57,528 nt of DNA from positions 1 through 57,528 of the forward strand of contig NZ_JACSWC010000431.1 of NCBI RefSeq assembly GCF_016888165.1, read 5' to 3'. The position numbers were made by a program, and so were the translations under genes. Every line of letters begins with the position of its first letter. Position 1 is the first letter of the stretch. The stretch is from Halomicronema sp. CCY15110 (GTDB lineage Bacteria > Cyanobacteriota > Cyanobacteriia > Phormidesmidales > Phormidesmidaceae). The notes under the pieces are model-generated. The model saw only the letters and a list, made by a program, of their open reading frames with translations. It made no database searches and was not told the origin of the DNA. Shown here one piece after another: positions 1-57,528 of this stretch.

Positions 1-47
1 GCCATCGCCTCCTTGACCGGCTATGACTTTATCCTTGAGGCTCTATT

Positions 48-674
48 CTATGCAGCTTTATAGAGAATTGGTATAAGCAAATCGGCCTCAGAAAAATTGG
101 CCCCCATCAGCAGGGCTTGGTGTAGCCTGGCCTGCGATAGCTGCGCCCCCGCAAAGGACACCCCCACCAGCATGGCCGACGACCAAGACGAATTGCGCAA
201 CCGGGCCTTGGCAAACGTTGAGCGACTGCAATTCGACTCATCGAGCTGAGCCGAAATCAATGATGCTTCCTCAAAGTGAGCTTGCGTCGCCTGGATGCCC
301 CGGAGATTGGCCTTGTCAAAGCAAGACTGTCGGGCATTCACCTGGGTCAAATCGGCTTCATAAAGCTGGGCAGCTTTGGCTACCGCACCTTGCAGTGTGG
401 CTTTGAAAAGTCGGGCCTGAGTCAACACTGCCGCTGACAATTCCGCATCGGACAAATCACTGCCAGACAAATCAGCCCAAACTAGCGTTGCGTGGGAAAA
501 ATCGACCGCTCGGCATGAGGCGTGCTGCAACTGCGCTCGACGCAGATAGGCCCGAGAAAAATCGCCGCCATCTAAGCAACTGAAATTGAGATTCAGATGA
601 CTCAGTTCGGCTTGGGCAAGTGATTGCCCTGCTTGCAAACGAGCCATCACAGAAGAGACTTGCAGCTGCGTCAT
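48..674 (-). CDS. Pentapeptide-repeat protein
   Basis: A 208-aa protein built almost wholly of A(D/N)LxX-type pentapeptides, for example ADLSGSDL, ADLTQ, ANLRG and ANFSEADL, which fold as a right-handed quadrilateral beta-helix. No signal peptide, membrane segment or catalytic motif is visible, so a binding or scaffold role is the most that can be inferred. The ATG at 674 (MTQLQV) is preferred over a GTG four codons upstream because GGA stands about 8 nt before it. It lies downstream of, and on the same strand as, a kinase that itself ends in pentapeptide repeats, with a gap of about 280 bp. A shared origin or shared target is possible but unproven. Confidence 0.85.
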   Translation of the reverse strand: MTQLQVSSVMARLQAGQSLAQAELSHLNLNFSCLDGGDFSRAYLRRAQLQHASCRAVDFSHATLVWADLSGSDLSDAELSAAVLTQARLFKATLQGAVAKAAQLYEADLTQVNARQSCFDKANLRGIQATQAHFEEASLISAQLDESNCSRSTFAKARLRNSSWSSAMLVGVSFAGAQLSQARLHQALLMGANFSEADLLIPILYKAA

Positions 675-955
675 GATCAGTTCCACTCAACATGAAATCA
701 TCATAGTCAAGTTTGGTATCGTTCAATACAGAATAAATTCTAAATTTGCCGCCACTGTACACCACTTCTTGTCGGCATTCTGCCCGTCGTGTTGAGGGGG
801 CACAAGCACCGGACACGACCATACAGGCCCCGCTAGTGGTGCCAAGCAAACAGGTGATCGGTCACTCAGGCGCGATCGCCCCATCGTCGTCTTCTCCAGT
901 CCGGCAGCGACCTGACTACCCCGATGTGGCGGAACGATGGGGCGAAGCCGTGCTC

Positions 956-2560
956 CTAACGCATGAGGCCGCGCTTGCCGTTGGGATAGACGGTGGCCCA
1001 ATTCGTCCTGGCGGCAGTCAGTTGGTCATCGCTCACGCGCGCGCCCGTCAGGTCGGCTCCGCACAGATTCGTGCCTTTTAAGTTGGCGTTAGAGAGGGTG
1101 GCATAGTTGAGATTCGCCCCGCGCAAATCAGCCCCCTGCAGATTGGCATTGGTAAAGTACGCCCGCCCGAGATTCGCCCCGCGCAAGGAAACTTGGGTCA
1201 AATCGGCTCGACCAAAGTTCGCCCCACTCAAATCAGAATTTTGAAAATTGGCTTTTTTCAGTTTTGACTCTACAAAACTGGTGCCCGCTAAAGACAACTT
1301 TGACAAATCCAGGGCGAACAGTGTCAACAGTGAAAAATCGCGCCGTCCTTTGGCATAAGCCTGCTTGAGTTCCTCGGCGGTGAGTTTGGTGTTGCCGCCC
1401 GAGCGTGACCCAGTGGTCATGCGGGAATTGCGAGTTGTCATGCCCTGGCGGCTGTTGGCGCTACTGTTGTCCGAGCGCGAGTTGGCCCGCTCACGACGCG
1501 CCCGAATGGCCGCCGCCATGCGAGAAGAGGGCGAAGAGGCCGAGTCACGACTGCGACCTTCACGCAACTGTTGATAGTCTGACCCGCTACTGAGATCGCC
1601 TTTGCTGTCTTCGCGACCACTGGTGGAGTTGGGGAACGCCAGGTTTTGTGCCAGGCTGTCCATATAAGGTTCGAGATCCAAATCGCGCAAGACCGCATCC
1701 ACTGACTGATAACGGTGACGCACGGAAATTTCCAGCATTTTTTGCAGCACGTCGGCAAAATGATCGCTGACATGCACTAAATTACGCCACATCATTTCCC
1801 CAGTGGTGGGGTCATAGTCTAAATCTTTGGGAGATTTGGCGGTAAGCAGATAAATGCAAGTCACCCCCATGGCGTAGATATCGCTGGCATATACCGGGCG
1901 CATGGCCATTTGCTCCGGCGGGGCGTAACCGGGGGTGCCAATGGCATAGGCCGTCAATGCGGTTTGGTCAGCCGTCTCTTGGGCGGGCGCAACTTTATCT
2001 TTGACCGCACCAAAGTCAATCAGCACGAGCTTTTTATCTTCGCTGCGACGGATCAAGTTCGCGGGCTTAATGTCGCGGTGAATAATCTTACTGTCGTGAA
2101 CGTATTGGATTAGAGGTAGGGCTTCACTGAGAAACTGCCGCACTCCGGCTTCGGTAAACGGGCCACCGCCTCTGACTTCTTGTTGTAGGGTTTTACCATT
2201 AATAAATTCTTGAACCAAGAAGAACTCTTGATTAGTTTCAAAATAGTCAAGGAGTCGGGGGAGTTGTGGATGGTTGCCGATTTTGCCGAGAATTTTGGCT
2301 TCTCGCTGGAATAAATCACGGGCCATGTCGAGAATGTGTTGGGCATCAGCTGAGGGGCGGAGTTGCTTGATGACGCAGGGCGGGTGTCCCGGCAAAGATT
2401 CATCCCGCGCGAGGAAGGTCGCACCAAACCCCCCCCGCCCCAAAGCTCTTAAGGCGCGGTAGCGATCGCGCAAGATCAATGAGGACCCGCAAGCCTGACA
2501 TTCATTCGTCCGCGGCGGGTTCTTGGGTTTTGGGCAGTCTAAATTAATGCAGTAACTCAT
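956..2560 (-). CDS. spkB: Four-Cys Ser/Thr protein kinase with C-terminal pentapeptide repeats (SpkB-like)
   Basis: A 534-aa Hanks-type kinase. The N-terminus carries a four-cysteine motif (C4, C9, C21, C24) resembling a zinc ribbon. The kinase domain (about 34-300) has the glycine loop GRGGFGATF, the ATP-anchoring K65, the catalytic HRDIKPAN loop at 161-168 and DFG at 182-184, so it should be active. A Ser/Arg-rich low-complexity linker (about 320-400) leads to pentapeptide repeats (about 415-515, ANFGRADL, ANLQGADLRGANL). This order of domains is that of Synechocystis SpkB, on which the symbol rests. There is no transmembrane segment, so it is probably cytosolic. A perfect CRP-type palindrome lies 158 bp upstream of the ATG. 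Confidence 0.92.
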   Translation of the reverse strand: MSYCINLDCPKPKNPPRTNECQACGSSLILRDRYRALRALGRGGFGATFLARDESLPGHPPCVIKQLRPSADAQHILDMARDLFQREAKILGKIGNHPQLPRLLDYFETNQEFFLVQEFINGKTLQQEVRGGGPFTEAGVRQFLSEALPLIQYVHDSKIIHRDIKPANLIRRSEDKKLVLIDFGAVKDKVAPAQETADQTALTAYAIGTPGYAPPEQMAMRPVYASDIYAMGVTCIYLLTAKSPKDLDYDPTTGEMMWRNLVHVSDHFADVLQKMLEISVRHRYQSVDAVLRDLDLEPYMDSLAQNLAFPNSTSGREDSKGDLSSGSDYQQLREGRSRDSASSPSSRMAAAIRARRERANSRSDNSSANSRQGMTTRNSRMTTGSRSGGNTKLTAEELKQAYAKGRRDFSLLTLFALDLSKLSLAGTSFVESKLKKANFQNSDLSGANFGRADLTQVSLRGANLGRAYFTNANLQGADLRGANLNYATLSNANLKGTNLCGADLTGARVSDDQLTAARTNWATVYPNGKRGLMR

Positions 2561-3260
2561 GCGACCCGAGGTAATGATGTGTGCCCGTGTAGTACGTTTA
2601 GGCGCAACAGACTATAGAACGCCCTGAAGTTACAGAGACCGCGTTACTCCTAACTCCATACTATCGATTACGGCTAGCTACATATACGTCCGCAAAGACG
2701 CTGAATCATGAAAGCCATGTGAGTGATGTCACATTACTCTAATTATTCCCACCTTCCCAGAGGGGTTTGATGCCCTTTTTAAGATTCTGATAAAGTTCTC
2801 ACCGCATCCCCTTAAAGAAATGGCTGAAATCGCCGCTCGGTCGTATAAGCAGCCCCACTTCATCAGAGCTGAGGAGTAGCTAGGGGCGATCGCTCTGGCT
2901 CCCAACTGAGACCAGGCGATATCGTCTGTGATCCCCTCTCCGCAAAGGAGACAGCCACCTGAAAGGCACTCCCCTGTGGGACCATCCCGCCCCCCGATCC
3001 TGATCGTTCGCGATGGCTACAGGTTTTGAGGCAATCCCTAGAGTAGACTGACTAGGGGATGTTTCAAAAGTTTGCAAACTGCCGCCGGATGACCGCAACG
3101 ATTGCGTACTGGTTGATAGTGGCACTAAGGCAAACGGCCATGATTTACTGTCCCTGAGTCGCTTGGGCCAGATGTAGCGAACTCGTTGCCCCCGGCTCGA
3201 ATCGGGCGATCGCCCCCCGACTCGTTGATTGTTGACTGTCACAAATTATCGAAAGAATCG
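2561..3260. other. 700-bp divergent intergenic region between the kinase and pheT
   Basis: No convincing gene was seen. Open frames here (for example 2880-3242 on the minus strand) are Arg/Ser-rich and have no recognisable domain. The stretch holds a perfect CRP-type site at 2718-2733, an AT-rich segment at about 2730-2800 that could contain promoters, and a small TCTCC/GGAGA hairpin near 2937-2951. It must contain promoters for both flanking genes. Confidence 0.6.
2718..2733. promoter_or_regulatory. CRP/SyCRP1-type binding site
   Basis: TGTGAGTGATGTCACA is an exact TGTGA-N6-TCACA palindrome, and the symmetry extends one more base on each side (A...T). This is the consensus reported for E. 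coli CRP and for cyanobacterial SyCRP1. It is 158 bp upstream of the kinase ATG and 528 bp upstream of pheT, so the kinase is the likelier target. Function is inferred. Confidence 0.6.
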
Positions 3261-5702
3261 ATGCGGATCTCTCTGAACTGGCTTAAAGAACTCGTTGACA
3301 TCACCCTATCGCCAGAGGCGTTAGCCGACGCCCTCACAATGGCCGGGTTTGAGGTTGAAGATATTGAAGACCGCAGTCAATGGGCCGATGGCGTGGTGGT
3401 GGGCTATGTCACCGAACGGCAGCCGCACCCCAACTCTGACAAATTGAGCCTGTGTACGGTAGATATCGGCGCTGATGAACCTTCTTCCATCGTCTGTGGT
3501 GCTGCGAATGTCAAAGCGGCTAGTTACGTTCCCGTGGCGACCGTGGGCACCCACTTGCCGATTCCCAATCTCAAGATTAAACCCCGCGAAGTCCGGGGGG
3601 TATTGTCAGCGGGGATGATTTGTTCCCTGGCGGAGCTCGGTTTGGCGAAAGACTCCGCCGGCATCCATATCTTCTCCGAGTCGGATTTAACCGTGGGCAG
3701 CGATGCCCGTCCCCTGCTGGGACTAGATGATGTGGTGCTGGATGTCACCTCTACCGCCAACCGAGCCGATGCCTTGAGCCTGGTGGGTATAGCCCGCGAA
3801 GTGGCGGCCATCACGGGGGCTGAGCTGAAAATGCCGATCGCCCCCGCAGCTACACCCCAATCGGCCGCCTCGACGGTGGCAGTCAAGCTGACGGATGAGA
3901 AAGCCTGCCCGATCTACATTGCTACAGCGTTGAATGGCGTGAAAATTGGCCCTTCGCCAACCTGGCTACAGCAACGGCTACAGGCCGCCGGAACCCGCCC
4001 CATTAATAACGTGGTGGATATCACCAACTATGTATTGCTGGAATGGGGCCAGCCCCTGCACGCCTTTGATGGCGATCGCCTCGCGACAGCCGCCAATCGC
4101 TCCGACTATGAACTGGGAGTGCGCTACGGCAACGCGGGAGAATCGCTCGTCACCCTGGATGGTCAGGAGCGATCGCTCAAGCCCGAATCTCTCGTCATCA
4201 CCGCCAATGACCAACCCGTCGCCCTGGCGGGGGTGATGGGCGGTGAAGCGACTGAGGTCATCGACAGTACCACGGCTGTCACCCTCGAAGCGGCCTATTT
4301 TGATGCGGCGGTGATTCGGAAGTCGGCCCGCAGCCAGGGATTGCGGACGGAAGCGTCGGCCCGCTACGAGCGCGGCGTGAATCCGGCGGAGTTGGGACTG
4401 GCCTGCGATCGCGCTGTCCATCTGATGACGACCCTGGCCTCGGCCCAAGTAGTTTCTCAGGTGACCGATCCCACCCCCGTGGGCGAAATCGCGCCCACCC
4501 GCACCCTCAATCTGCGGTTGTCGCGAGTCCATGCGATTCTGGGGTCGGTCACCAACGTCGGCGAGCATCCCGTTCCGTTGCCCGCACCTCAAGTCAAAAG
4601 CGTTCTGGAAACCTTGGGCTGTACGGTTGAAGCGAGTGGTGATGACGGGTGGCGAGTCACCGTACCGCCCTTCCGCTATCGCGACCTGGAGCGCGAAATC
4701 GACCTGATTGAAGAAGTGGCCCGCATCTATGGCTACAACCACTTTGCCAACACCTTGCCCCAAGCCGCCGCTGGGGGAGAGCTGTCGCCCGAAGCGGCCC
4801 TGTCTCAAAAGCTGCGGCAAACCTGCCGGGGCGCGGGATTGACCGAGCTCATTCACTACTCTTTGACCAAACCCACCACCCCCGATCAGGTGGTGTTAGC
4901 CAATCCCTTGTTTCCTGAATATTCCGCCCTGCGCACCGACTTGATTGACGGTCTGGTCAAAGCCTATCGCTTCAATCTGGAGCAGGGCAATGGCCCCTTG
5001 AACGGGTTTGAAATTGGCCGCATCTTCCAGTTGGTAGACGGTCAACCCCAGGAATCGGAAGTGGTTGGCGGCATTTTGGGCGGTGATGCCCGACAAGGGA
5101 AATGGGTGACCAGCGATCGCCCCCAACCGCTCACTTGGTTTGAGGCGAGAGGCACTTTAGAAGCTATTTTCCAACGGTTAGGTCTGACGGTAGATTGGCG
5201 GGCCGATCGCGAAGATGAGCGCCTGCATCCTGGCCGAACCGCGTCTCTGTGGGTGCGGGGTCGGTTGCGGCTAGGCACCTTTGGGCAGCTGCACCCCCAA
5301 CTCTGCCAAGCCCAGGACTTGCCCGATGAGGTTTACGTCTTCCAGCTCAATTGGTCAGCGCTGGTCACCTGTCTCGCCACGGAACGGCGCAAAGCGGTGA
5401 AATTCCAGCCGTACTCGACGTTCCCCGCGAGCGATCGCGACATTGCCTTTTACGCGCCGGTTGCCGTCACCGTGGCCGATTTAGAAAAAGCCATGACCAA
5501 AGCCGGAGGCAAACTGCTCAACTCAGTCACCCTGTTTGATGAGTACCAAGGGGAATCGGTGCCGGAGGGGCAACGAAGTCTTGCCTTTCGGTTGGTTTAT
5601 CGCGCTTTAGATCGCACCCTCACCGACGACGATGTGGAACCCGTCCACCAAAAAGTCCGCGCCGCGTTAGAAAAGCAGTTTAAGGTAGCCCTGCGGAGTT
5701 AG
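3261..5702 (+). CDS. pheT: Phenylalanine--tRNA ligase beta subunit
   Basis: An 813-aa beta chain of the alpha2-beta2 enzyme that charges tRNA-Phe. The N-terminus ([12 protein letters not shown]) is typical. It is followed by the EMAP-II/OB-type tRNA-binding domain (about 40-150), the B3/B4 editing region, B5 ([14 protein letters not shown] onward) and the C-terminal ferredoxin-fold anticodon-binding domain (about 720-813, ending [12 protein letters not shown]). The ATG at 3261 is chosen because the frame upstream of it has no family similarity and GAAAG precedes it. pheS is not adjacent, as is common in cyanobacteria. It ends in a bidirectional terminator shared with convergent glgB. Confidence 0.97.
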
Positions 5703-5724
5703 ACTCGACGACTTTGCCTCACCT

Positions 5725-5759
5725 ACACCCGGCATCTGTTTACAGAAGATGCCGGGTGT
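5725..5759. terminator. Bidirectional hairpin between convergent pheT and glgB
   Basis: Perfect 13-bp stem, ACACCCGGCATCT (5725-5737) with AGATGCCGGGTGT (5747-5759), and a 9-nt loop. There is no T tract, but the position between two convergent stop codons fits a terminator for both. Confidence 0.75.
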
Positions 5760-5803
5760 GCACTGTTAATGGAGCGAATTTATCGACACTGATGCGGGCG
5801 AAA

Positions 5804-8107
5804 TCAGGGCTGAATGGTGCCCGATCGCACTCCTTCGCTGTATTCGCGATCGAGTTTGAACACGACCACAGCCATGGGCGGCAACGTCACGTCAATGGAA
5901 TAGGCTTGGCTATGATACGCCCAGTCATCTGTCCACTTACCGCCGAGATTGCCCATGTTGCTGCCGCCAAATTCGCGGGCATCGCTGTTAAAGATCTCGC
6001 GATAGTAGCCGCTCTCGGGTACGCCCAGACGGTAGTGGCTATGGGGCTGGGGAGTGAAATTGCAGATGATCACCACAAAGTCATGACTGTCGCGATCGCG
6101 GCGAATAAACGACACCACGCTGTGCCGGTTATCGTTACAGTCAATCCACTCAAAGCCATCTTGCGAGAAGTCGTTGGTATAAAGCGCGGGCTCGCTCTTA
6201 TACAACTCGTTCAGCTTCGTCATAAAGGTGTGATGCTTTTGGTGGGGCTCATATTGCAGCAGGTGCCATTCCAAATCGCCCCACACATTCCACTCGCTCC
6301 ACTGCCCGTACTCCATGCTCATGAAGAGGGTCTTTTTGCCGGGATGCGTAAACATGTAGGAAAAAAGGCACCGCATATTGGCAAACTTTTGCCACTCATC
6401 CCCCGGCATTTTGCCGAGCATATTGCTCTTGCCGTGCACGACCTCGTCGTGGGACAAGGCCAGCATAAAGTTTTCACTAAAGGCATACCAAATGCTGAAA
6501 GTCACATTGTTTTGGTGGAATTGCCGAAACCACGGATCCATGTGGAAGTAATCCAGCATGTCGTGCATCCAACCCATATTCCACTTGAGGTTGAAGCCGA
6601 GGCCGCCGACGTAGGTAGGCCAAGACACCATGGGCCAAGAGGTTGATTCTTCCGCAATGGAAAGCACCCCCGGAAAATAGCTGAAGACCACATGGTTCAC
6701 TTGCCGCAAGAAGTCAGCCGCTTCGATGTTTTCGCGACCGCCATAGTCGTTGGCGACCCAGGCCCCGTCTTCCCGCAGGTAGTCAAGGTAGAGCATCGAC
6801 GCCACGGCATCCACGCGCATCCCGTCGATATGGTACTTGTCAAACCAAAACAGGGCATTGGCCACGAGAAAGTTCCGCACCTCGTTGCGCCCATAGTTAA
6901 AGACCAGAGTGCCCCATTGCTTGTGCTCGCCCTGACGCGGATCCGCATGTTCATACAAATGGGTGCCGTCGAAGAAGGCCAGACCATGACCGTCTTTCGG
7001 AAAATGACCCGGTACCCAGTCAATCAGGACGCCAATGCCCGCCTGGTGGCACTGATCGACGAAGTACATGAAATCTTCGGGGGTGCCGTAGCGCGAGGTC
7101 GCGGCATAGTAGCCCGTGACCTGATAACCCCAGGAACCGTCGAACGGATGCTCCGCGATCGGCAGTAACTCAATATGGGTAAACCCCAACTCTTTGACGT
7201 AGGGAATCAGTTTAGCCGCGAGTTCTCGATAAGTGAGGAAGCGTGCCCCGGGTTTGAGATCCGCCACCTGTACGGCTGGCTGAATCGTGCCATCGGGCAG
7301 CTGTGCGGGGTCAGCCGAGGAGCCATGGAGCCAAGAACCCAGATGAACTTCATACACCGAGACGGGGTGATCCAGTGGTTCAGTGTGTCGTCGCTGCTCC
7401 AGCCAGTCAGCGTCCTGCCATTCGTAGGCATCGAGGTCGGTGACGATGGAAGCGGTTTTGGGCCGGACTTCTTGCTGAAAGCCGTAGGGGTCAGACTTTT
7501 CGTAAATGTGGCCGTGGGGGTTTTTGATTTCGTATTTGTAGTGCTCGCCGTAGCCAATTTCGGGGATGAACAGCTCCCAAATGCCGTTGCCGATGCGGCG
7601 CATTTGGTGCTTGCGGCCATCCCAATAGTTGAAGTCACCCAACACCGAAACGTTGCGTGCGCCCGGTGCCCAAACGGCAAAGTAAACCCCGCTGACGCCA
7701 TCGATTTCGGTGACGTGGGCTCCCAGTTTTTCGTAGATGCGGTGGTGGTTGCCTTCGGCAAACAGATGCACATCAAAGTCCGTGATGTGCCGTGTTTTAA
7801 AGGCGTAGGGATCGTAGACGAAGCGCTCGTGTTCCCCTTCCGTGTACTTGAATTGATAATTGCTCAGCTCTTGGGTGGTGAGTACGCATTCGAAAAAGTG
7901 GGGATTATGCCCCTTTTCCATCGGGTGTTCGCTACGGCTTTCGGGCAAGACGACCCACGCTTCGTCGGCGGTTGGCAGATAGGCTCTGATGGCCCATACC
8001 GTCTGGCCATCTTGTTGAATCATGTGGGGACCCAGGACCTCGAAGGGATCGTGGTGCTGGTTCCAAACAATGCTATCAATCTGCTCTGGAGCAACCGTAA
8101 CAGCCAT
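5804..8107 (-). CDS. glgB: 1,4-alpha-glucan branching enzyme
   Basis: A 767-aa GH13 enzyme that makes the alpha-1,6 branches of glycogen. It has the long two-module N-terminus of cyanobacterial GlgB (starch-binding-like modules at about 20-110 and 130-225). The catalytic barrel carries nucleophile D433 (GMRVDAV), acid/base E486 (SIAEES) and transition-state D554 ([10 protein letters not shown]). The C-terminal all-beta domain ends the protein. The ATG at 8107 gives the usual start MAVTVAPEQ. No other glycogen genes are nearby, so it is probably monocistronic and ends at the 5725-5759 hairpin. Confidence 0.97.
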
Positions 8108-8265
8108 AGGTAACCTTATATAAAACGGATTTCAGCAGCGATTTAAGAGTGAGCTTCCCCACTAGGCTTTGATTGAGGAGGTTTGTCATCTATGCGGATT
8201 AGATTAACAAAACTTCGTAACAAAATTAGAATTTACGGATAAAAGAGAGCAGTTTTTTCGATTGG

Positions 8266-8565
8266 CTATGGCAAAAAGGGGATCACGGGGCGCAGCACTC
8301 GGCGAATCTGTAGGAGAAAGACAATTTCGCGGATTTGGGGATCGAGCGTGGGTGCTGGATAGTCCACGATCGCGGCCTGCAGGTCTTCATACTCCGCTGG
8401 GGTCAGGGGGGTACCGTCAATGGGCGATCGCGCCTCCAGAATAATTTCTGTGCGCATCCGCTCCTCGGGCATCTCTTCGGGGGGCGGTAGCGCCCGACCT
8501 GCTGTCTGTCCGGACAACAGGCCAACCCCAGTCAGTAACGGCAACAGTAGGGCAGAAAACTTCAT
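8266..8565 (-). CDS. Small secreted cyanobacterial protein of unknown function
   Basis: 99 aa with an N-terminal signal peptide (MKFSALLLPLLTGVGLL, probable cleavage after AGRA) and a mature part of about 75 residues rich in Glu and Pro, ending in the basic segment LQIRRVLRPVIPFLP. No domain is recognised. The signal sequence and codon use like the neighbours support a real gene. No Shine-Dalgarno sequence is evident upstream of the ATG. Confidence 0.65.
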   Translation of the reverse strand: MKFSALLLPLLTGVGLLSGQTAGRALPPPEEMPEERMRTEIILEARSPIDGTPLTPAEYEDLQAAIVDYPAPTLDPQIREIVFLLQIRRVLRPVIPFLP

Positions 8566-8832
8566 GCAAATAACAAATAACGGTGGCGCGGAAACTGCTC
8601 ACACCATACTCTTTCGCGCCGCATCTGTAACCCTGCATCCTCAGCCCTGGTGGCAGCGGAACTGCTGGGGCGCTGCGCCCGTCACGTAGGGTTACGCAGT
8701 ATGTTGATGAATGACTAGCCGACGACGGGCGATCGCCCCTGAATGAGTTCGCCAGCAACAAACGGCATAATAGTTGGGGCAGTCAGGTCAAGACTCGATA
8801 CCCTGAGGACGAATTAGACAAGGATTGGCAAC

Positions 8833-9612
8833 ATGAAGCATGTATTTTCAAGGACTGTCGGGCTGTTGGCGACGATGGCCGCCCTATCTGGAGGGATGTG
8901 GCTCGGTACCACCGCCACCGCCAGCGCTCAAACCATTCTTGAAGAAGAAGGCACCATTGCCCCAGCGCTACAAGATTATCCGCTAGCGATCGCGGCGGGA
9001 GACATCATCGCCATCGTCGTCACCAGCGAAGACTTTGACACGATGGTGTCTTTGATTGGTCCCAATGGTGAAGAAGTCGCCTTTAACGACGATTACGGCG
9101 GCACGCTGAACTCTCGGATTGTGTTTTCGGCAGAGACGAGTGGCGACTATATTATCCGCACCATGACTTATGACGGTCAGCAGGGCGGGGATTTCACGCT
9201 AGAAGTGCGGCCCGCCTCACCGTATGAAGTCGCCTTTAATGAGGCGCAGATGAGCCTAGAAGAACAAGACTTGGCTGCCGCGATCGAGGCGTTTTCCGTC
9301 GCCATTGAACTGGATGACAGTAATCCTGAAGCGTTTTTGGGGCGGGCTGATGCCACGTTTGGTCAAGCCCTGGATGAATGGGAAGCCCAGGGCAACTTTG
9401 ACGAAAGCGTAGACGCTTCCTTTGAAGAGCAATTTCTGGAAGATTTACCGCCATTGGTGCGGGATTTGATTGTGACTGATTTTGAAACGGCGGCTGAGCT
9501 CTACGAAGCGGATGGCGATCCCTTTACGGCGCAACGCCTGCGAGAACAAATTCTGTATATTGAAACGGGGGAAGCACCTGGCCCGACCGGCGGTGGCCCA
9601 CGTGGTGAATAA
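8833..9612 (+). CDS. Secreted PPC-domain protein with TPR-like tail
   Basis: 259 aa. A signal peptide (MKHVFSRTVGLLATMAAL, cleavage near ASA-Q) is followed by a pre-peptidase C-terminal type beta-sandwich (about 34-130: FDTMVSLIGPNGEEVAFNDD, then SGDYIIRTMTY). A helical region (about 135-235, QDLAAAIEAFSVAIELDDSNPEAF) then reads like a TPR pair. It is highly acidic and exported to the periplasm or outside. PPC domains mediate protein or surface interaction. No catalytic motif is visible. Two hairpins lie downstream, the second a clear terminator. Confidence 0.8.
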   Translation: MKHVFSRTVGLLATMAALSGGMWLGTTATASAQTILEEEGTIAPALQDYPLAIAAGDIIAIVVTSEDFDTMVSLIGPNGEEVAFNDDYGGTLNSRIVFSAETSGDYIIRTMTYDGQQGGDFTLEVRPASPYEVAFNEAQMSLEEQDLAAAIEAFSVAIELDDSNPEAFLGRADATFGQALDEWEAQGNFDESVDASFEEQFLEDLPPLVRDLIVTDFETAAELYEADGDPFTAQRLREQILYIETGEAPGPTGGGPRGE

Positions 9613-9628
9613 GGATTTTTCGCCCGGT

Positions 9629-9694
9629 TGAAGGGAGCGGCGATCGCCGCCAAACATTTTTTGCAATTCTGTCCGGATGCGCCTGCTCCCTTCA
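9629..9694 (+). other. Structured 3' region: 10-bp stem enclosing an extended HIP1 palindrome
   Basis: TGAAGGGAGC (9629-9638) pairs perfectly with GCTCCCTTCA (9685-9694). The enclosed sequence holds the 14-bp palindrome GCGGCGATCGCCGC (9637-9650) and T6 at 9657-9662. It lies 17 nt after the PPC-protein stop codon and before a conventional terminator, so it is likely part of the 3' UTR. Confidence 0.5.
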
Positions 9695-9728
9695 GTAGAA
9701 AGGAATGGTAGATGCACCCTGATTTCTA

Positions 9729-9757
9729 ACCCTCGGCCTCACGGTCGGGGGTTTTTT
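9729..9757 (+). terminator. Intrinsic terminator of the PPC/TPR gene
   Basis: A 10-bp stem, ACCCTCGGCC with GGTCGGGGGT, including two G-U pairs, a TCAC tetraloop, and an immediate run of six T. This is a classic rho-independent signal about 117 bp after the stop at 9612. The rest of the 9613-10001 gap shows nothing else convincing. Confidence 0.85.
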
Positions 9758-10001
9758 ATTGCTGGTGAGCGGGCGCTTGATAGCAAGCCATCAATATCTA
9801 ATCCCCGATGGGTTACCGATGAAACCGCCCTGAGGTTGAACAAAAGCGATACACTAACCTCGACAGGTCTACCCAATGCCCCATGCTTCTCGCCATGGGG
9901 ATGAACGTGTGCAGCCGCGATCTCGACTCATGTACCAGAGCGATCGCCCCTGGCTGCCGATGCAGAGCCTGTCAGGTTGAATTGTTCAAGTCTTCAAACG
10001 C

Positions 10002-11360
10002 ATGCCATCCACCACGCCGATTCCCATCCTGTTAGTCACTGCTGACCAGTTGCAGACCCACTTCAAAGCCGAAAAAAGCTGGATCGACGCCATGGGATTC
10101 AAGGCCGAGCCCGGCACCTTTTGCCTCCTGCCCGGCACGCAGCAAAGTTTATCAAAAGTATTGGTGGGTCGCCCCGAAACCTTAGACATGTGGCTGCTCG
10201 GGCTGTTGTCCCAGTCCTTACCGGTGAATCGCTATGAGCTCATCAGTGACTTGACGCCGGAGGAGGCCACCGCCCTGACCTTGGGATGGCGACTCGGGCA
10301 ATATTCCTTCAGCCGCTACAAGCAAAACAAACCGGGGGCGATCGCTGAGTTAGTGCCCCCAGATCAGGCCGACACGGCTTACATCGAAGCGGTCGTCGAG
10401 GCGACTTCCCTGGCTCGGGACCTCATCAACACCCCGGCTAACGATATGGGGCCAGACGACCTCGAAGAAGTCGCTCGCATTCTCTCGGTAACTTATGACG
10501 CCGATTTGAGCGTGATCAAGGGCAAACAGCTCGAAGCCGAAAACTACCCCATGATCTATGCCGTGGGGCAAGCCAGTGTGGCGGCACCACGGCTGATTGA
10601 CCTGCGCTGGGGCGATGTTGATGCACCGAAAGTGACCCTAGTGGGCAAAGGCGTGTGTTTCGACTCTGGCGGCTTGGATTTAAAGCCTGCCAAAGGCATG
10701 TTGATGATGAAAAAAGACATGGGCGGCGCGGCTCATGTGCTGGGCCTCGCCACCATGATCATGAAACTCAACCTACCGGTTTGCCTGCGTGTCCTGATTC
10801 CAGCGGTGGAAAATAGCGTGGCGGGGAATGCGATGCGGCCGCTCGATGTGATTCCCACCCGCAAAGGCATCACCGTCGAAGTGGGCAATACAGATGCTGA
10901 GGGGCGGCTAGTCTTGGCCGATGCCCTGTGGGCAGCCAGTAGCGAACAGCCCGAACTCATCGTAGATTTTGCGACCCTCACGGGGGCAGCCCGAGTGGCC
11001 CTGGGGACTGAGTTACCAGCCTTTTTCTGCAACGACTCCGCATTTTTGGAGCCCTTAGAAACGGCTATGCAGGCGACCACTGATCCGCTGTGGAATCTGC
11101 CGCTCCATGCGCCTTATCGGGATTTGCTCAATAGCAAGGTGGCGGATCTGTCGAATGTCTCCAGCGGTGCCTACGGAGGGGCAATTACGGCAGCGCTCTT
11201 CTTACAAGAGTTTGTTGACACCCAAATTCCCTGGATTCACATTGATGTGATGGCCTGGAATCTGCGCAATTTGCCGGGCCGACCAGAAGGGGGCGAAGTC
11301 ATGGGGATGCGGACGATGTTTGAGCTGATCAAGCAGAGGATGGCCTGCCCTCAGGATTAA
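10002..11360 (+). CDS. M17-family leucyl aminopeptidase
   Basis: A 452-aa cytosolic metallo-aminopeptidase. The M17 signature NTDAEGRL is at 296-303. The two-metal and catalytic residues are visible: K216 and D221 (VGKGVCFDSGG), D239 (KKDMGG), D298, E300 and R302. It is shorter than the approximately 490-aa PepA usual in cyanobacteria and has a divergent N-terminal macro-like domain, so it belongs to the PepB-like side of the family. I therefore give no symbol. It would release N-terminal residues from peptides, supporting protein turnover. Confidence 0.92.
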   Translation: MPSTTPIPILLVTADQLQTHFKAEKSWIDAMGFKAEPGTFCLLPGTQQSLSKVLVGRPETLDMWLLGLLSQSLPVNRYELISDLTPEEATALTLGWRLGQYSFSRYKQNKPGAIAELVPPDQADTAYIEAVVEATSLARDLINTPANDMGPDDLEEVARILSVTYDADLSVIKGKQLEAENYPMIYAVGQASVAAPRLIDLRWGDVDAPKVTLVGKGVCFDSGGLDLKPAKGMLMMKKDMGGAAHVLGLATMIMKLNLPVCLRVLIPAVENSVAGNAMRPLDVIPTRKGITVEVGNTDAEGRLVLADALWAASSEQPELIVDFATLTGAARVALGTELPAFFCNDSAFLEPLETAMQATTDPLWNLPLHAPYRDLLNSKVADLSNVSSGAYGGAITAALFLQEFVDTQIPWIHIDVMAWNLRNLPGRPEGGEVMGMRTMFELIKQRMACPQD

Positions 11361-11472
11361 GAGTTGTCGCTAATCGAGCCGCAGTGGCATCGCGAATAAG
11401 CTACCGTGCAACTATCGCAAACGGGTGCTCCTGTCTGCGGGGCAACCCATCCACTCCGTTTTTCCTGCTGCC

Positions 11473-11832
11473 ATGCGTTCCCGCCATTCTGACCCTGAGA
11501 CTCGGCTCGAAACCCTGAAATTGATCATTTATCTGGTGCCGATTTTTGGCTTCTTTCCCTCGTTGTGGAGCCTTTACCTGCGGCAGGGCTCTCAGCGCGA
11601 GCAGACCGTCAGCAAAACGGCAGTGACTCTGGCTTTGGCCTGGGTGATGGTGTATGTGCTGACAGCCGCCGGGAGTCAAGCCTCTGACCTGGTCTCGACT
11701 CGCCTGCTGGTGACCAGTCTGTTAACCACAACCGGCTATTTCGTGACGAACTTATGGCTGATGGTGCGGCTCCTACAAGGCGGTTCAGCCCGACTCCCCG
11801 GCATTAGTAAATTGGGCGATCGCCTCCCCTAA
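11473..11832 (+). CDS. Small membrane protein, cyanobacterial, unknown function
   Basis: 119 aa from the ATG at 11473 (MRSRHSDPETRLE); a start 48 bp upstream is possible but less likely. Three hydrophobic segments (LKLIIYLVPIFGFFPSLW, TLALAWVMVYVLTA and LLVTSLLTTTGYFVTNLWLM) indicate an integral membrane protein with a polar N-terminus. No named domain is recognised. It follows the aminopeptidase on the same strand after 112 bp. Confidence 0.7.
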   Translation: MRSRHSDPETRLETLKLIIYLVPIFGFFPSLWSLYLRQGSQREQTVSKTAVTLALAWVMVYVLTAAGSQASDLVSTRLLVTSLLTTTGYFVTNLWLMVRLLQGGSARLPGISKLGDRLP

Positions 11833-11846
11833 AATTGGCTACCCCA

Positions 11847-11916
11847 GGGGACGGTTCCCGGTCGAATTAGTCGAATTAACTGATACGGAAAGGTCCCGAT
11901 CAAGGGAACCGTCCCC
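11847..11916. repeat. Inverted repeat enclosing a 9-bp tandem repeat
   Basis: GGGGACGGTTCCC (11847-11859) and GGGAACCGTCCCC (11904-11916) are perfect 13-bp inverted arms. The 44-nt interior holds GTCGAATTA twice in tandem (11861-11878). A competing hairpin, GGTCCC (11892-11897) with GGGAACC (11904-11910), uses the same right arm. It starts 15 bp after a stop codon and could act as a terminator, but the form is that of a small REP/MITE-like element. The rest of 11833-12294 shows nothing clear. Confidence 0.7.
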
Positions 11917-12294
11917 TCTATCCTTGGCTTTTTCATCTATGATTTTTTGATGCTTTTGTTATGAGTCTGTCCCTAACTGTCAAATGTTCTGTGGGCAAAA
12001 AACTGGCAACTTGGCGATTCGTCACTACAATACTGGAGACTTTTGGCAAAGCCTGAGGAAAATTGGTGTCATCGCCCCAAAAAGCTGCTAGTATTTCAGC
12101 CATTTGAAAGTCCTTGAGAGCTTGCTTGGGGCATTGTCTCGCCCGGAGTCAGCCTGTTAAAATCTTGATGAGGATTGAAACAGGTGTACCACAAAAAGGG
12201 CGATCGCCTTTCTTCAGCTGGTGTCTGCCTACTTGCTAAGGGCGCTCTGCCAACGTTCTCCATTTTGACCAATCCCCGTGGTTTGAGGTTTCCT

Positions 12295-13698
12295 GTGTCT
12301 AGTCGAAAATCCTATCGCCCGATTCGCCACTATCAGCCCCATCCTTCCGCCCAAAAGGCGCGGCGGTTTCGGATTCCGAAATGGCTAGGGGTCAGTGTGG
12401 CGTTGTTGAGCGTTGGGACAATCTCAGCGGTGGGAGGGGCGATGATGGCCGTTTCGCTTAACAGCACGCCACTGCTGCACGACAGCCTCACCGAAGAAGA
12501 GTCTGCCGTCTTTAACAATAATGATCCGATTACGGCGGGCAATAGTTTGCAAGTGCCGAAGTTGACCCGCCCGGTCAATATCTTGGTGCTCGGCATGAAG
12601 GTGCTGACCACCGATGTCAATGACTTGCCCCCTGAGGCGCGTAATTTGGGTTATCACGCCCTGGTGAACTCCTTTGATGGCCTGTCGGATACGATGCTGC
12701 TGGTGCGTTTCAACCCGCATACTGACCAGCTCATCGTCTTATCGCTGCCGCGAGATACGCGAACCATGGTGCAAGGTCAAATGACCAAGCTGAATGAGGC
12801 GAATCACTATGGTGGCCCTGCTTTGGCCGCCCGCTCGGTCAGCGATTTGCTCGGCGGGGTCGAGATCGATCGCTACGTCCGCATCAATGTCCAAGGGGTC
12901 GAAAAGCTGATTGATGCTCTCGGGGGCGTGACGGTCAATGTGCCTAAAGATTTGCAATATCAGGACGACAGCCAACATCTCTACATCAATCTGAAAGCCG
13001 GGGAACAGCAGCTAGATGGTGATAAGGCCCTCCAGTTCCTCCGGTTTCGGTATGACGACTATGGCGATATTGGCCGTATTCAGCGGCAACAAATGTTGAT
13101 GCGGGCCTTGGTCGAACAGGCGCTGAGTCCCAAAACGGTGGCGCGCTTACCCAAAGTTCTTTCGGTGGTGCAGTCCCATGTGGACACTAACCTGAGCATC
13201 GAAGAGCTGTTGGCCTTGGCGGGATATGCCGCTAATACCGACGCTTACAATACGCAGATGTTGATGCTGCCCGGTGATTTTAGTAGCAGCAGTGAGTTTG
13301 AGCTGAGTTACTGGTTGCCCAATCTCGGCGAAATTGACACCATGGTGTCGGAATATTTTGGTTATGGCACGCGTCAGGTCGCGGCGTCTGCCGATCCACA
13401 ATCGCTGCGCATTGCCATTCAAGACAGCACGGGCAATGCGATCGCCGTGGATAACCTTGTCCAGACGCTTTACGACAGCGGCTACTATAACGTTTACATC
13501 GAGCGGCCCTGGAATTCAGAACTGCCCTTTACTCGGGTGGTGGCTCAGAATGGTGACTTGGCCAGTGCCGAGACGCTCCAGCGCTTTTTGGGCGTGGGCG
13601 ATGTCCGAGTCGAGAGCACCGGCGTCCTCGACTCGGACATCACCATTCAAATTGGCCGTGACTGGCTCGATGAGTACGGCACCAGCTCTAGCTTGTAG
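12295..13698 (+). CDS. LytR-CpsA-Psr (LCP) family ligase
   Basis: 467 aa from the GTG at 12295, chosen because GAGG stands 6 nt upstream; a TTG at 12175 would add 40 residues but has GAGGA only 1 nt before it. A basic cytoplasmic N-terminus and one transmembrane helix (LGVSVALLSVGTISAVGG) precede the LCP catalytic domain (DTMLLVRFNP, LSLPRDTR, RINVQGVEKLIDALGGV, FLRFRYDDYGDIGRIQRQQ), with the conserved Asp and Arg residues that bind polyprenyl pyrophosphate. A LytR_C domain ends the protein. LCP proteins attach glycopolymers to the cell wall. It overlaps no gene and sits 8 bp before the next one. Confidence 0.93.
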   Translation: MSSRKSYRPIRHYQPHPSAQKARRFRIPKWLGVSVALLSVGTISAVGGAMMAVSLNSTPLLHDSLTEEESAVFNNNDPITAGNSLQVPKLTRPVNILVLGMKVLTTDVNDLPPEARNLGYHALVNSFDGLSDTMLLVRFNPHTDQLIVLSLPRDTRTMVQGQMTKLNEANHYGGPALAARSVSDLLGGVEIDRYVRINVQGVEKLIDALGGVTVNVPKDLQYQDDSQHLYINLKAGEQQLDGDKALQFLRFRYDDYGDIGRIQRQQMLMRALVEQALSPKTVARLPKVLSVVQSHVDTNLSIEELLALAGYAANTDAYNTQMLMLPGDFSSSSEFELSYWLPNLGEIDTMVSEYFGYGTRQVAASADPQSLRIAIQDSTGNAIAVDNLVQTLYDSGYYNVYIERPWNSELPFTRVVAQNGDLASAETLQRFLGVGDVRVESTGVLDSDITIQIGRDWLDEYGTSSSL

Positions 13699-13706
13699 GA
13701 ATTAAT

Positions 13707-14255
13707 ATGGCAACGCCCCAGATCTTGCAGCTGCATGTGTGGCTATTGGATAGCGAGCCGCCGATCTGGCGTCGCTTTGAAGTCAGTGACCAAATCACGC
13801 TGGATGCGTTACACGGGGTGCTGCAGCGGGTGATGGGCTGGGAATTTAGCCACCTGTACGACTTTGAAATTGTCGGCGATCGCTACGCTTCCCCGTTTCC
13901 CGTTCCCCTCGATGGCACGCTGGATGCGACTACCCCTCTGCTAGCAAGCTTCCAACTCACGAAAGACACGCAGTTTACCTACACCTATGACTTTGGGGAT
14001 GGCTGGCGACATCAGATCACGGTGGCGGACATCCTGCCTTGGCGCAGTGATGTGAAGTTACCCCGTTGCCTAGAGGGCGATCGCGCCTGCCCCCCTGAAG
14101 ATTGCGGCGGCGTTTGGGGCTACGAAGGGTTGCTAGAGCGCTTAGCGGATCCTGAAGACCCCGAATATGAGGAATTGCTGGACTGGATCGGGGTTGACTT
14201 TGACTCCGAACGCTTCAAAGTTGACGCCGTCAACGCTCAGTTGCAGTCCGTCTAA
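13707..14255 (+). CDS. pRiA4b ORF-3-like protein
   Basis: A 182-aa protein of the plasmid pRiA4b ORF-3 family: LQLHVWLLDSEPPIWRRFEV, LDALHGVLQRVMGW, the YDFGDGWRHQI motif, and the C-PPEDCGG segment. The biochemical role of this family is unknown, though members are sometimes linked to mobile elements. Here it begins 8 bp after the LCP gene, so the two are probably co-transcribed. Codon use matches the chromosome, and nothing suggests recent transfer. Confidence 0.88.
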   Translation: MATPQILQLHVWLLDSEPPIWRRFEVSDQITLDALHGVLQRVMGWEFSHLYDFEIVGDRYASPFPVPLDGTLDATTPLLASFQLTKDTQFTYTYDFGDGWRHQITVADILPWRSDVKLPRCLEGDRACPPEDCGGVWGYEGLLERLADPEDPEYEELLDWIGVDFDSERFKVDAVNAQLQSV

Positions 14256-14278
14256 ACGAACCCCCTCGTCGCGGAAAA

Positions 14279-14350
14279 ACCGACACGGCCAGCGACTAGC
14301 TGCGGTTGCCGTGTCGGTCGTTGACGGAATTGGGGGAGACCGCAGCTAGT
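14279..14350 (+). ncRNA. Candidate H-type pseudoknot RNA
   Basis: Two perfect inverted repeats interlock. Stem 1 is ACCGACACGGC (14279-14289) with GCCGTGTCGGT (14308-14318). Stem 2 is ACTAGCTGCGGT (14295-14306) with ACCGCAGCTAGT (14339-14350). The left arm of stem 2 lies in the loop of stem 1, with connecting loops of 5, 1 and 20 nt, the geometry of an H-type pseudoknot. It lies 24 bp after the pRiA4b gene and about 330 bp before the sigma gene. It may be a 3'-end structure, a 5' UTR element or a separate RNA. The rest of the 14256-14677 gap is promoter DNA with an HLR1 site. Confidence 0.55.
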
Positions 14351-14555
14351 TGATGCTCAATATTTCTTTACAATCCCTCAAGAAAGCATCGAGCTTGCTC
14401 TCAGCTTGGCGGGCGCGCGATCGCGGTTTTGTGATTTCGGATGCAGTTTCCCAAAGCTTGAAAAGGCTATGATCTGGCAACTCTACGGCATACTCTATAT
14501 ATAAAAGCTTCCTTAAGAATCCTCCCTAAGAAACCCCTCAAAGCCTCTCATAAAT

Positions 14556-14573
14556 GTTACATTGGTTTACATG
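14556..14573 (+). promoter_or_regulatory. HLR1-like element (RpaB site) upstream of the sigma gene
   Basis: GTTACATTGGTTTACATG matches the HLR1 consensus (G/T)TTACA(T/A)(T/A)NN(G/T)TTACA(T/A)(T/A) except at the last base. HLR1 is bound by the response regulator RpaB to control high-light genes in cyanobacteria. It lies 105 bp before the sigma-factor ATG. A weak -35/-10 pair (TTGCGA 14625-14630, TATATC 14647-14652) follows. Confidence 0.6.
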
Positions 14574-14677
14574 AAGGTGGTTGTGACGTGACGTTTCTCA
14601 TTTTGGCTCTAGGCTGCTGAGCTGTTGCGATCAGATAACCGCGATTTATATCTGTGTCACTTATTCGCGCTGTTCCC

Positions 14678-15631
14678 ATGAAAACAACCCAAAGTACTGA
14701 TCTGGTGCGGACGTATTTGAAAGAGATTGGTCGGGTGCCCCTCCTGACTCATGAAGAGGAGATTGTTCTGGGAAAGCAGGTACAGCAACTGACGGCGCTG
14801 GAAAAGATTAAAGACGCCCTCGTTGATGAGTTGGAACGCGAGCCTACGGACCAAGAATGGGCTGAAGCGGCTGAGATGGCAGTTGGCGAACTCCAAACCT
14901 TGGTGCGAATTGGCAGTCAGGCCAAGCGCAAGATGGTTGAGGCTAACCTGCGGCTAGTGGTGTCTGTTGCTAAAAAGTACATCAAGCGCAATGTTGACCT
15001 GCTCGACCTGATTCAGGAAGGCACCATTGGCATGCAGCGAGGCGTGGAAAAGTTTGACCCGACCAAGGGCTACCGCTTTTCTACCTATGCGTACTGGTGG
15101 ATTCGGCAAGCCATTACCCGAGCGATCGCGGAAAAAAGCCGCACCATTCGTCTGCCCATCCACATTACTGAAAAGCTCAACAAAATTAAGAAGGTGCAGC
15201 GCCAGCTATCACAGCAGCATGGGCGAGCGGCTACCGTGTCGGAGATTGCTGATGCTCTAGAACTCTCTCCCCAACAGGTGCGTGATTACTTAGAGAAATC
15301 CCGGCAACCGCTGTCGTTGGATTTGCGGGTCGGTGATAACCAAGATACCGAGCTGAGCGAGCTGCTTGAGGACGATGGCATTTCGCCCGAAGAATTTGCC
15401 ACCCAGTCCTCCCTGAAAAGCGATTTGGACCGGCTCATGGTGGATTTGACGCCGCAACAGCGCCAAGTGCTCACTCTGCGGTTTGGGCTGACGGATGGCA
15501 AAACCATGACCCTGGCTAAAATCGGCGAAATTCTGAGCGTGTCCCGGGAGCGGGTGCGGCAGATTGAACGTGAGGCACTCTCTTCACTGCGCAAGCGCCG
15601 GAGCGATGTACGCGAGTACCTGGCTAGTTAG
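14678..15631 (+). CDS. Group 2 RNA polymerase sigma factor (SigD-like)
   Basis: A 317-aa sigma-70 factor lacking the long N-terminal region of SigA. Region 1.2 ([20 protein letters not shown]), region 2 with the -10-recognition helix ([19 protein letters not shown]), region 3 and region 4 with the -35 helix ([18 protein letters not shown]) are all present. The N-terminus and [18 protein letters not shown] look most like SigD/SigB of model cyanobacteria. SigD is light- and redox-responsive, which agrees with the HLR1-like element upstream. The ATG at 14678 is preferred to a GTG eight codons earlier because the family starts there. Confidence 0.92.
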
Positions 15632-15708
15632 CCTGTTCAGCGGCTTAAGTTTACGAACGTTCAAAAATGGTCGAATAGTAGAGATCCGGGAAAGGTTGGG
15701 CGATCGCC

Positions 15709-17151
15709 TTATCGCTTGGGCGCTGTTTCTAGTTTTTGCGCCAACTCAGCTTTGATGCGATGCAAAATGGATGCCTCATCCAGATTGTCGAGAATGCGAG
15801 TGACCACAGGCTTTGGGCCTTCTGGCCCCCAGGTGGCACCATTGGCTAGGTACTGTTTAGTAACGAGGCCAATGCCATAGGTGGCGACCCCCACGACGGC
15901 GGCTTGGGTCATCGCAACCGTAGTATAAGGCGTGAGGGACAGTCCCCCCGTAGCTGGAGCGCTTACCCCAAGCAGCCCTTTCAAAGAGCTCAGCCCCAGG
16001 GTTACCATGAGTTCGCTCGCGGATATTCCCCCCAGCTCTAGGGCAATATTGCGCAACAGCTTGACGGCCCCTGCCTGCGTCATTGGCAGGCCATACAGGC
16101 GAGAGAGAGTCAGAATCATCGCGACATCGACGATCGCCCCCGTCAGCACATCCAACACAGTGACAGGATTGAGGGCGACAGCGATCGCCTTCGTCATCAC
16201 GCTCCGCCAGATGATTTCATTGGCCATTTGTTCGCGAATGGCCAGTTTCTTCTGCACGATCGCCTCATTCAGCTCATCGGCATAAAGCAGCGTGTTCAGA
16301 GCGATCAACGCTAAGCCTTCCTGTTGCAGAATTTCTAGAATCTTGAGCTTGAGGGTTTCCACATCCGGTTTCCCCCGCTGTAACGTTGGGCGCAGGCGGC
16401 CATCCGCTTGGGGCTGAGCCACCGCCACTAATGGGGCCGCCGAGGCCATGACAATTTCATTGGGAGAAATCAGCTCCCGTAGACGTTCATCGACCAGGGC
16501 GGTGTAGATCGCCTGGCGATCCACAGCGGGATATTGGTCGATTTTGTTGAAAACTAACAGGATGGGTTTGCTGGCTTCCCGCAGTTGGGCCAGAGCCTCG
16601 AACTCGACACGGGTAATGTCTCCCGCAATGACAAATAAAATCAGGTCAGCAGTATTAGCCAGCTGGTGGGCCAAACGCTCCCGTTCGTCACCTGCCACTT
16701 CATCCAGGCCGGGGGTGTCGATCAGCTCGATGCGTGATTGCCCCACGCCCTGAAGGGTGGCTTTGTTGATGGTGGTGCGATCGCTGAGGGCTTCTCGACG
16801 GACCTGCCACTCGGTTGACTGAAGGGTTTGAGTGACTCCATGGGTCGGCCCAGTGGCGAAAATCGCTTCTCCCGCCAGCGCATTCAACAACGAAGACTTG
16901 CCCCGCCCCACCAAGCCAAAGACGGCAATTTGCACGACCGCTTGATCCAGTTTTTGCATTAACCCGGTGAGCGTTTGCACTTCTTGTTCAAGGCCCACCG
17001 CCTCACGCGGCGTCAGTTGCAGCCGCTCCAGAATCGACTGCAATGCGCCTTTAGCTTGGTCGTAGGTCAGTTCGGATTGCAGATCTTCAAATTCAACAAT
17101 GACCGCATCCAACTCATCGGCCAAGTTGTTTGTGTCGGACACATCAGGCAT
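15709..17151 (-). CDS. GTPase with DUF697-type membrane domain
   Basis: 480 aa from the ATG at 17151. The Era/dynamin-like G domain (about 50-230) has the P-loop GLVGRGKSS, G3 DTPGLDE and G4 NKID. The C-terminal half contains hydrophobic helices and a DUF697-like region (VMTKAIAVALNPVTVLDVL, VAMILTLSRLYGLP). Such proteins associate with membranes, and their cellular role in cyanobacteria is not settled. It is transcribed divergently from the YbjN-like gene, with a 16-bp palindrome between them. Confidence 0.88.
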   Translation of the reverse strand: MPDVSDTNNLADELDAVIVEFEDLQSELTYDQAKGALQSILERLQLTPREAVGLEQEVQTLTGLMQKLDQAVVQIAVFGLVGRGKSSLLNALAGEAIFATGPTHGVTQTLQSTEWQVRREALSDRTTINKATLQGVGQSRIELIDTPGLDEVAGDERERLAHQLANTADLILFVIAGDITRVEFEALAQLREASKPILLVFNKIDQYPAVDRQAIYTALVDERLRELISPNEIVMASAAPLVAVAQPQADGRLRPTLQRGKPDVETLKLKILEILQQEGLALIALNTLLYADELNEAIVQKKLAIREQMANEIIWRSVMTKAIAVALNPVTVLDVLTGAIVDVAMILTLSRLYGLPMTQAGAVKLLRNIALELGGISASELMVTLGLSSLKGLLGVSAPATGGLSLTPYTTVAMTQAAVVGVATYGIGLVTKQYLANGATWGPEGPKPVVTRILDNLDEASILHRIKAELAQKLETAPKR

Positions 17152-17216
17152 ATCAGGGGAGCGCCTATAAATCACGGAAGTCTTTCTAAGATACTGTGAT
17201 ACAAAAATCACATTAA

Positions 17217-17232
17217 CGGCGGTTAACCGCCG
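17217..17232. promoter_or_regulatory. 16-bp palindrome in a divergent promoter region
   Basis: CGGCGGTTAACCGCCG is perfectly self-complementary and sits between the divergent GTPase (start 17151) and YbjN-like gene (start 17288). A dimeric repressor operator is a reasonable reading. A loose TGTGA-N8-TCACA motif lies just to its left at 17195-17212. Confidence 0.45.
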
Positions 17233-17287
17233 ATCAGGGTGGCCTATCGATGCGAAAATAAATGTCAGGATTGATTTATCTGTAGTG

Positions 17288-17737
17288 ATGGAATTTCAGA
17301 CAACCGCTCAAGAAGCCTGCTACAAGCGTATTGGCCCCTGGATGCACCATTTGTTTGGCGGCAGCGTCGTGCTCTTTGATGACGAACCGCTATTTGTGGT
17401 GAATTTTGGCTCAGCGGTAGCGTCTACCCGCGTGATTCCCTGGGAAGAGAACGATGCGTTGATTACGACCCGCTCCTATGTCGTCACCGACATTAACGTC
17501 ACTCCAGAACTTTCCTACTATCTACTGCGCGAAAATAACGATATTCGCTTTGGTCGCTTTGCCCTCGATTCGGAAAATGACATCGTCTTTGAGCACAGTT
17601 TGGTCGGCTCGACCTGTGACCAAATTGAACTCCAATACTCAGTGACGACAGTAGTCAGCAAGGCCGACAATTATGATGATGAAATTGTGGCGCGTTGGGG
17701 GGGCAAAAGAGCCCTCGATCGCTGGTCTTCCTGGTAA
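17288..17737 (+). CDS. YbjN/CesT-like chaperone-fold protein
   Basis: A 149-aa soluble protein (MEFQTTAQEACYKRIGPWM). The alternating strand pattern (SVVLFDDEPLFVVNFGSA, YVVTDINVTPELSYYLLREN, FGRFALDSENDIVFEHSLVG) resembles the YbjN / type III chaperone-like fold found in conserved cyanobacterial proteins. That similarity was judged by eye and the biochemical role is unknown. The ATG at 17288 is used; a GTG codon directly precedes it. Confidence 0.75.
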   Translation: MEFQTTAQEACYKRIGPWMHHLFGGSVVLFDDEPLFVVNFGSAVASTRVIPWEENDALITTRSYVVTDINVTPELSYYLLRENNDIRFGRFALDSENDIVFEHSLVGSTCDQIELQYSVTTVVSKADNYDDEIVARWGGKRALDRWSSW

Positions 17738-17859
17738 ACTTTCCAGAAAAATAATTGTAAAACCTGTGCTCGCGGTTAAAGTCTTCGGCAAAATTAACAG
17801 CAAGCTGGTTTACAACTATACACATCGACTAGCGCAATCAAACTGGGGAGTGAATTGTC

Positions 17860-18675
17860 ATGCTGAGACGCAGCGGTAAATTTTGGTGGGCGGGCTTGAG
17901 TGCGATCTTAATGAGCTTGGTACTGCTCTTATTATTTCCGCGATCGCCCCACCCCCAAGCAATTGAGTCCGTCTCCGGCTTGCCAGAACTGGCAGAGTCT
18001 GCGGTCGTCGCCATGGTGCCCACCACCCTGGGCAATGCCGACAGTCCCCTCGACTTTGCCCCCGCTGACAACGTTGTGGCCCAAACGGCTCCCAACTATC
18101 AGCCGCGCCAGGTGATTCAACTAGCCGATCCGTCTAACTATGGCGATCGCTACAGCACTGACGCCTACGGTCGTCCGATTCGCAACCAGTTCATTGCCGT
18201 CATGCATGAAACGGTGGGGTCAGCCCAAAGTGCCATCAACCTGTTTCAGACCTATCACCCCAATGACAATGACCAGGTCAGCTATCACACCCTGGTCGGC
18301 CGTGACGGCACCATCTACTACATCGTGCCGCCGGAGAAACGCGCTTATGGGGCGGGCAATTCCGTGTTTAATGGCCCCAATGGCCCAGAAATGGTGACGA
18401 CAAACCCAGCTTTTCCGGCATCAGTCAACAATTTTGCCTACCACGTTTCGCTCGAAACCCCTGGCGATGGCCGTGGCAATGGCCCCACCCACAGCGGCTA
18501 CACCACCGCCCAGTATGAATCGTTGGCCTGGCTGTTGGCGCAGAGTAGTATTCCAGATAGCCGCATCACCACCCACAAAGCAGTTGACCAGTCTGGCAGT
18601 CGCCAGGATCCCCGCTCATTTGATTACAATCGCTTTTTTACATTGCTGCGACGTTACCCTAACCGTCCTGCCTAA
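17860..18675 (+). CDS. N-acetylmuramoyl-L-alanine amidase (Amidase_2)
   Basis: A 271-aa exported cell-wall hydrolase. An N-terminal signal anchor (WWAGLSAILMSLVLLLLF) is followed by a linker and the amidase_2/PGRP fold (about 105-265). Zinc ligand candidates are the His in AVMHETVG and the His in TTHKAVD. The SYHTLVGRDGTIYYIVP strand and the late SRQDPRSFDYNRF segment are typical of the family. It would cleave the bond between MurNAc and the stem peptide during wall turnover. It stands alone, 122 bp after the YbjN-like gene. Confidence 0.92.
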   Translation: MLRRSGKFWWAGLSAILMSLVLLLLFPRSPHPQAIESVSGLPELAESAVVAMVPTTLGNADSPLDFAPADNVVAQTAPNYQPRQVIQLADPSNYGDRYSTDAYGRPIRNQFIAVMHETVGSAQSAINLFQTYHPNDNDQVSYHTLVGRDGTIYYIVPPEKRAYGAGNSVFNGPNGPEMVTTNPAFPASVNNFAYHVSLETPGDGRGNGPTHSGYTTAQYESLAWLLAQSSIPDSRITTHKAVDQSGSRQDPRSFDYNRFFTLLRRYPNRPA

Positions 18676-18783
18676 CCAGGTTGACACTCACTGGATGTCA
18701 GCATCGGAAGTGGTGATTCAGAGATAGAATTTCACATCCGGGGGAGTTTCGCGGCGCTGACCCGTCCTCCACCAGCGATAAAT

Positions 18784-18813
18784 ATTTCAGGCGACCTAAT
18801 TTCAGGCGACCTA
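18784..18813 (+). repeat. Tandem 15-bp duplication
   Basis: ATTTCAGGCGACCTA occurs twice back to back, with no mismatch, in the gap downstream of the amidase gene. It is probably a replication-slippage product. A related TTTCAGGC occurs again near 18853. Confidence 0.8.
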
Positions 18814-18879
18814 CTTAGTTGATGCCGATTGGCAAAAGTCCATGTTCAGAGACAGTTTCAGGCCGCCAAGACGCGCTGA

Positions 18880-19068
18880 TCAGGAGCCTTCTGGATAAAC
18901 TACTGCACGGGCGGGGCTGTCAGCTGTAGCGGTGCTGCCCTTAAGCCAATTGCCGATGAGATTTGGCAGTGACTCTCCTAAGTTGGGGTGGGGCATGTAA
19001 GCAGTCAGCATAAAAACGCCGACGAATAAGACGGCTAGTCGCCAGGGGCGAACCTCATGTGCGGGCAT
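18880..19068 (-). CDS. Small single-span membrane protein
   Basis: A 62-aa protein with one hydrophobic helix (LAVLFVGVFMLTAYM) and a polar tail. The start is supported by GAGGA placed 6 nt before the ATG, one of the better Shine-Dalgarno sequences in the window. No family is recognised. It could be a cyanobacterial small membrane protein or, less likely, a chance open frame. Confidence 0.55.
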   Translation of the reverse strand: MPAHEVRPWRLAVLFVGVFMLTAYMPHPNLGESLPNLIGNWLKGSTATADSPARAVVYPEGS

Positions 19069-19271
19069 GTGAATTCCTCAGAAGGGGGCGTTGTCGGAGT
19101 ATTTATCCCTGTAAGACTAGCGTTTCTCAGCCGGATCGATCCTTCAATATGACGCTCAGGAGGCAATGTTGCCGGATATCGGGACATTGAGGGGAGATCA
19201 GCAGACAGATTCTCAAGTGGTTACGGCCTTAGGCAACTAGCGACTGAACCGGCGAGAGCAGAAAAACCCAT

Positions 19272-19298
19272 AAAAAAGGAAGCCATATTCAGGCTCCC
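19272..19298 (-). terminator. Intrinsic terminator of the DUF3318 gene
   Basis: On the minus strand, GGGAGCC pairs with GGCTTCC (one G-U) around a 7-nt loop, followed by six T. It lies 33 bp after the stop codon of the DUF3318 gene. Confidence 0.85.
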
Positions 19299-19330
19299 TT
19301 TTCCATCACAAGATTCTACACGTCAATGAA

Positions 19331-19987
19331 TTAGTATGCGGGACGGGCATCTGGCCCGGCTGGCCCCCTGGCCTTCTCTTTAGCCTTGGATGCGCTTTTC
19401 TTCAGCGCATCTAATCGCTTGATATATTGATCCCGTTTGCGCTTCTTCGGGGTTTGCTCAATCAGGGTTTTGAGGGCGCTGCCGAGGCTCTTGTAAGCAT
19501 TGGGCAGGGTATAGCCAAACCGAGTCGCGATCGCGATCGCCCGCTCGTCCGCATCAACCGCCTCTTCCACCGCTTTGATCGGGTTATTACGCTTGTACAG
19601 TCGCCAGCCCGAAAAGCTACATAGCGCCAGCGCCAGCATCAGCAACAAGCCATCTTGTACCCACAGTTCGCCAATGGCCCCACCGAGACCAATGGCTAGC
19701 GCTGCCATTTCCCAACCATCGCGGGGAATCGTGTCGTTTTGCACATGACCGACCTGATGCCAGAACAGGAGATTGCGCTGATCGAGGGCGAAATTTTCCC
19801 ACTTCGCCAAATCAATTTGAATTTCGACCTGGTCTTTGCCCAGCTCTTCACTGGTAATCAGGGGCGGTGTCACATCGGTGGCTGCTTCTACCGTGACCCA
19901 ACTTTGCAGCTCGGGCGGCAATAGGCTGCGTAGACGGCGTAACTCTCCCATATCGGCTCTAGCGGTGGATGTTGCGTAGGAAGTCAT
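19331..19987 (-). CDS. DUF3318 membrane protein
   Basis: A 218-aa protein that I place in DUF3318, a cyanobacterial family. The soluble N-terminal part (GELRRLRSLLPPELQSWVTVE, LLFWHQVGHVQND) is followed by hydrophobic segments (MAALAIGLGGAIGELW, LLLMLALALCSFSG). A helical, Lys/Arg-rich C-terminus ends in a disordered tail. The HQVGH string is reminiscent of a metal-binding motif, but a protease role is not claimed. A terminator follows. Confidence 0.8.
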   Translation of the reverse strand: MTSYATSTARADMGELRRLRSLLPPELQSWVTVEAATDVTPPLITSEELGKDQVEIQIDLAKWENFALDQRNLLFWHQVGHVQNDTIPRDGWEMAALAIGLGGAIGELWVQDGLLLMLALALCSFSGWRLYKRNNPIKAVEEAVDADERAIAIATRFGYTLPNAYKSLGSALKTLIEQTPKKRKRDQYIKRLDALKKSASKAKEKARGPAGPDARPAY

Positions 19988-20080
19988 GAAAACTTGATGA
20001 ATAAAACAATCACCTCAGCGTTTGCGTGACCCAATAGATCATCCGTCCGAGGCGGTAATGCTTACTATCCTAGCCAAAAA

Positions 20081-20093
20081 ATGTAAATTACAT
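20081..20093. promoter_or_regulatory. 13-bp palindrome upstream of the DUF3318 gene
   Basis: ATGTAAATTACAT is a perfect inverted repeat (6-bp arms around A) in the 121-bp gap between the DUF3318 start and the dusB stop. It is AT-rich and could be an operator or part of a promoter. It contains a TTTACAT half-site like that of HLR1, but no proper second half. Confidence 0.35.
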
Positions 20094-20108
20094 GGGTATA
20101 TTTCCGCA

Positions 20109-21203
20109 CTATCTGATGGTCGGTAATCGGCTGTGTCGCTGAACCTCAGTTGCGGTAGGCCACGATGAATGCCATCGACAGGCTGTTTCTCCCTGCGCTT
20201 GCAGGTTGGCGATCGCCCCTTGCAGCAAGGCTTCGCCGTCGGCTACTGACTCAATGCGGCACAGTGATTCCCGCAGTTCTGCCGCGCCCGCAAAGCCTTT
20301 GACGTACCAGGCCATGTGTTTGCGCGCCTGACAAATGCCGCGATAGCCGTTGTAGGCGGCAATCAGCCGCAAATGTTCTTGGGCACAAAGCAAACGATCG
20401 ATCACCGTGGGGGCAGGGAGGCGATCGCCGGTTTTCAGAAAATAGTCGATGTCTCCCACCAGAAATGGGTAGCCCAGGGTGCTGCGAGAACACATCACCC
20501 CATCGGCATGGGTCATTTCGAGGCACCGCACTGCCGCTTCGACCGAGTCGATGTCGCCATTAGCAATCACGGGAATTGACAGCGCCTCCTTGACTCGACC
20601 AATCCACTCCCAGCGGGCAGTGCCCGTGTAGCCTTGCGATCGCGTGCGGCCATGCAGGGTCAGCATATCAATGCCGACCGCTTCTAAACGGCGGGCAAAC
20701 TCGATCGCGTTGATGTGGTCGTCGTCCCACCCCAGGCGCGTCTTGACCGATACGGGCACATCCACCGCCTCCACCACCGCACGGGTGATTTTGACCGCCA
20801 TATCGGGGTCTTTGAGCAGGGAGGAGCCGCCCCCTTTGCGGGTGATTTTGTTCACCGGGCAGCCCATGTTGATGTCAATGGTGTCGGCCCCTTCGGCCAC
20901 GGCTTTGCGGGCAGCATCCGCGAGGAAATCGGGGCGACAATCGAATAATTGAATACTGATGGGATGCTCGTCCGGATCGATTTCCATGATTTTGGGCAAG
21001 GTTTCCACCTGGCAAATGCTGGGCGCATGAACCATTTCGGTATACATCATGGAAGTGGGAGCGTAGCGCCGGACGAGTTGCCGAAACACTTTGTCGGTGA
21101 CCCCGGAAAGCGGCGACTGCAAGACCCGGCTGTGGACGGCGATCGCCCCAATCTGTAGAGGCGTCGCCAGCTTTTGCTGCAGAGTGGGAGAGAGCGCAGT
21201 CAT
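20109..21203 (-). CDS. dusB: tRNA-dihydrouridine synthase B
   Basis: A 364-aa FMN-dependent enzyme that reduces uridines in the tRNA D-loop. The TIM barrel shows QSPLSGVTDKVFR, the catalytic-Cys motif DINMGCPVNKI with GGGSSLL, the FMN phosphate-binding VKTRLGW and the LHGRTRSQGY strand. The C-terminal helical tRNA-binding domain follows (RGICQARKHMAWYVKG). Length is normal for DusB. It lies 47 bp downstream of the cyclase gene on the same strand and may be co-transcribed. Confidence 0.95.
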   Translation of the reverse strand: MTALSPTLQQKLATPLQIGAIAVHSRVLQSPLSGVTDKVFRQLVRRYAPTSMMYTEMVHAPSICQVETLPKIMEIDPDEHPISIQLFDCRPDFLADAARKAVAEGADTIDINMGCPVNKITRKGGGSSLLKDPDMAVKITRAVVEAVDVPVSVKTRLGWDDDHINAIEFARRLEAVGIDMLTLHGRTRSQGYTGTARWEWIGRVKEALSIPVIANGDIDSVEAAVRCLEMTHADGVMCSRSTLGYPFLVGDIDYFLKTGDRLPAPTVIDRLLCAQEHLRLIAAYNGYRGICQARKHMAWYVKGFAGAAELRESLCRIESVADGEALLQGAIANLQAQGETACRWHSSWPTATEVQRHSRLPTIR

Positions 21204-21250
21204 GGGCGATGCGGCAATACGGTGCTTTCTCAGTATGCCAGGGGCGATCG

Positions 21251-22777
21251 CTAAAGGGGCCGTTTGCGACTCAATAACCAGTAGCTCTCCATATTGCCCC
21301 GGCCTTTGACAAACACCGTACCGCGAGCCTCTAAATGATAAAGGTGACGTAGCCGCTCATAGACCTCTGAAGTCACCTGAATCTTGCCCGGAATGCCGGT
21401 ACTTTCCATCCGGCTAGCCAGGTTGACCGTGTCGCCCCACAGGTCGTAGGCGAACTTGCGCACCCCAATGACGCCAGCAATCACAGGGCCGGTGCTAATG
21501 CCAATGCGGAGTTGAAACGGTTGCCCATCGGGACGATAAAACTGCTCAATCACCATTTGCATTTCTAACGCCATGGAGGCCACCGCATCCACATGGTCGG
21601 CCCGGGGAGTGGGCAAGCCCGCCGCCGCCATATAGGCATCCCCGATCGTTTTGATTTTCTCTAGGCCATATTTCTCCGCTAAGCGATCAAAAGCAGAAAA
21701 GATTTCGTTCAGCAACTTGACCAGCTTTTGCGCGTCCATCTGTCCAGCGGCGGCCGTGAACTGCACAAGGTCAGCAAAGAGAACGGTGACCGAGTCGTAA
21801 TTTTCAGCGATCGACTTTGACCCTACCTTTAACCGATTCGCGATTTGGTAGGGCAGGATGTTGCCCAGCAAGCGATCAGCTTGTTGACGTTGTTGCCGCA
21901 GTTCCATTTCCATCTGCCGCTGTTCAGTAATGTCGTGGACAATGCCCTCGTAGTATTGGAAATTACCCGATTCGTCGTACACCTTGCGAACCGTTTCGCT
22001 AATCCAAATCTTGCTGCCGTCTTGGCGGTAAATCTCGGATTCTGAGCCTTCAATTTGGTCAAATTGTTCGAGATAAACGACTAGCTCTGCCCGCCGCTGA
22101 GGCTCCACATACAGCTCTTTGCCAACATTCGTGATCGCCTGCATCAACTCATCGGGGGACGCATAGCCGTAAATTTTGGCCAGAGCCGGGTTGACGCTGA
22201 TGTATCGTCCTTCACGGCTGGTTTGAAAAATGCCCTCCGTCGCGTTTTCAAAAATGCGACGGTATTTGGTTTCAGCTCGTTGGAGGGCTTCTTCGGCTTG
22301 TTTGCGCTCACGCACTTCGGCCAGGAGCAGCTGATTTTGTTGACTCAGCTGTTGTCCCCGACGGTAGTCACTGAGTCGGGCTTGCAGGCGCGCGGTGACT
22401 TCTTCAGCGAATAGAGGGAGGCTGAGATAGTCTTGCGCCCCGGCATCGAAAGCGGTGGCGACTTGTTTCGGATCGCGATCGCCCACCACAATGATCGGGA
22501 TATCGCGGCTCCAGCGCTGGTCTTTGAGCTGTTGACAAAAGTGGTAGCCAATCTCGACGAAGAGCGTGGCCTCAATGAGAATTAGAACGACTTCGTGGGA
22601 TTTTAATAATTCTAGGGATACGACGGTGTCGTGGCTGAGCTCTAAACGATAGTGGGCATCTAATATCCGTTGCAGCTCGGTCTTGATGTGGGGGGCACGA
22701 TATATCAGGAGTAGGCCGTCCCGACCTACCGGACAAAAGTCGCCGCTGATATCAGAAAACTCCGCCTGCTGATTCAA
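21251..22777 (-). CDS. Pseudo-receiver/PAS/class III adenylate cyclase
   Basis: 508 aa, with three domains read in order: a CheY-like receiver (about 20-140), a PAS/PAC module (about 170-290) and a class III cyclase catalytic domain (about 325-500). In the cyclase, metal ligands D336 and D380, the adenine-specifying pair K376 (KIKTIGD) and D445 (YDLWGD), and transition-state N452 and R456 are all present, so the product should be cAMP. The receiver is degenerate: the acidic pair is Y26-R27, the acceptor position is E69, and the conserved Lys is L120. No membrane span is visible. The start is a TTG, so the exact N-terminus is uncertain. Confidence 0.9.
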   Translation of the reverse strand: MNQQAEFSDISGDFCPVGRDGLLLIYRAPHIKTELQRILDAHYRLELSHDTVVSLELLKSHEVVLILIEATLFVEIGYHFCQQLKDQRWSRDIPIIVVGDRDPKQVATAFDAGAQDYLSLPLFAEEVTARLQARLSDYRRGQQLSQQNQLLLAEVRERKQAEEALQRAETKYRRIFENATEGIFQTSREGRYISVNPALAKIYGYASPDELMQAITNVGKELYVEPQRRAELVVYLEQFDQIEGSESEIYRQDGSKIWISETVRKVYDESGNFQYYEGIVHDITEQRQMEMELRQQRQQADRLLGNILPYQIANRLKVGSKSIAENYDSVTVLFADLVQFTAAAGQMDAQKLVKLLNEIFSAFDRLAEKYGLEKIKTIGDAYMAAAGLPTPRADHVDAVASMALEMQMVIEQFYRPDGQPFQLRIGISTGPVIAGVIGVRKFAYDLWGDTVNLASRMESTGIPGKIQVTSEVYERLRHLYHLEARGTVFVKGRGNMESYWLLSRKRPL

Positions 22778-23162
22778 AACTGCTCTATCCCTGCCAAGCT
22801 ATTTATCTGTGCCCTAGTGCTCTCAACGAGATTATTGATGTAAAAACCTGGCCGCTTTTCGATGGCCAGTGGCTCAAGTCTGGCCAGTAGTCATATGATG
22901 CCCCGAACCGGCGCAAATTCTTGTGCGCCTGCGCTCAATTCTTCAACCTGGTAGTAAGTGTCAGCAGGTGGGGCACTCGTGAATTGGCAAAATGTTAGCC
23001 CTTGTTTTCTTTACAGAGAGTTTATCGGGTTCTCAGGATAGGGCGATCGCGGCCCCGATGGAGTGGATGAAAGTGAACTCGCAACGACAAAATTTGCTCC
23101 TCGCTCACTCCGACGTTAATCCACCACATGTCTTAAGATTTGCGGTTTTCAGGCGGTTCTTT
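22778..23162. other. Intergenic region upstream of psbX
   Basis: About 385 bp without a credible gene. A 68-codon frame at 22992-23198 overlaps the psbX promoter region and has no recognisable features. It holds the start region of the cyclase gene (minus) and DNA leading to psbX. Confidence 0.5.
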
Positions 23163-23193
23163 TTGCGTGGGCTGGCAGGGGGTAGGTTACAAT
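23163..23193 (+). promoter_or_regulatory. Candidate psbX promoter
   Basis: TTGCGT (23163-23168) and TACAAT (23188-23193) are separated by 19 bp, giving a transcription start near 23200 and a leader of about 30 nt before the psbX ATG. Spacing is slightly long for a sigma-70-type promoter. Confidence 0.4.
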
Positions 23194-23228
23194 CCTAAAA
23201 GTCGGTTTATTAAAATACTCTGCAAATC

Positions 23229-23348
23229 ATGACACCCTCTCTTACTAATTTTTTGTTGAGCCTCCTGGCTGGTACTCTCATTGTGGTCATTCCGGCGACT
23301 ATCTTTTTGGTCTTCGTCAGCCAGAAGGATAAAATTCAGCGTCAGTAA
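23229..23348 (+). CDS. psbX: Photosystem II reaction centre protein PsbX
   Basis: A 39-aa protein, short enough to be missed by usual ORF cut-offs. It reads [15 protein letters not shown], then [20 protein letters not shown] and ends IQRQ. One transmembrane helix with a short basic lumenal or stromal tail is characteristic of PsbX, a small subunit near the cytochrome b559 side of photosystem II. The downstream neighbour ycf66 is a conserved partner in cyanobacteria. It is followed 57 bp later by its own terminator. Confidence 0.95.
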
Positions 23349-23404
23349 TCAGCTTCGAGCGGAAGGCTGCTCAGATAATTGATCTAAACTCATTCATCCG
23401 ACAG

Positions 23405-23434
23405 AGAGCATCCCAGTGTTTGGGTGCTCTTTTT
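23405..23434 (+). terminator. psbX terminator
   Basis: The stem AGAGCATCCCA with TGGGTGCTCT (one bulged T) is followed by TTTTT. It separates psbX from ycf66, implying that ycf66 has its own promoter in the 370 bp that follow. That gap (23435-23805) holds no other gene. Confidence 0.85.
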
Positions 23435-23805
23435 GTTTGGCTAAGTTGACTTTCTAGCGATCGCAACGCTTCCACATCGTCACCTTACACCTAACTGTCT
23501 AGGCTGCACCTGAACCTCGGCTAGCGGGCGATCGCAGCAAGAGAACTCATTTGGTATCGGCAGTGCTGACTAAATCAAAAATTTGCCGTGACTGAAACGC
23601 ATCAAACGAGTCAAAAGATTTTTTGAAAGCCCTTTAAAGTCCGTTAGCATATGACAAGCAACAGGTTGTGGCAGCAACCGTTAGAATAGCTCTGCCACAT
23701 TTGGTCAACCGCCTAGGGACAGCGATCGCTGCTGACAGATAGGCATATTTAAGGGATTGATCCAAGGTTGTCAATGTTGCGTCTTCATCCTGAGAGGAAT
23801 CCTCT

Positions 23806-24762
23806 GTGAATTTCGGTACACCAGTTCCCCTTCTCATTGGCATTGTCTTAATTCTCGGCGGGGTTGCCCTGTTTTTTGTGGACAGGCTGAAGCCCGGTTA
23901 TGGCCGAGATTCTGACAAGGTTTACGCGGTTCTCTGGTTGATTTCAGGGGTCTTTTTACTAGGTCACCTCAATATGGAACTGCTGGCCTCGTTTCAGCAG
24001 TTACTGATGGCAGGCATGTTGATCACCGTCACGATTCAAAATGTTTATGCCCGGACGCCGAGGGACGATCGCTACGCCCCCCAGCCAGCGAGTGGTGGCC
24101 GCGATGATTACTATCGACCCAGTCGGCCCCCGCAAGATTACCGAAGCAGTAGCCCCCGCATGAATGTGCGGGCCGAATTGGATAATGAGGGGCCATATCG
24201 TCCCCGGTTTCCAGAAGATCGCCGCATGATTGGCGGTCGTGATGAGTCCTCGCGGCGATCTGGCTATTACGACGACGGGTATGGCGATCGCTATGGTGCC
24301 CCGCAGAACGGTTATCCTGATCGCCCGACGCCCCCAAACGATCGTCCGGTCGAGCGCTTAAATCCGAGTGGCGATCGCATCCGCCGCCGCGCTAAGCCGA
24401 GTGCGGGTCGGTATGATATCCCTCCCGCTAGGGGATGGGACGAGTCGGCGAGCGGCTACGCAGCGAACTCTGGTGGCTATTCGTCGTCGGCCAGTAGCAG
24501 TGGCGGCTACTCGGCTAATGGCGGTAGTTACGCGGCCAATGGCGATAACTATGGTGGCAATGCTGGGACTGGTTATTCCGCTGCTAGTGAGGATAATTAT
24601 GTCGGGTCTGGTGGTTACAGCAGCCATTCTTCGCCGGAGACTGGAGATACTACTGCCGGGAACGGTGGAGATGATAGCTATGTCGACTATCGCCCCGTGA
24701 ATAATTATCCTAGCGACGACGCTGGTCAACCTCCTGCTGATTACGGCAGTCGGCAATATTGA
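23806..24762 (+). CDS. ycf66: Ycf66 family membrane protein with low-complexity tail
   Basis: 318 aa. The first 80 residues are the Ycf66 domain, with hydrophobic segments (PLLIGIVLILGGVALFFV, VLWLISGVFLLGHLN, QLLMAGMLITVTIQNVYA). The remaining approximately 230 residues are disordered: first Arg/Asp/Pro-rich, then a Ser/Gly/Tyr/Asn-rich stretch with SGGYS-like repeats. The GTG start at 23806 is preceded by a purine-rich AGAGG that can pair with CCTCT next to the start codon. The function of Ycf66 is unknown; its link with psbX suggests a thylakoid context. Confidence 0.9.
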   Translation: MNFGTPVPLLIGIVLILGGVALFFVDRLKPGYGRDSDKVYAVLWLISGVFLLGHLNMELLASFQQLLMAGMLITVTIQNVYARTPRDDRYAPQPASGGRDDYYRPSRPPQDYRSSSPRMNVRAELDNEGPYRPRFPEDRRMIGGRDESSRRSGYYDDGYGDRYGAPQNGYPDRPTPPNDRPVERLNPSGDRIRRRAKPSAGRYDIPPARGWDESASGYAANSGGYSSSASSSGGYSANGGSYAANGDNYGGNAGTGYSAASEDNYVGSGGYSSHSSPETGDTTAGNGGDDSYVDYRPVNNYPSDDAGQPPADYGSRQY

Positions 24763-24837
24763 TGAGAAGGGCGAGTCGTAGACCCACACAGTCAATCTGC
24801 CAATCTGAAACACCGTAACGAATATCACTTTTAAGTG

Positions 24838-24875
24838 AAAACGCGTCGTCTAGAACTAGCTAGGCGACGCGTTTT
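24838..24875. terminator. Bidirectional terminator between ycf66 and the ABC ATPase
   Basis: AAAACGCGTCGTCTAG (24838-24853) pairs with CTAGGCGACGCGTTTT (24860-24875), 16 positions with one T-G pair and a 6-nt loop, giving T4 on both strands. The flanking genes converge, so it can serve both. Confidence 0.9.
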
Positions 24876-24895
24876 GGTGTTGGCGACGTAGGCGG

Positions 24896-25660
24896 CTAGA
24901 CGACTCCGGCTAGCTGCATGCGGCTCAAAAACGCTTTGAGGCGATCGCTCTGTGGGCTCGTGATCACGTCGTAGGCTTTGCCATCTTCTTCCACCAAGCC
25001 TTGATTGAGGAAGATCACGCGATCGGCCACGTCCCGCGCAAACTGCATCTCGTGAGTCACGATCACCATCGTCATGCCTTCTTCGGCCAATTGCTTCATG
25101 ACATCCAGTACTTCGCCCACCAGTTCTGGATCGAGGGCGCTGGTCGGTTCATCAAACAAAATGATTTCGGGTTCCATGCAGAGGGCCCGGGCGATCGCCA
25201 CCCGTTGCTTTTGCCCACCGGATAACTGATCGGGGTAAGCATTCCCCTTTTCCACCAAGCCCACCTTGCTGAGAAAGTGGCTAGCCAGCTCCCGGCTATT
25301 GGTTTTGGGCTTGCCGAGCACTTTCTGCGGGGCTAGGGTTAAATTTTCCAGCACGGTCAGGTGTGGAAACAGGTTGAACTGTTGAAACACCATGCCCACC
25401 TGCGCCCGCAGCCGCTGCAACTGTTTGCGCGATAAATTGGGACTGGACAAGTCCATACCATTCACCGTCAGGGTGCCGCCGTTAATGGTTTCCAAGCGGT
25501 TGAAGCATCGCAGTAGCGTGCTTTTGCCGCAGCCGGAAGCGCCAATAATTGCTACCACTTGACCAGAATAAATTTCGCCGCTGAGCCCCTTCAGGACTTC
25601 GAGTGGGCCGTAGCTTTTGCGCAGTTGGTTAAAGGCGATCGCGGTCTGAGAGTCAGGCAT
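24896..25660 (-). CDS. Polar amino-acid ABC transporter ATP-binding protein (GlnQ-like)
   Basis: 254 aa from the ATG at 25660. It has Walker [11 protein letters not shown]-loop QQFNLF, signature LSGGQKQR, Walker [13 protein letters not shown] and the H-loop THEMQF, a complete ABC ATPase of the polar amino-acid (GlnQ/HisP) type. It is divergent from a matching binding-protein gene (25781). No permease gene lies beside either of them, so the membrane subunit must be elsewhere or shared. A terminator with ycf66 follows. Confidence 0.93.
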
Positions 25661-25780
25661 AGTAAATGGGCGAATTCTGTAATGGGGATAGCATTCGGGA
25701 AATACTGTGAAGATTATCATCGACAAGCTGGCAGTATCGTATCGTGTAAAGCCAGTTTGTGGTGAAAGGAAAGATTTTAT

Positions 25781-26623
25781 ATGTCGATTAAACGTTCAGC
25801 CTTTTTACGGAATGTCGCGTTTGGCCTCAGTGCGTCAGTAGTGTTAGCCGCCTGTGGCGGTTCTGCGCCCACCGATACGGCAGACGGCACGGACTCGGCA
25901 ACGGACTCCGCCAGCACCGAGGAAGCCACCGGCACCCTCACTGTCGCCACTGAGCCCGCCTTCCCGCCGTTTGAATTTCAGGACGAAAACGGCGAATTAG
26001 CTGGGTTTGACATTGATTTGATGACCGCGATTGGCGAAACTGCTGGCTTGGAAGTGCAGTTTGAGTCGCTCCCCTTCGACGGCATCATTCCAGCTTTGCA
26101 GGCAGGCACTGTGGATGCGGCCATTAGTGGCATGACGATCACCGAAGAGCGTCTACAAACGGTTGATTTTTCTCGGCCTTATGTGAAAGCGGGTCTGGCG
26201 ATCGCGGTGCAAGCCGACAACATGGAAGTCGCGACCCTGGATGACCTGCAAGACATGCGGATTGCGGTACAAATCGGAACGACTGGGGCCGAAACAGCAG
26301 CGGAAATTCCGGGGGCCGAAATCAGCACCTTTGACTCGGCTCCCCTCGCCCTGCAAGAACTGGCCAATGGCAATGTTGATGCCGTCATTAACGATGCCCC
26401 GGTGACGCTGGACGCGATCGCCTCCGGCAATATCGACGGGCTCAAAGTCGTGGGCGAACTGTTGACCACTGAGTTTTACGGCATTGCTCTGCCCAAAGGC
26501 TCCCCCAATGTCGCAATCATCAACGACGCCATCATGACCATGATGGAAGATGGCACCTACGCCGCCATCTATCAAGAATGGTTTGGCGAAGAACCCCCCG
26601 AATTGCCTGAGTCCGCGTTCTAA
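25781..26623 (+). CDS. Amino-acid ABC transporter substrate-binding lipoprotein (GlnH-like)
   Basis: A 280-aa family 3 solute-binding protein. A signal peptide ends in the lipobox VLAAC, giving a lipid-anchored Cys. An acidic Ser/Thr/Asp linker precedes the bilobal domain: [55 protein letters not shown] and the [14 protein letters not shown] hinge. It feeds polar amino acids to a permease not found in the window. It is divergent from the ATPase gene (120-bp gap). Its terminator is at 26648. Confidence 0.93.
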
Positions 26624-26647
26624 GCGCAGGCTAACTTCTGTGGACAC

Positions 26648-26695
26648 GGCTGGTTTGGGCAGAGTCTCGGTAGACTGCCGAAACCAGCCATTTTT
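26648..26695 (+). terminator. Terminator of the binding-protein gene
   Basis: GGCTGGTTTGGGCAG (26648-26662) pairs with CTGCCGAAACCAGCC (26675-26689), one mismatch in 15, followed by ATTTTT. It is a strong intrinsic terminator. Confidence 0.88.
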
Positions 26696-26800
26696 ATGCC
26701 CAGGCATGATCCCAAAGAGAGCGCACACGATTTGGCTGCCGCAGAGCGCCAGGCAATTTGATAGGTTTAAGGCAGTGAATTGTGAAGGAGTCGGGGTTAG

Positions 26801-27730
26801 ATGAAAGTAGCAGTCACCGGGGGCACGGGTTTTGTGGGTAGCGGGCTGGTCAAAGCCCTGCAAACCGCCGGTCACGAAGTGCTGGTGCTGACTCGTGATG
26901 CGGCTAAAGCCCGACGAATTTTTCCCGCTACCGCTTTTCCCAACGTGACTCCAGTGGCCTATACGCCCCAGATTTCCGGGGATTGGCAAGCGGCAATTTC
27001 GGGGTGCGATGGCGTGGTCAACTTGGCCGGAGCGCCCATTTCCGAACGGTGGACGGCGGCGCACAAGCGGGCCATGATGGATAGCCGCAAGGTCGGCACT
27101 GAGAAGTTGGTGGAAGCGATCGCTCAAGCCGATATCAAACCCAAAGTTTTAGTGAGTGCGTCGGCGATCGGCTACTACGGCACCAGTAAAACGGCCACCT
27201 TTGACGAAAGCAGCGACCCAGTAGAGAGTGATTTTCTCTCGCAAATCTGTCAAGCCTGGGAAGCGGCCGCCCAGCAAGTCAAAGCCGTGGAGGGCGTCCG
27301 GTTAGTCATTCCTCGCATTGGCATTGTGCTAGGCGACGGCGGTGCTTTAGAACGGATGCTGACGCCCTTCCGCTTATTTGCGGGCGGCCCCATTGGCAGC
27401 GGCCAGCAGTGGTTTTCTTGGGTGCATCGAGAGGATTTGGTCGCCATTTTGATGCGGGCTCTGACGGATGAATCCATGAGCGGGGTTTACAACGCGACGG
27501 CTCCGAATCCTGTCCGCATGGGGCAGGCCTGCGAAGCGTTGGGGCAAGCACTCAATCGGCCCTCTTGGTTACCTGTGCCCGACTTTGTCATTGAAGCCAT
27601 GCTGGGTGATGGGGCCGTGGTTGTTTTAGAAGGGCAGCAGGTGTTGCCCAAACATTTGCAGGCGGCGGGTTTTGAGTACCAGTACCCCACGGTAGGGCAA
27701 GCCATGCAGGCCGTGGTTAACGCCCTTTAG
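26801..27730 (+). CDS. TIGR01777-family epimerase (SulA/GC1-like)
   Basis: A 309-aa atypical short-chain dehydrogenase-like protein. The nucleotide-binding GGTGFVGSGLVKAL is at 7-20, followed by VVNLAGAPISERW, SASAIGYYG and the family-specific GPIGSGQQWFSWVH. A C-terminal DUF1731-like region ends it (LPVPDFVIEAMLGDGAVVVLEG). The Synechocystis SulA and plant GC1 proteins of this family are reported to affect cell or plastid division; the reaction is unknown. It is 14 bp upstream of the next gene and probably co-transcribed with it. GAAGGAG precedes the start. Confidence 0.9.
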   Translation: MKVAVTGGTGFVGSGLVKALQTAGHEVLVLTRDAAKARRIFPATAFPNVTPVAYTPQISGDWQAAISGCDGVVNLAGAPISERWTAAHKRAMMDSRKVGTEKLVEAIAQADIKPKVLVSASAIGYYGTSKTATFDESSDPVESDFLSQICQAWEAAAQQVKAVEGVRLVIPRIGIVLGDGGALERMLTPFRLFAGGPIGSGQQWFSWVHREDLVAILMRALTDESMSGVYNATAPNPVRMGQACEALGQALNRPSWLPVPDFVIEAMLGDGAVVVLEGQQVLPKHLQAAGFEYQYPTVGQAMQAVVNAL

Positions 27731-27744
27731 GCATCGCAACTGCC

Positions 27745-28677
27745 ATGACCTTGCTGATTGTTTCACCTCATCGTTCTGATCTCAGCCGTTGGCAACAGGC
27801 CCTACAAACCTGTGCGCCGGATCTGGACATTGCGGTCTGGCCCCAGGTGACAGTTCCAGAAGACATCACCTTTGCCTTAGCTTGGCAACAGCCCGCTGGC
27901 ATTTGGCAACAGTTTCCAAATCTGCGCTGTGTGTCGTCCTTTGGGGCCGGTGTCGATCACTTATTGCAAGATGTCGACCTGCCGACTGATACACCGATTG
28001 TGCGGCTGGTCGATCCGTTATTGGCGCAGTCAATGTTTGAATACATTGCCGCAGCGGTGATGGGCATTTTGCGGGACTTTGATGTTTACGAAACTCAGCA
28101 AATGGGTGGACTCTGGCAATCCCATACCCCGACCCTGAGTCAGCACTGTACGGTGGGCATCATGGGACTCGGGCAGCTGGGCACTTACACGGCCCAAAAG
28201 CTGGTGAAGCTGGGTTTTAACGTTGTGGGCTGGGCGCGATCGCCTAAGCAGATTGAGGGCGTCACTGCGTACAGCGGGGATGCACAGCTACCACAGTTTT
28301 TGCAGCAGACCCAGATATTGGTTTGTTTACTGCCGCTCACGGCACAGACTCGCGACATTTTGAACCTCGATCTCCTGGCCCAACTGCCACGTCCGGCCTA
28401 TCTCATCAATGTGGCGCGCGGGGCGCACTTGGTCGAAGCCGATTTGTTGGCAGCGCTTGATGCCGGATATCTACGCGGCGCTTGTTTGGATGTCTTTCGG
28501 CAAGAGCCCCTGCCGCCGACCCATCCCTTTTGGGCGCATCCCAAGATTCGGGTTACGCCCCATTCCTCCAGCATCACCAACCCGGAGTCGGTCGCGCCCC
28601 AAATTGTGGAAAATTATCGGCGATCGCAGACAGGCGCACCGTTGCTGAATCAGGTATCGCGATCGCGCGGTTATTGA
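27745..28677 (+). CDS. D-2-hydroxyacid dehydrogenase (glyoxylate/hydroxypyruvate reductase A-like)
   Basis: 310 aa. The Rossmann fingerprint is GIMGLGQLGTYTAQKL, followed by the catalytic Arg (LINVARGAHLVE), Glu (FRQEPLPPTHPFW) and His (RVTPHSSS). The N-terminal substrate domain contains FGAGVDHL. The closest named type by eye is GhrA, which reduces glyoxylate or hydroxypyruvate with NADPH, a plausible step in photorespiratory metabolism. It follows the epimerase by 14 bp. Confidence 0.88.
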   Translation: MTLLIVSPHRSDLSRWQQALQTCAPDLDIAVWPQVTVPEDITFALAWQQPAGIWQQFPNLRCVSSFGAGVDHLLQDVDLPTDTPIVRLVDPLLAQSMFEYIAAAVMGILRDFDVYETQQMGGLWQSHTPTLSQHCTVGIMGLGQLGTYTAQKLVKLGFNVVGWARSPKQIEGVTAYSGDAQLPQFLQQTQILVCLLPLTAQTRDILNLDLLAQLPRPAYLINVARGAHLVEADLLAALDAGYLRGACLDVFRQEPLPPTHPFWAHPKIRVTPHSSSITNPESVAPQIVENYRRSQTGAPLLNQVSRSRGY

Positions 28678-28702
28678 TGGGGGCTAATCTCCGTTCGCTG
28701 GC

Positions 28703-29599
28703 TCAGGTAAACGTTAGTAGCGCCCACAAAATGCCGGGCAGGGTGATAAAGCTCAGCAGGGTGGAAAGCACTATCGCTCGGGCGACCAAGTCGGCGTCGC
28801 CGCCAAACTCCGTCACCCAAATAAACGTATTCACCGCTGTGGGCATGGCTCCTTGCAGCACCAGCACGTGCAAATCTTGACCTTGGAGGCCGATCGCGCG
28901 CCCAATCAACAGGGCGATCGCAGGGGCGAGAGCCAGGCGTAACCCGGCTGCCAGCAGCACGGGGCGATCGAGGTAAAACTGAGTTTTGGCGAGCTGCATT
29001 CCCAGGGTGATTAGCGCCACGGGAATCGCCGCCCCACCCAGGAGGGCCAGCCCTTCATCCAGTCGCAGCGGCAAGGTAATGGCGAGTGCTTGTAAGGCGA
29101 GTCCCGTCAGCATGGCCCAAAAGACGGGTAGCTTGAGCGTTGTTCTGAGTCCGGTGGCTAAGCCCTGGCCTTTCAGCAGGGTCGGCCCGACGGTGGTGAG
29201 CAAAATGCTGCTGCTCACCAGATAGACGATCGCCCCCTCTAACCCGGTTTGCCCCAAAGCGAAGGTGATAAAGGGTAGTCCTAAATTGCCTGTATTGGCA
29301 AAGAGGGTGGTGGCGAGGAGCGTTTTTTGCTGGAGAGGATGGGCTCGAATCAGGCGACAAAATCCATACACCAAGGCATACAGCAGGGCCGATGCCCCAA
29401 AGAACCCCATAACAATGAGCAACGCCCGCTCGGCTGTCAGCGTAATGCCATAGAGGCTATTCGCAATTAGGGCGGGCAGTAAAACGTAGAGACTGAGTCG
29501 CGACAGGGTACGGCGGTCGAGGCCGAGGGTGCGCCCCGCGATGAACCCCACCAAAATGATCAGGGCCACGGGGGCGATCGCGGGCAATAAAACAGCCAT
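28703..29599 (-). CDS. AEC-family (auxin efflux carrier-like) transporter
   Basis: A 298-aa integral membrane protein of about ten helices in two repeats (for example LLPAIAPVALIILVGFIAGR, LLATTLFANTGNLGLPF and QGAMPTAVNTFIWV). The NTGNLG and PTAVNTF crossovers are typical of the AEC / bile-acid-like fold. The substrate is probably an organic anion or metabolite. It begins 20 bp after FTR1 on the same strand, so the pair likely forms an operon. Confidence 0.88.
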   Translation of the reverse strand: MAVLLPAIAPVALIILVGFIAGRTLGLDRRTLSRLSLYVLLPALIANSLYGITLTAERALLIVMGFFGASALLYALVYGFCRLIRAHPLQQKTLLATTLFANTGNLGLPFITFALGQTGLEGAIVYLVSSSILLTTVGPTLLKGQGLATGLRTTLKLPVFWAMLTGLALQALAITLPLRLDEGLALLGGAAIPVALITLGMQLAKTQFYLDRPVLLAAGLRLALAPAIALLIGRAIGLQGQDLHVLVLQGAMPTAVNTFIWVTEFGGDADLVARAIVLSTLLSFITLPGILWALLTFT

Positions 29600-29619
29600 A
29601 CGCAGGAGGTCGGCGAGCC

Positions 29620-30537
29620 CTAACTAGAGGGGGACTTTTGGGCAGTTGGCCCGGCCCCGAGACTGCGAAAGTAAGTGCCGCCAACGGTAATGATAAAGGC
29701 GACGTAGGCCAAGAGTTGTCCGGCAAACAGCTGCTCGCGATAGCCCAGCAATGTTTTCAGCAGCACTCCAGGAAACTCATGATCCGGCAAGACGGCGCGG
29801 GCATCCCACAGTTGCGGCCCCAGGATGCATGACGCTTGGGAAATGCAGAGGTCGGCGTTGACGGGATCAAAGTTGCTGATAGCGAGAAAGGCGGCATCTA
29901 AATTGCGGAAAAACGAGATCACCAGTCCCCCCACAATCAAAATCAGCAGCACCCCCATCACTTGAAAAAATGCCTTTAAGTTAATGCGGACGCCCCATTT
30001 GAACAACGCTAGACCAATCAGGGTTGCCCCCAGCAGCCCGCCCGCCGCCCCGATCACCGCTGTGACACTTTGCTGCACGTTAGTGAAAATAAACAGCACG
30101 GTTTCAATGCCTTCTCGTAGGACGGCAATGCAGACCAAGCTGAAAATCGTGATCCCGGCGGCATCGTCGCCTTGCAGAGCGGCAATCACGTTGCCCTCGA
30201 TATCGCCCTTGAGCGATCGCGCCTGGCGCGTCATCCACAGCAGCATCCAGCTCAACATCACGATCGCGATCGCGCAAAACAGACAGTCAAAAAATGGCTC
30301 GATAATTGGCTCTAGGGTGGGTAAAGCTTGTTGCGCTTGAGCCACGCTGTTAAAAATTACGATGCCGCTCAGTACACTGCCCAATAGCCCTGCCCCAATG
30401 CCCAGATAAACCCAGCGGTTGAGCTGACTTTGTTGGGCTTTATTCAGGCAGGCCAATACAATGCCGACGACGAGGGCCGCTTCGACCCCTTCGCGCAAGG
30501 TGACAAAAAAGGTCGGGAGGGCGGGCGCAAAATCCAT
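29620..30537 (-). CDS. FTR1-family high-affinity iron permease
   Basis: A 305-aa membrane protein with about seven helices and the two REGxE iron-binding motifs: R15-E19 (LREGVEA) and R141-E145 (LREGIETV). These carry Fe(III) in yeast Ftr1 and bacterial EfeU. No EfeO or EfeB partner lies nearby; the downstream gene is an AEC carrier. It is probably iron-regulated, but I could not make out a convincing Fur box in the 188 bp upstream. Confidence 0.92.
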   Translation of the reverse strand: MDFAPALPTFFVTLREGVEAALVVGIVLACLNKAQQSQLNRWVYLGIGAGLLGSVLSGIVIFNSVAQAQQALPTLEPIIEPFFDCLFCAIAIVMLSWMLLWMTRQARSLKGDIEGNVIAALQGDDAAGITIFSLVCIAVLREGIETVLFIFTNVQQSVTAVIGAAGGLLGATLIGLALFKWGVRINLKAFFQVMGVLLILIVGGLVISFFRNLDAAFLAISNFDPVNADLCISQASCILGPQLWDARAVLPDHEFPGVLLKTLLGYREQLFAGQLLAYVAFIITVGGTYFRSLGAGPTAQKSPSS

Positions 30538-30725
30538 AGATTCCCAGGGAAAAAGACAACTGTAGGCTGGTCAAGCAAAGCACCGGCTGGGGGCAATTCC
30601 CCTAGAGACCATGATGCCGACGGCTGACCGGCCAATGCCATTACACTCTGTTCCGGTGGTTACCCTGGCGACCAGCCCCCACGGTGATTGTAAAGGGTTT
30701 CTTTGGGGATGCAGCGGGTAGCGAC

Positions 30726-32768
30726 TTAGCTGCCCCCCAAACGCCAGACCCGGATGGTTTTGTCGGCGCTAGCGCTGGCAATCAGGCGACCCGTCCGGTG
30801 AATGGCGATCGCGCTCACCACTTGGCTGTGCCCCAGCAAGGTGTGCACAAGATTTCCCGTCCGGGCATCCCAAACTTTCACGGTGTGATCATTGCTGCCA
30901 CTCACAATCGTGCGGTTATCGGGAGCGATCGCCACCGAATTCACCTCTTGGTTGTGCCCCTTGAGCACATGGATAATTGATCCCGTGCCGACACTCCACA
31001 CCACCAGCGTTTTATCTTTGCTGGCGCTCACCACAAACAGCCCATCGGGACTCACCGCCACATCATTGATCGGACTCACATGGCCCGAAAAGAACCGGAT
31101 CATCTCGCCCGTCTTAAGATCCCACTGGCGCACCTTATTATCCAGGCCACCGCTAAATAACGTCGATTCATCCGGCATCATGGCCACGGCCCGAACCGCC
31201 GCTGGCGACCCCAGCAACGTCCGAATGGCATTTCCCTTATCCAATTTCCAGAGTTTGATGGTTTTGTCTTTGCTGCCGCTCGCCAAAATCCATCCTTTAT
31301 GGCCAATGGTGACGCTGGTGACATCACGGGCGTGCCCCTCCAGGGTGTGAATCAATCGCCCTGCCGATAGGTTCCAGACTTTGACCGTGCCATCATCGCC
31401 GCAACTCACCAAGACTTGCCCCTTGGTACTGATGCGCAGATCATTGACGCCTCGGGGATGTCCTTGCAGGGTGACCATTTCGGCCCCGGTTTGTAAATCC
31501 CATACCTTAATGGTGTCGTCCAAACTGCCGCTGACCAACGTGGCCGATCGCGGATTAAAGGCCACCGCTGTCACCCAAGACTGATGTCCCGATAGCACCC
31601 GGACACACTGCCAATTATCACTTTCCGAAAACCGCTCGGGCGCTTTTACCGAATCGGCTACCGTCACCGGTATCGCGAGGGGCGGCGGCGCGGGCGGGGG
31701 AGACGGCTTGGGCAGGGCAAGGGGCGCTGGGGTGGCCGTCGGGGAACTGGTTTGGGGGATCTGAGGGTCGATGGTCGGCGTGGCGACTGCGCCCCGTGCC
31801 CGATCAGTCGTCGTCGCCGCATTGCTTTCAGGATGTTGGCGCACCCATCCCGGCACGTTGCCGCGAAAGGTGGATGACGAGTCCAGTGCGGCTAAGACTG
31901 CCGGGGCATCCACAAACCGTTCCCCCACGGCATCCATCACCAGCCGATCGAGGACAGCAGTTAGCTCTGGACTGACGGAGCGGCTTTGTTGGGCCAAAAT
32001 GGCGGGCCACCGCCAGTTGCCCGCCATGTGGTCATATAGCTTTTCCGGTTTGCAACCCGTCAGCAGATGCAGGCAGGTCGCCCCCAGACTATACAAGTCA
32101 CTACAGGGATAGGCTTGGCCGCCGCGCAGTTGCTCAATGGGGGCGTAGCCTTCGGTGCCGATGCGGGTGCCTGGCGTGGCTTCCGATAAAGCTTCGCCAA
32201 AATGCTTGGCCACCCCAAAATCAATTAAGAAAAGACGGCGATCGGTATCCCGCCGGATCAAATTGGTGGGCGTGATGTCGCGATGGATGACGTTGTGCCG
32301 ATGGATAAAGTCCAGCACGGGCAGAATATCGAGCAGCAAATCCCGAATGCTGTGCTCATCCATCGGACCGCTTTCCAGCACTTCTTGGATGAGGGTTTTG
32401 CCGTCGATAAATTGCTGAACTAAATAGAGAAAATGATCTTGTTCAAAGTAAGCCAGCAGCGCCGGAATCTGCACATGCTCGCCCAAATCGTGCAGTCGCA
32501 CGGCTTCTTGATTAAACAGTTCAACCGCTTTGTTGAAAGCTTTAGTGCCTTTGGTTTGGGGGGCGAACTGTTTGATGACGCAGGGGGCATTCAGGCGATC
32601 GCTATCTAACGCAAGATAGGTACGACCAAAACCGCCCCGCCCAATTAACTTTTGGGGCTGATACCGGCCCCGCAACATTTTGACCAGAGGCGTACTGCAA
32701 CTGCGACAAGTTTGCGCCGCGTCGCGGTTTAGAGGATGCGCACACTGAGGATTCAAGCAACAAATCAT
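30726..32768 (-). CDS. Four-Cys Ser/Thr protein kinase with seven WD40 repeats
   Basis: A 680-aa kinase. The Cys motif C4, C9, C21, C24 has exactly the spacing of the SpkB-like kinase at 956-2560. The kinase domain (about 35-305) has GRGGFGRTYLAL, CVIKQF, HRDITPTNL and LIDFGVAK; the usual Lys of the catalytic loop (HRDxKPxN) is Thr here. A Pro-rich linker (about 320-400) leads to seven WD40 repeats (about 405-680), each with a GH start and a WD-type end, enough for one complete propeller. No transmembrane span is seen. Confidence 0.93.
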   Translation of the reverse strand: MICCLNPQCAHPLNRDAAQTCRSCSTPLVKMLRGRYQPQKLIGRGGFGRTYLALDSDRLNAPCVIKQFAPQTKGTKAFNKAVELFNQEAVRLHDLGEHVQIPALLAYFEQDHFLYLVQQFIDGKTLIQEVLESGPMDEHSIRDLLLDILPVLDFIHRHNVIHRDITPTNLIRRDTDRRLFLIDFGVAKHFGEALSEATPGTRIGTEGYAPIEQLRGGQAYPCSDLYSLGATCLHLLTGCKPEKLYDHMAGNWRWPAILAQQSRSVSPELTAVLDRLVMDAVGERFVDAPAVLAALDSSSTFRGNVPGWVRQHPESNAATTTDRARGAVATPTIDPQIPQTSSPTATPAPLALPKPSPPPAPPPLAIPVTVADSVKAPERFSESDNWQCVRVLSGHQSWVTAVAFNPRSATLVSGSLDDTIKVWDLQTGAEMVTLQGHPRGVNDLRISTKGQVLVSCGDDGTVKVWNLSAGRLIHTLEGHARDVTSVTIGHKGWILASGSKDKTIKLWKLDKGNAIRTLLGSPAAVRAVAMMPDESTLFSGGLDNKVRQWDLKTGEMIRFFSGHVSPINDVAVSPDGLFVVSASKDKTLVVWSVGTGSIIHVLKGHNQEVNSVAIAPDNRTIVSGSNDHTVKVWDARTGNLVHTLLGHSQVVSAIAIHRTGRLIASASADKTIRVWRLGGS

Positions 32769-33265
32769 TCAACAGACCCTGTCCGGTCAAGTCACCGGCA
32801 AACATGTGAACCTCACTAACTACCCGGTCTATCGATGTCATAAAGATGCACCATCGACCCAGGAGGCTCGTCAACAGTCACACGGAGAGACCGCCCGCTG
32901 GGCGCGACGTGACTGACAGTTGACCACAATCACGGCTCGGCGATTCACTCCCTTGCTGTATCTAGGTTGCCCACCGCCTGGCCAAAATCGGCTCACCAGG
33001 CAGGGAAACTCAGACTTAAGCATAGTGTAGTTTTCTGATTCCCTAATGATCGGCAAAAAATTTGCAAACAAGGCGATCGCGCCCTCACTGGGCTGGCCTC
33101 AGACTACCAGAGGGAACCATTGATGCTCCGGTTGTGTGGCGTCTTAACGGACGCTGAGGGCCGGGCGATCGCAGCAATTCTTTACATTTGCTGCCGCCAA
33201 CGAGAAACCTCAAAGCCCTGCGGTAAGGTGGTTGTCAGACTCCTTTTACACCCTTTTTTGAACTC
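32769..33265. other. Divergent intergenic region between the WD40 kinase and bciB
   Basis: About 500 bp with no credible gene; a 66-codon minus-strand frame at 32871-33071 shows no domain. It must hold promoters for both flanking genes. No strong operator or repeat was recognised. Confidence 0.5.
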
Positions 33266-34462
33266 ATGACGTTGGCTCACTCTGCCCATAAAAAAGCCAA
33301 AGCCCTCCGCCCGGGAGCCCGCCGTCCGGCCAAGGAACTCTGCAGTGAATGCGGCCTCTGCGATACCTATTACATTCACTATGTGAAAGAAGCGTGCGCT
33401 TTTCTCAACCAACAGTTTCCTGAGTTGGAAACCCAAACCCATGGGCGCGATCGCGATTTAGAGGCCCCCCTAGAGCAATACTTTGGCGTCCACCAAGACA
33501 TGATGGCGGCTCGTAAGCACGAGCCCATTGAGGGGGCACAATGGACGGGCATCGTGAGTTCGATCGCGATCGCCATGCTCACCCAAGGTCACGTTGAAGG
33601 GGTGGTCTGTGTCCAAAACACCGAAGAAGACCGCTTTCAGCCCAAGCCCGTGATCGCCACCACGCCAGAAGAGATTTTGGCGGCGCGGGTTAACAAACCC
33701 ACTCTGTCACCCAACCTATCCGTGCTAGAGCAAATCGAGCAGTCGGGTATGAAGCGGCTGCTCGTGATCGGCGTCGGCTGCCAGATTCAGGCCCTGCGAG
33801 CGGTGGAAAAAGAGTTGGGTCTGGAAAAGCTCTATGTGCTCGGGACGCCCTGTGTGGACAACGTCACCCGCGCTGGGCTGCAAAAGTTTTTAGACACCAC
33901 CAGCCGCTCACCCGAAACGGTGGTGCATTATGAATTCATGCAAGACTTTCGGGTGCATTTCAAACACGAAGACGGCTCGATTGAAAAAGTCCCCTTCTTT
34001 GGCCTTAAAACTAACCAGCTCAAGGATGTGTTTGCACCGTCTTGCATGAGCTGTTTTGACTATGTGAATGGATTGGCAGACATTGTGGTGGGCTACATGG
34101 GCGCACCCTTTGGCTGGCAGTGGATCACCGTGCGCAATGAGCGCGGCCAAGAAATGCTCGACCTGGTGATGGATCAGTTAGAGACTAAGCCAGTGGATTC
34201 CCAGGGCGATCGCCATGCCGCCGTGCAGCAAAGCATCCCCGCCTATGACAAGGGCGTGACCCTACCGATGTGGGCCGCGCAACTCATGGGCGTCGTCATT
34301 GAGCGCGTTGGCCCCAAAGGCATGGAATACGCCCGTTTTTCTATCGACTCGCACTTCACCCGCAATTACCTGTATGTGAAGCGTAACCACCCCGAAAAGC
34401 TGGATGACCACGTCCCCGAGTTTGCCAAGCGCATTGTCAGCCAGTACAAACTGCCAGACTAG
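33266..34462 (+). CDS. bciB: Ferredoxin-dependent divinyl (proto)chlorophyllide 8-vinyl reductase
   Basis: A 398-aa iron-sulfur flavoprotein of the F420-hydrogenase beta-subunit-like family (BciB, Synechocystis slr1923). It reduces the C8 vinyl group in chlorophyll synthesis. Cys-rich motifs for Fe-S clusters are CSECGLCDTYY near the N-terminus, GVGCQIQALR, LGTPCVDN and SCMSCFDY. Length and motif order match BciB; the related plant enzyme HCAR is an alternative name for the fold. It stands alone in the plus direction, with no BciA-type reductase in the window. Confidence 0.92.
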   Translation: MTLAHSAHKKAKALRPGARRPAKELCSECGLCDTYYIHYVKEACAFLNQQFPELETQTHGRDRDLEAPLEQYFGVHQDMMAARKHEPIEGAQWTGIVSSIAIAMLTQGHVEGVVCVQNTEEDRFQPKPVIATTPEEILAARVNKPTLSPNLSVLEQIEQSGMKRLLVIGVGCQIQALRAVEKELGLEKLYVLGTPCVDNVTRAGLQKFLDTTSRSPETVVHYEFMQDFRVHFKHEDGSIEKVPFFGLKTNQLKDVFAPSCMSCFDYVNGLADIVVGYMGAPFGWQWITVRNERGQEMLDLVMDQLETKPVDSQGDRHAAVQQSIPAYDKGVTLPMWAAQLMGVVIERVGPKGMEYARFSIDSHFTRNYLYVKRNHPEKLDDHVPEFAKRIVSQYKLPD

Positions 34463-34592
34463 GGAATCAGCAAGCATACAATGTCCTGTCTGAGTCCTGT
34501 GGTCAGATGACGGGGACGTTGGATGCCTGGGAGTGTCCTTTCTTCATCGTTGAGGTTGCGATTGTGCGCGTCACTCTCAGGGCCAATGACGG

Positions 34593-34754
34593 TTACCAGT
34601 ATCGCCTGACCAAGAGTTCGAGTCGCCGCACTAACTGCTTGAGGTGCTGGATTTCTGCTCTGAGGCGGCAATTTTCCGCTCGCAGGGCTTGATTCTCCTG
34701 TCGGAGTGAGGTGGATGTGGCGATCGCGTCCCCAGTGTCGAGAGTCGTTTTCAT
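34593..34754 (-). CDS. Possible small coiled-coil protein
   Basis: A 53-aa frame from the ATG at 34754. Residues 15-50 form an amphipathic helix with Leu at heptad-like positions (SLRQENQALRAENCRLRAE, then IQHLKQLVRRLELLVRR), like a short leucine zipper. No family is recognised and no clear Shine-Dalgarno sequence precedes it. The regular heptads are the main reason to suspect a real gene; it may be a chance frame. Confidence 0.4.
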   Translation of the reverse strand: MKTTLDTGDAIATSTSLRQENQALRAENCRLRAEIQHLKQLVRRLELLVRRYW

Positions 34755-35191
34755 GGGTTTAGCTCGTAAGCATCGCCGCAAGCTGCCTGGAAATCGCAGA
34801 GGAATGGCATAGATGCGGCTCTATAGATCAATCTTAGCGAACCGATTACGGCGGCGCGGGCAAACTGTCATAAAGCGGTATAAACGGCCCGATGAGGTTA
34901 TTGGCTGAGTGTCTCCGTTTTGGCCGCAGTGACACCTCTAGAGCTATCATCCTCGTTCTAAAAGATATTTGTCGCCAGCCAAAATTAAGTTTGGTATAGG
35001 CAGCGACATTTTTTCGCATCTTGGGGATGCGATCGCGGTACTCTCTAATGTCCTGGCTGAGGCGGCTTTGACGGTTGCTGATGATGGTGATCGCGTTATT
35101 GATAAGAAAATCTAAAGTGCAGAAGGGCTGATTCCTAGTGACAGACTTCCATTTCTCCGATACATTATTGGTGTGTGAGGAGCGAACCAGT
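34755..35191. other. Intergenic region in front of an orphan terminator
   Basis: About 440 bp with no credible protein gene. A 117-codon minus-strand frame at 34846-35199 starts inside the terminator and shows no domain. Because a strong plus-strand terminator closes this stretch, a small RNA may be encoded here; no promoter was pinned down. Confidence 0.35.
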
Positions 35192-35234
35192 AAGGGCACC
35201 GAGACGAAACACGGCCAGTCGTCGGTGCCCTTTC
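35192..35234 (+). terminator. Strong intrinsic terminator with no gene in front
   Basis: AAGGGCACCGA (35192-35202) pairs perfectly with TCGGTGCCCTT (35222-35232), extended by GAC/GTC around a bulged G, and is followed by TTTCTGTTTT. The nearest upstream plus-strand gene, bciB, ends 730 bp earlier. It may end a small RNA or a very long bciB 3' UTR. Confidence 0.8.
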
Positions 35235-35276
35235 TGTTTTAAATATTTCCACAGCGCTGACCGAGTTGAGCGATCG

Positions 35277-36107
35277 CTACAAAATAAACTGCTCAATCGC
35301 GTTCACGACGCCATCCGCTTCGACACTGGGGGCCACCCAATCAGCGATCTCCTTCACGCCATCTGGCGCATCGCCCATGGCCACGCCTACCCCCGCGTAG
35401 CGAATCATTTCATAGTCATTGAAGTTATCGCCCACGGTCATTACTTGATCGGGAGAGAGGTCGAGTAGCTCCTCCGCGAGATATTGCACCGCCGCCCCTT
35501 TGTTGGACAGGGGATGGGTCGCCTCAAAGAAGGTGGCCACGGACTGGGTGAGGTACAACTCGGCGGGCGTGTACTGTTGCTTAAAGCGGCTCAGCAATTC
35601 AGTAATCACGACGGGGTCGGGACTCAGAGCCAGCAACTTGGTGGTTTCGATCGCACTTTGGGCGGTCAGGTAGGTCGCCAAGTCACCGACGGGCATCGGC
35701 TCAATGCCCGAGCGGGCGGCATAGTCGCGGGTGTCGGTCAAAACTTCGCGGACATGCAGTTGGTCGTCAATATAGAGGTGAATGGAGAGCTGTTCGGCAG
35801 CTTCCAACTCGGCCAGAGCCGCCAGCAGCGCCAGAGTATGTTCGCGGGAGAGGGGCGTGTGGCGATACAGTTTGCCCGAGGTGGGATCTTTGATCAGCGC
35901 TCCCTGGTAAGACAGGAGCGGCAACGGTGACTGCACCGCCTGATGAAACCGCACGGCGGAACGATACATGCGTCCGGTGGCGATCGCTACCTGCACGCCC
36001 TGTTGTTGGGCGGCGGCGATCGCCTGCTTCACCCCTGCCGTCACGTCGTTAGATTTGCCCGCGATCGTGCCGTCGATATCCAACACCAGTAGTCGAATGT
36101 CTGCCAT
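35277..36107 (-). CDS. HAD-superfamily Cof-type phosphatase
   Basis: 276 aa from the ATG at 36107 (MADIRLLVLDIDGTIAG), where motif I DxDGT supplies the nucleophile. Motif II is in VAIATGRM, and the C-terminal motif is MTVGDNFNDYEM with acidic ligands. A C2-type cap domain lies at about 85-200. The family (HAD-IIB, Cof-like) dephosphorylates sugar phosphates or phosphorylated cofactors; the substrate cannot be told. It lies downstream of the flippase on the same strand. Confidence 0.9.
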   Translation of the reverse strand: MADIRLLVLDIDGTIAGKSNDVTAGVKQAIAAAQQQGVQVAIATGRMYRSAVRFHQAVQSPLPLLSYQGALIKDPTSGKLYRHTPLSREHTLALLAALAELEAAEQLSIHLYIDDQLHVREVLTDTRDYAARSGIEPMPVGDLATYLTAQSAIETTKLLALSPDPVVITELLSRFKQQYTPAELYLTQSVATFFEATHPLSNKGAAVQYLAEELLDLSPDQVMTVGDNFNDYEMIRYAGVGVAMGDAPDGVKEIADWVAPSVEADGVVNAIEQFIL

Positions 36108-36253
36108 GCTGCCGAAGCCCTTGAATGATCGCCATCCAGCGTGACGCAGAACCGGGGCAAACCACAAGGGCAAGATGATACAAATTCTGCCGCTCGCAAA
36201 AATAGGACAGTGCCGAGGTCAAAATTCCTGGTCAACTGGCAACGGTGCCCCAC

Positions 36254-37552
36254 TCAAAAGGTATCCAGAATGGAGGGGCGGACCCCGAGCTTTTGCACAA
36301 CCAAGCTATATAGCCAAACATTCCACAGCGCCATGGAGAGGGCCGTGGCAATGGCGGCCCCTAAAATACCGAAGACGGGAATGCCGACGACATTCAACAT
36401 GACGTTGACCAAGGCGCTGACGGCCATCACCCCCGCCGCCTGGTTCTGATAGGTCGTCATGGTCATTAGATAGCCCACCGACCCGGCTCCCACATTCACC
36501 AGTTGACCCAGCATCAGTACGACTAAGGTTCCTTGCGCCGCGACAAATTCGGCCCCGAATAATTGCAGAATGGGCCGCGAAAAGAGCATGATCGCGATCG
36601 CCATTCCCAAGGCGGGGTAAAACATCCACCGGGCAATCATGGCAACGAGTTGTTGCAACCCCGCTTGATCGTCCTGGGCGTATAGGGTGGCAATGAGGGG
36701 CGCGGCCATGGCATTTACCGCGATCAAAATGAACGGAACCCAAGCGGCGGTTTTCAACGCGGCGCTGTAAATGCCGACCTGTTGAGCATTCAACAGCAGG
36801 CCAATCATGAGGGTGTCGGTGTGGCTCAGAATCATATAAGAGCCGCCCATCAACACGAGAGGCAACGCGATGCGCCACCATAGCGCGGTTTCGTAAATGT
36901 GTGGAGGACGGCGAATTTGGGGCGCGACCTGGGTCTGAAACCAACTCCACTGTAAGAGCAGTATCAGAAGAACTGCCGTGAAGCTCAAGGCCATGGCGAC
37001 GGTGCTGGTGAAGGGGCGGTGCGATCGCCACCCGCTGGCCAATCCTAGGAGTACCAAGGGCTGCCCAATTAACGATGGGGCAAAAGCCAAGACGATTTGC
37101 TGAAAGCCTCGGATAATTTCCTTTTGTAGGTTGAGCAGCGTGAGGCCCGGAATGCTCCAAATGCCGAGGAGTAGGGGCCAGGTATACATGCCCAGGTCGC
37201 GGCTCGTCTGTAGCCACGCCCAAATACCTGTGCCGCATCCGGCAATGCCAATGCTCGCGAGCAACAGCTGTCGCCAACTGCCGCGCATGAGTCCTCCCAG
37301 TCGCGCCCAGTCGCTTTGCGCGCGATAGGCCGACACCAGCCGTAGCGCCACGCTGGGCATCCCAAAGCTGGCGATAAACGCGCCGATGATACTGATGGCG
37401 GTGGCGTATTCATACACACCGTAGGCGGTGGTGCCCAGCCAACGAGCCAGCCACACCTGTGCCGCATACAGCAGAGCGGCACTGATGAGCTGGACGGTCA
37501 GCGCCGCTCCTGCCCCCCGCGCAAATTTGGCTAACAGCCCTGGTGATTGCAC
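36254..37552 (-). CDS. Oligosaccharide flippase-family (Wzx/MATE-like) membrane protein
   Basis: A 432-aa polytopic protein with about 12 helices, beginning with the typical LAKFARGAGAALTVQLISAA and WLARWLGTTAYGVYEYATA. It belongs to the MOP superfamily, whose Wzx branch moves lipid-linked oligosaccharides across the membrane for cell-surface polysaccharides. The start is a GTG at 37552. No glycosyltransferase genes are adjacent, so this is not a full polysaccharide cluster. Confidence 0.88.
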   Translation of the reverse strand: MQSPGLLAKFARGAGAALTVQLISAALLYAAQVWLARWLGTTAYGVYEYATAISIIGAFIASFGMPSVALRLVSAYRAQSDWARLGGLMRGSWRQLLLASIGIAGCGTGIWAWLQTSRDLGMYTWPLLLGIWSIPGLTLLNLQKEIIRGFQQIVLAFAPSLIGQPLVLLGLASGWRSHRPFTSTVAMALSFTAVLLILLLQWSWFQTQVAPQIRRPPHIYETALWWRIALPLVLMGGSYMILSHTDTLMIGLLLNAQQVGIYSAALKTAAWVPFILIAVNAMAAPLIATLYAQDDQAGLQQLVAMIARWMFYPALGMAIAIMLFSRPILQLFGAEFVAAQGTLVVLMLGQLVNVGAGSVGYLMTMTTYQNQAAGVMAVSALVNVMLNVVGIPVFGILGAAIATALSMALWNVWLYSLVVQKLGVRPSILDTF

Positions 37553-37712
37553 CCGCAGTCCTTAAACCCTTGGGCAACATGATAGACGGGGAGGACGAAG
37601 CTCATGCAAGCTCTTAGGGATCAGGATTGCATACAACCAATTTTGGCTAAAGCAATACTGTGCCTGCCAGTGAACAGCCATCTCGGCGGTTTCAACTTCT
37701 TCAATCATCAGC

Positions 37713-37747
37713 AAAACAGCCCTGGAAAAGTTTTCCAGGGCTGTTTT
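37713..37747 (-). terminator. sigA terminator
   Basis: AAAACAGCCCTGGAAAA and TTTTCCAGGGCTGTTTT are perfect 17-bp arms around a single base, so the working stem is CAGCCCTGG/CCAGGGCTG with T4 on either side. It lies 35 bp after the sigA stop codon and is symmetrical in both directions. Confidence 0.9.
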
Positions 37748-37782
37748 AGTAAAGCAAAATTAAGGACAAATCGCGATCGCTG

Positions 37783-38907
37783 TTAGCGGATGTACTCTTT
37801 CAGCACACTGTTGCGATTGGGGTGACGCAGCTTACGCAGGGCTTTAGCCTCAATTTGGCGAATCCGTTCGCGGGTCACGTTGAAGGTCTGGCCAATTTCT
37901 TCCAGCGTCTTCATGCGGCCATCATCCAAGCCATAGCGTAATCGCAGCACATCACGTTCACGCGGACTCAAAGTGCCCAAAACACCTTCCAAGTCTTCAC
38001 GAAGCAAGCTCTTAGAAACCTCATCTTCAGGGGTCTCACCATCCGACTCGATAAAGTCGCCCAGGCGAGAATCTTCTTCCTTCCCGATAGGAGTTTCTAG
38101 CGAGATCGGCAGTTGAGCGGACTTAGCGATGAAGCGCAACTTCTCGATGGTCATCTCCATGCTGGTAGCAATCTCTTCTTCAGTCGGCTTACGGCCTAAC
38201 TCTTGAGATAGCAGCTTGGTCGTCTTTTTGATGCGAGAGATGGTTTCGTAGAGGTGAACAGGCAGGCGAATGGTGCGGGACTGATCCGCGATCGCCCGGG
38301 TAATGGCCTGACGAATCCACCAGGTTGCGTAGGTCGAAAACTTATAGCCCTTCTCATGGTCAAACTTTTCAGCTGCCCGGATGAGACCCAAGCTACCTTC
38401 CTGAATCAGGTCTTGGAAAGACAAGCCCCGGTTCATATACTTCTTCGCAATGGAGACCACTAATCGCAGGTTTGACTGCACCATTTTGTCTTTGGCGCGG
38501 CGACCCAAATGCAAGCGCTTTTGGAAAGCTGGCAGAGCCATGTCAACGGCTTCCGCCCATTCCGCGTCAGTGGGCTCATGACCGAGGCCGTCCATCAGCT
38601 CATCGCGAATGCGTTCCAGCTCTAATAAGTCAGCAATCTTACGAGCGAGTTCGATTTCCTCTTCGGCCCGCAAGAGGCGAATGCGGCCAATTTCTTGCAA
38701 ATAGAGGCGAATAGAATCTTCTGTGTAGTGCTTCTTTTTGGTTTGGCTGCGGCGAGTTGTCTTGCTCTTTGCCGCTTTTGCGGGAGCTTTGGCTGCGCCA
38801 GCATCGTCAGAATTATCAAATTTTGATGAGCTACTATCGCCATCGATTAAAAGCTCCAACTCGTTTTGGGGCTTGATTGCTCCGAGCAATTCTTTCGCTT
38901 GAGTCAT
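37783..38907 (-). CDS. sigA: Principal RNA polymerase sigma factor SigA (RpoD)
   Basis: A 374-aa group 1 sigma factor. A Lys/Ala-rich N-terminal extension precedes region 1.2 ([15 protein letters not shown]), region 2 ([40 protein letters not shown]), region 3 and region 4 ([30 protein letters not shown]). It directs transcription of housekeeping genes. It is monocistronic, between an excellent terminator and a long upstream region that holds a perfect CRP-type palindrome 243 bp before the ATG. Confidence 0.96.
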
Positions 38908-39149
38908 GCCGCGTTCCTCGTGCTCCTTCGTGCGTGATGCTTTCCAATCAAAGGCTCGTTTAGCTTAACACCCTGTTTTTGTGATGGCCTCAGGGCCAAA
39001 TGTTGTTAAATGAGCAAGATCTCTAACCGCCATACTGAAATGAGGCGAGAACGTGTCTCTAAACGCAAAAGACAGACTGCAATAAATTAAAGCTGAACAA
39101 AAACCTTTTCGTGTACAGCAGGCTCATTAGACCTTTCTGAATCTAAGTT

Positions 39150-39165
39150 TGTGACCTGCCTCACA
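39150..39165. promoter_or_regulatory. CRP/SyCRP1-type binding site upstream of sigA
   Basis: TGTGACCTGCCTCACA is an exact TGTGA-N6-TCACA palindrome. It lies 243 bp upstream of the sigA ATG and 411 bp upstream of the divergent small gene. It is the second perfect match in this window. Confidence 0.6.
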
Positions 39166-39519
39166 CAATTGTAGCTGCACAAACAAGTTGACTACCACTC
39201 CTGTTCCGTATAAATCCGACAGAATTCACCTAAAAAACACATTTTTAGTAGGTTTTTTGTACTAATTATGGATGGATAGCGAATTTTGCTGCCTCCCTAT
39301 AAGTCTTATTCTCGTAGGGTTAAACGCACTTGTTAATAGTTTTGAAGATGAATCCTGATGATTATCAAGAACTTATAAGTAAAATGTCTATGCATCAAAA
39401 ATCATGATCTGACAGGATTAAGGGCGCTGGTTGGGGTGGTTCTGGTTAACTGTGGCGGCCACTCTGGTTGGCCATCTGAGAGGCAACGGTGGTCTATCTG
39501 TCATACAGCAAGGCCACTC

Positions 39520-39538
39520 CACGCTAGAATCTAGCGTG
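39520..39538. promoter_or_regulatory. 19-bp palindrome before the 130-aa gene
   Basis: CACGCTAGA and TCTAGCGTG are perfect 9-bp arms around a single A. It lies 38 bp before the ATG at 39576, where an operator or a leader hairpin would be expected. Confidence 0.5.
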
Positions 39539-39575
39539 ACTGGAATGACGGCATATGGAGGTTCAAGGGTTCCTT

Positions 39576-39968
39576 ATGAATTCAGAGACGCTGGCTGCGA
39601 CGATTCAAAAAGGCGTCCGTGTCACCTTGGGGGCAACGGCCTCTTTGGTCGATGCGTTGCGAGACCCGCAGGCTTCTCAAGAGAAGTTTGGCAACATTTC
39701 CGATTTTGAAGTACTGACCCAAGAATTGGAAGCGAAAGGGACTGACGCTGAGCGGGAAGCTCGGGCTGTGGTGGATTCTGTGATGAGTCAGATGGGGCAA
39801 ATGCCCAATCCATTCGCGCCGACGCCGGCCTCCGAGGCGACGGTGGATGCCGACGCTCACCCGGTTGCGGATGCGTCCGTGCAAACTGATTTAGAGGCGC
39901 TGACCCAAGAATTATCGACCCTACGCGCCGAATTGGAAACGCTTAAGTCACAACCGGGTAATGGCTAG
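39576..39968 (+). CDS. Conserved-looking 130-aa helical protein, unknown function
   Basis: From the ATG at 39576 (MNSETLAATIQKGVRV), with AAGGG 6 nt upstream. The N-terminal 70 residues are helical (TLGATASLVDALRDPQ, then VLTQELEAKGTDAEREARAV). A Pro/Ala linker (PNPFAPTPAS) leads to a C-terminal coiled coil (LEALTQELSTLRAELETLKS). The pattern resembles phasin-like or scaffold proteins, but no family is claimed. A good terminator follows 30 bp after the stop, supporting a real gene. Confidence 0.75.
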   Translation: MNSETLAATIQKGVRVTLGATASLVDALRDPQASQEKFGNISDFEVLTQELEAKGTDAEREARAVVDSVMSQMGQMPNPFAPTPASEATVDADAHPVADASVQTDLEALTQELSTLRAELETLKSQPGNG

Positions 39969-39997
39969 GCCATACGGGCTGAATGTCTGAGATGGGG

Positions 39998-40024
39998 AAG
40001 GTCAGCAACTTTGCTGGCCTTTTA
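39998..40024 (+). terminator. Terminator of the 130-aa gene
   Basis: AAGGTCAGCA pairs with TGCTGGCCTT (one G-U) around ACTT, followed by TTATTTT. The gap from here to hisA otherwise holds only the repeat element copies. Confidence 0.87.
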
Positions 40025-40240
40025 TTTTGAGGAAATTGTGATGGTGGGATTGTCGTTGTTGGCACCTGCGGGCAAGGGGATGAAGACCCTTGTGCCATCG
40101 TATGTGACGGCACGAAACTATGGGCGACTAGCGGCGTCGTAGATTTCGCTCGCGAGCAACATGCTGGCATGCCAAGGGCTGCCATTATTTAGCGGCGAAG
40201 TTGTTGCAGCCAGCGGTTGACAGCCCTTAGCTGGTGCAGT

Positions 40241-40305
40241 GAGTGCGGGCGCGGTAATGTATGCTTTCAAAGATTTTTGGACCCAATTGATGATGCGCCC
40301 TAGCG
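40241..40305. repeat. Dispersed 65-bp element, copy A
   Basis: Block 1 GAGTGCGGGCGCGGT (40241-40255) and block 2 AATTGATGATGCGCCCTAGCG (40285-40305) are separated by 29 bp. The same two blocks, 15/15 and 19/21 identical and with the same 29-bp spacing, recur at 56402-56466. GGGCGC and GCGCCC inside the blocks can pair. Confidence 0.8.
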
Positions 40306-40351
40306 TGGAATGAAGTTTGGGAGATTGGATGGGTCGATGCAGCCTTCAGCC

Positions 40352-40415
40352 GAGTGAGCGGTGACGTTTGGGTGGTCTAAGGTGTCTGGATTGATCGGAT
40401 GATGCGGCCTAAGCG
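40352..40415. repeat. Dispersed 65-bp element, diverged copy C
   Basis: GAGTGAGCGGTGA near the left end and ATTGATCGGATGATGCGGCCTAAGCG cut as ATTGATCGGATGATGCGG (40390-40407) then CCTAAGCG resemble the two blocks of copies A and B. The right end contains the hisA stop codon (40409-40411, TAG on the minus strand), as copy B contains the lysozyme stop. Confidence 0.45.
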
Positions 40416-41179
40416 AAGGAAGAGCCGAGATCTGTGGGCACATCTTGCCAACGACCGGGGCCGATCGCTCGTAGTGCTTCTTTGAGCACAATGTCGCCGG
40501 TGTAAAGCGCTTTGCCGATGATGACGCCGTTGACACCGAGGCGCTCTAGTTTTAAGAGGCTCAACAGATCGGCCACGGAACTCATGCCGCCGGACGCAAT
40601 GATGGGAATGGAGGTGGCTTCAGCGATCGCCCGCAACGCCTCAAGATTGGGACCTTGAAGGGTGCCATCGCGATTGATGTCGGTGTAAATTACTGCCGCT
40701 GCGCCGCGTTGAGCCATATCTTGGGCGAGGGCGATCGCGTCTAGCGCTGACGTTTCGAGCCAGCCACGGGTGGCGACTTTGCCATCGCGGGCATCGATTC
40801 CCACGATGATTTGTCCGGGAAATTCGTGACTCAAGGTGCTGACTAACTCAGGATTTTCCACCGCTGCGGTGCCGAGAATCGCGTACTGCACGCCGAGGTC
40901 AAACAGGGCGGCGACGCGATCGCGATCGCGTAAGCCCCCGCCAACTTCAATGGGAATATTGAGGGCTGCCGCGATCGCCGCGATCGCTTGCAGATTTTCC
41001 GGTTTGCCCGCCTTGGCTCCATCCAAGTCCACGAGATGCAGTCGGGTTGCCCCTTCATCAGCCCAGCGCTGCGCTACCTCAACGGGATTTTCACCAAACA
41101 CTTCGGATTGGTTGTAGTCGCCCTGATACAGACGAACACAGCGGCCTTCGAGCAAATCAATAGCGGGAATAACTTCCAT
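40409..41179 (-). CDS. hisA: ProFAR isomerase HisA (histidine biosynthesis)
   Basis: A 256-aa TIM-barrel enzyme that converts ProFAR to [25 protein letters not shown] holds the catalytic Asp, and the second catalytic Asp lies in [14 protein letters not shown]. Phosphate-binding loops ([18 protein letters not shown]) are visible. The ATG at 41179 matches the family start. It lies 81 bp downstream of recQ on the same strand, and its stop codon falls within a copy of the dispersed repeat. No other his gene is adjacent, as usual in cyanobacteria. Confidence 0.95.
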
Positions 41180-41260
41180 AGGAGCAATTACTGTCAACAG
41201 GCTCTCTATTGTATCGGTTGCCTTCACCGCTGCTGTCACTAGGACGAGCTAAAGCGCAAA

Positions 41261-42706
41261 TTATCGCTGGCAATTGTCACAGTGTCCACAGCGCCAGTCG
41301 GGGCGCGCGTGGCGAAATCCAAACTGTTGGATGATGGTGCGCCAACGACAGCCGTTGCCATGTAACAGTTTTCGAATTACGTGATCAGCCGTGGCATTGA
41401 CGCAGGGCGCAGCCGATGGTGTGGGCAACAGTCGGTAGTGAAACGGATCGGTCCATTGCAGTTGGCCTTGGCTGTGCAGATAAGACAAAGCGATCGCGCC
41501 TTCTTTATATTCCTTTTGCACGTCAGTCAGGCTACCGGCGGGCGGGATTTTGTGGCTGAGTTGTACTGCTTTAGTTTGCAATTGCTGAGTTTGTTGGCGG
41601 AAGAACTGCGATCGCTGCTGGTCAGTAGGATCCAGTAATCCCGTTCGTTCACTCACCAGTGACAAGGCTTGGGCGGGTTGGCCATCCCGGCCCGCACGCC
41701 CAATTTCCTGTACATACTCTGTCAGCAAGGTCGGCACATGATAATGCACGACCCACCGCAGATCGGGTTTATTCACACCCATGCCAAAGGCATTCGTCGC
41801 CACCACAATGCGGACTTGGTTGCTCATCCAGGCCTGCTCACGGTGGCGGCGCTCGCTCGCGCCCAGTCCGGCATGGTAATCCAACGCTTGATGTCCCTGC
41901 TGCCTGAGCCAGTGGGCCAATGCCTCACTATCGCGCCGGGTGCGTACGTACACCAGTCCCGTTTGGTGCCGCTGCTGCTGCACAAACTTGAGCAGCTGTT
42001 GTTGGCGGCCACGGGGCGTGTAAACGGTGCGCACGGCGAGGTGCAAATTGTGGCGATAGGGACTCAACCGGACGATCTGGGGCGATCGCAACCTCAACGT
42101 AGCGCCGATAATCGCCTGCACCTGGGGATCAGCCGTGGCCGTAAACGCCGCAATAGGAATTTTGGGGTGCCCAGGCTTGCTCTGTTCCAAGGCTTGGCGG
42201 ACTACCCCCAACCGTCGATAAGCGGGCCGAAAGGTCTCGCCCCATTGGGCCAAACAGTGGGCTTCGTCCAAAACAAGACCGTTAATTTGCAGGTCGGCCC
42301 GGGTTAACTGCTCCCACACCGCCGAACCCAGTAACGTTTCGGGGGAAAGATACAGGAGGCGTAACCGTTGGTGCTCTAGCGCCTTGAGCACCCGAAATTT
42401 TTCCCGTTTAGGCAGCTCGCTGTGGAGGGTGGCGGCGGGCAGGTGGCGATCGCGCAATTCCTGCACTTGATTTTCCATGAGCGCCACCAGGGGCGACACC
42501 ACCAGCGTCAGCCCTGTTTGCAATAGCGCGGGCAGTTGAAAACAAAGGGACTTGCCGCCCCCCGTCGGCAAAATGATGAGCGCATCTTGATGCTGTAGCA
42601 AGGCTTGAATCACTGTATCTTGCGGCGGTCGAAACGCTGGATAGCCCCAGATTTCTTGGAGGCGGATTTGAGCGATCACTAAAGCGGATACCGACGATTC
42701 CGTCAC
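41261..42706 (-). CDS. recQ: RecQ-family ATP-dependent DNA helicase (short form)
   Basis: 481 aa from the GTG at 42706, chosen because AGGA stands about 6 nt before it; a TTG 37 codons upstream is the longest possible start. Helicase motifs: QxxI-type FRPPQ, Walker A LPTGGGKS, DEAH (GLVLDEAHCLAQWG), motif III AFTATAD, motif V ATNAFGMGVNKPD and motif VI QEIGRAGRDG. The zinc-binding Cys are shifted to the very C-terminus (CGHCDNCQR). No winged-helix RQC or HRDC domain is evident, so it is a minimal RecQ. Confidence 0.92.
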   Translation of the reverse strand: MTESSVSALVIAQIRLQEIWGYPAFRPPQDTVIQALLQHQDALIILPTGGGKSLCFQLPALLQTGLTLVVSPLVALMENQVQELRDRHLPAATLHSELPKREKFRVLKALEHQRLRLLYLSPETLLGSAVWEQLTRADLQINGLVLDEAHCLAQWGETFRPAYRRLGVVRQALEQSKPGHPKIPIAAFTATADPQVQAIIGATLRLRSPQIVRLSPYRHNLHLAVRTVYTPRGRQQQLLKFVQQQRHQTGLVYVRTRRDSEALAHWLRQQGHQALDYHAGLGASERRHREQAWMSNQVRIVVATNAFGMGVNKPDLRWVVHYHVPTLLTEYVQEIGRAGRDGQPAQALSLVSERTGLLDPTDQQRSQFFRQQTQQLQTKAVQLSHKIPPAGSLTDVQKEYKEGAIALSYLHSQGQLQWTDPFHYRLLPTPSAAPCVNATADHVIRKLLHGNGCRWRTIIQQFGFRHARPDWRCGHCDNCQR

Positions 42707-42982
42707 CAATTTTCCTGCCAATGCACCGCTCCCAGGTTGCCCTAAATCAGGGCTAGCCAAGCGCCCCTGCCAAACCTGTATAGATGGAAGGGAGATCGGC
42801 GCTAGTGCCCACCCCAAAAAGTCCGCAGATGCTAACGCAAGTGAAGCGTTTGGCGTGCAAGAGAGATATTCGTATTAAATTGAGAGGACTTAATGGTTGA
42901 TGCCACTCAAGGATGAAGTGTCTGGGAAGACACGACTTTGGCGTGACGACTGGCAAATAGAAGGCAATCCCAGGAGGCGATC

Positions 42983-43183
42983 GTGTCAGGGGCATTTGAA
43001 GACACTTGTGCTTTAACCAAGCTGGTCGAGCAGCTATTTTCGGCTAGAAAAATTACCCAACAGCAGTATCAAAGCCTCTCGCAACTGGTACTCGCCGACG
43101 GTAGTGTTGATGAGGAAGAGTTACGTCAGATCAACCGTCTGTTTGATGCGGTGCAGAATGGCCGCATTAAAGTTGTGGACTGA
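42983..43183 (+). CDS. Small cyanobacterial protein of unknown function
   Basis: 66 aa, GTG start with AGGAGG 7 nt upstream, the best Shine-Dalgarno in the window. The helical sequence LTKLVEQLFSARKITQQQY and LVLADGSVDEEELRQINRLF resembles small cyanobacterial proteins of unknown role. DGSVDEEE looks acidic and loop-like but is not a full EF-hand. It is divergent from recQ. Confidence 0.75.
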   Translation: MSGAFEDTCALTKLVEQLFSARKITQQQYQSLSQLVLADGSVDEEELRQINRLFDAVQNGRIKVVD

Positions 43184-43530
43184 CTCGACCGCCTGAAAAA
43201 TCGCGGCATTATGAAACTGCCACCGTGAGTAAAGACGCTGGCGCTCCAGACCCCGGAAGATTTGACGCGCGCTTCCTTGCTGCCGCACCCAATGCTTGCC
43301 TGACGCGATCGCAGCCATTGTCAACAAACCCAGACATCAGCAATGGGCAAATTGATCCCGCGTTGCCATCAGGTGTAGTGTTCGCCAATTGGGATAGACG
43401 CAGCCAATTGAGATGTCCTCTCCAGTCATGGCCTTGCCCACAAGTGAAAAGGAACGCGCACAATAAATTCCCGGCCCGTAATCCGCAACTTATCCAACAA
43501 CGCCCTTACGCCTCCCCGCATCCACTATGG
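43184..43530. other. Intergenic region between the small gene and nadA
   Basis: About 350 bp between convergent genes; open frames here are shadows without domains. No clear terminator, repeat or RNA gene was recognised. Confidence 0.4.
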
Positions 43531-44496
43531 CTACGCACTCATCCGCAACATGGCCTGAATCGGTTTGAGAGCGGCAACGCGAGTGGCTTCTGGCATAGTG
43601 ATTTCCGGCTGACGATGTTTCATAGCCAGATATAGTTTCTCCAAGGTGTTGAGCCGCATGTGTGGACATTCGTTGCAGGCGCAGTTGCCAGTGGCGGGGG
43701 CCGGAATGAACTGCTTAGTCGGCACCAGTTTCTCCATCTGGTGAATGATCCCCGGTTCCGTCACGACAATGAATTGGGTGCGATCGCTCCGCTGCACATA
43801 GTTCAGCAGGGCCGTTGTCGAACCGATGAAGTCAGCATGGTGCAGTACCGGTTCCTCACATTCCGGGTGGGCAATGATTTCGGCGTCGGGGTGAGTGATT
43901 TTGAGCTGCACCAACTTCTTTTCGGAAAAGGTTTCATGTACCATGCAGCTGCCCTGCCACAACACCAAATCACGCCCCGTTTGCTGCATAACGTAACGAC
44001 CTAAATTTTTGTCGGGCGCAAAGATGATGGGCTGTTCTTCGGGAATCTGTTCAATCAGGCTGACCGCGTTAGAGCTCGTGCAAATAATGTCGCTCATGGC
44101 TTTGATTTCTGCCGAACAATTGATGTAAGACACCACAATGTGGTCAGGATGCTGCGCCTTAAACGCGGCGAACTGGTCGGGCGGGCAGGTGTCAGCCAGC
44201 GAACACCCCGCATTGAGATCGGGCAGCAAAACCAGCTTGTCCGGGTTCAGAATTTTGGCCGTTTCTGCCATAAAGTGAACGCCAGCAAACACGATCACCT
44301 CAGCATCCGTGGCGGCGGCCTGGCGCGACAACCCGAGGGAATCGCCAATATAGTCCGCAATGTCCTGAATATCGGGCTCCTGGTAGTAATGCGCCAAGAT
44401 GACAGCGTTTAACGCTTGCTTGAGTTCAGCAATGGCGGCAAAGAGATCTAACGGCGTGTTAGCAGTAGCTGACTTCGGTGGAGCAGTCGTAAACAT
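43531..44496 (-). CDS. nadA: Quinolinate synthase
   Basis: A 321-aa [4Fe-4S] enzyme that condenses iminoaspartate with DHAP to quinolinate, the second step of NAD synthesis. Conserved motifs: [20 protein letters not shown], the Cys in [18 protein letters not shown], and the C-terminal cluster Cys region [13 protein letters not shown]. NadA has three tandem pseudo-repeats, and this fits. nadB is not adjacent. The ATG at 44496 is used. Confidence 0.95.
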
Positions 44497-44981
44497 AGAC
44501 AGTGCTTTTTAGTAAAAAAGGGCTAATCGAGAGGATTTCTATTATAGTTATTTCTACCAAAAATGACTGGTTGACGGGGTTTCTGAAGGGTCGATCATCG
44601 GGGGCAAGAGTGCCCGATCAATCCATCAGCGATTATTCATCAGTCCCCATACATCAGTGGCCGTTGGCGACGCCAGTGGTCTGGGTATGCTGAAGTGAGA
44701 TAACCGCTTGACCGAAATCACACACATTCCAGCGCTTTCCTGCTGAGATAGCTTAGTGTGAACCTTGGCGATCGCCCATCAGGTTTTCTGGGCCAACGGG
44801 ACAGTGGCAAGAGCGGGCTGATCCCCCCCCTTTGCCGGGGACTTACTCACCCATCCTTCCAAATTCTTTGGAAAGATAGGTGACAGTACAAAGACTATCG
44901 CTATACTCGTTAGCATCTTGTCGAAAGGGTTCCTGAAACGAGAGCGGTCAATGGTTTTGGAACGTTTAGGTAGGCATCGGC
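44497..44981. other. Divergent intergenic region with a long hairpin
   Basis: About 485 bp between nadA and the HD-protein gene. It contains ATCCTTCCAAA (44853-44863) paired with TTTGGAAAGAT (44867-44877), 10 of 11 bp, extended outward by CACC/GGTG. A half-matching CRP-like motif (CTTGA-N6-TCACA) lies near 44710. No gene was seen. Confidence 0.45.
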
Positions 44982-45830
44982 ATGTTTAATGCAACTGAGA
45001 TTCTCATCTCTGATTTCGTCGAAAAGCTGCGCGCCGGATATCACCGTACTTACGGCGGCTTGAATCCCGACTACGAAGACATCATTGCCTGGGCGGGCAG
45101 CATGGCTTTAGAGAATATTGCCAATAGCGATGCCCTGTACCACAACGTAGAACATACGATCTTGGTTACTCTAGTGGGCCAAGAGATTCTCCGGGGCAAG
45201 CAAATTCGCGAAGGTGGGGTGGGCACTGAAGATTGGTTACATTTCATCATTTCGCTGGTGTGCCACGACATTGGTTATGTCAAGGGCGTGTGCCGGATGG
45301 ATCGCGATCGCGAACATCTTTACGCCACGGGTAACGGCGAAGAAATGGTGGAACTCAGCCCGGGGGCATCGGATGCGTCGCTGACTCCTTACCACGTCGA
45401 TCGCGGCAAGCTCTTTATCGAAGAACGCTTTGGCAAAAATCGGCTCATTGATGCCGGCATCATCAAGCGCAACGTTGAACTGACTCGATTTCCGGTGCCC
45501 AAGGAAGAAGATCATCAAGACACCCGATATTTTCCGGGATTAGTTAGAGCTGCTGACCTGATTGGGCAGCTGAGCGATCCCCGCTATCTGAAGAAAATTG
45601 GGGCACTGTTCTATGAGTTTGAAGAAACCGGCCAAAACAAATATCTGAACTATCGCCATCCCGACGACCTGAAGCACAACTATCCCAAGTTCTACTGGAA
45701 TGTGGTGCATCCTTACATTCAAGATGGCTTGCGGTATTTGTCGCTCACCCAGGAAGGCAAACAAATCATTGCCAATCTATACTCAAATGTGTTTATGGTT
45801 GAGAACGAAAAAAGCGTTGTTCCAACCTAG
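44982..45830 (+). CDS. HD-domain metalloprotein
   Basis: 282 aa. The HD-fold metal ligands are visible: YHNVEHTILV, HFIISLVCHDIGYVKG and the following Asp. It recalls a cyanobacterial HD metalloprotein family annotated from Nostoc punctiforme. HD proteins are usually phosphohydrolases of nucleotides or signalling molecules; the substrate here is unknown. The permease gene starts 18 bp later, so co-transcription is likely. Confidence 0.85.
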   Translation: MFNATEILISDFVEKLRAGYHRTYGGLNPDYEDIIAWAGSMALENIANSDALYHNVEHTILVTLVGQEILRGKQIREGGVGTEDWLHFIISLVCHDIGYVKGVCRMDRDREHLYATGNGEEMVELSPGASDASLTPYHVDRGKLFIEERFGKNRLIDAGIIKRNVELTRFPVPKEEDHQDTRYFPGLVRAADLIGQLSDPRYLKKIGALFYEFEETGQNKYLNYRHPDDLKHNYPKFYWNVVHPYIQDGLRYLSLTQEGKQIIANLYSNVFMVENEKSVVPT

Positions 45831-45848
45831 TTCATCTTTGAGGCCGGC

Positions 45849-46994
45849 ATGACCTGGTGGCAAAAGCTTCGGAAGAATTCTCTGGCGCAGGTGGGAGCCC
45901 TCATCCTGCTGGTGTTTTATCTCACCGTGTTCTTGGCAGAGTTCACCGCGCCTTACGATCCTTACTTCTCGGCACCGAGTGCTTCGCTGCTGCCGCCGAC
46001 GGAGGTGTTCTGGCGCAACCAGACGACGGGTGGGTTCATCGGGCCGCATGTGTATCCCACCACCCAAGGCCCCGTGTCGATCGAGACGGGCGATCGCGAG
46101 GTGTTTGTGGATTTTGCGCAGCCTAGCCCCATTCGGTTATTTGTCCAAGGCGACGAATATCGGTGGTTGCGCGTCATGTTGCCTCTGCCGACGCAGTTTT
46201 CCTTATCGGAGCCGGGTTTCCAAGAGGTTGAGCTCTTTCCCGGTATTCCGGGCAACATCCATCTGTTCGGTACGGTAGGTTCCGGTCGGTGGCATATTTT
46301 AGGGACGGATGAGCAGGCCCGCGACCAATTGAGTCGTTTAATTCACGGTGGTCGCATTAGTCTCAGCATTGGCCTGATTGGTATTGCGTTGACCTTTCCG
46401 CTGGGGATGTTGGTCGGGGGCATTGCTGGATATTTTGGCGGCTGGATTGATGCCGTCTTAATGCGCCTGGTGGAAGTCATTATGACGATTCCCGACATTT
46501 TCTTGTTAGTGGCGTTGGCGGCGGTGTTGCCAGCGACGTTATCCAGCACCCAGCGCTTTTTGCTGATTATTCTGATTACGTCTTTTGTCCGCTGGACGGG
46601 ACTGGCGCGGGTCGTTCGCGGTCAAGTGCTGTCTTTGAAATCGCAGACCTTTGTCACGGCCTCACAGGCAATGGGCGGTCAATCGATTTACATCATTGTG
46701 CGCCATATCCTGCCACAGACGGCCACTTACGTCATCATTTCGGCGACCTTGGCGGTGCCCAGCTTTATTGTGGCTGAGGCGGTGCTGAGCCTGATCGGCT
46801 TGGGCATTCAGCAACCCGATCCGTCGTGGGGCAATATGTTGTCTTTAGCGAGTAATGCGTCAATTTTGGTACTGAATCCCTGGTTGATCTGGCCGCCCGC
46901 GATTTTGATTGTGTTGACGGTGCTGTCGTTCAATTTGCTGGGCGATGGTCTGCGCGATGCGTTAGACCCCAGGAGTTTGCAGACGTATGATTAA
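45849..46994 (+). CDS. ABC transporter permease (DppC/OppC-like)
   Basis: A 381-aa permease. An N-terminal helix (VGALILLVFYLTVFLAEF) is followed by a periplasmic insert of about 120 residues (about 35-150). Five further helices carry the binding-protein-dependent transport motif, including the EAA loop-like VTASQAMGGQSIYIIVRHILP. The domain is of the dipeptide/oligopeptide (DppC) type. The partner permease, ATPases and binding protein are not in the window. It overlaps the next gene by 8 bp. Confidence 0.9.
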   Translation: MTWWQKLRKNSLAQVGALILLVFYLTVFLAEFTAPYDPYFSAPSASLLPPTEVFWRNQTTGGFIGPHVYPTTQGPVSIETGDREVFVDFAQPSPIRLFVQGDEYRWLRVMLPLPTQFSLSEPGFQEVELFPGIPGNIHLFGTVGSGRWHILGTDEQARDQLSRLIHGGRISLSIGLIGIALTFPLGMLVGGIAGYFGGWIDAVLMRLVEVIMTIPDIFLLVALAAVLPATLSSTQRFLLIILITSFVRWTGLARVVRGQVLSLKSQTFVTASQAMGGQSIYIIVRHILPQTATYVIISATLAVPSFIVAEAVLSLIGLGIQQPDPSWGNMLSLASNASILVLNPWLIWPPAILIVLTVLSFNLLGDGLRDALDPRSLQTYD

Positions 46995-47427
46995 GCGCTT
47001 ACAGCTGCTGCTGACGATAGCAGTCTTACTCTTTGGTCTGACGGGATGCGGCCATTGGAAAGCGGCGATTCCGCATCATGTGGTGACGGCGGCAGTGACG
47101 CGGCAAGCCCAGCAAGAACAAGTCGATTTGTGGCGACAGTTATCCGCTGATGGTGGGTCATTGCCGCAACTGTCGGTGAACCGTGTGCAGGTCAGTCGGG
47201 TGCGCCAGGTGCAGGTGGCTGATGAACTGGCGTATGAAGTGACGGGCACGTATCGGTACAAATTGCGCTACCCGCAGCGATCGCCCCTAACCCAAGCTCA
47301 GGTGCCATTTTCAGTCATTTTGCAGGAGTCTTTAGCGGACGAACAATGGCAACTTTTGGCAGTAGAAGGTTCGCTAAAAGCACCGAAGGCTTGGCATTGG
47401 CGATCGCTAAACGAACCAGCGGCTTAA
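46987..47427 (+). CDS. Putative lipoprotein of unknown function
   Basis: A 146-aa protein with a lipoprotein signal (MIKRLQLLLTIAVLLFGLTGC), the invariant Cys at 21. The mature domain is mostly beta strands (AYEVTGTYRYKLRYP, VPFSVILQESLADEQWQLLA). It overlaps the permease stop by 8 bp and so is translationally coupled to it. No family is recognised, so the link to the transporter is only positional. Confidence 0.8.
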   Translation: MIKRLQLLLTIAVLLFGLTGCGHWKAAIPHHVVTAAVTRQAQQEQVDLWRQLSADGGSLPQLSVNRVQVSRVRQVQVADELAYEVTGTYRYKLRYPQRSPLTQAQVPFSVILQESLADEQWQLLAVEGSLKAPKAWHWRSLNEPAA

Positions 47428-47665
47428 TATTTTGAGCGGCGATCGGCTCTTCTAATAATCGCCTCAATTGCTTGGGGCTAGGGGAGCTGAAAAATTGTCC
47501 GCAGATTCCCCTGAGTTTACTGGGCTTAACATTTGCGCCATATTTGCGCCATTGAAAAATAAAAAGAACTGTGATGTCTTGAATGTTTCTGGCCCGCTGC
47601 GGCCATGATGGTCGCTAATGTTGTACTTGATGGCTGTACTCACCCTGGTCTCCCCCTTAAGAACT

Positions 47666-48052
47666 ATGGAATACCAAACCCAGTGCAAAGAGATTCGTTG
47701 TCCCATTCAGTTTGTGTTGGGAATTGTGGGCAGCAAATGGGCAATTCTCATTTTGCGGGAACTCTTTTCAGGCAGTCGCCGCACCCACGAATTTTTAGAC
47801 GCTCTGCCGGGCATTAGCACCAAAACTCTGACGGCCCGCCTGCGAGAACTCGAAAGTTATGGGCTCGTCGATCGCAAGGTGTTTCCTGAGGTGCCCCCTC
47901 GGGTCGAGTATTCGCTCACGGCCAAAGGGTTGGAAATTCAACCTTTGATGATGTCGCTGAAGCAATTGGGCGAACAATGGCTGGAGCAAGAGTCTTGCGA
48001 CTGCCCGATGGATCCCGATGCTTTGGTGGGCTCGAAATCAGTCTCGGTGTAG
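47666..48052 (+). CDS. HxlR-family transcriptional regulator
   Basis: 128 aa from the ATG at 47666. The winged-helix HxlR fold is seen in VLGIVGSKWAILILRELFSG, then GISTKTLTARLRELESYGLV and YSLTAKGLEI. Two N-terminal Cys (QCKEIRCP) and a C-terminal CDC (EQESCDCP) could sense redox state or aldehydes, as in other HxlR proteins. It is not close to a clear target gene. Confidence 0.9.
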   Translation: MEYQTQCKEIRCPIQFVLGIVGSKWAILILRELFSGSRRTHEFLDALPGISTKTLTARLRELESYGLVDRKVFPEVPPRVEYSLTAKGLEIQPLMMSLKQLGEQWLEQESCDCPMDPDALVGSKSVSV

Positions 48053-48378
48053 GCGGGAGGCTTTAGGCAGGATAGTGACGCGGCTGCTCCCTTGATGAAT
48101 ACAATTCGGTCGCGCTGCCGGTCCCTGATCGCCAGATTTCAGACCTGTAGGGGCGCACTCGTCCGCCAGACCTCACAGGGCATCGTAATTATGTTCGGTC
48201 TGTGGTGCGATCGCAGACAGGTATCCGGCCTCAATCGCTGTTAAGCGGATAACTATTGGGATGTCGCTAGGCCCGCTGGCCCTGGTGAGGATATTTACAC
48301 CACATACAATCGGCAGGCATCAAGTACACTAGAGACCAGTAAAAGAAGCCTGCTATCTACAAGGAGTCGATTAGATAA
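48053..48378. other. Intergenic region upstream of yggT
   Basis: About 325 bp without a gene. An AAGGAG sequence sits 13 nt before the yggT ATG, and AT-rich elements (TTTACA, TACAAT, TACACT) at about 48293-48330 are promoter candidates, but I cannot choose one. Confidence 0.4.
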
Positions 48379-48672
48379 ATGGGATCTTCATTTGTCGGAA
48401 TGTTTGCTCAGGCATTTTCAACATTCTTGAACATATATTTTGTATTGCTGATTATTCGCATTTTGCTGAGTTGGTTCCCCAATGTGGACTGGATGAGTCA
48501 GCCATTTGCGACCCTGAGTCAGTTAACGGATCCTTACCTCAACTTGTTCCGGTCACTGATTCCCCCGTTGGGCGGGATTGATTTTTCCCCCATCTTGGGC
48601 TTTTTAGTGCTGCAAGTGGTTCGAGGTGGGGTCAGTCAAGTCGCAGCGACGATGGCATATTCCACTTTTTAA
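48379..48672 (+). CDS. YggT-family membrane protein
   Basis: A 97-aa protein with two hydrophobic helices (FLNIYFVLLIIRILLSWFPN, SPILGFLVLQVVRGGVSQV) and the connecting motif DPYLNLFRSLIPPLGGIDFS typical of YggT/YlmG proteins. In cyanobacteria and chloroplasts these are linked to nucleoid distribution and membrane processes; the molecular role is unknown. Confidence 0.9.
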   Translation: MGSSFVGMFAQAFSTFLNIYFVLLIIRILLSWFPNVDWMSQPFATLSQLTDPYLNLFRSLIPPLGGIDFSPILGFLVLQVVRGGVSQVAATMAYSTF

Positions 48673-48781
48673 GCGGCGCTTGCAGCATTTGAGGCTGCCG
48701 CCCCCGCCTCCGCCTCACCATAACTGGTCAGATCCTGTTGTCTGGCCAGTCATTTTTATTGTTTACTGACGGCTAAATATT

Positions 48782-49861
48782 GTGACTACTGCGATCGCGG
48801 ATACCCCCACCTACGACTGGTCAGCTCTGTTGCAGCAGATCATCGACCAGCAATCGTTGACGCCCCCGCAGGCCGAAGCCCTGATGCGGGGTTGGTTGCA
48901 AGAGGAGATTCCCCCGGTGCTGTCTGGTGCTTTTTTGGCGGCGATTCAGGCCAAAGGGGTATCCGCAGCGGAACTCGCGGGGATGGCGCGGGTGTTGCAG
49001 GCCCAATCGTTAGGCGGTGAGTCCGCCGATGCCGATTTGCCCACGCCCCGCATTGATACCTGCGGCACGGGGGGCGATGGCTCTCACACGTTCAATATTT
49101 CCACCACGGTAGCCTTTGTGGCGGCGGCGGCCGGGGTGGCTGTCGCTAAGCATGGCAACCGTTCAGCATCGAGCAAGGTGGGGTCAGCAGATGTGCTGGA
49201 AGCCCTAGGTATCGACCTGAGCGCCCCTCCCGAAAAAGCCAAGGCCGCTCTGAAAGAAGTGGGCATTACCTTTTTGTTTGCCCGAGGATGGCATCCGGCG
49301 ATGAAAGCGGTCGGCCCGCTGCGCAGTACGTTGAAAGTGCGTACGGTGTTTAACCTACTCGGCCCATTGGTGAATCCGCTGCGCACGACGGGGCAGGTGA
49401 TCGGCGTGTTTGACCCGTCTGTCATCACGCCGATGGCGGAAGCGTTGAACCAGTTGGAAGTGCCGCTGGCGATTGTGCTGCACGGTCGTGAAGGTTTAGA
49501 TGAGGCGGGACTAGGTGACAGCACCGAGCTGGCGCTGCTCGAAAATGGCACGGTGACGGAGAAGGTGCTGAATCCGCGCGACTTTGGATTGATGTCCGCA
49601 GATAAATCTGCCTTGCGAGGCGGCGAGTTAGACGAAAATGCCGCTATCATGCGGGACTTGTTGCAGGGCAAGGGCACCCAGGCTCAGCAAGATGTCGTGT
49701 GCTTGAACGCCGCCCTGGCGCTGAAGGTGGCGGGACGCACCCAGGGCGATAGCTTTGAGGCGGAAATTGAGAACGGCATTGAGCAGGCGCGATCGCTGCT
49801 GCAAAGTGGGGCCGCTTGGGAGAAAGTTGAAGCCTTAGTGACCTTCCTGAAGAAGCATTAA
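48782..49861 (+). CDS. trpD: Anthranilate phosphoribosyltransferase
   Basis: A 359-aa enzyme of tryptophan synthesis that transfers ribose-5-phosphate from PRPP to anthranilate. The glycine-rich PRPP loop is [14 protein letters not shown], followed by [20 protein letters not shown] and GPLVNPL. A helical N-terminal domain is present. The GTG start at 48782 gives a few extra residues before the usual core. No other trp genes are adjacent. Confidence 0.95.
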
Positions 49862-49996
49862 AACTTACTGATCAAGCTAGTATTCCGTCGGGACGGCGCA
49901 AAAATTTTAAGAGTTTTGAATATCGGCACTGAGTTAGTGAAAATCCGCGAGTATTTAGGCTCAGGGCCATACATTCTGAACTTTGAGGCGATAGGC

Positions 49997-50260
49997 ATGA
50001 CCAATCCTGACGGCAACAAAAGCGATAAAAAAATCATTGCGGGCGTCTTAGGTATTCTTTTAGGGGCACTCGGCATCCATAAATTTGTGTTGGGCTACAC
50101 TACCGAGGGGCTTGTGATGCTGCTAGTCACGGTGCTGACCTGCGGCTTTGGAGGAGCAGTAATGGGTATTATCGGGTTGATTGAGGGCATTATTTACCTC
50201 ACCAAAACCGATGAAGAGTTTGATGCGACATATGTACAGAACAAAAAAGGTTGGTTCTAA
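49997..50260 (+). CDS. TM2-domain protein
   Basis: 87 aa from the ATG at 49997. The TM2 domain has two helices (GVLGILLGALGIHKFVLG, LVMLLVTVLTCGFGG) and the conserved DRF-like turn as IHKF. It ends with a soluble tail (NKKGWF). An upstream TTG would add 27 residues that do not match the family. TM2 proteins often neighbour DUF2752 genes, as here. Confidence 0.88.
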   Translation: MTNPDGNKSDKKIIAGVLGILLGALGIHKFVLGYTTEGLVMLLVTVLTCGFGGAVMGIIGLIEGIIYLTKTDEEFDATYVQNKKGWF

Positions 50261-50452
50261 GAGGATGCTTTAAAGGGATTGCTTTGCTTAACAACAAAGA
50301 TGACCTAAACCCCTTGGGATTGGGCTGAATCGGTTCTTGCATCCTTAATGTTTTGAGCTGCCTTAGGTACAAAACCTGGGCTAGAGAACTTTTCAAACCC
50401 TCTCCCACCTAGCTATCGCTCTAACTAATCGAATGCTGATACGAATGCTGAT

Positions 50453-51001
50453 ATGAAGCTGCGCTCACGCTTTGGTTCCTCGACACCTCCACGACAGGGC
50501 TGGAGCATGCCATTGGAGGTGATTGCATTACCCCAGTTACGATCGCCCTTTTGGCGCATCGTGACACTGACGACCTTCGCGAGTCCCTTAGCGATCGCGG
50601 TGGGGGTGAGTCATTGGGGGCTGCGGTTTCCGTTTCCGCCTTGTCTATTTCAGTGGGCGTTTGGGTTTCCGGCTCCGAGTTGTGGGCTAACGCGATCGGT
50701 GCTGGCGCTGATGGCGGGGGATTGGCCGCGATCGCTCAGTTACCACCTGTTTGGCCCAGTCTTTGTGGTGTTGGCTACGGCGCTGACGCTCGCCACTAGC
50801 TTTGAACTCATTACTCGGCGCTCCCTCGTCCAGTGGTATGAAGGGCTATGGCAATCGCGGGCCGCCGTCATCCTTTTGGGTCTATACGTGACGTACTATG
50901 GCGTGCGCCTATGGATTCGGTACACTGTGCCCGCTCTGCCTTGGGGGTTAGATGATGCCGTCGTCTGGCAGCAGTTGGTCGCGGGGGCCGTGGCCCTGTA
51001 A
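50453..51001 (+). CDS. DUF2752 membrane protein
   Basis: 182 aa. The diagnostic DUF2752 motif is PSCGLTRSVLALM near residue 75-88, preceded by PFPPCLFQWAFGF. Further hydrophobic helices are FGPVFVVLATALTLATS and AAVILLGLYVTYYGV. It is an inner-membrane protein of unknown role, next to the TM2 gene and a small membrane gene. Confidence 0.85.
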   Translation: MKLRSRFGSSTPPRQGWSMPLEVIALPQLRSPFWRIVTLTTFASPLAIAVGVSHWGLRFPFPPCLFQWAFGFPAPSCGLTRSVLALMAGDWPRSLSYHLFGPVFVVLATALTLATSFELITRRSLVQWYEGLWQSRAAVILLGLYVTYYGVRLWIRYTVPALPWGLDDAVVWQQLVAGAVAL

Positions 51002-51054
51002 TCACGCTCCGTTGCTCCTTCTGCTTGACCGTAACTGTAAATCGGAAACCCTTG

Positions 51055-51303
51055 ATGCCGAGATTCAATTTGCCCGTAAAGTTAGGAATTATCTTGACGA
51101 GCGCGGCCTGCTTGGGGACGCTGAGCCAGGTAGAGGTGCCACTGTTGGCAAAGCCGTTTGTACTGCTGCTGCCGCTACAGACGGCGGCTCTGGCCTATGT
51201 GATTTGGTATTGGCGCGATCGCTCTCATGCTCCCACTAATGACCCATCAAGCAATCCTTCAGCACTCGATCGGCGGGCGATCAGCGGTCATCGGCGCGGA
51301 TGA
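51055..51303 (+). CDS. Small membrane protein
   Basis: 82 aa from the ATG at 51055; a TTG 30 bp upstream is possible. Two hydrophobic segments (VKLGIILTSAACLGTL, FVLLLPLQTAALAYVIWYW) and an Arg/Ser-rich tail. It lies 53 bp after the DUF2752 gene and is probably in the same transcript. No family is recognised. Confidence 0.55.
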   Translation: MPRFNLPVKLGIILTSAACLGTLSQVEVPLLAKPFVLLLPLQTAALAYVIWYWRDRSHAPTNDPSSNPSALDRRAISGHRRG

Positions 51304-51437
51304 CGCTAGCTGGAATGGCCGTGTCAGGCAATGCCTCCAATCCCACAGTCTGCAGGAGTCAAGCGATTTATCCCGGCTCATTTCAGCCGTGATCCCCGCT
51401 GTCACTGCCCTTGGCGATGTGACAGTCCTGCTTGCCT

Positions 51438-52193
51438 TTAGTCAGTGTTGATTTCGGCGGTGTAGCAAGTCCAGTCAGAGCGGGTCAAGGTTTTGCCACA
51501 AACCGTCGGTTGATGATTACCTTGATAGGCCACGTAGTTAAAGACCAGTAGCGGCATTCCCAAGGGCACTGTCAAATGTTCGCTCAGTTCGTAGGTGGCC
51601 GGAATGCTCTCTAAGGTGACCTTGGCCGCATTGAGGTCGATGCCATTGGCTAGCAGCGTGCTGTAGGTAAATCCTGTCTGTAGCTGCGCTGACAGGGTTT
51701 TGCCAATGGCTTCTGGATAGTAGGCAATGTCTAACGCAATGGGTGACTCATCTGCGTAGATGATCTTTTCTTGCCAGTACACCTCGGCGCTACGGGTGGA
51801 AAGCTGTAAACGATGACTGATTTCTGGACTGGCTTTGATGCGCTGAAACCGGAGTGAATGCACCCGTCCTTGATAGCCTTGCTGCTTCAGCGCGGCATCA
51901 AACGACATCAGTGGATTGGACATGGAGAACGTGATTTTGTGCCGCTCAGTGACAAAAATGCCCTTCCCTTGCTGAGTCGTCACGAGCCCTTGTTGGATGA
52001 GGTTGGCGATCGCTCTTCGCACCGTCGTCCGACTTACCCCAAACGCTTCCCCTAAATCAAATTCGCTAGGTAAGCGTTCACCCGGTTCATATTTGCCTGC
52101 CTCAATCTTTGCTTTGAGTTGCTCAGAAATTGCCACATGCAAAGGTTGGTTATCCGCTTCTAGCCGACTCGGCACCATGGAACTTGTCATCAC
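51438..52193 (-). CDS. GntR/HutC-family transcriptional regulator
   Basis: 251 aa. The N-terminal GntR winged helix (PLHVAISEQLKAKIEAGKY, EFDLGEAFGVSRTTVRRAI, QQGKGIFV) is followed by a UTRA-type effector domain. The first codon is a GTG at 52193 with an ATG directly after it, and GAGG lies upstream of both. UTRA domains bind small metabolites such as sugars or histidine intermediates. No target operon is adjacent. Confidence 0.92.
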   Translation of the reverse strand: MMTSSMVPSRLEADNQPLHVAISEQLKAKIEAGKYEPGERLPSEFDLGEAFGVSRTTVRRAIANLIQQGLVTTQQGKGIFVTERHKITFSMSNPLMSFDAALKQQGYQGRVHSLRFQRIKASPEISHRLQLSTRSAEVYWQEKIIYADESPIALDIAYYPEAIGKTLSAQLQTGFTYSTLLANGIDLNAAKVTLESIPATYELSEHLTVPLGMPLLVFNYVAYQGNHQPTVCGKTLTRSDWTCYTAEINTD

Positions 52194-52800
52194 CTGTTGA
52201 CCTCTGCTGGCATCTTATCGGAAAAATAGGGACTAAGTGAGTGATGGGTCGGTCGGGGGGGAATGGCTGGGGCTGCTGAAGCTCCGCTGGACAGAGCAGA
52301 TTTCTGCCTTCACGTCCAGATCGTGTAGGCCGGACAATTCCCGCCCACCCTGTCACTTAAGTTCGACCGCTCGATTGTACCCTCTCTCCCACCGCTCTCT
52401 CAGTGGCGATCAAGAACAGCCCAGTAGCATGAGCAGTCATTGACGGCCCGATCGCCCCCGAAATGTCCTCATCCGGGGAACCTTGGCACTTCGGCATGTC
52501 TCTAGAATGAGGCAACACAGGGGGCAATATGGCAGTTTGAGGTTGGCAGAACTGGGTGTAGTTGGGAGCGAACAACGTAGGAGATGAGGGCGACAACCGG
52601 CAATTGCGCAATCGGGATGCCCTCAGACCACTGGCCCCCAATCGCCAGCCGCCGTCCCAAATCAGGAGGCCCAGCCAGCCGCCAGGGTGTGGCCCTGGCC
52701 GGGACGATTCACCCAAATTTGTCGTGCTGTTGCGCCCATTCCCGTTTAGACTTTCTAGCAACTCTTTTGCTCAAGCGAAGGTCTACTCACCGAGTCTCTG
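52194..52800. other. Intergenic region between the GntR gene and the cyclo-ligase gene
   Basis: About 605 bp with no credible gene; the 134-codon minus-strand frame at 52357-52761 is Pro/Gly-rich and lacks domains. It contains a GCCAGGG/CCCTGGC hairpin at 52681-52699. It must hold the promoters of both divergent genes. Confidence 0.45.
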
Positions 52801-53394
52801 ATGTCCTTACCTGCTCAGTCATCCTTGCCCAGCGATCGCGCCACTGAAAAAGCTGATCTGCGCCGTCGATTGCTCAAAGCTCGACAGGCCATTCCTCCCC
52901 AACAATGGCGACAAAAGAGCGATCGCCTCTGCGCCCATCTGCAAACCTGGCCCACCTTTCAAACGGCTCGCTGCATTCTCGCCTATTGCAGCTTTCGCAA
53001 TGAGCCCGATCTCAGCCCGCTGATGGACCATCGGCGTTATTGGGGATTACCCCGCTGCGTGGGCAAACAAATGGTGTGGCACCAGTGGCTTGGGCCGCAA
53101 TCCTTGCAGACTGGCAAATACGGCATTACCGAACCCGTTGGGATGGCCCCCGAAATTCACCCCGATATGGTGGATTTGATTTTGGTGCCAGCGGTGGCTT
53201 GCGATGTCACAGGCTATCGTCTGGGCTACGGCGGCGGCTATTACGATCGCCTGTTGACCAAACCCCAATGGCGACGGAAACCAACGGTGGGCATTGTCTT
53301 TGAATACGCTCGGCTGCCCAAGCTTCCCCGTGATGTCTGGGATCGCCCTATGCAAGGCATTTGCACCGAGTCGGGCCTCTTTTTGAGGGATTGA
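52801..53394 (+). CDS. 5-formyltetrahydrofolate cyclo-ligase
   Basis: A 197-aa ATP-dependent enzyme that converts 5-formyl-THF to 5,10-methenyl-THF. The signature is RLGYGGGYYDRLLTKP, with LRRRLLKARQAIPPQQW and CILAYCSFRNEP near the N-terminus. Length is normal for the family. It recycles folate for one-carbon metabolism. Confidence 0.93.
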   Translation: MSLPAQSSLPSDRATEKADLRRRLLKARQAIPPQQWRQKSDRLCAHLQTWPTFQTARCILAYCSFRNEPDLSPLMDHRRYWGLPRCVGKQMVWHQWLGPQSLQTGKYGITEPVGMAPEIHPDMVDLILVPAVACDVTGYRLGYGGGYYDRLLTKPQWRRKPTVGIVFEYARLPKLPRDVWDRPMQGICTESGLFLRD

Positions 53395-53661
53395 CCCAAG
53401 CGGCGTGGAGTCGAGCGATCGCCTCCTAATGCTTCGACTCGTTGACGGTGATGGCTGCACCCAAGAGCAAGCCGTCGTTAGGTTCGTTGCTCATGCACCG
53501 CCTGAGCCCTGTATCACAATGGTTTTGCGTTTGAATGTGGCACTTTGTCATTCAGTCAGTCGTAGCAAACTAATTTCTCCCGTCATGTCGATGCGATACT
53601 GCCAAGCCGTGACAGCCGCCTAATCGGCGAAGCATTGAGGGCGAGGGATGAAACAGACAGA

Positions 53662-55215
53662 CTAAATTTCGTCGTCTTGCACACCCTGCACAATGCGTGA
53701 GAGTTCGCTTTTCTCATCTACCGTAATGCGCGTTGGCGAACCGCTGATAACGCGCTCTAGGTTGCGGAAGGAATCTTTGATGTCAGGGCCACTATCCGTA
53801 ATCTGATACTCGCGAATGCCCTTATCGTGCCAAGAACCCCGCATTTTGAAGACGTTGAGGGCTCGCGACATCTCCCCGCGAACTTCCACATACTGCAACA
53901 TCAAAATGGTGTCGGTAATGGTGGAAATGTGGGACTCCGTAATGGAGTGCAGCCCCATGAACTGCTCGGTGGTGTTGGTAAAAAAGCCGGTAATTTCTTC
54001 TTGCTTAGCGTAACCCGTTACCCCAATCACAAACTGCCGGAAAGAGCTGTTGCTGACACCCCGATCCAATGCGGAGAGGGAATCGATCGCAATCCGTGAC
54101 GGCTTAAATTGGGAAATTTGCGCTTTGATAATTTGCAGGTGATCTTCCAGACCTGCCGATTCGGGGTAGGCGCAGAGAATTTTCAGTAGTCCCTGCTGCT
54201 CCAGGTCTTCAAAATCGATGCCCCAAGATGTAGCGTTGCGCAGCAACTGAGCGCGAGACTCTTCATAGGCAAACAGAATAACTTTTTCGCCATTGGCACA
54301 GCCGTTTTCTAAAAACTTGCTGACCAAGAGCGTCTTGCCCGTGCCGGTGGCTCCCGTCGCCAAAATGATGGAATCGCGGAAAAAGCCGCCGCCACACATT
54401 TCGTCCAAGATCTTGACGCCCGACGATACCCGCACATTGGACGATTTCTGGGTGAGGCGCATCGCCCCCAGCGGAAAGATATTGATCCCGTTATCGATAA
54501 TCGTGAAGGGATATTCTCCCTTCATGTGGGTGGTGCCCCGCAGCTTCAAAATCTCCAGGGTGCGTCGCCGCCGCTCGCCTTCCAGGACGTTGCGGAAAAT
54601 GATCACGTTATCCGATACAAATTCTTCTACCCCATAACGGGCGACTGGGCCATATTCATCGATCCGCTCTGTCGTCATCACGCTCGTGACGCCCATTGAC
54701 TTAAGACGCGCCGATAGTCGAAAGATTTCTCGCCGTACGACTGAGGCCGCATCGTACTGCTGAAAGATCGCTGTGACTGAGTCAATGGATACTCGCTGCG
54801 CCTTATATTTGCGAATGGCGTATTGGATGCGCTCAATCAGGGCTGACAAGTCAAAGTTGCCGACTACGTCTTGGCCTTCAGGGTCAGGAGACGCATCGAG
54901 GATGAAGAGCTTGCCATCGTCGATCAGCTTTTGCAGGTCCCAGCCAAAGCTCAGGGCGTTCTTGACAATATCGGCGGGCGATTCTTCAAAGGTGACAAAT
55001 ACTCCAGGCTCGTCAAAATGTACGATGCCCAAATATAAAAACTGAACGGCCATCAGGGTCTTCCCCGTCCCTGAGGTGCCGCTGACCAAGGTAGTCCGGC
55101 CTACAGGCAAACCGCCGTGACTAATATCGTCAAACCCTTCAATTAGGGTGCGAATTTTAGCAATACTGTTAGAGCGCGTAATTGAGTAGATATCAATGTC
55201 GGGAGGTTGACTCAT
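53662..55215 (-). CDS. kaiC: Circadian clock ATPase/kinase KaiC
   Basis: A 517-aa double-domain RecA-like ATPase, hexameric core of the cyanobacterial clock. The C1 P-loop is GTSGTGKT (46-53) and the C2 P-loop is GATGTGKT (288-295). Catalytic Glu pairs are E77/E78 and E318/E319. Autophosphorylation sites S431 and T432 and the neighbouring T426 are conserved at the Synechococcus numbering. The KaiA-binding A-loop and tail (about 488-510) are intact. It lies about 175 bp downstream of kaiB on the same strand. Confidence 0.98.
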   Translation of the reverse strand: MSQPPDIDIYSITRSNSIAKIRTLIEGFDDISHGGLPVGRTTLVSGTSGTGKTLMAVQFLYLGIVHFDEPGVFVTFEESPADIVKNALSFGWDLQKLIDDGKLFILDASPDPEGQDVVGNFDLSALIERIQYAIRKYKAQRVSIDSVTAIFQQYDAASVVRREIFRLSARLKSMGVTSVMTTERIDEYGPVARYGVEEFVSDNVIIFRNVLEGERRRRTLEILKLRGTTHMKGEYPFTIIDNGINIFPLGAMRLTQKSSNVRVSSGVKILDEMCGGGFFRDSIILATGATGTGKTLLVSKFLENGCANGEKVILFAYEESRAQLLRNATSWGIDFEDLEQQGLLKILCAYPESAGLEDHLQIIKAQISQFKPSRIAIDSLSALDRGVSNSSFRQFVIGVTGYAKQEEITGFFTNTTEQFMGLHSITESHISTITDTILMLQYVEVRGEMSRALNVFKMRGSWHDKGIREYQITDSGPDIKDSFRNLERVISGSPTRITVDEKSELSRIVQGVQDDEI

Positions 55216-55390
55216 GGAGTTTATAAAACAGCCTTAATTATTAACTGGCAAAGAGTTATTGAAAGTCACACTCAAGCCATAAGCCTATCGCGATCGCGGG
55301 ATATTGAAAACCGCCATGGATCAGTCGCTAGGCTGTGGTTTGGATGGCCTGGACAGGGGTAAAAAGGGAGGGGACAGAGCCGTTATCTCC

Positions 55391-55705
55391 CTAGTTGTAG
55401 AGATCATCCTCGCGGAGTTCTTCGTACAGTAGATCGAGCCCAATCAACACCCGCTCGCGATCGGACAAGTCGCCAATGATCTTACGGACTGGCGGGGGCA
55501 GAATCTTGGCCAAGGTGGGCGTCGCGAGAATCTTGTCTTCTTCGGCGAGCTGCGGATTTTTCAGCACATCAATCACTTTGAGGGCATAAACGCCTTGGAA
55601 TTCTTGTTCCAAAATTTGATTGAGTGTCTTCAGTGCTCGTACTGAGTTCGGCGTGTTGCCGGCAACATACAACTTGAGGACGTAGGTTTTCTTGGCGGAA
55701 GGCAT
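55391..55705 (-). CDS. kaiB: Circadian clock protein KaiB
   Basis: 104 aa from the ATG at 55705. An upstream TTG would add 16 residues not found in KaiB. The thioredoxin-like, fold-switching protein shows [40 protein letters not shown] and [20 protein letters not shown]. It binds KaiC and sequesters KaiA to drive dephosphorylation. The usual upstream kaiA gene is absent here. Confidence 0.97.
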
Positions 55706-56460
55706 TGATTTATTAACCAAAGTTAAGGGAACAGGTTTAAGCACTGACGGCAAAATATGCCAGATGACCAGCCTCAGTCGCTCAGGGGGCTGCCCATGGG
55801 GATTGGTTATAGACTGCTGAGGAGAGCGGGGCAGTCTCTCATGAAATCCACCGCAGTCACCTTGCGAACTCTAGATCAAACGCCTTAATTGTGGGGCTGA
55901 TCAAACGTTTATCGATTTTCCCCAAACTATCAAGGCACCTTAAAAGGTAACTGATCTGGGCTACTTTTTTTAGAATTGTTGGGCAATATGGATGGCCCAA
56001 GGCGATCGCCAGTGGCGCTGATGAAAGATGCCTGCTGGGGAGTGTGACCGATGGCGACTGTGTAGCTTGCGGCGAGTCAGACACGGTATGGCAGCCGTAA
56101 TTCTCAGCGGGACATAGCGCCCATTCGCCCTGGCATCAGGTAACCAGGAGCATGGGCCGCGTGATCGACGATGTCTGGGTGCGATCGCCACCGGCAGCAG
56201 GGCATCGGCACCCCTGGGTGAACGCCCAACTCACTCCGAATATTTTAGACAATCATGCCTCAAGGGGGCGTTACAAGTCAGTGCAAAAAAACTCTGGAGG
56301 CCAGCATGATCGAGCCCGTACGCATGTCATGGGCTCAGGGCAGTGTTCTCTTGCGGCCGGGATTTGATAACTAAATGATGGCAGACCCTAGTTTATTTCA
56401 GGAGTGCGGGCGCGGTCATGATGATCCCACCAGACCTCTGAAAGTAATTGATGACGCGCC
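55706..56460. other. kaiBC upstream region, no kaiA
   Basis: About 755 bp with no credible gene and no KaiA-like frame on either strand. A hairpin AGACTGC/GCAGTCT (55811-55837) lies about 110 bp before the kaiB start, next to a TATAAC sequence that could be a -10 element. The region ends in copy B of the dispersed repeat. Confidence 0.6.
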
Positions 56461-56466
56461 CTAGTG
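56402..56466. repeat. Dispersed 65-bp element, copy B
   Basis: GAGTGCGGGCGCGGT (56402-56416) and AATTGATGACGCGCCCTAGTG (56446-56466), 29 bp apart, as in copy A at 40241. Read on the minus strand it begins with the lysozyme stop codon (56461-56463). GGGCGCG-GTCAT can pair with ATGACGCGCCC, giving an 11-bp stem with one bulge. Confidence 0.8.
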
Positions 56467-57186
56467 AATGAACTGTTTATAGTTTTGGCTCAAAAATAAT
56501 GCTTTCTCGGCATCGCGACGGCGCACTAAGCCAGGCAACGTGGTCCCACCGGCTTTTACCCAGCGTGTAAACTCATTAGCCGCCCCTGGGTAATCGCCAG
56601 CATTGAGTTTACGCAGTAATGTCGAATTGCCAAAAGCCCCCAGACCAACGTTGAAGCTAAAGGACACCAGCGCCGAAAATTGATCGCTATTGAGGGCAAC
56701 GTTCACGCGATCGCGCACCCCCGCTTCAAACAGTTCCAAATCCTGTTTGAGAATGTCTTCCGCCTCTTGTTCAGAGATGACCATACCGGCCCGCACCTGT
56801 GGATCTCCTGCCGCCGAAGTATGGCCGTACCCAATCGTCCAGATGCCGACAGAATCCTGATAGGCTTGCAGCCTCCGGCCTTCAAAATGCTTGATGATTT
56901 CCAGCCCGGCGTCATTGATCTGGTCAGTTCCCGAGATCTGGTCAGTTTCCGAAGCTGCGGTCGACGGTGGCGGGGTTGGTGTTGGCTGCGGTTCCTCTGT
57001 CGATTCGAGGGCGACTGTCATCGCTCGAGGATAATCTTCTCGCATAAACCAGGAGCGCACTGCCTGGATGTTCAGGACTTGCTCATCAGGATTCGACTTT
57101 GAGGGATGCTTCGTTAATCGGGAAACCCAATACCCGCCCTCCATTAAGTAGATCGCTTGATTTGTTTCTTTAATCCAGGTGCCCAT
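56461..57186 (-). CDS. Phage-type lysozyme (GH24)
   Basis: 241 aa from the ATG at 57186. An N-terminal 60-residue segment (MGTWIKETNQAIYLMEGG) and a Pro/Thr linker (PQPTPTPPPST) precede the T4-like lysozyme domain (about 90-241). Catalytic residues are E102 (HFEGRR), D111 (YQDSVG) and T117 (IWTIGYGH). It would hydrolyse the glycan strands of peptidoglycan. No signal peptide or holin neighbour is seen. It could be a domesticated phage gene. Confidence 0.9.
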   Translation of the reverse strand: MGTWIKETNQAIYLMEGGYWVSRLTKHPSKSNPDEQVLNIQAVRSWFMREDYPRAMTVALESTEEPQPTPTPPPSTAASETDQISGTDQINDAGLEIIKHFEGRRLQAYQDSVGIWTIGYGHTSAAGDPQVRAGMVISEQEAEDILKQDLELFEAGVRDRVNVALNSDQFSALVSFSFNVGLGAFGNSTLLRKLNAGDYPGAANEFTRWVKAGGTTLPGLVRRRDAEKALFLSQNYKQFIH

Positions 57187-57397
57187 GGGGATGTTTCCTG
57201 AAATGCACAGCCAAAAATCTAGTCGGAATCGAGACCCCAACTAAAAGCAAATATTGCTAATAATTTGGCCTCATGTTGTCGCTGCCTCAGTCTAGTACAG
57301 CTCAGCGTAAATTCACCCACCCATGGCCCACTCTTTAGACATCTTCAGAAATAACAATCGAGAGAGAATGAGCTAAGCCGGATTAACCGTTATTACG

Positions 57398-57528
57398 ATG
57401 AAACAGAGCTTCTTCAACCAGCTTCTATACCTGATGCAAACCCGCCCTCTTCAGGGCAAGCGAATGCTGGGACTAGCTCCAGAGGCGCTGTGGGAACTCT
57501 GGCAACGGATTGCTGAACAAGACGAAGC
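57398..57528 (+). CDS. Partial gene cut by the window edge, unidentified
   Basis: ATG at 57398 opens a frame that stays open to the end (43 codons visible). The N-terminus is MKQSFFNQLLYLMQTRPLQG followed by KRMLGLAPEALWELWQRIA. It is amphipathic and helical. I do not recognise the family; it may be part of a transposase or a cyanobacterial protein of unknown role. Confidence 0.5.
   Translation, partial: MKQSFFNQLLYLMQTRPLQGKRMLGLAPEALWELWQRIAEQDE

Follow-up and report, generated by a model that had tools for sequence, protein, structure and literature searches.

Two long inverted repeats that interlock within 72 nucleotides of a cyanobacterial intergenic spacer raise the question of whether they encode a structured RNA of a new kind, or whether they have come together in a more ordinary way. 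The repeats, here called P1 and P2, lie in a stretch of 57,528 nucleotides from Halomicronema sp. CCY15110 (the window), between a gene resembling ORF-3 of plasmid pRiA4b and a gene for a sigma factor (Table 1). An earlier note on this DNA took them to form a perfect H-type pseudoknot, a fold that occurs in frameshift signals and in the preQ1 and SAM-II riboswitches.

Table 1. The interlocked repeats and the features around them, in window positions.
Feature	Position	Strand	Basis
LytR_cpsA_psr family gene	12175-13698	plus	domain match
Plasmid pRiA4b ORF-3-like gene (PF07929), 182 aa	13707-14255	plus	domain match
P0, third pairing	14261-14265 and 14267-14270 with 14332-14336 and 14323-14326	plus	MFE structures
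TTTTT (AAAAA on the plus strand)	14274-14278	minus	directly 3' of P1; predicted terminator U-tract, leftward-facing
P1, perfect, 11 bp, 18-nt loop	arms 14279-14289 / 14308-14318	n/a	inverted-repeat search
P2, perfect, 12 bp, 32-nt loop	arms 14295-14306 / 14339-14350	n/a	inverted-repeat search
HLR1-like box, 17/18 positions of KTTACAWW-N2-KTTACAWW	14556-14573	plus	by-eye match, upstream of sigma gene
Sigma-70 family gene (regions 1.2, 2, 3, 4)	14678-15631	plus	domain match, start at ATG 14678

Geometry and genomic setting

The coordinates, arm lengths and loops given in the earlier note were exact on recheck. By inspection of the sequence and by repeat search, P1 and P2 interlock with loops of 5, 1 and 20 nt, and the order of the arms, in which the loop of P1 pairs with sequence 3' of P1, confirms the H-type topology. 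Extended past their perfect cores, the repeats have arms of 16 and 17 nt at 88%, with the mismatches scattered. Three details had escaped the earlier note. The outward extension of P2 pairs (G-U counted) at four of the next five positions, so that the 5-nt loop 1 would be consumed; P1 is flanked by a T-tract on the minus strand, where the arms read P2, P1, P2, P1, then TTTTT; and a third pairing, P0, nests around P1 as a competitor of P2.

Domain matches to PF07929 and to sigma-70 bear out the two neighbours, and the SigD/RpoD3 type of the sigma gene, the longest frame of which opens with a GTG at 14654, is the earlier note's label only. Among named organisms, Leptolyngbya, Oscillatoria and Halomicronema have the proteins closest to the pRiA4-like one. 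The pRiA4-like gene follows the LytR-type gene after a gap of 8 nt, and the two are probably co-transcribed, as far as the sequence can tell. P1 begins 24 nt beyond the final base of the stop codon of the pRiA4 gene, which leaves a gap of 23 nt. A frameshift signal was considered and rejected, because the structure lies after the stop codon, 23 nt past the end of the pRiA4 frame at 14255.

An HLR1-like element upstream of the sigma gene is present, as had been noted before; the consensus is that quoted in PMC13421787, and its core AATGTTACR occurs in 27 of 30 sigma-gene upstream regions, our own counted. In S. elongatus, RpaB on an HLR1-type box represses the SigD-type gene rpoD3 (PMC2758279). 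The P1/P2 element occupies the border that separates the end of one unit from the promoter region of the following one; from this position it would probably lie outside the mRNA of the sigma gene, barring read-through.

About 240 nt before the sigma start, at 14440-14473, there is a GATGCARTT motif, followed here by TATGAT, which is present in 9 of the 30 upstream regions (own counted) and could be a distal promoter element. A 15-bp perfect inverted repeat (13600-13641) lies in the 3' part of the LytR-type coding region; of its 30 arm positions, 4 are different in the sister genome G001.

Rarity of the interlock and the search for copies

One hundred first-order Markov sequences of window length (5.75 Mb, loops up to 12, 8 and 30 nt) contained no interlocked pair with both stems of at least 9 bp, and interlocked perfect stems of at least 8 bp averaged 0.04 per sequence. 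The window holds 7 perfect repeats of at least 11 bp (loops up to 40 nt, P1 and P2 counted) against 0.6 in the Markov sequences, and because long inverted repeats are abundant and non-random in this genome, real sequence is the fairer control. With wider loops allowed (15, 15 and 40), interlocked pairs with both stems of at least 9 bp were absent from a sample of 469,360 bases of this genome (34 stretches out of 6.15 Mb, picked by contig number and not strictly random) and from 519,999 sampled bases of the sister G001 (26 stretches, all from one contig); single repeats of at least 11 bp numbered 40 and 36 in these samples. The earlier note had called the arrangement very unlikely by chance, and with no pair of this size in the Markov sequences and none in 989 kb of real sequence this judgement holds. 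A survey of 191 loci from mixed organisms (1.12 Mb; stems of at least 8 bp summing to at least 18) gave a 9/9 bp pair whose arms overlap by 2 (L163), a low-complexity 13/15 bp pair (L135), and interlocked stems of 16/8, 12/8 and 10/8 bp in L170 and L188, the remaining matches being copies of the P1/P2 element itself. The interlocked arrangement is real, rare and beyond chance, yet it has parallels.

No relative of the element emerged from the databases. Rfam (4227 families) gave no match at the element, either at the gathering threshold over the window or at E up to 10 over 14150-14700, in agreement with the earlier note, which knew of no named RNA like it. Its own genome has no second copy, and the exact P1 pattern was found in 115 genomes, own included, only as the own copy. 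BLAST of the element against 59 genomes (own included, E up to 10) returned only short non-self matches, of which the best, 25 nt in G026, and those in G034 and G006 all lie in open coding frames. Two covariance models, R2 for P0 with P1 and R3 for P2, found no convincing homologue in 60 genomes of the order, the present one among them; the best non-self E values per genome, 0.11 for R2 and 0.035 for R3, are about chance level for 60 genomes, and the matches in G006, G034 and G081, the last being the best, again fall in open coding frames. In 11 loci of relatives R2 found nothing and R3 a single weak match (E 0.74), and R3 failed to recover the corresponding spacer of G001. No plasmid matched at E up to 1, phages had two weak matches (E 0.1) inside a tail fibre gene, and a 22-base stretch of the element had no exact counterpart among viral contigs. 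Among listed titles and abstract openings of papers on pseudoknots together with cyanobacterial terminators, intergenic regions or sigma factors, and in passages of PMC1242208, no description of the element was found.

Elsewhere in the window, positions 9706-9759 (plus strand) match the Rfam family NsiR1 (RF02399) with 52 bits, above the cut-off. Matches over the cut-off occur in 32 of 39 genomes including this one, some with several close together; a name that refers to nitrogen stress may be too narrow for this family. A c-di-AMP riboswitch (RF00379, 73 bits) lies at 6339-6471 on the minus strand of L177, from the same genome.

The element could also be a copy of a dispersed hairpin repeat of the REP or MITE type. 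Cyanobacterial small dispersed repeats were reportedly the subject of work by Elhai et al. in 2008, and hairpin repeats with arms of 15-20 bp and loops of 33-36 nt are scattered in the present genome and in G001, one of them in the window at 11846-11917. A 15-mer is common to the element and the loop of one G001 copy. The same 15-mer is however also found in a coding frame (L002), and the best pairwise score of the element was reached by 6 of 500 random stretches of the window, so that it is weakly unusual at most. Membership in the family of about 63 nt was rejected despite the shared 15-mer, since the profile of the family misses the element. The cyanobacterial REP and small dispersed repeats of PMC3733652 are likewise intergenic palindromes, from which the element differs in being single-copy. 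The G001 spacer has only other matches of 20-25 nt in six genomes of the genus, and as neither spacer has a second full-length copy, the element is not a mobile repeat. We give an origin as a dispersed repeat hardly any credence.

The copy at 11846-11917 belongs to the 63-nt family with a profile E of 6e-10. The repeat has the arms AGGGGACGGGTCCCT/AGGGACCCGTCCCCT and a variable loop of about 33 nt, and a BLAST query taken from G001 gave 9 other matches in the present genome (G000), 21 in G001, with one place counted on both strands, and none in four other members of the genus. Among 27 aligned copies there are several arm pairs of which both bases have changed, in each case in single copies. 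Other families (TAGGGGCGAGGC.. and AGAACTCCGATTTCT..) show a like layout by eye.

Comparison with the sister genome

Relatives of the pRiA4-like protein are encoded by 59 of 63 genomes of the order, but the order pRiA4-sigma was seen only in our window and in G001 (L032) among 110 pRiA4 loci, which come from two sets (30 and 80) and some of which end early at contig ends. With one syntenic relative, the comparison is one of two sequences at 41% identity (39 of 95 columns of the spacer). The neighbouring blocks have 23/31, 109/146 and 158/183 identical positions, the two right-hand ones being better conserved than the spacer, and conservation resumes at about 14354, in the sigma promoter region.

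The two repeats have fared differently in this short comparison. P1 keeps 5 of its 11 standard pairs in G001, against 2-6 in controls with slid partners, while P2 keeps 8 of 12, against 1-5. The inner seven pairs of P2 are unbroken and include one double change from G-C to A-U and one change from C-G to U-G. The homology of P2 is read from the syntenic alignment only, because its covariance model missed the G001 spacer. That spacer is predicted to fold into an ordinary long hairpin with a small one alongside (z -3.79), of another sequence than the hairpins here, with the kept part of P2 in a nested hairpin. Compensating changes in both stems, the sign of a conserved pseudoknot RNA such as the earlier note implied, are thus not what the one relative displays: P2 shows them in part, with its one double change, and P1 is broken without compensation, at the level of the controls. 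A stem broken in this way is what the earlier note had named as refuting its proposal, so that a conserved pseudoknot RNA is not supported, on the evidence of a single relative.

A spacer that evolves this fast could have acquired the interlock as a functionless by-product of mutation, by templated inverted duplication or quasi-palindrome repair. The arms run past their cores with scattered mismatches, as those of decaying inverted duplications would, the spacer is far less conserved than the blocks to its right, and the element has no other copy in the genome. Against such an origin, the pairing of P2 is partly kept in G001 with a compensatory change, the minus-strand T-tract fits P1 exactly, and long repeats favour the ends of genes, as described below. 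We consider the by-product unlikely, though worth some weight.

Folding and the ends of transcripts

The stability of the two duplexes is nearly equal (-21.3 kcal/mol for P1, -21.5 for P2). The fold predicted for the plus strand, by a program without a pseudoknot model, is nested, with P0 around P1, at -43.8 kcal/mol (z -2.86). As 2 nt link the P2 arm to the far end of P0, P0 and P2 would exclude each other on a geometric reading. Going by A-RNA helix parameters and the reach per nucleotide, a plus-strand pseudoknot would have its 5-nt loop 1 stretch over about 32-34 Angstrom out of a maximum of about 36, a tight but possible fit. On the minus strand a 5-nt loop would need about 42-44 Angstrom against about 36, too short for two full stems, so P1 and P2 cannot fully coexist there according to this estimate.

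A pseudoknot may form in this one species. On the plus strand, where the pRiA4 mRNA ends, it could hold back exonucleases or polymerase, or it could control in cis how much transcription reads through into the sigma gene. The exact topology, the two perfect stems far past random expectation, their near equal stability and a loop 1 that may just suffice all fit this. The loss of P1 in G001, the lack of an Rfam match and of any convincing R2 or R3 homologue in the 60 genomes (E 0.035 or worse), the competing nested fold of P0 and P1, and the extension of P2 that eats into loop 1 all count against it, and we regard a functional pseudoknot of this kind as rather improbable. Compared with known H-type pseudoknots, the arm order and the short loop 2 are alike, but the 12-bp stem 2 is long for a loop 1 of 5 nt, a nested competitor exists, and the element is unconserved in G001 and lies outside a reading frame, past the stop codon.

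A GC-rich hairpin followed by a U-tract, the mark of an intrinsic terminator, is found on the minus strand and is missing on the plus strand. In the d'Aubenton Carafa score P1 reaches +24.5 on the minus strand, in the range of the other sampled terminator-like repeats, and between 14231 and 14720 no other hairpin scores above zero, whichever strand is read. On the plus strand P1 (-6.8) and P2 (-8.3) both fail, so that termination in this direction is unproven. A standard scan of 13600-14800, which takes loops of 3-8 nt only, gave no terminator on either strand and did not list P1; for the same range no promoter was found on either strand, by a scan that also failed to list one for the sigma gene. 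In the G001 spacer neither strand has a positive-scoring hairpin or other terminator-like site, and the minus-strand terminator is consequently not conserved.

The arm order on the minus strand invites the idea of an attenuator or small RNA, in which leftward transcription from the sigma promoter region makes P2 first, after which it depends on the formation of P1 with its U-tract, scoring as a terminator there, whether termination follows. However, no minus-strand gene was seen downstream for such a device to regulate, other than antisense to pRiA4, and the lack of a promoter in the scan and of a terminator-like site in G001 speaks against it; the 5-nt loop moreover cannot span the full P2 on this strand. 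We find this improbable.

Long perfect repeats in this genome prefer the ends of genes. In the window and 241.8 kb of its own genome, with ORFs called by length only, 30 perfect repeats of at least 11 bp were found: 6 in ORFs, 19 at most 80 nt past a facing stop codon (P1, P2 and one place counted twice among them) and 5 elsewhere. Outside ORFs, 19 of 24 repeats are thus near a facing stop, against 25.6% of random non-ORF positions, and this preference favours a role at the gene end. Another perfect inverted repeat, at 19870-19914 of L177, lies 47 nt past the end of a plus-strand ORF, at the end of the sampled stretch, and resembles P1 in being terminator-like on the minus strand only (+21.7, against -13.3 on the plus strand).

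We favour, with confidence that is evenly balanced, an ordinary structured gene end, where hairpins fence off the lytR-pRiA4 unit from the sigma promoter, P2 being the older and P1 specific to this lineage. That G001 keeps only part of one repeat makes such an end likelier than a conserved new RNA. The spacer after the lytR-pRiA4 unit and before the conserved sigma promoter region carries strong inverted repeats; P2 would be the older hairpin, which persists in part as a stem in G001, and P1 would have arisen, or taken the place of another hairpin, in this lineage. Read leftward, P1 with its TTTTT would terminate antisense transcription that leaves the sigma promoter region, and so shield the pRiA4 gene; a terminator against antisense transcription is what P1 most plausibly is. 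Read rightward, the DNA gives a strong hairpin at 23 nt from the stop codon, surrounded by P0 or P2, which could stabilise the 3' end of the pRiA4 mRNA or help to define it. The interlocking would then have come about because two gene-end hairpins overlap in a short spacer. The analysis shows the sequence, its rarity and single copy, its position, the terminator score on the minus strand and, in G001, the loss of P1 with part of P2 kept; that the hairpins terminate or stabilise transcripts, in which direction they act and which of them came first is what we infer. Against the structured gene end stand the failing scores on the plus strand, the standard scan with neither terminator nor minus-strand promoter, the absence of a terminator-like site from G001 and the comparison with one relative only; moreover, the interlock of P1 with a perfect 12-bp P2 is rarer than gene-end hairpins alone predict, with no others in 989 kb.

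The nearest known systems are terminators and structured ends. Intrinsic terminators, including the bidirectional and antisense-facing ones, share with P1 the GC-rich stem, the TTTTT on the minus strand and the site at a gene end, but the 18-nt loop of P1 houses an arm of a second stem, the element is not conserved in G001, and the strand of the adjacent gene has no U-tract. Rho is absent from cyanobacteria. In S. elongatus a hairpin with a U-tract ends 22% of units, and of the defined ends that have no U-tract 46% (75/163) are structured (PMC13289151); the authors describe the U-tract-less ends broadly as lacking strong structure, which counts against our reading. These structured ends have in common with the element a strong structure soon after the stop codon, with no U-tract on the plus strand, in a phylum without Rho, but they are a minority there; the word pseudoknot is absent from the main text of PMC13289151.

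We think it very unlikely that a true pseudoknot forms the end of the pRiA4 mRNA, where it would stop 3' exonucleases or trap RNA polymerase and would be a recent structure, built in this lineage on an older hairpin. If a pseudoknot did form and set the 3' end, the transcript would finish in an unusual way, with a pseudoknot and no U-tract, in a phylum without Rho in which the majority of ends lack an explanation. The locus also calls for caution: an interlocked repeat beyond chance in a single genome does not by itself make a conserved RNA. As an ordinary gene end, it would offer one detailed case of how cyanobacteria without Rho may end and protect their transcripts and keep neighbouring units separate.
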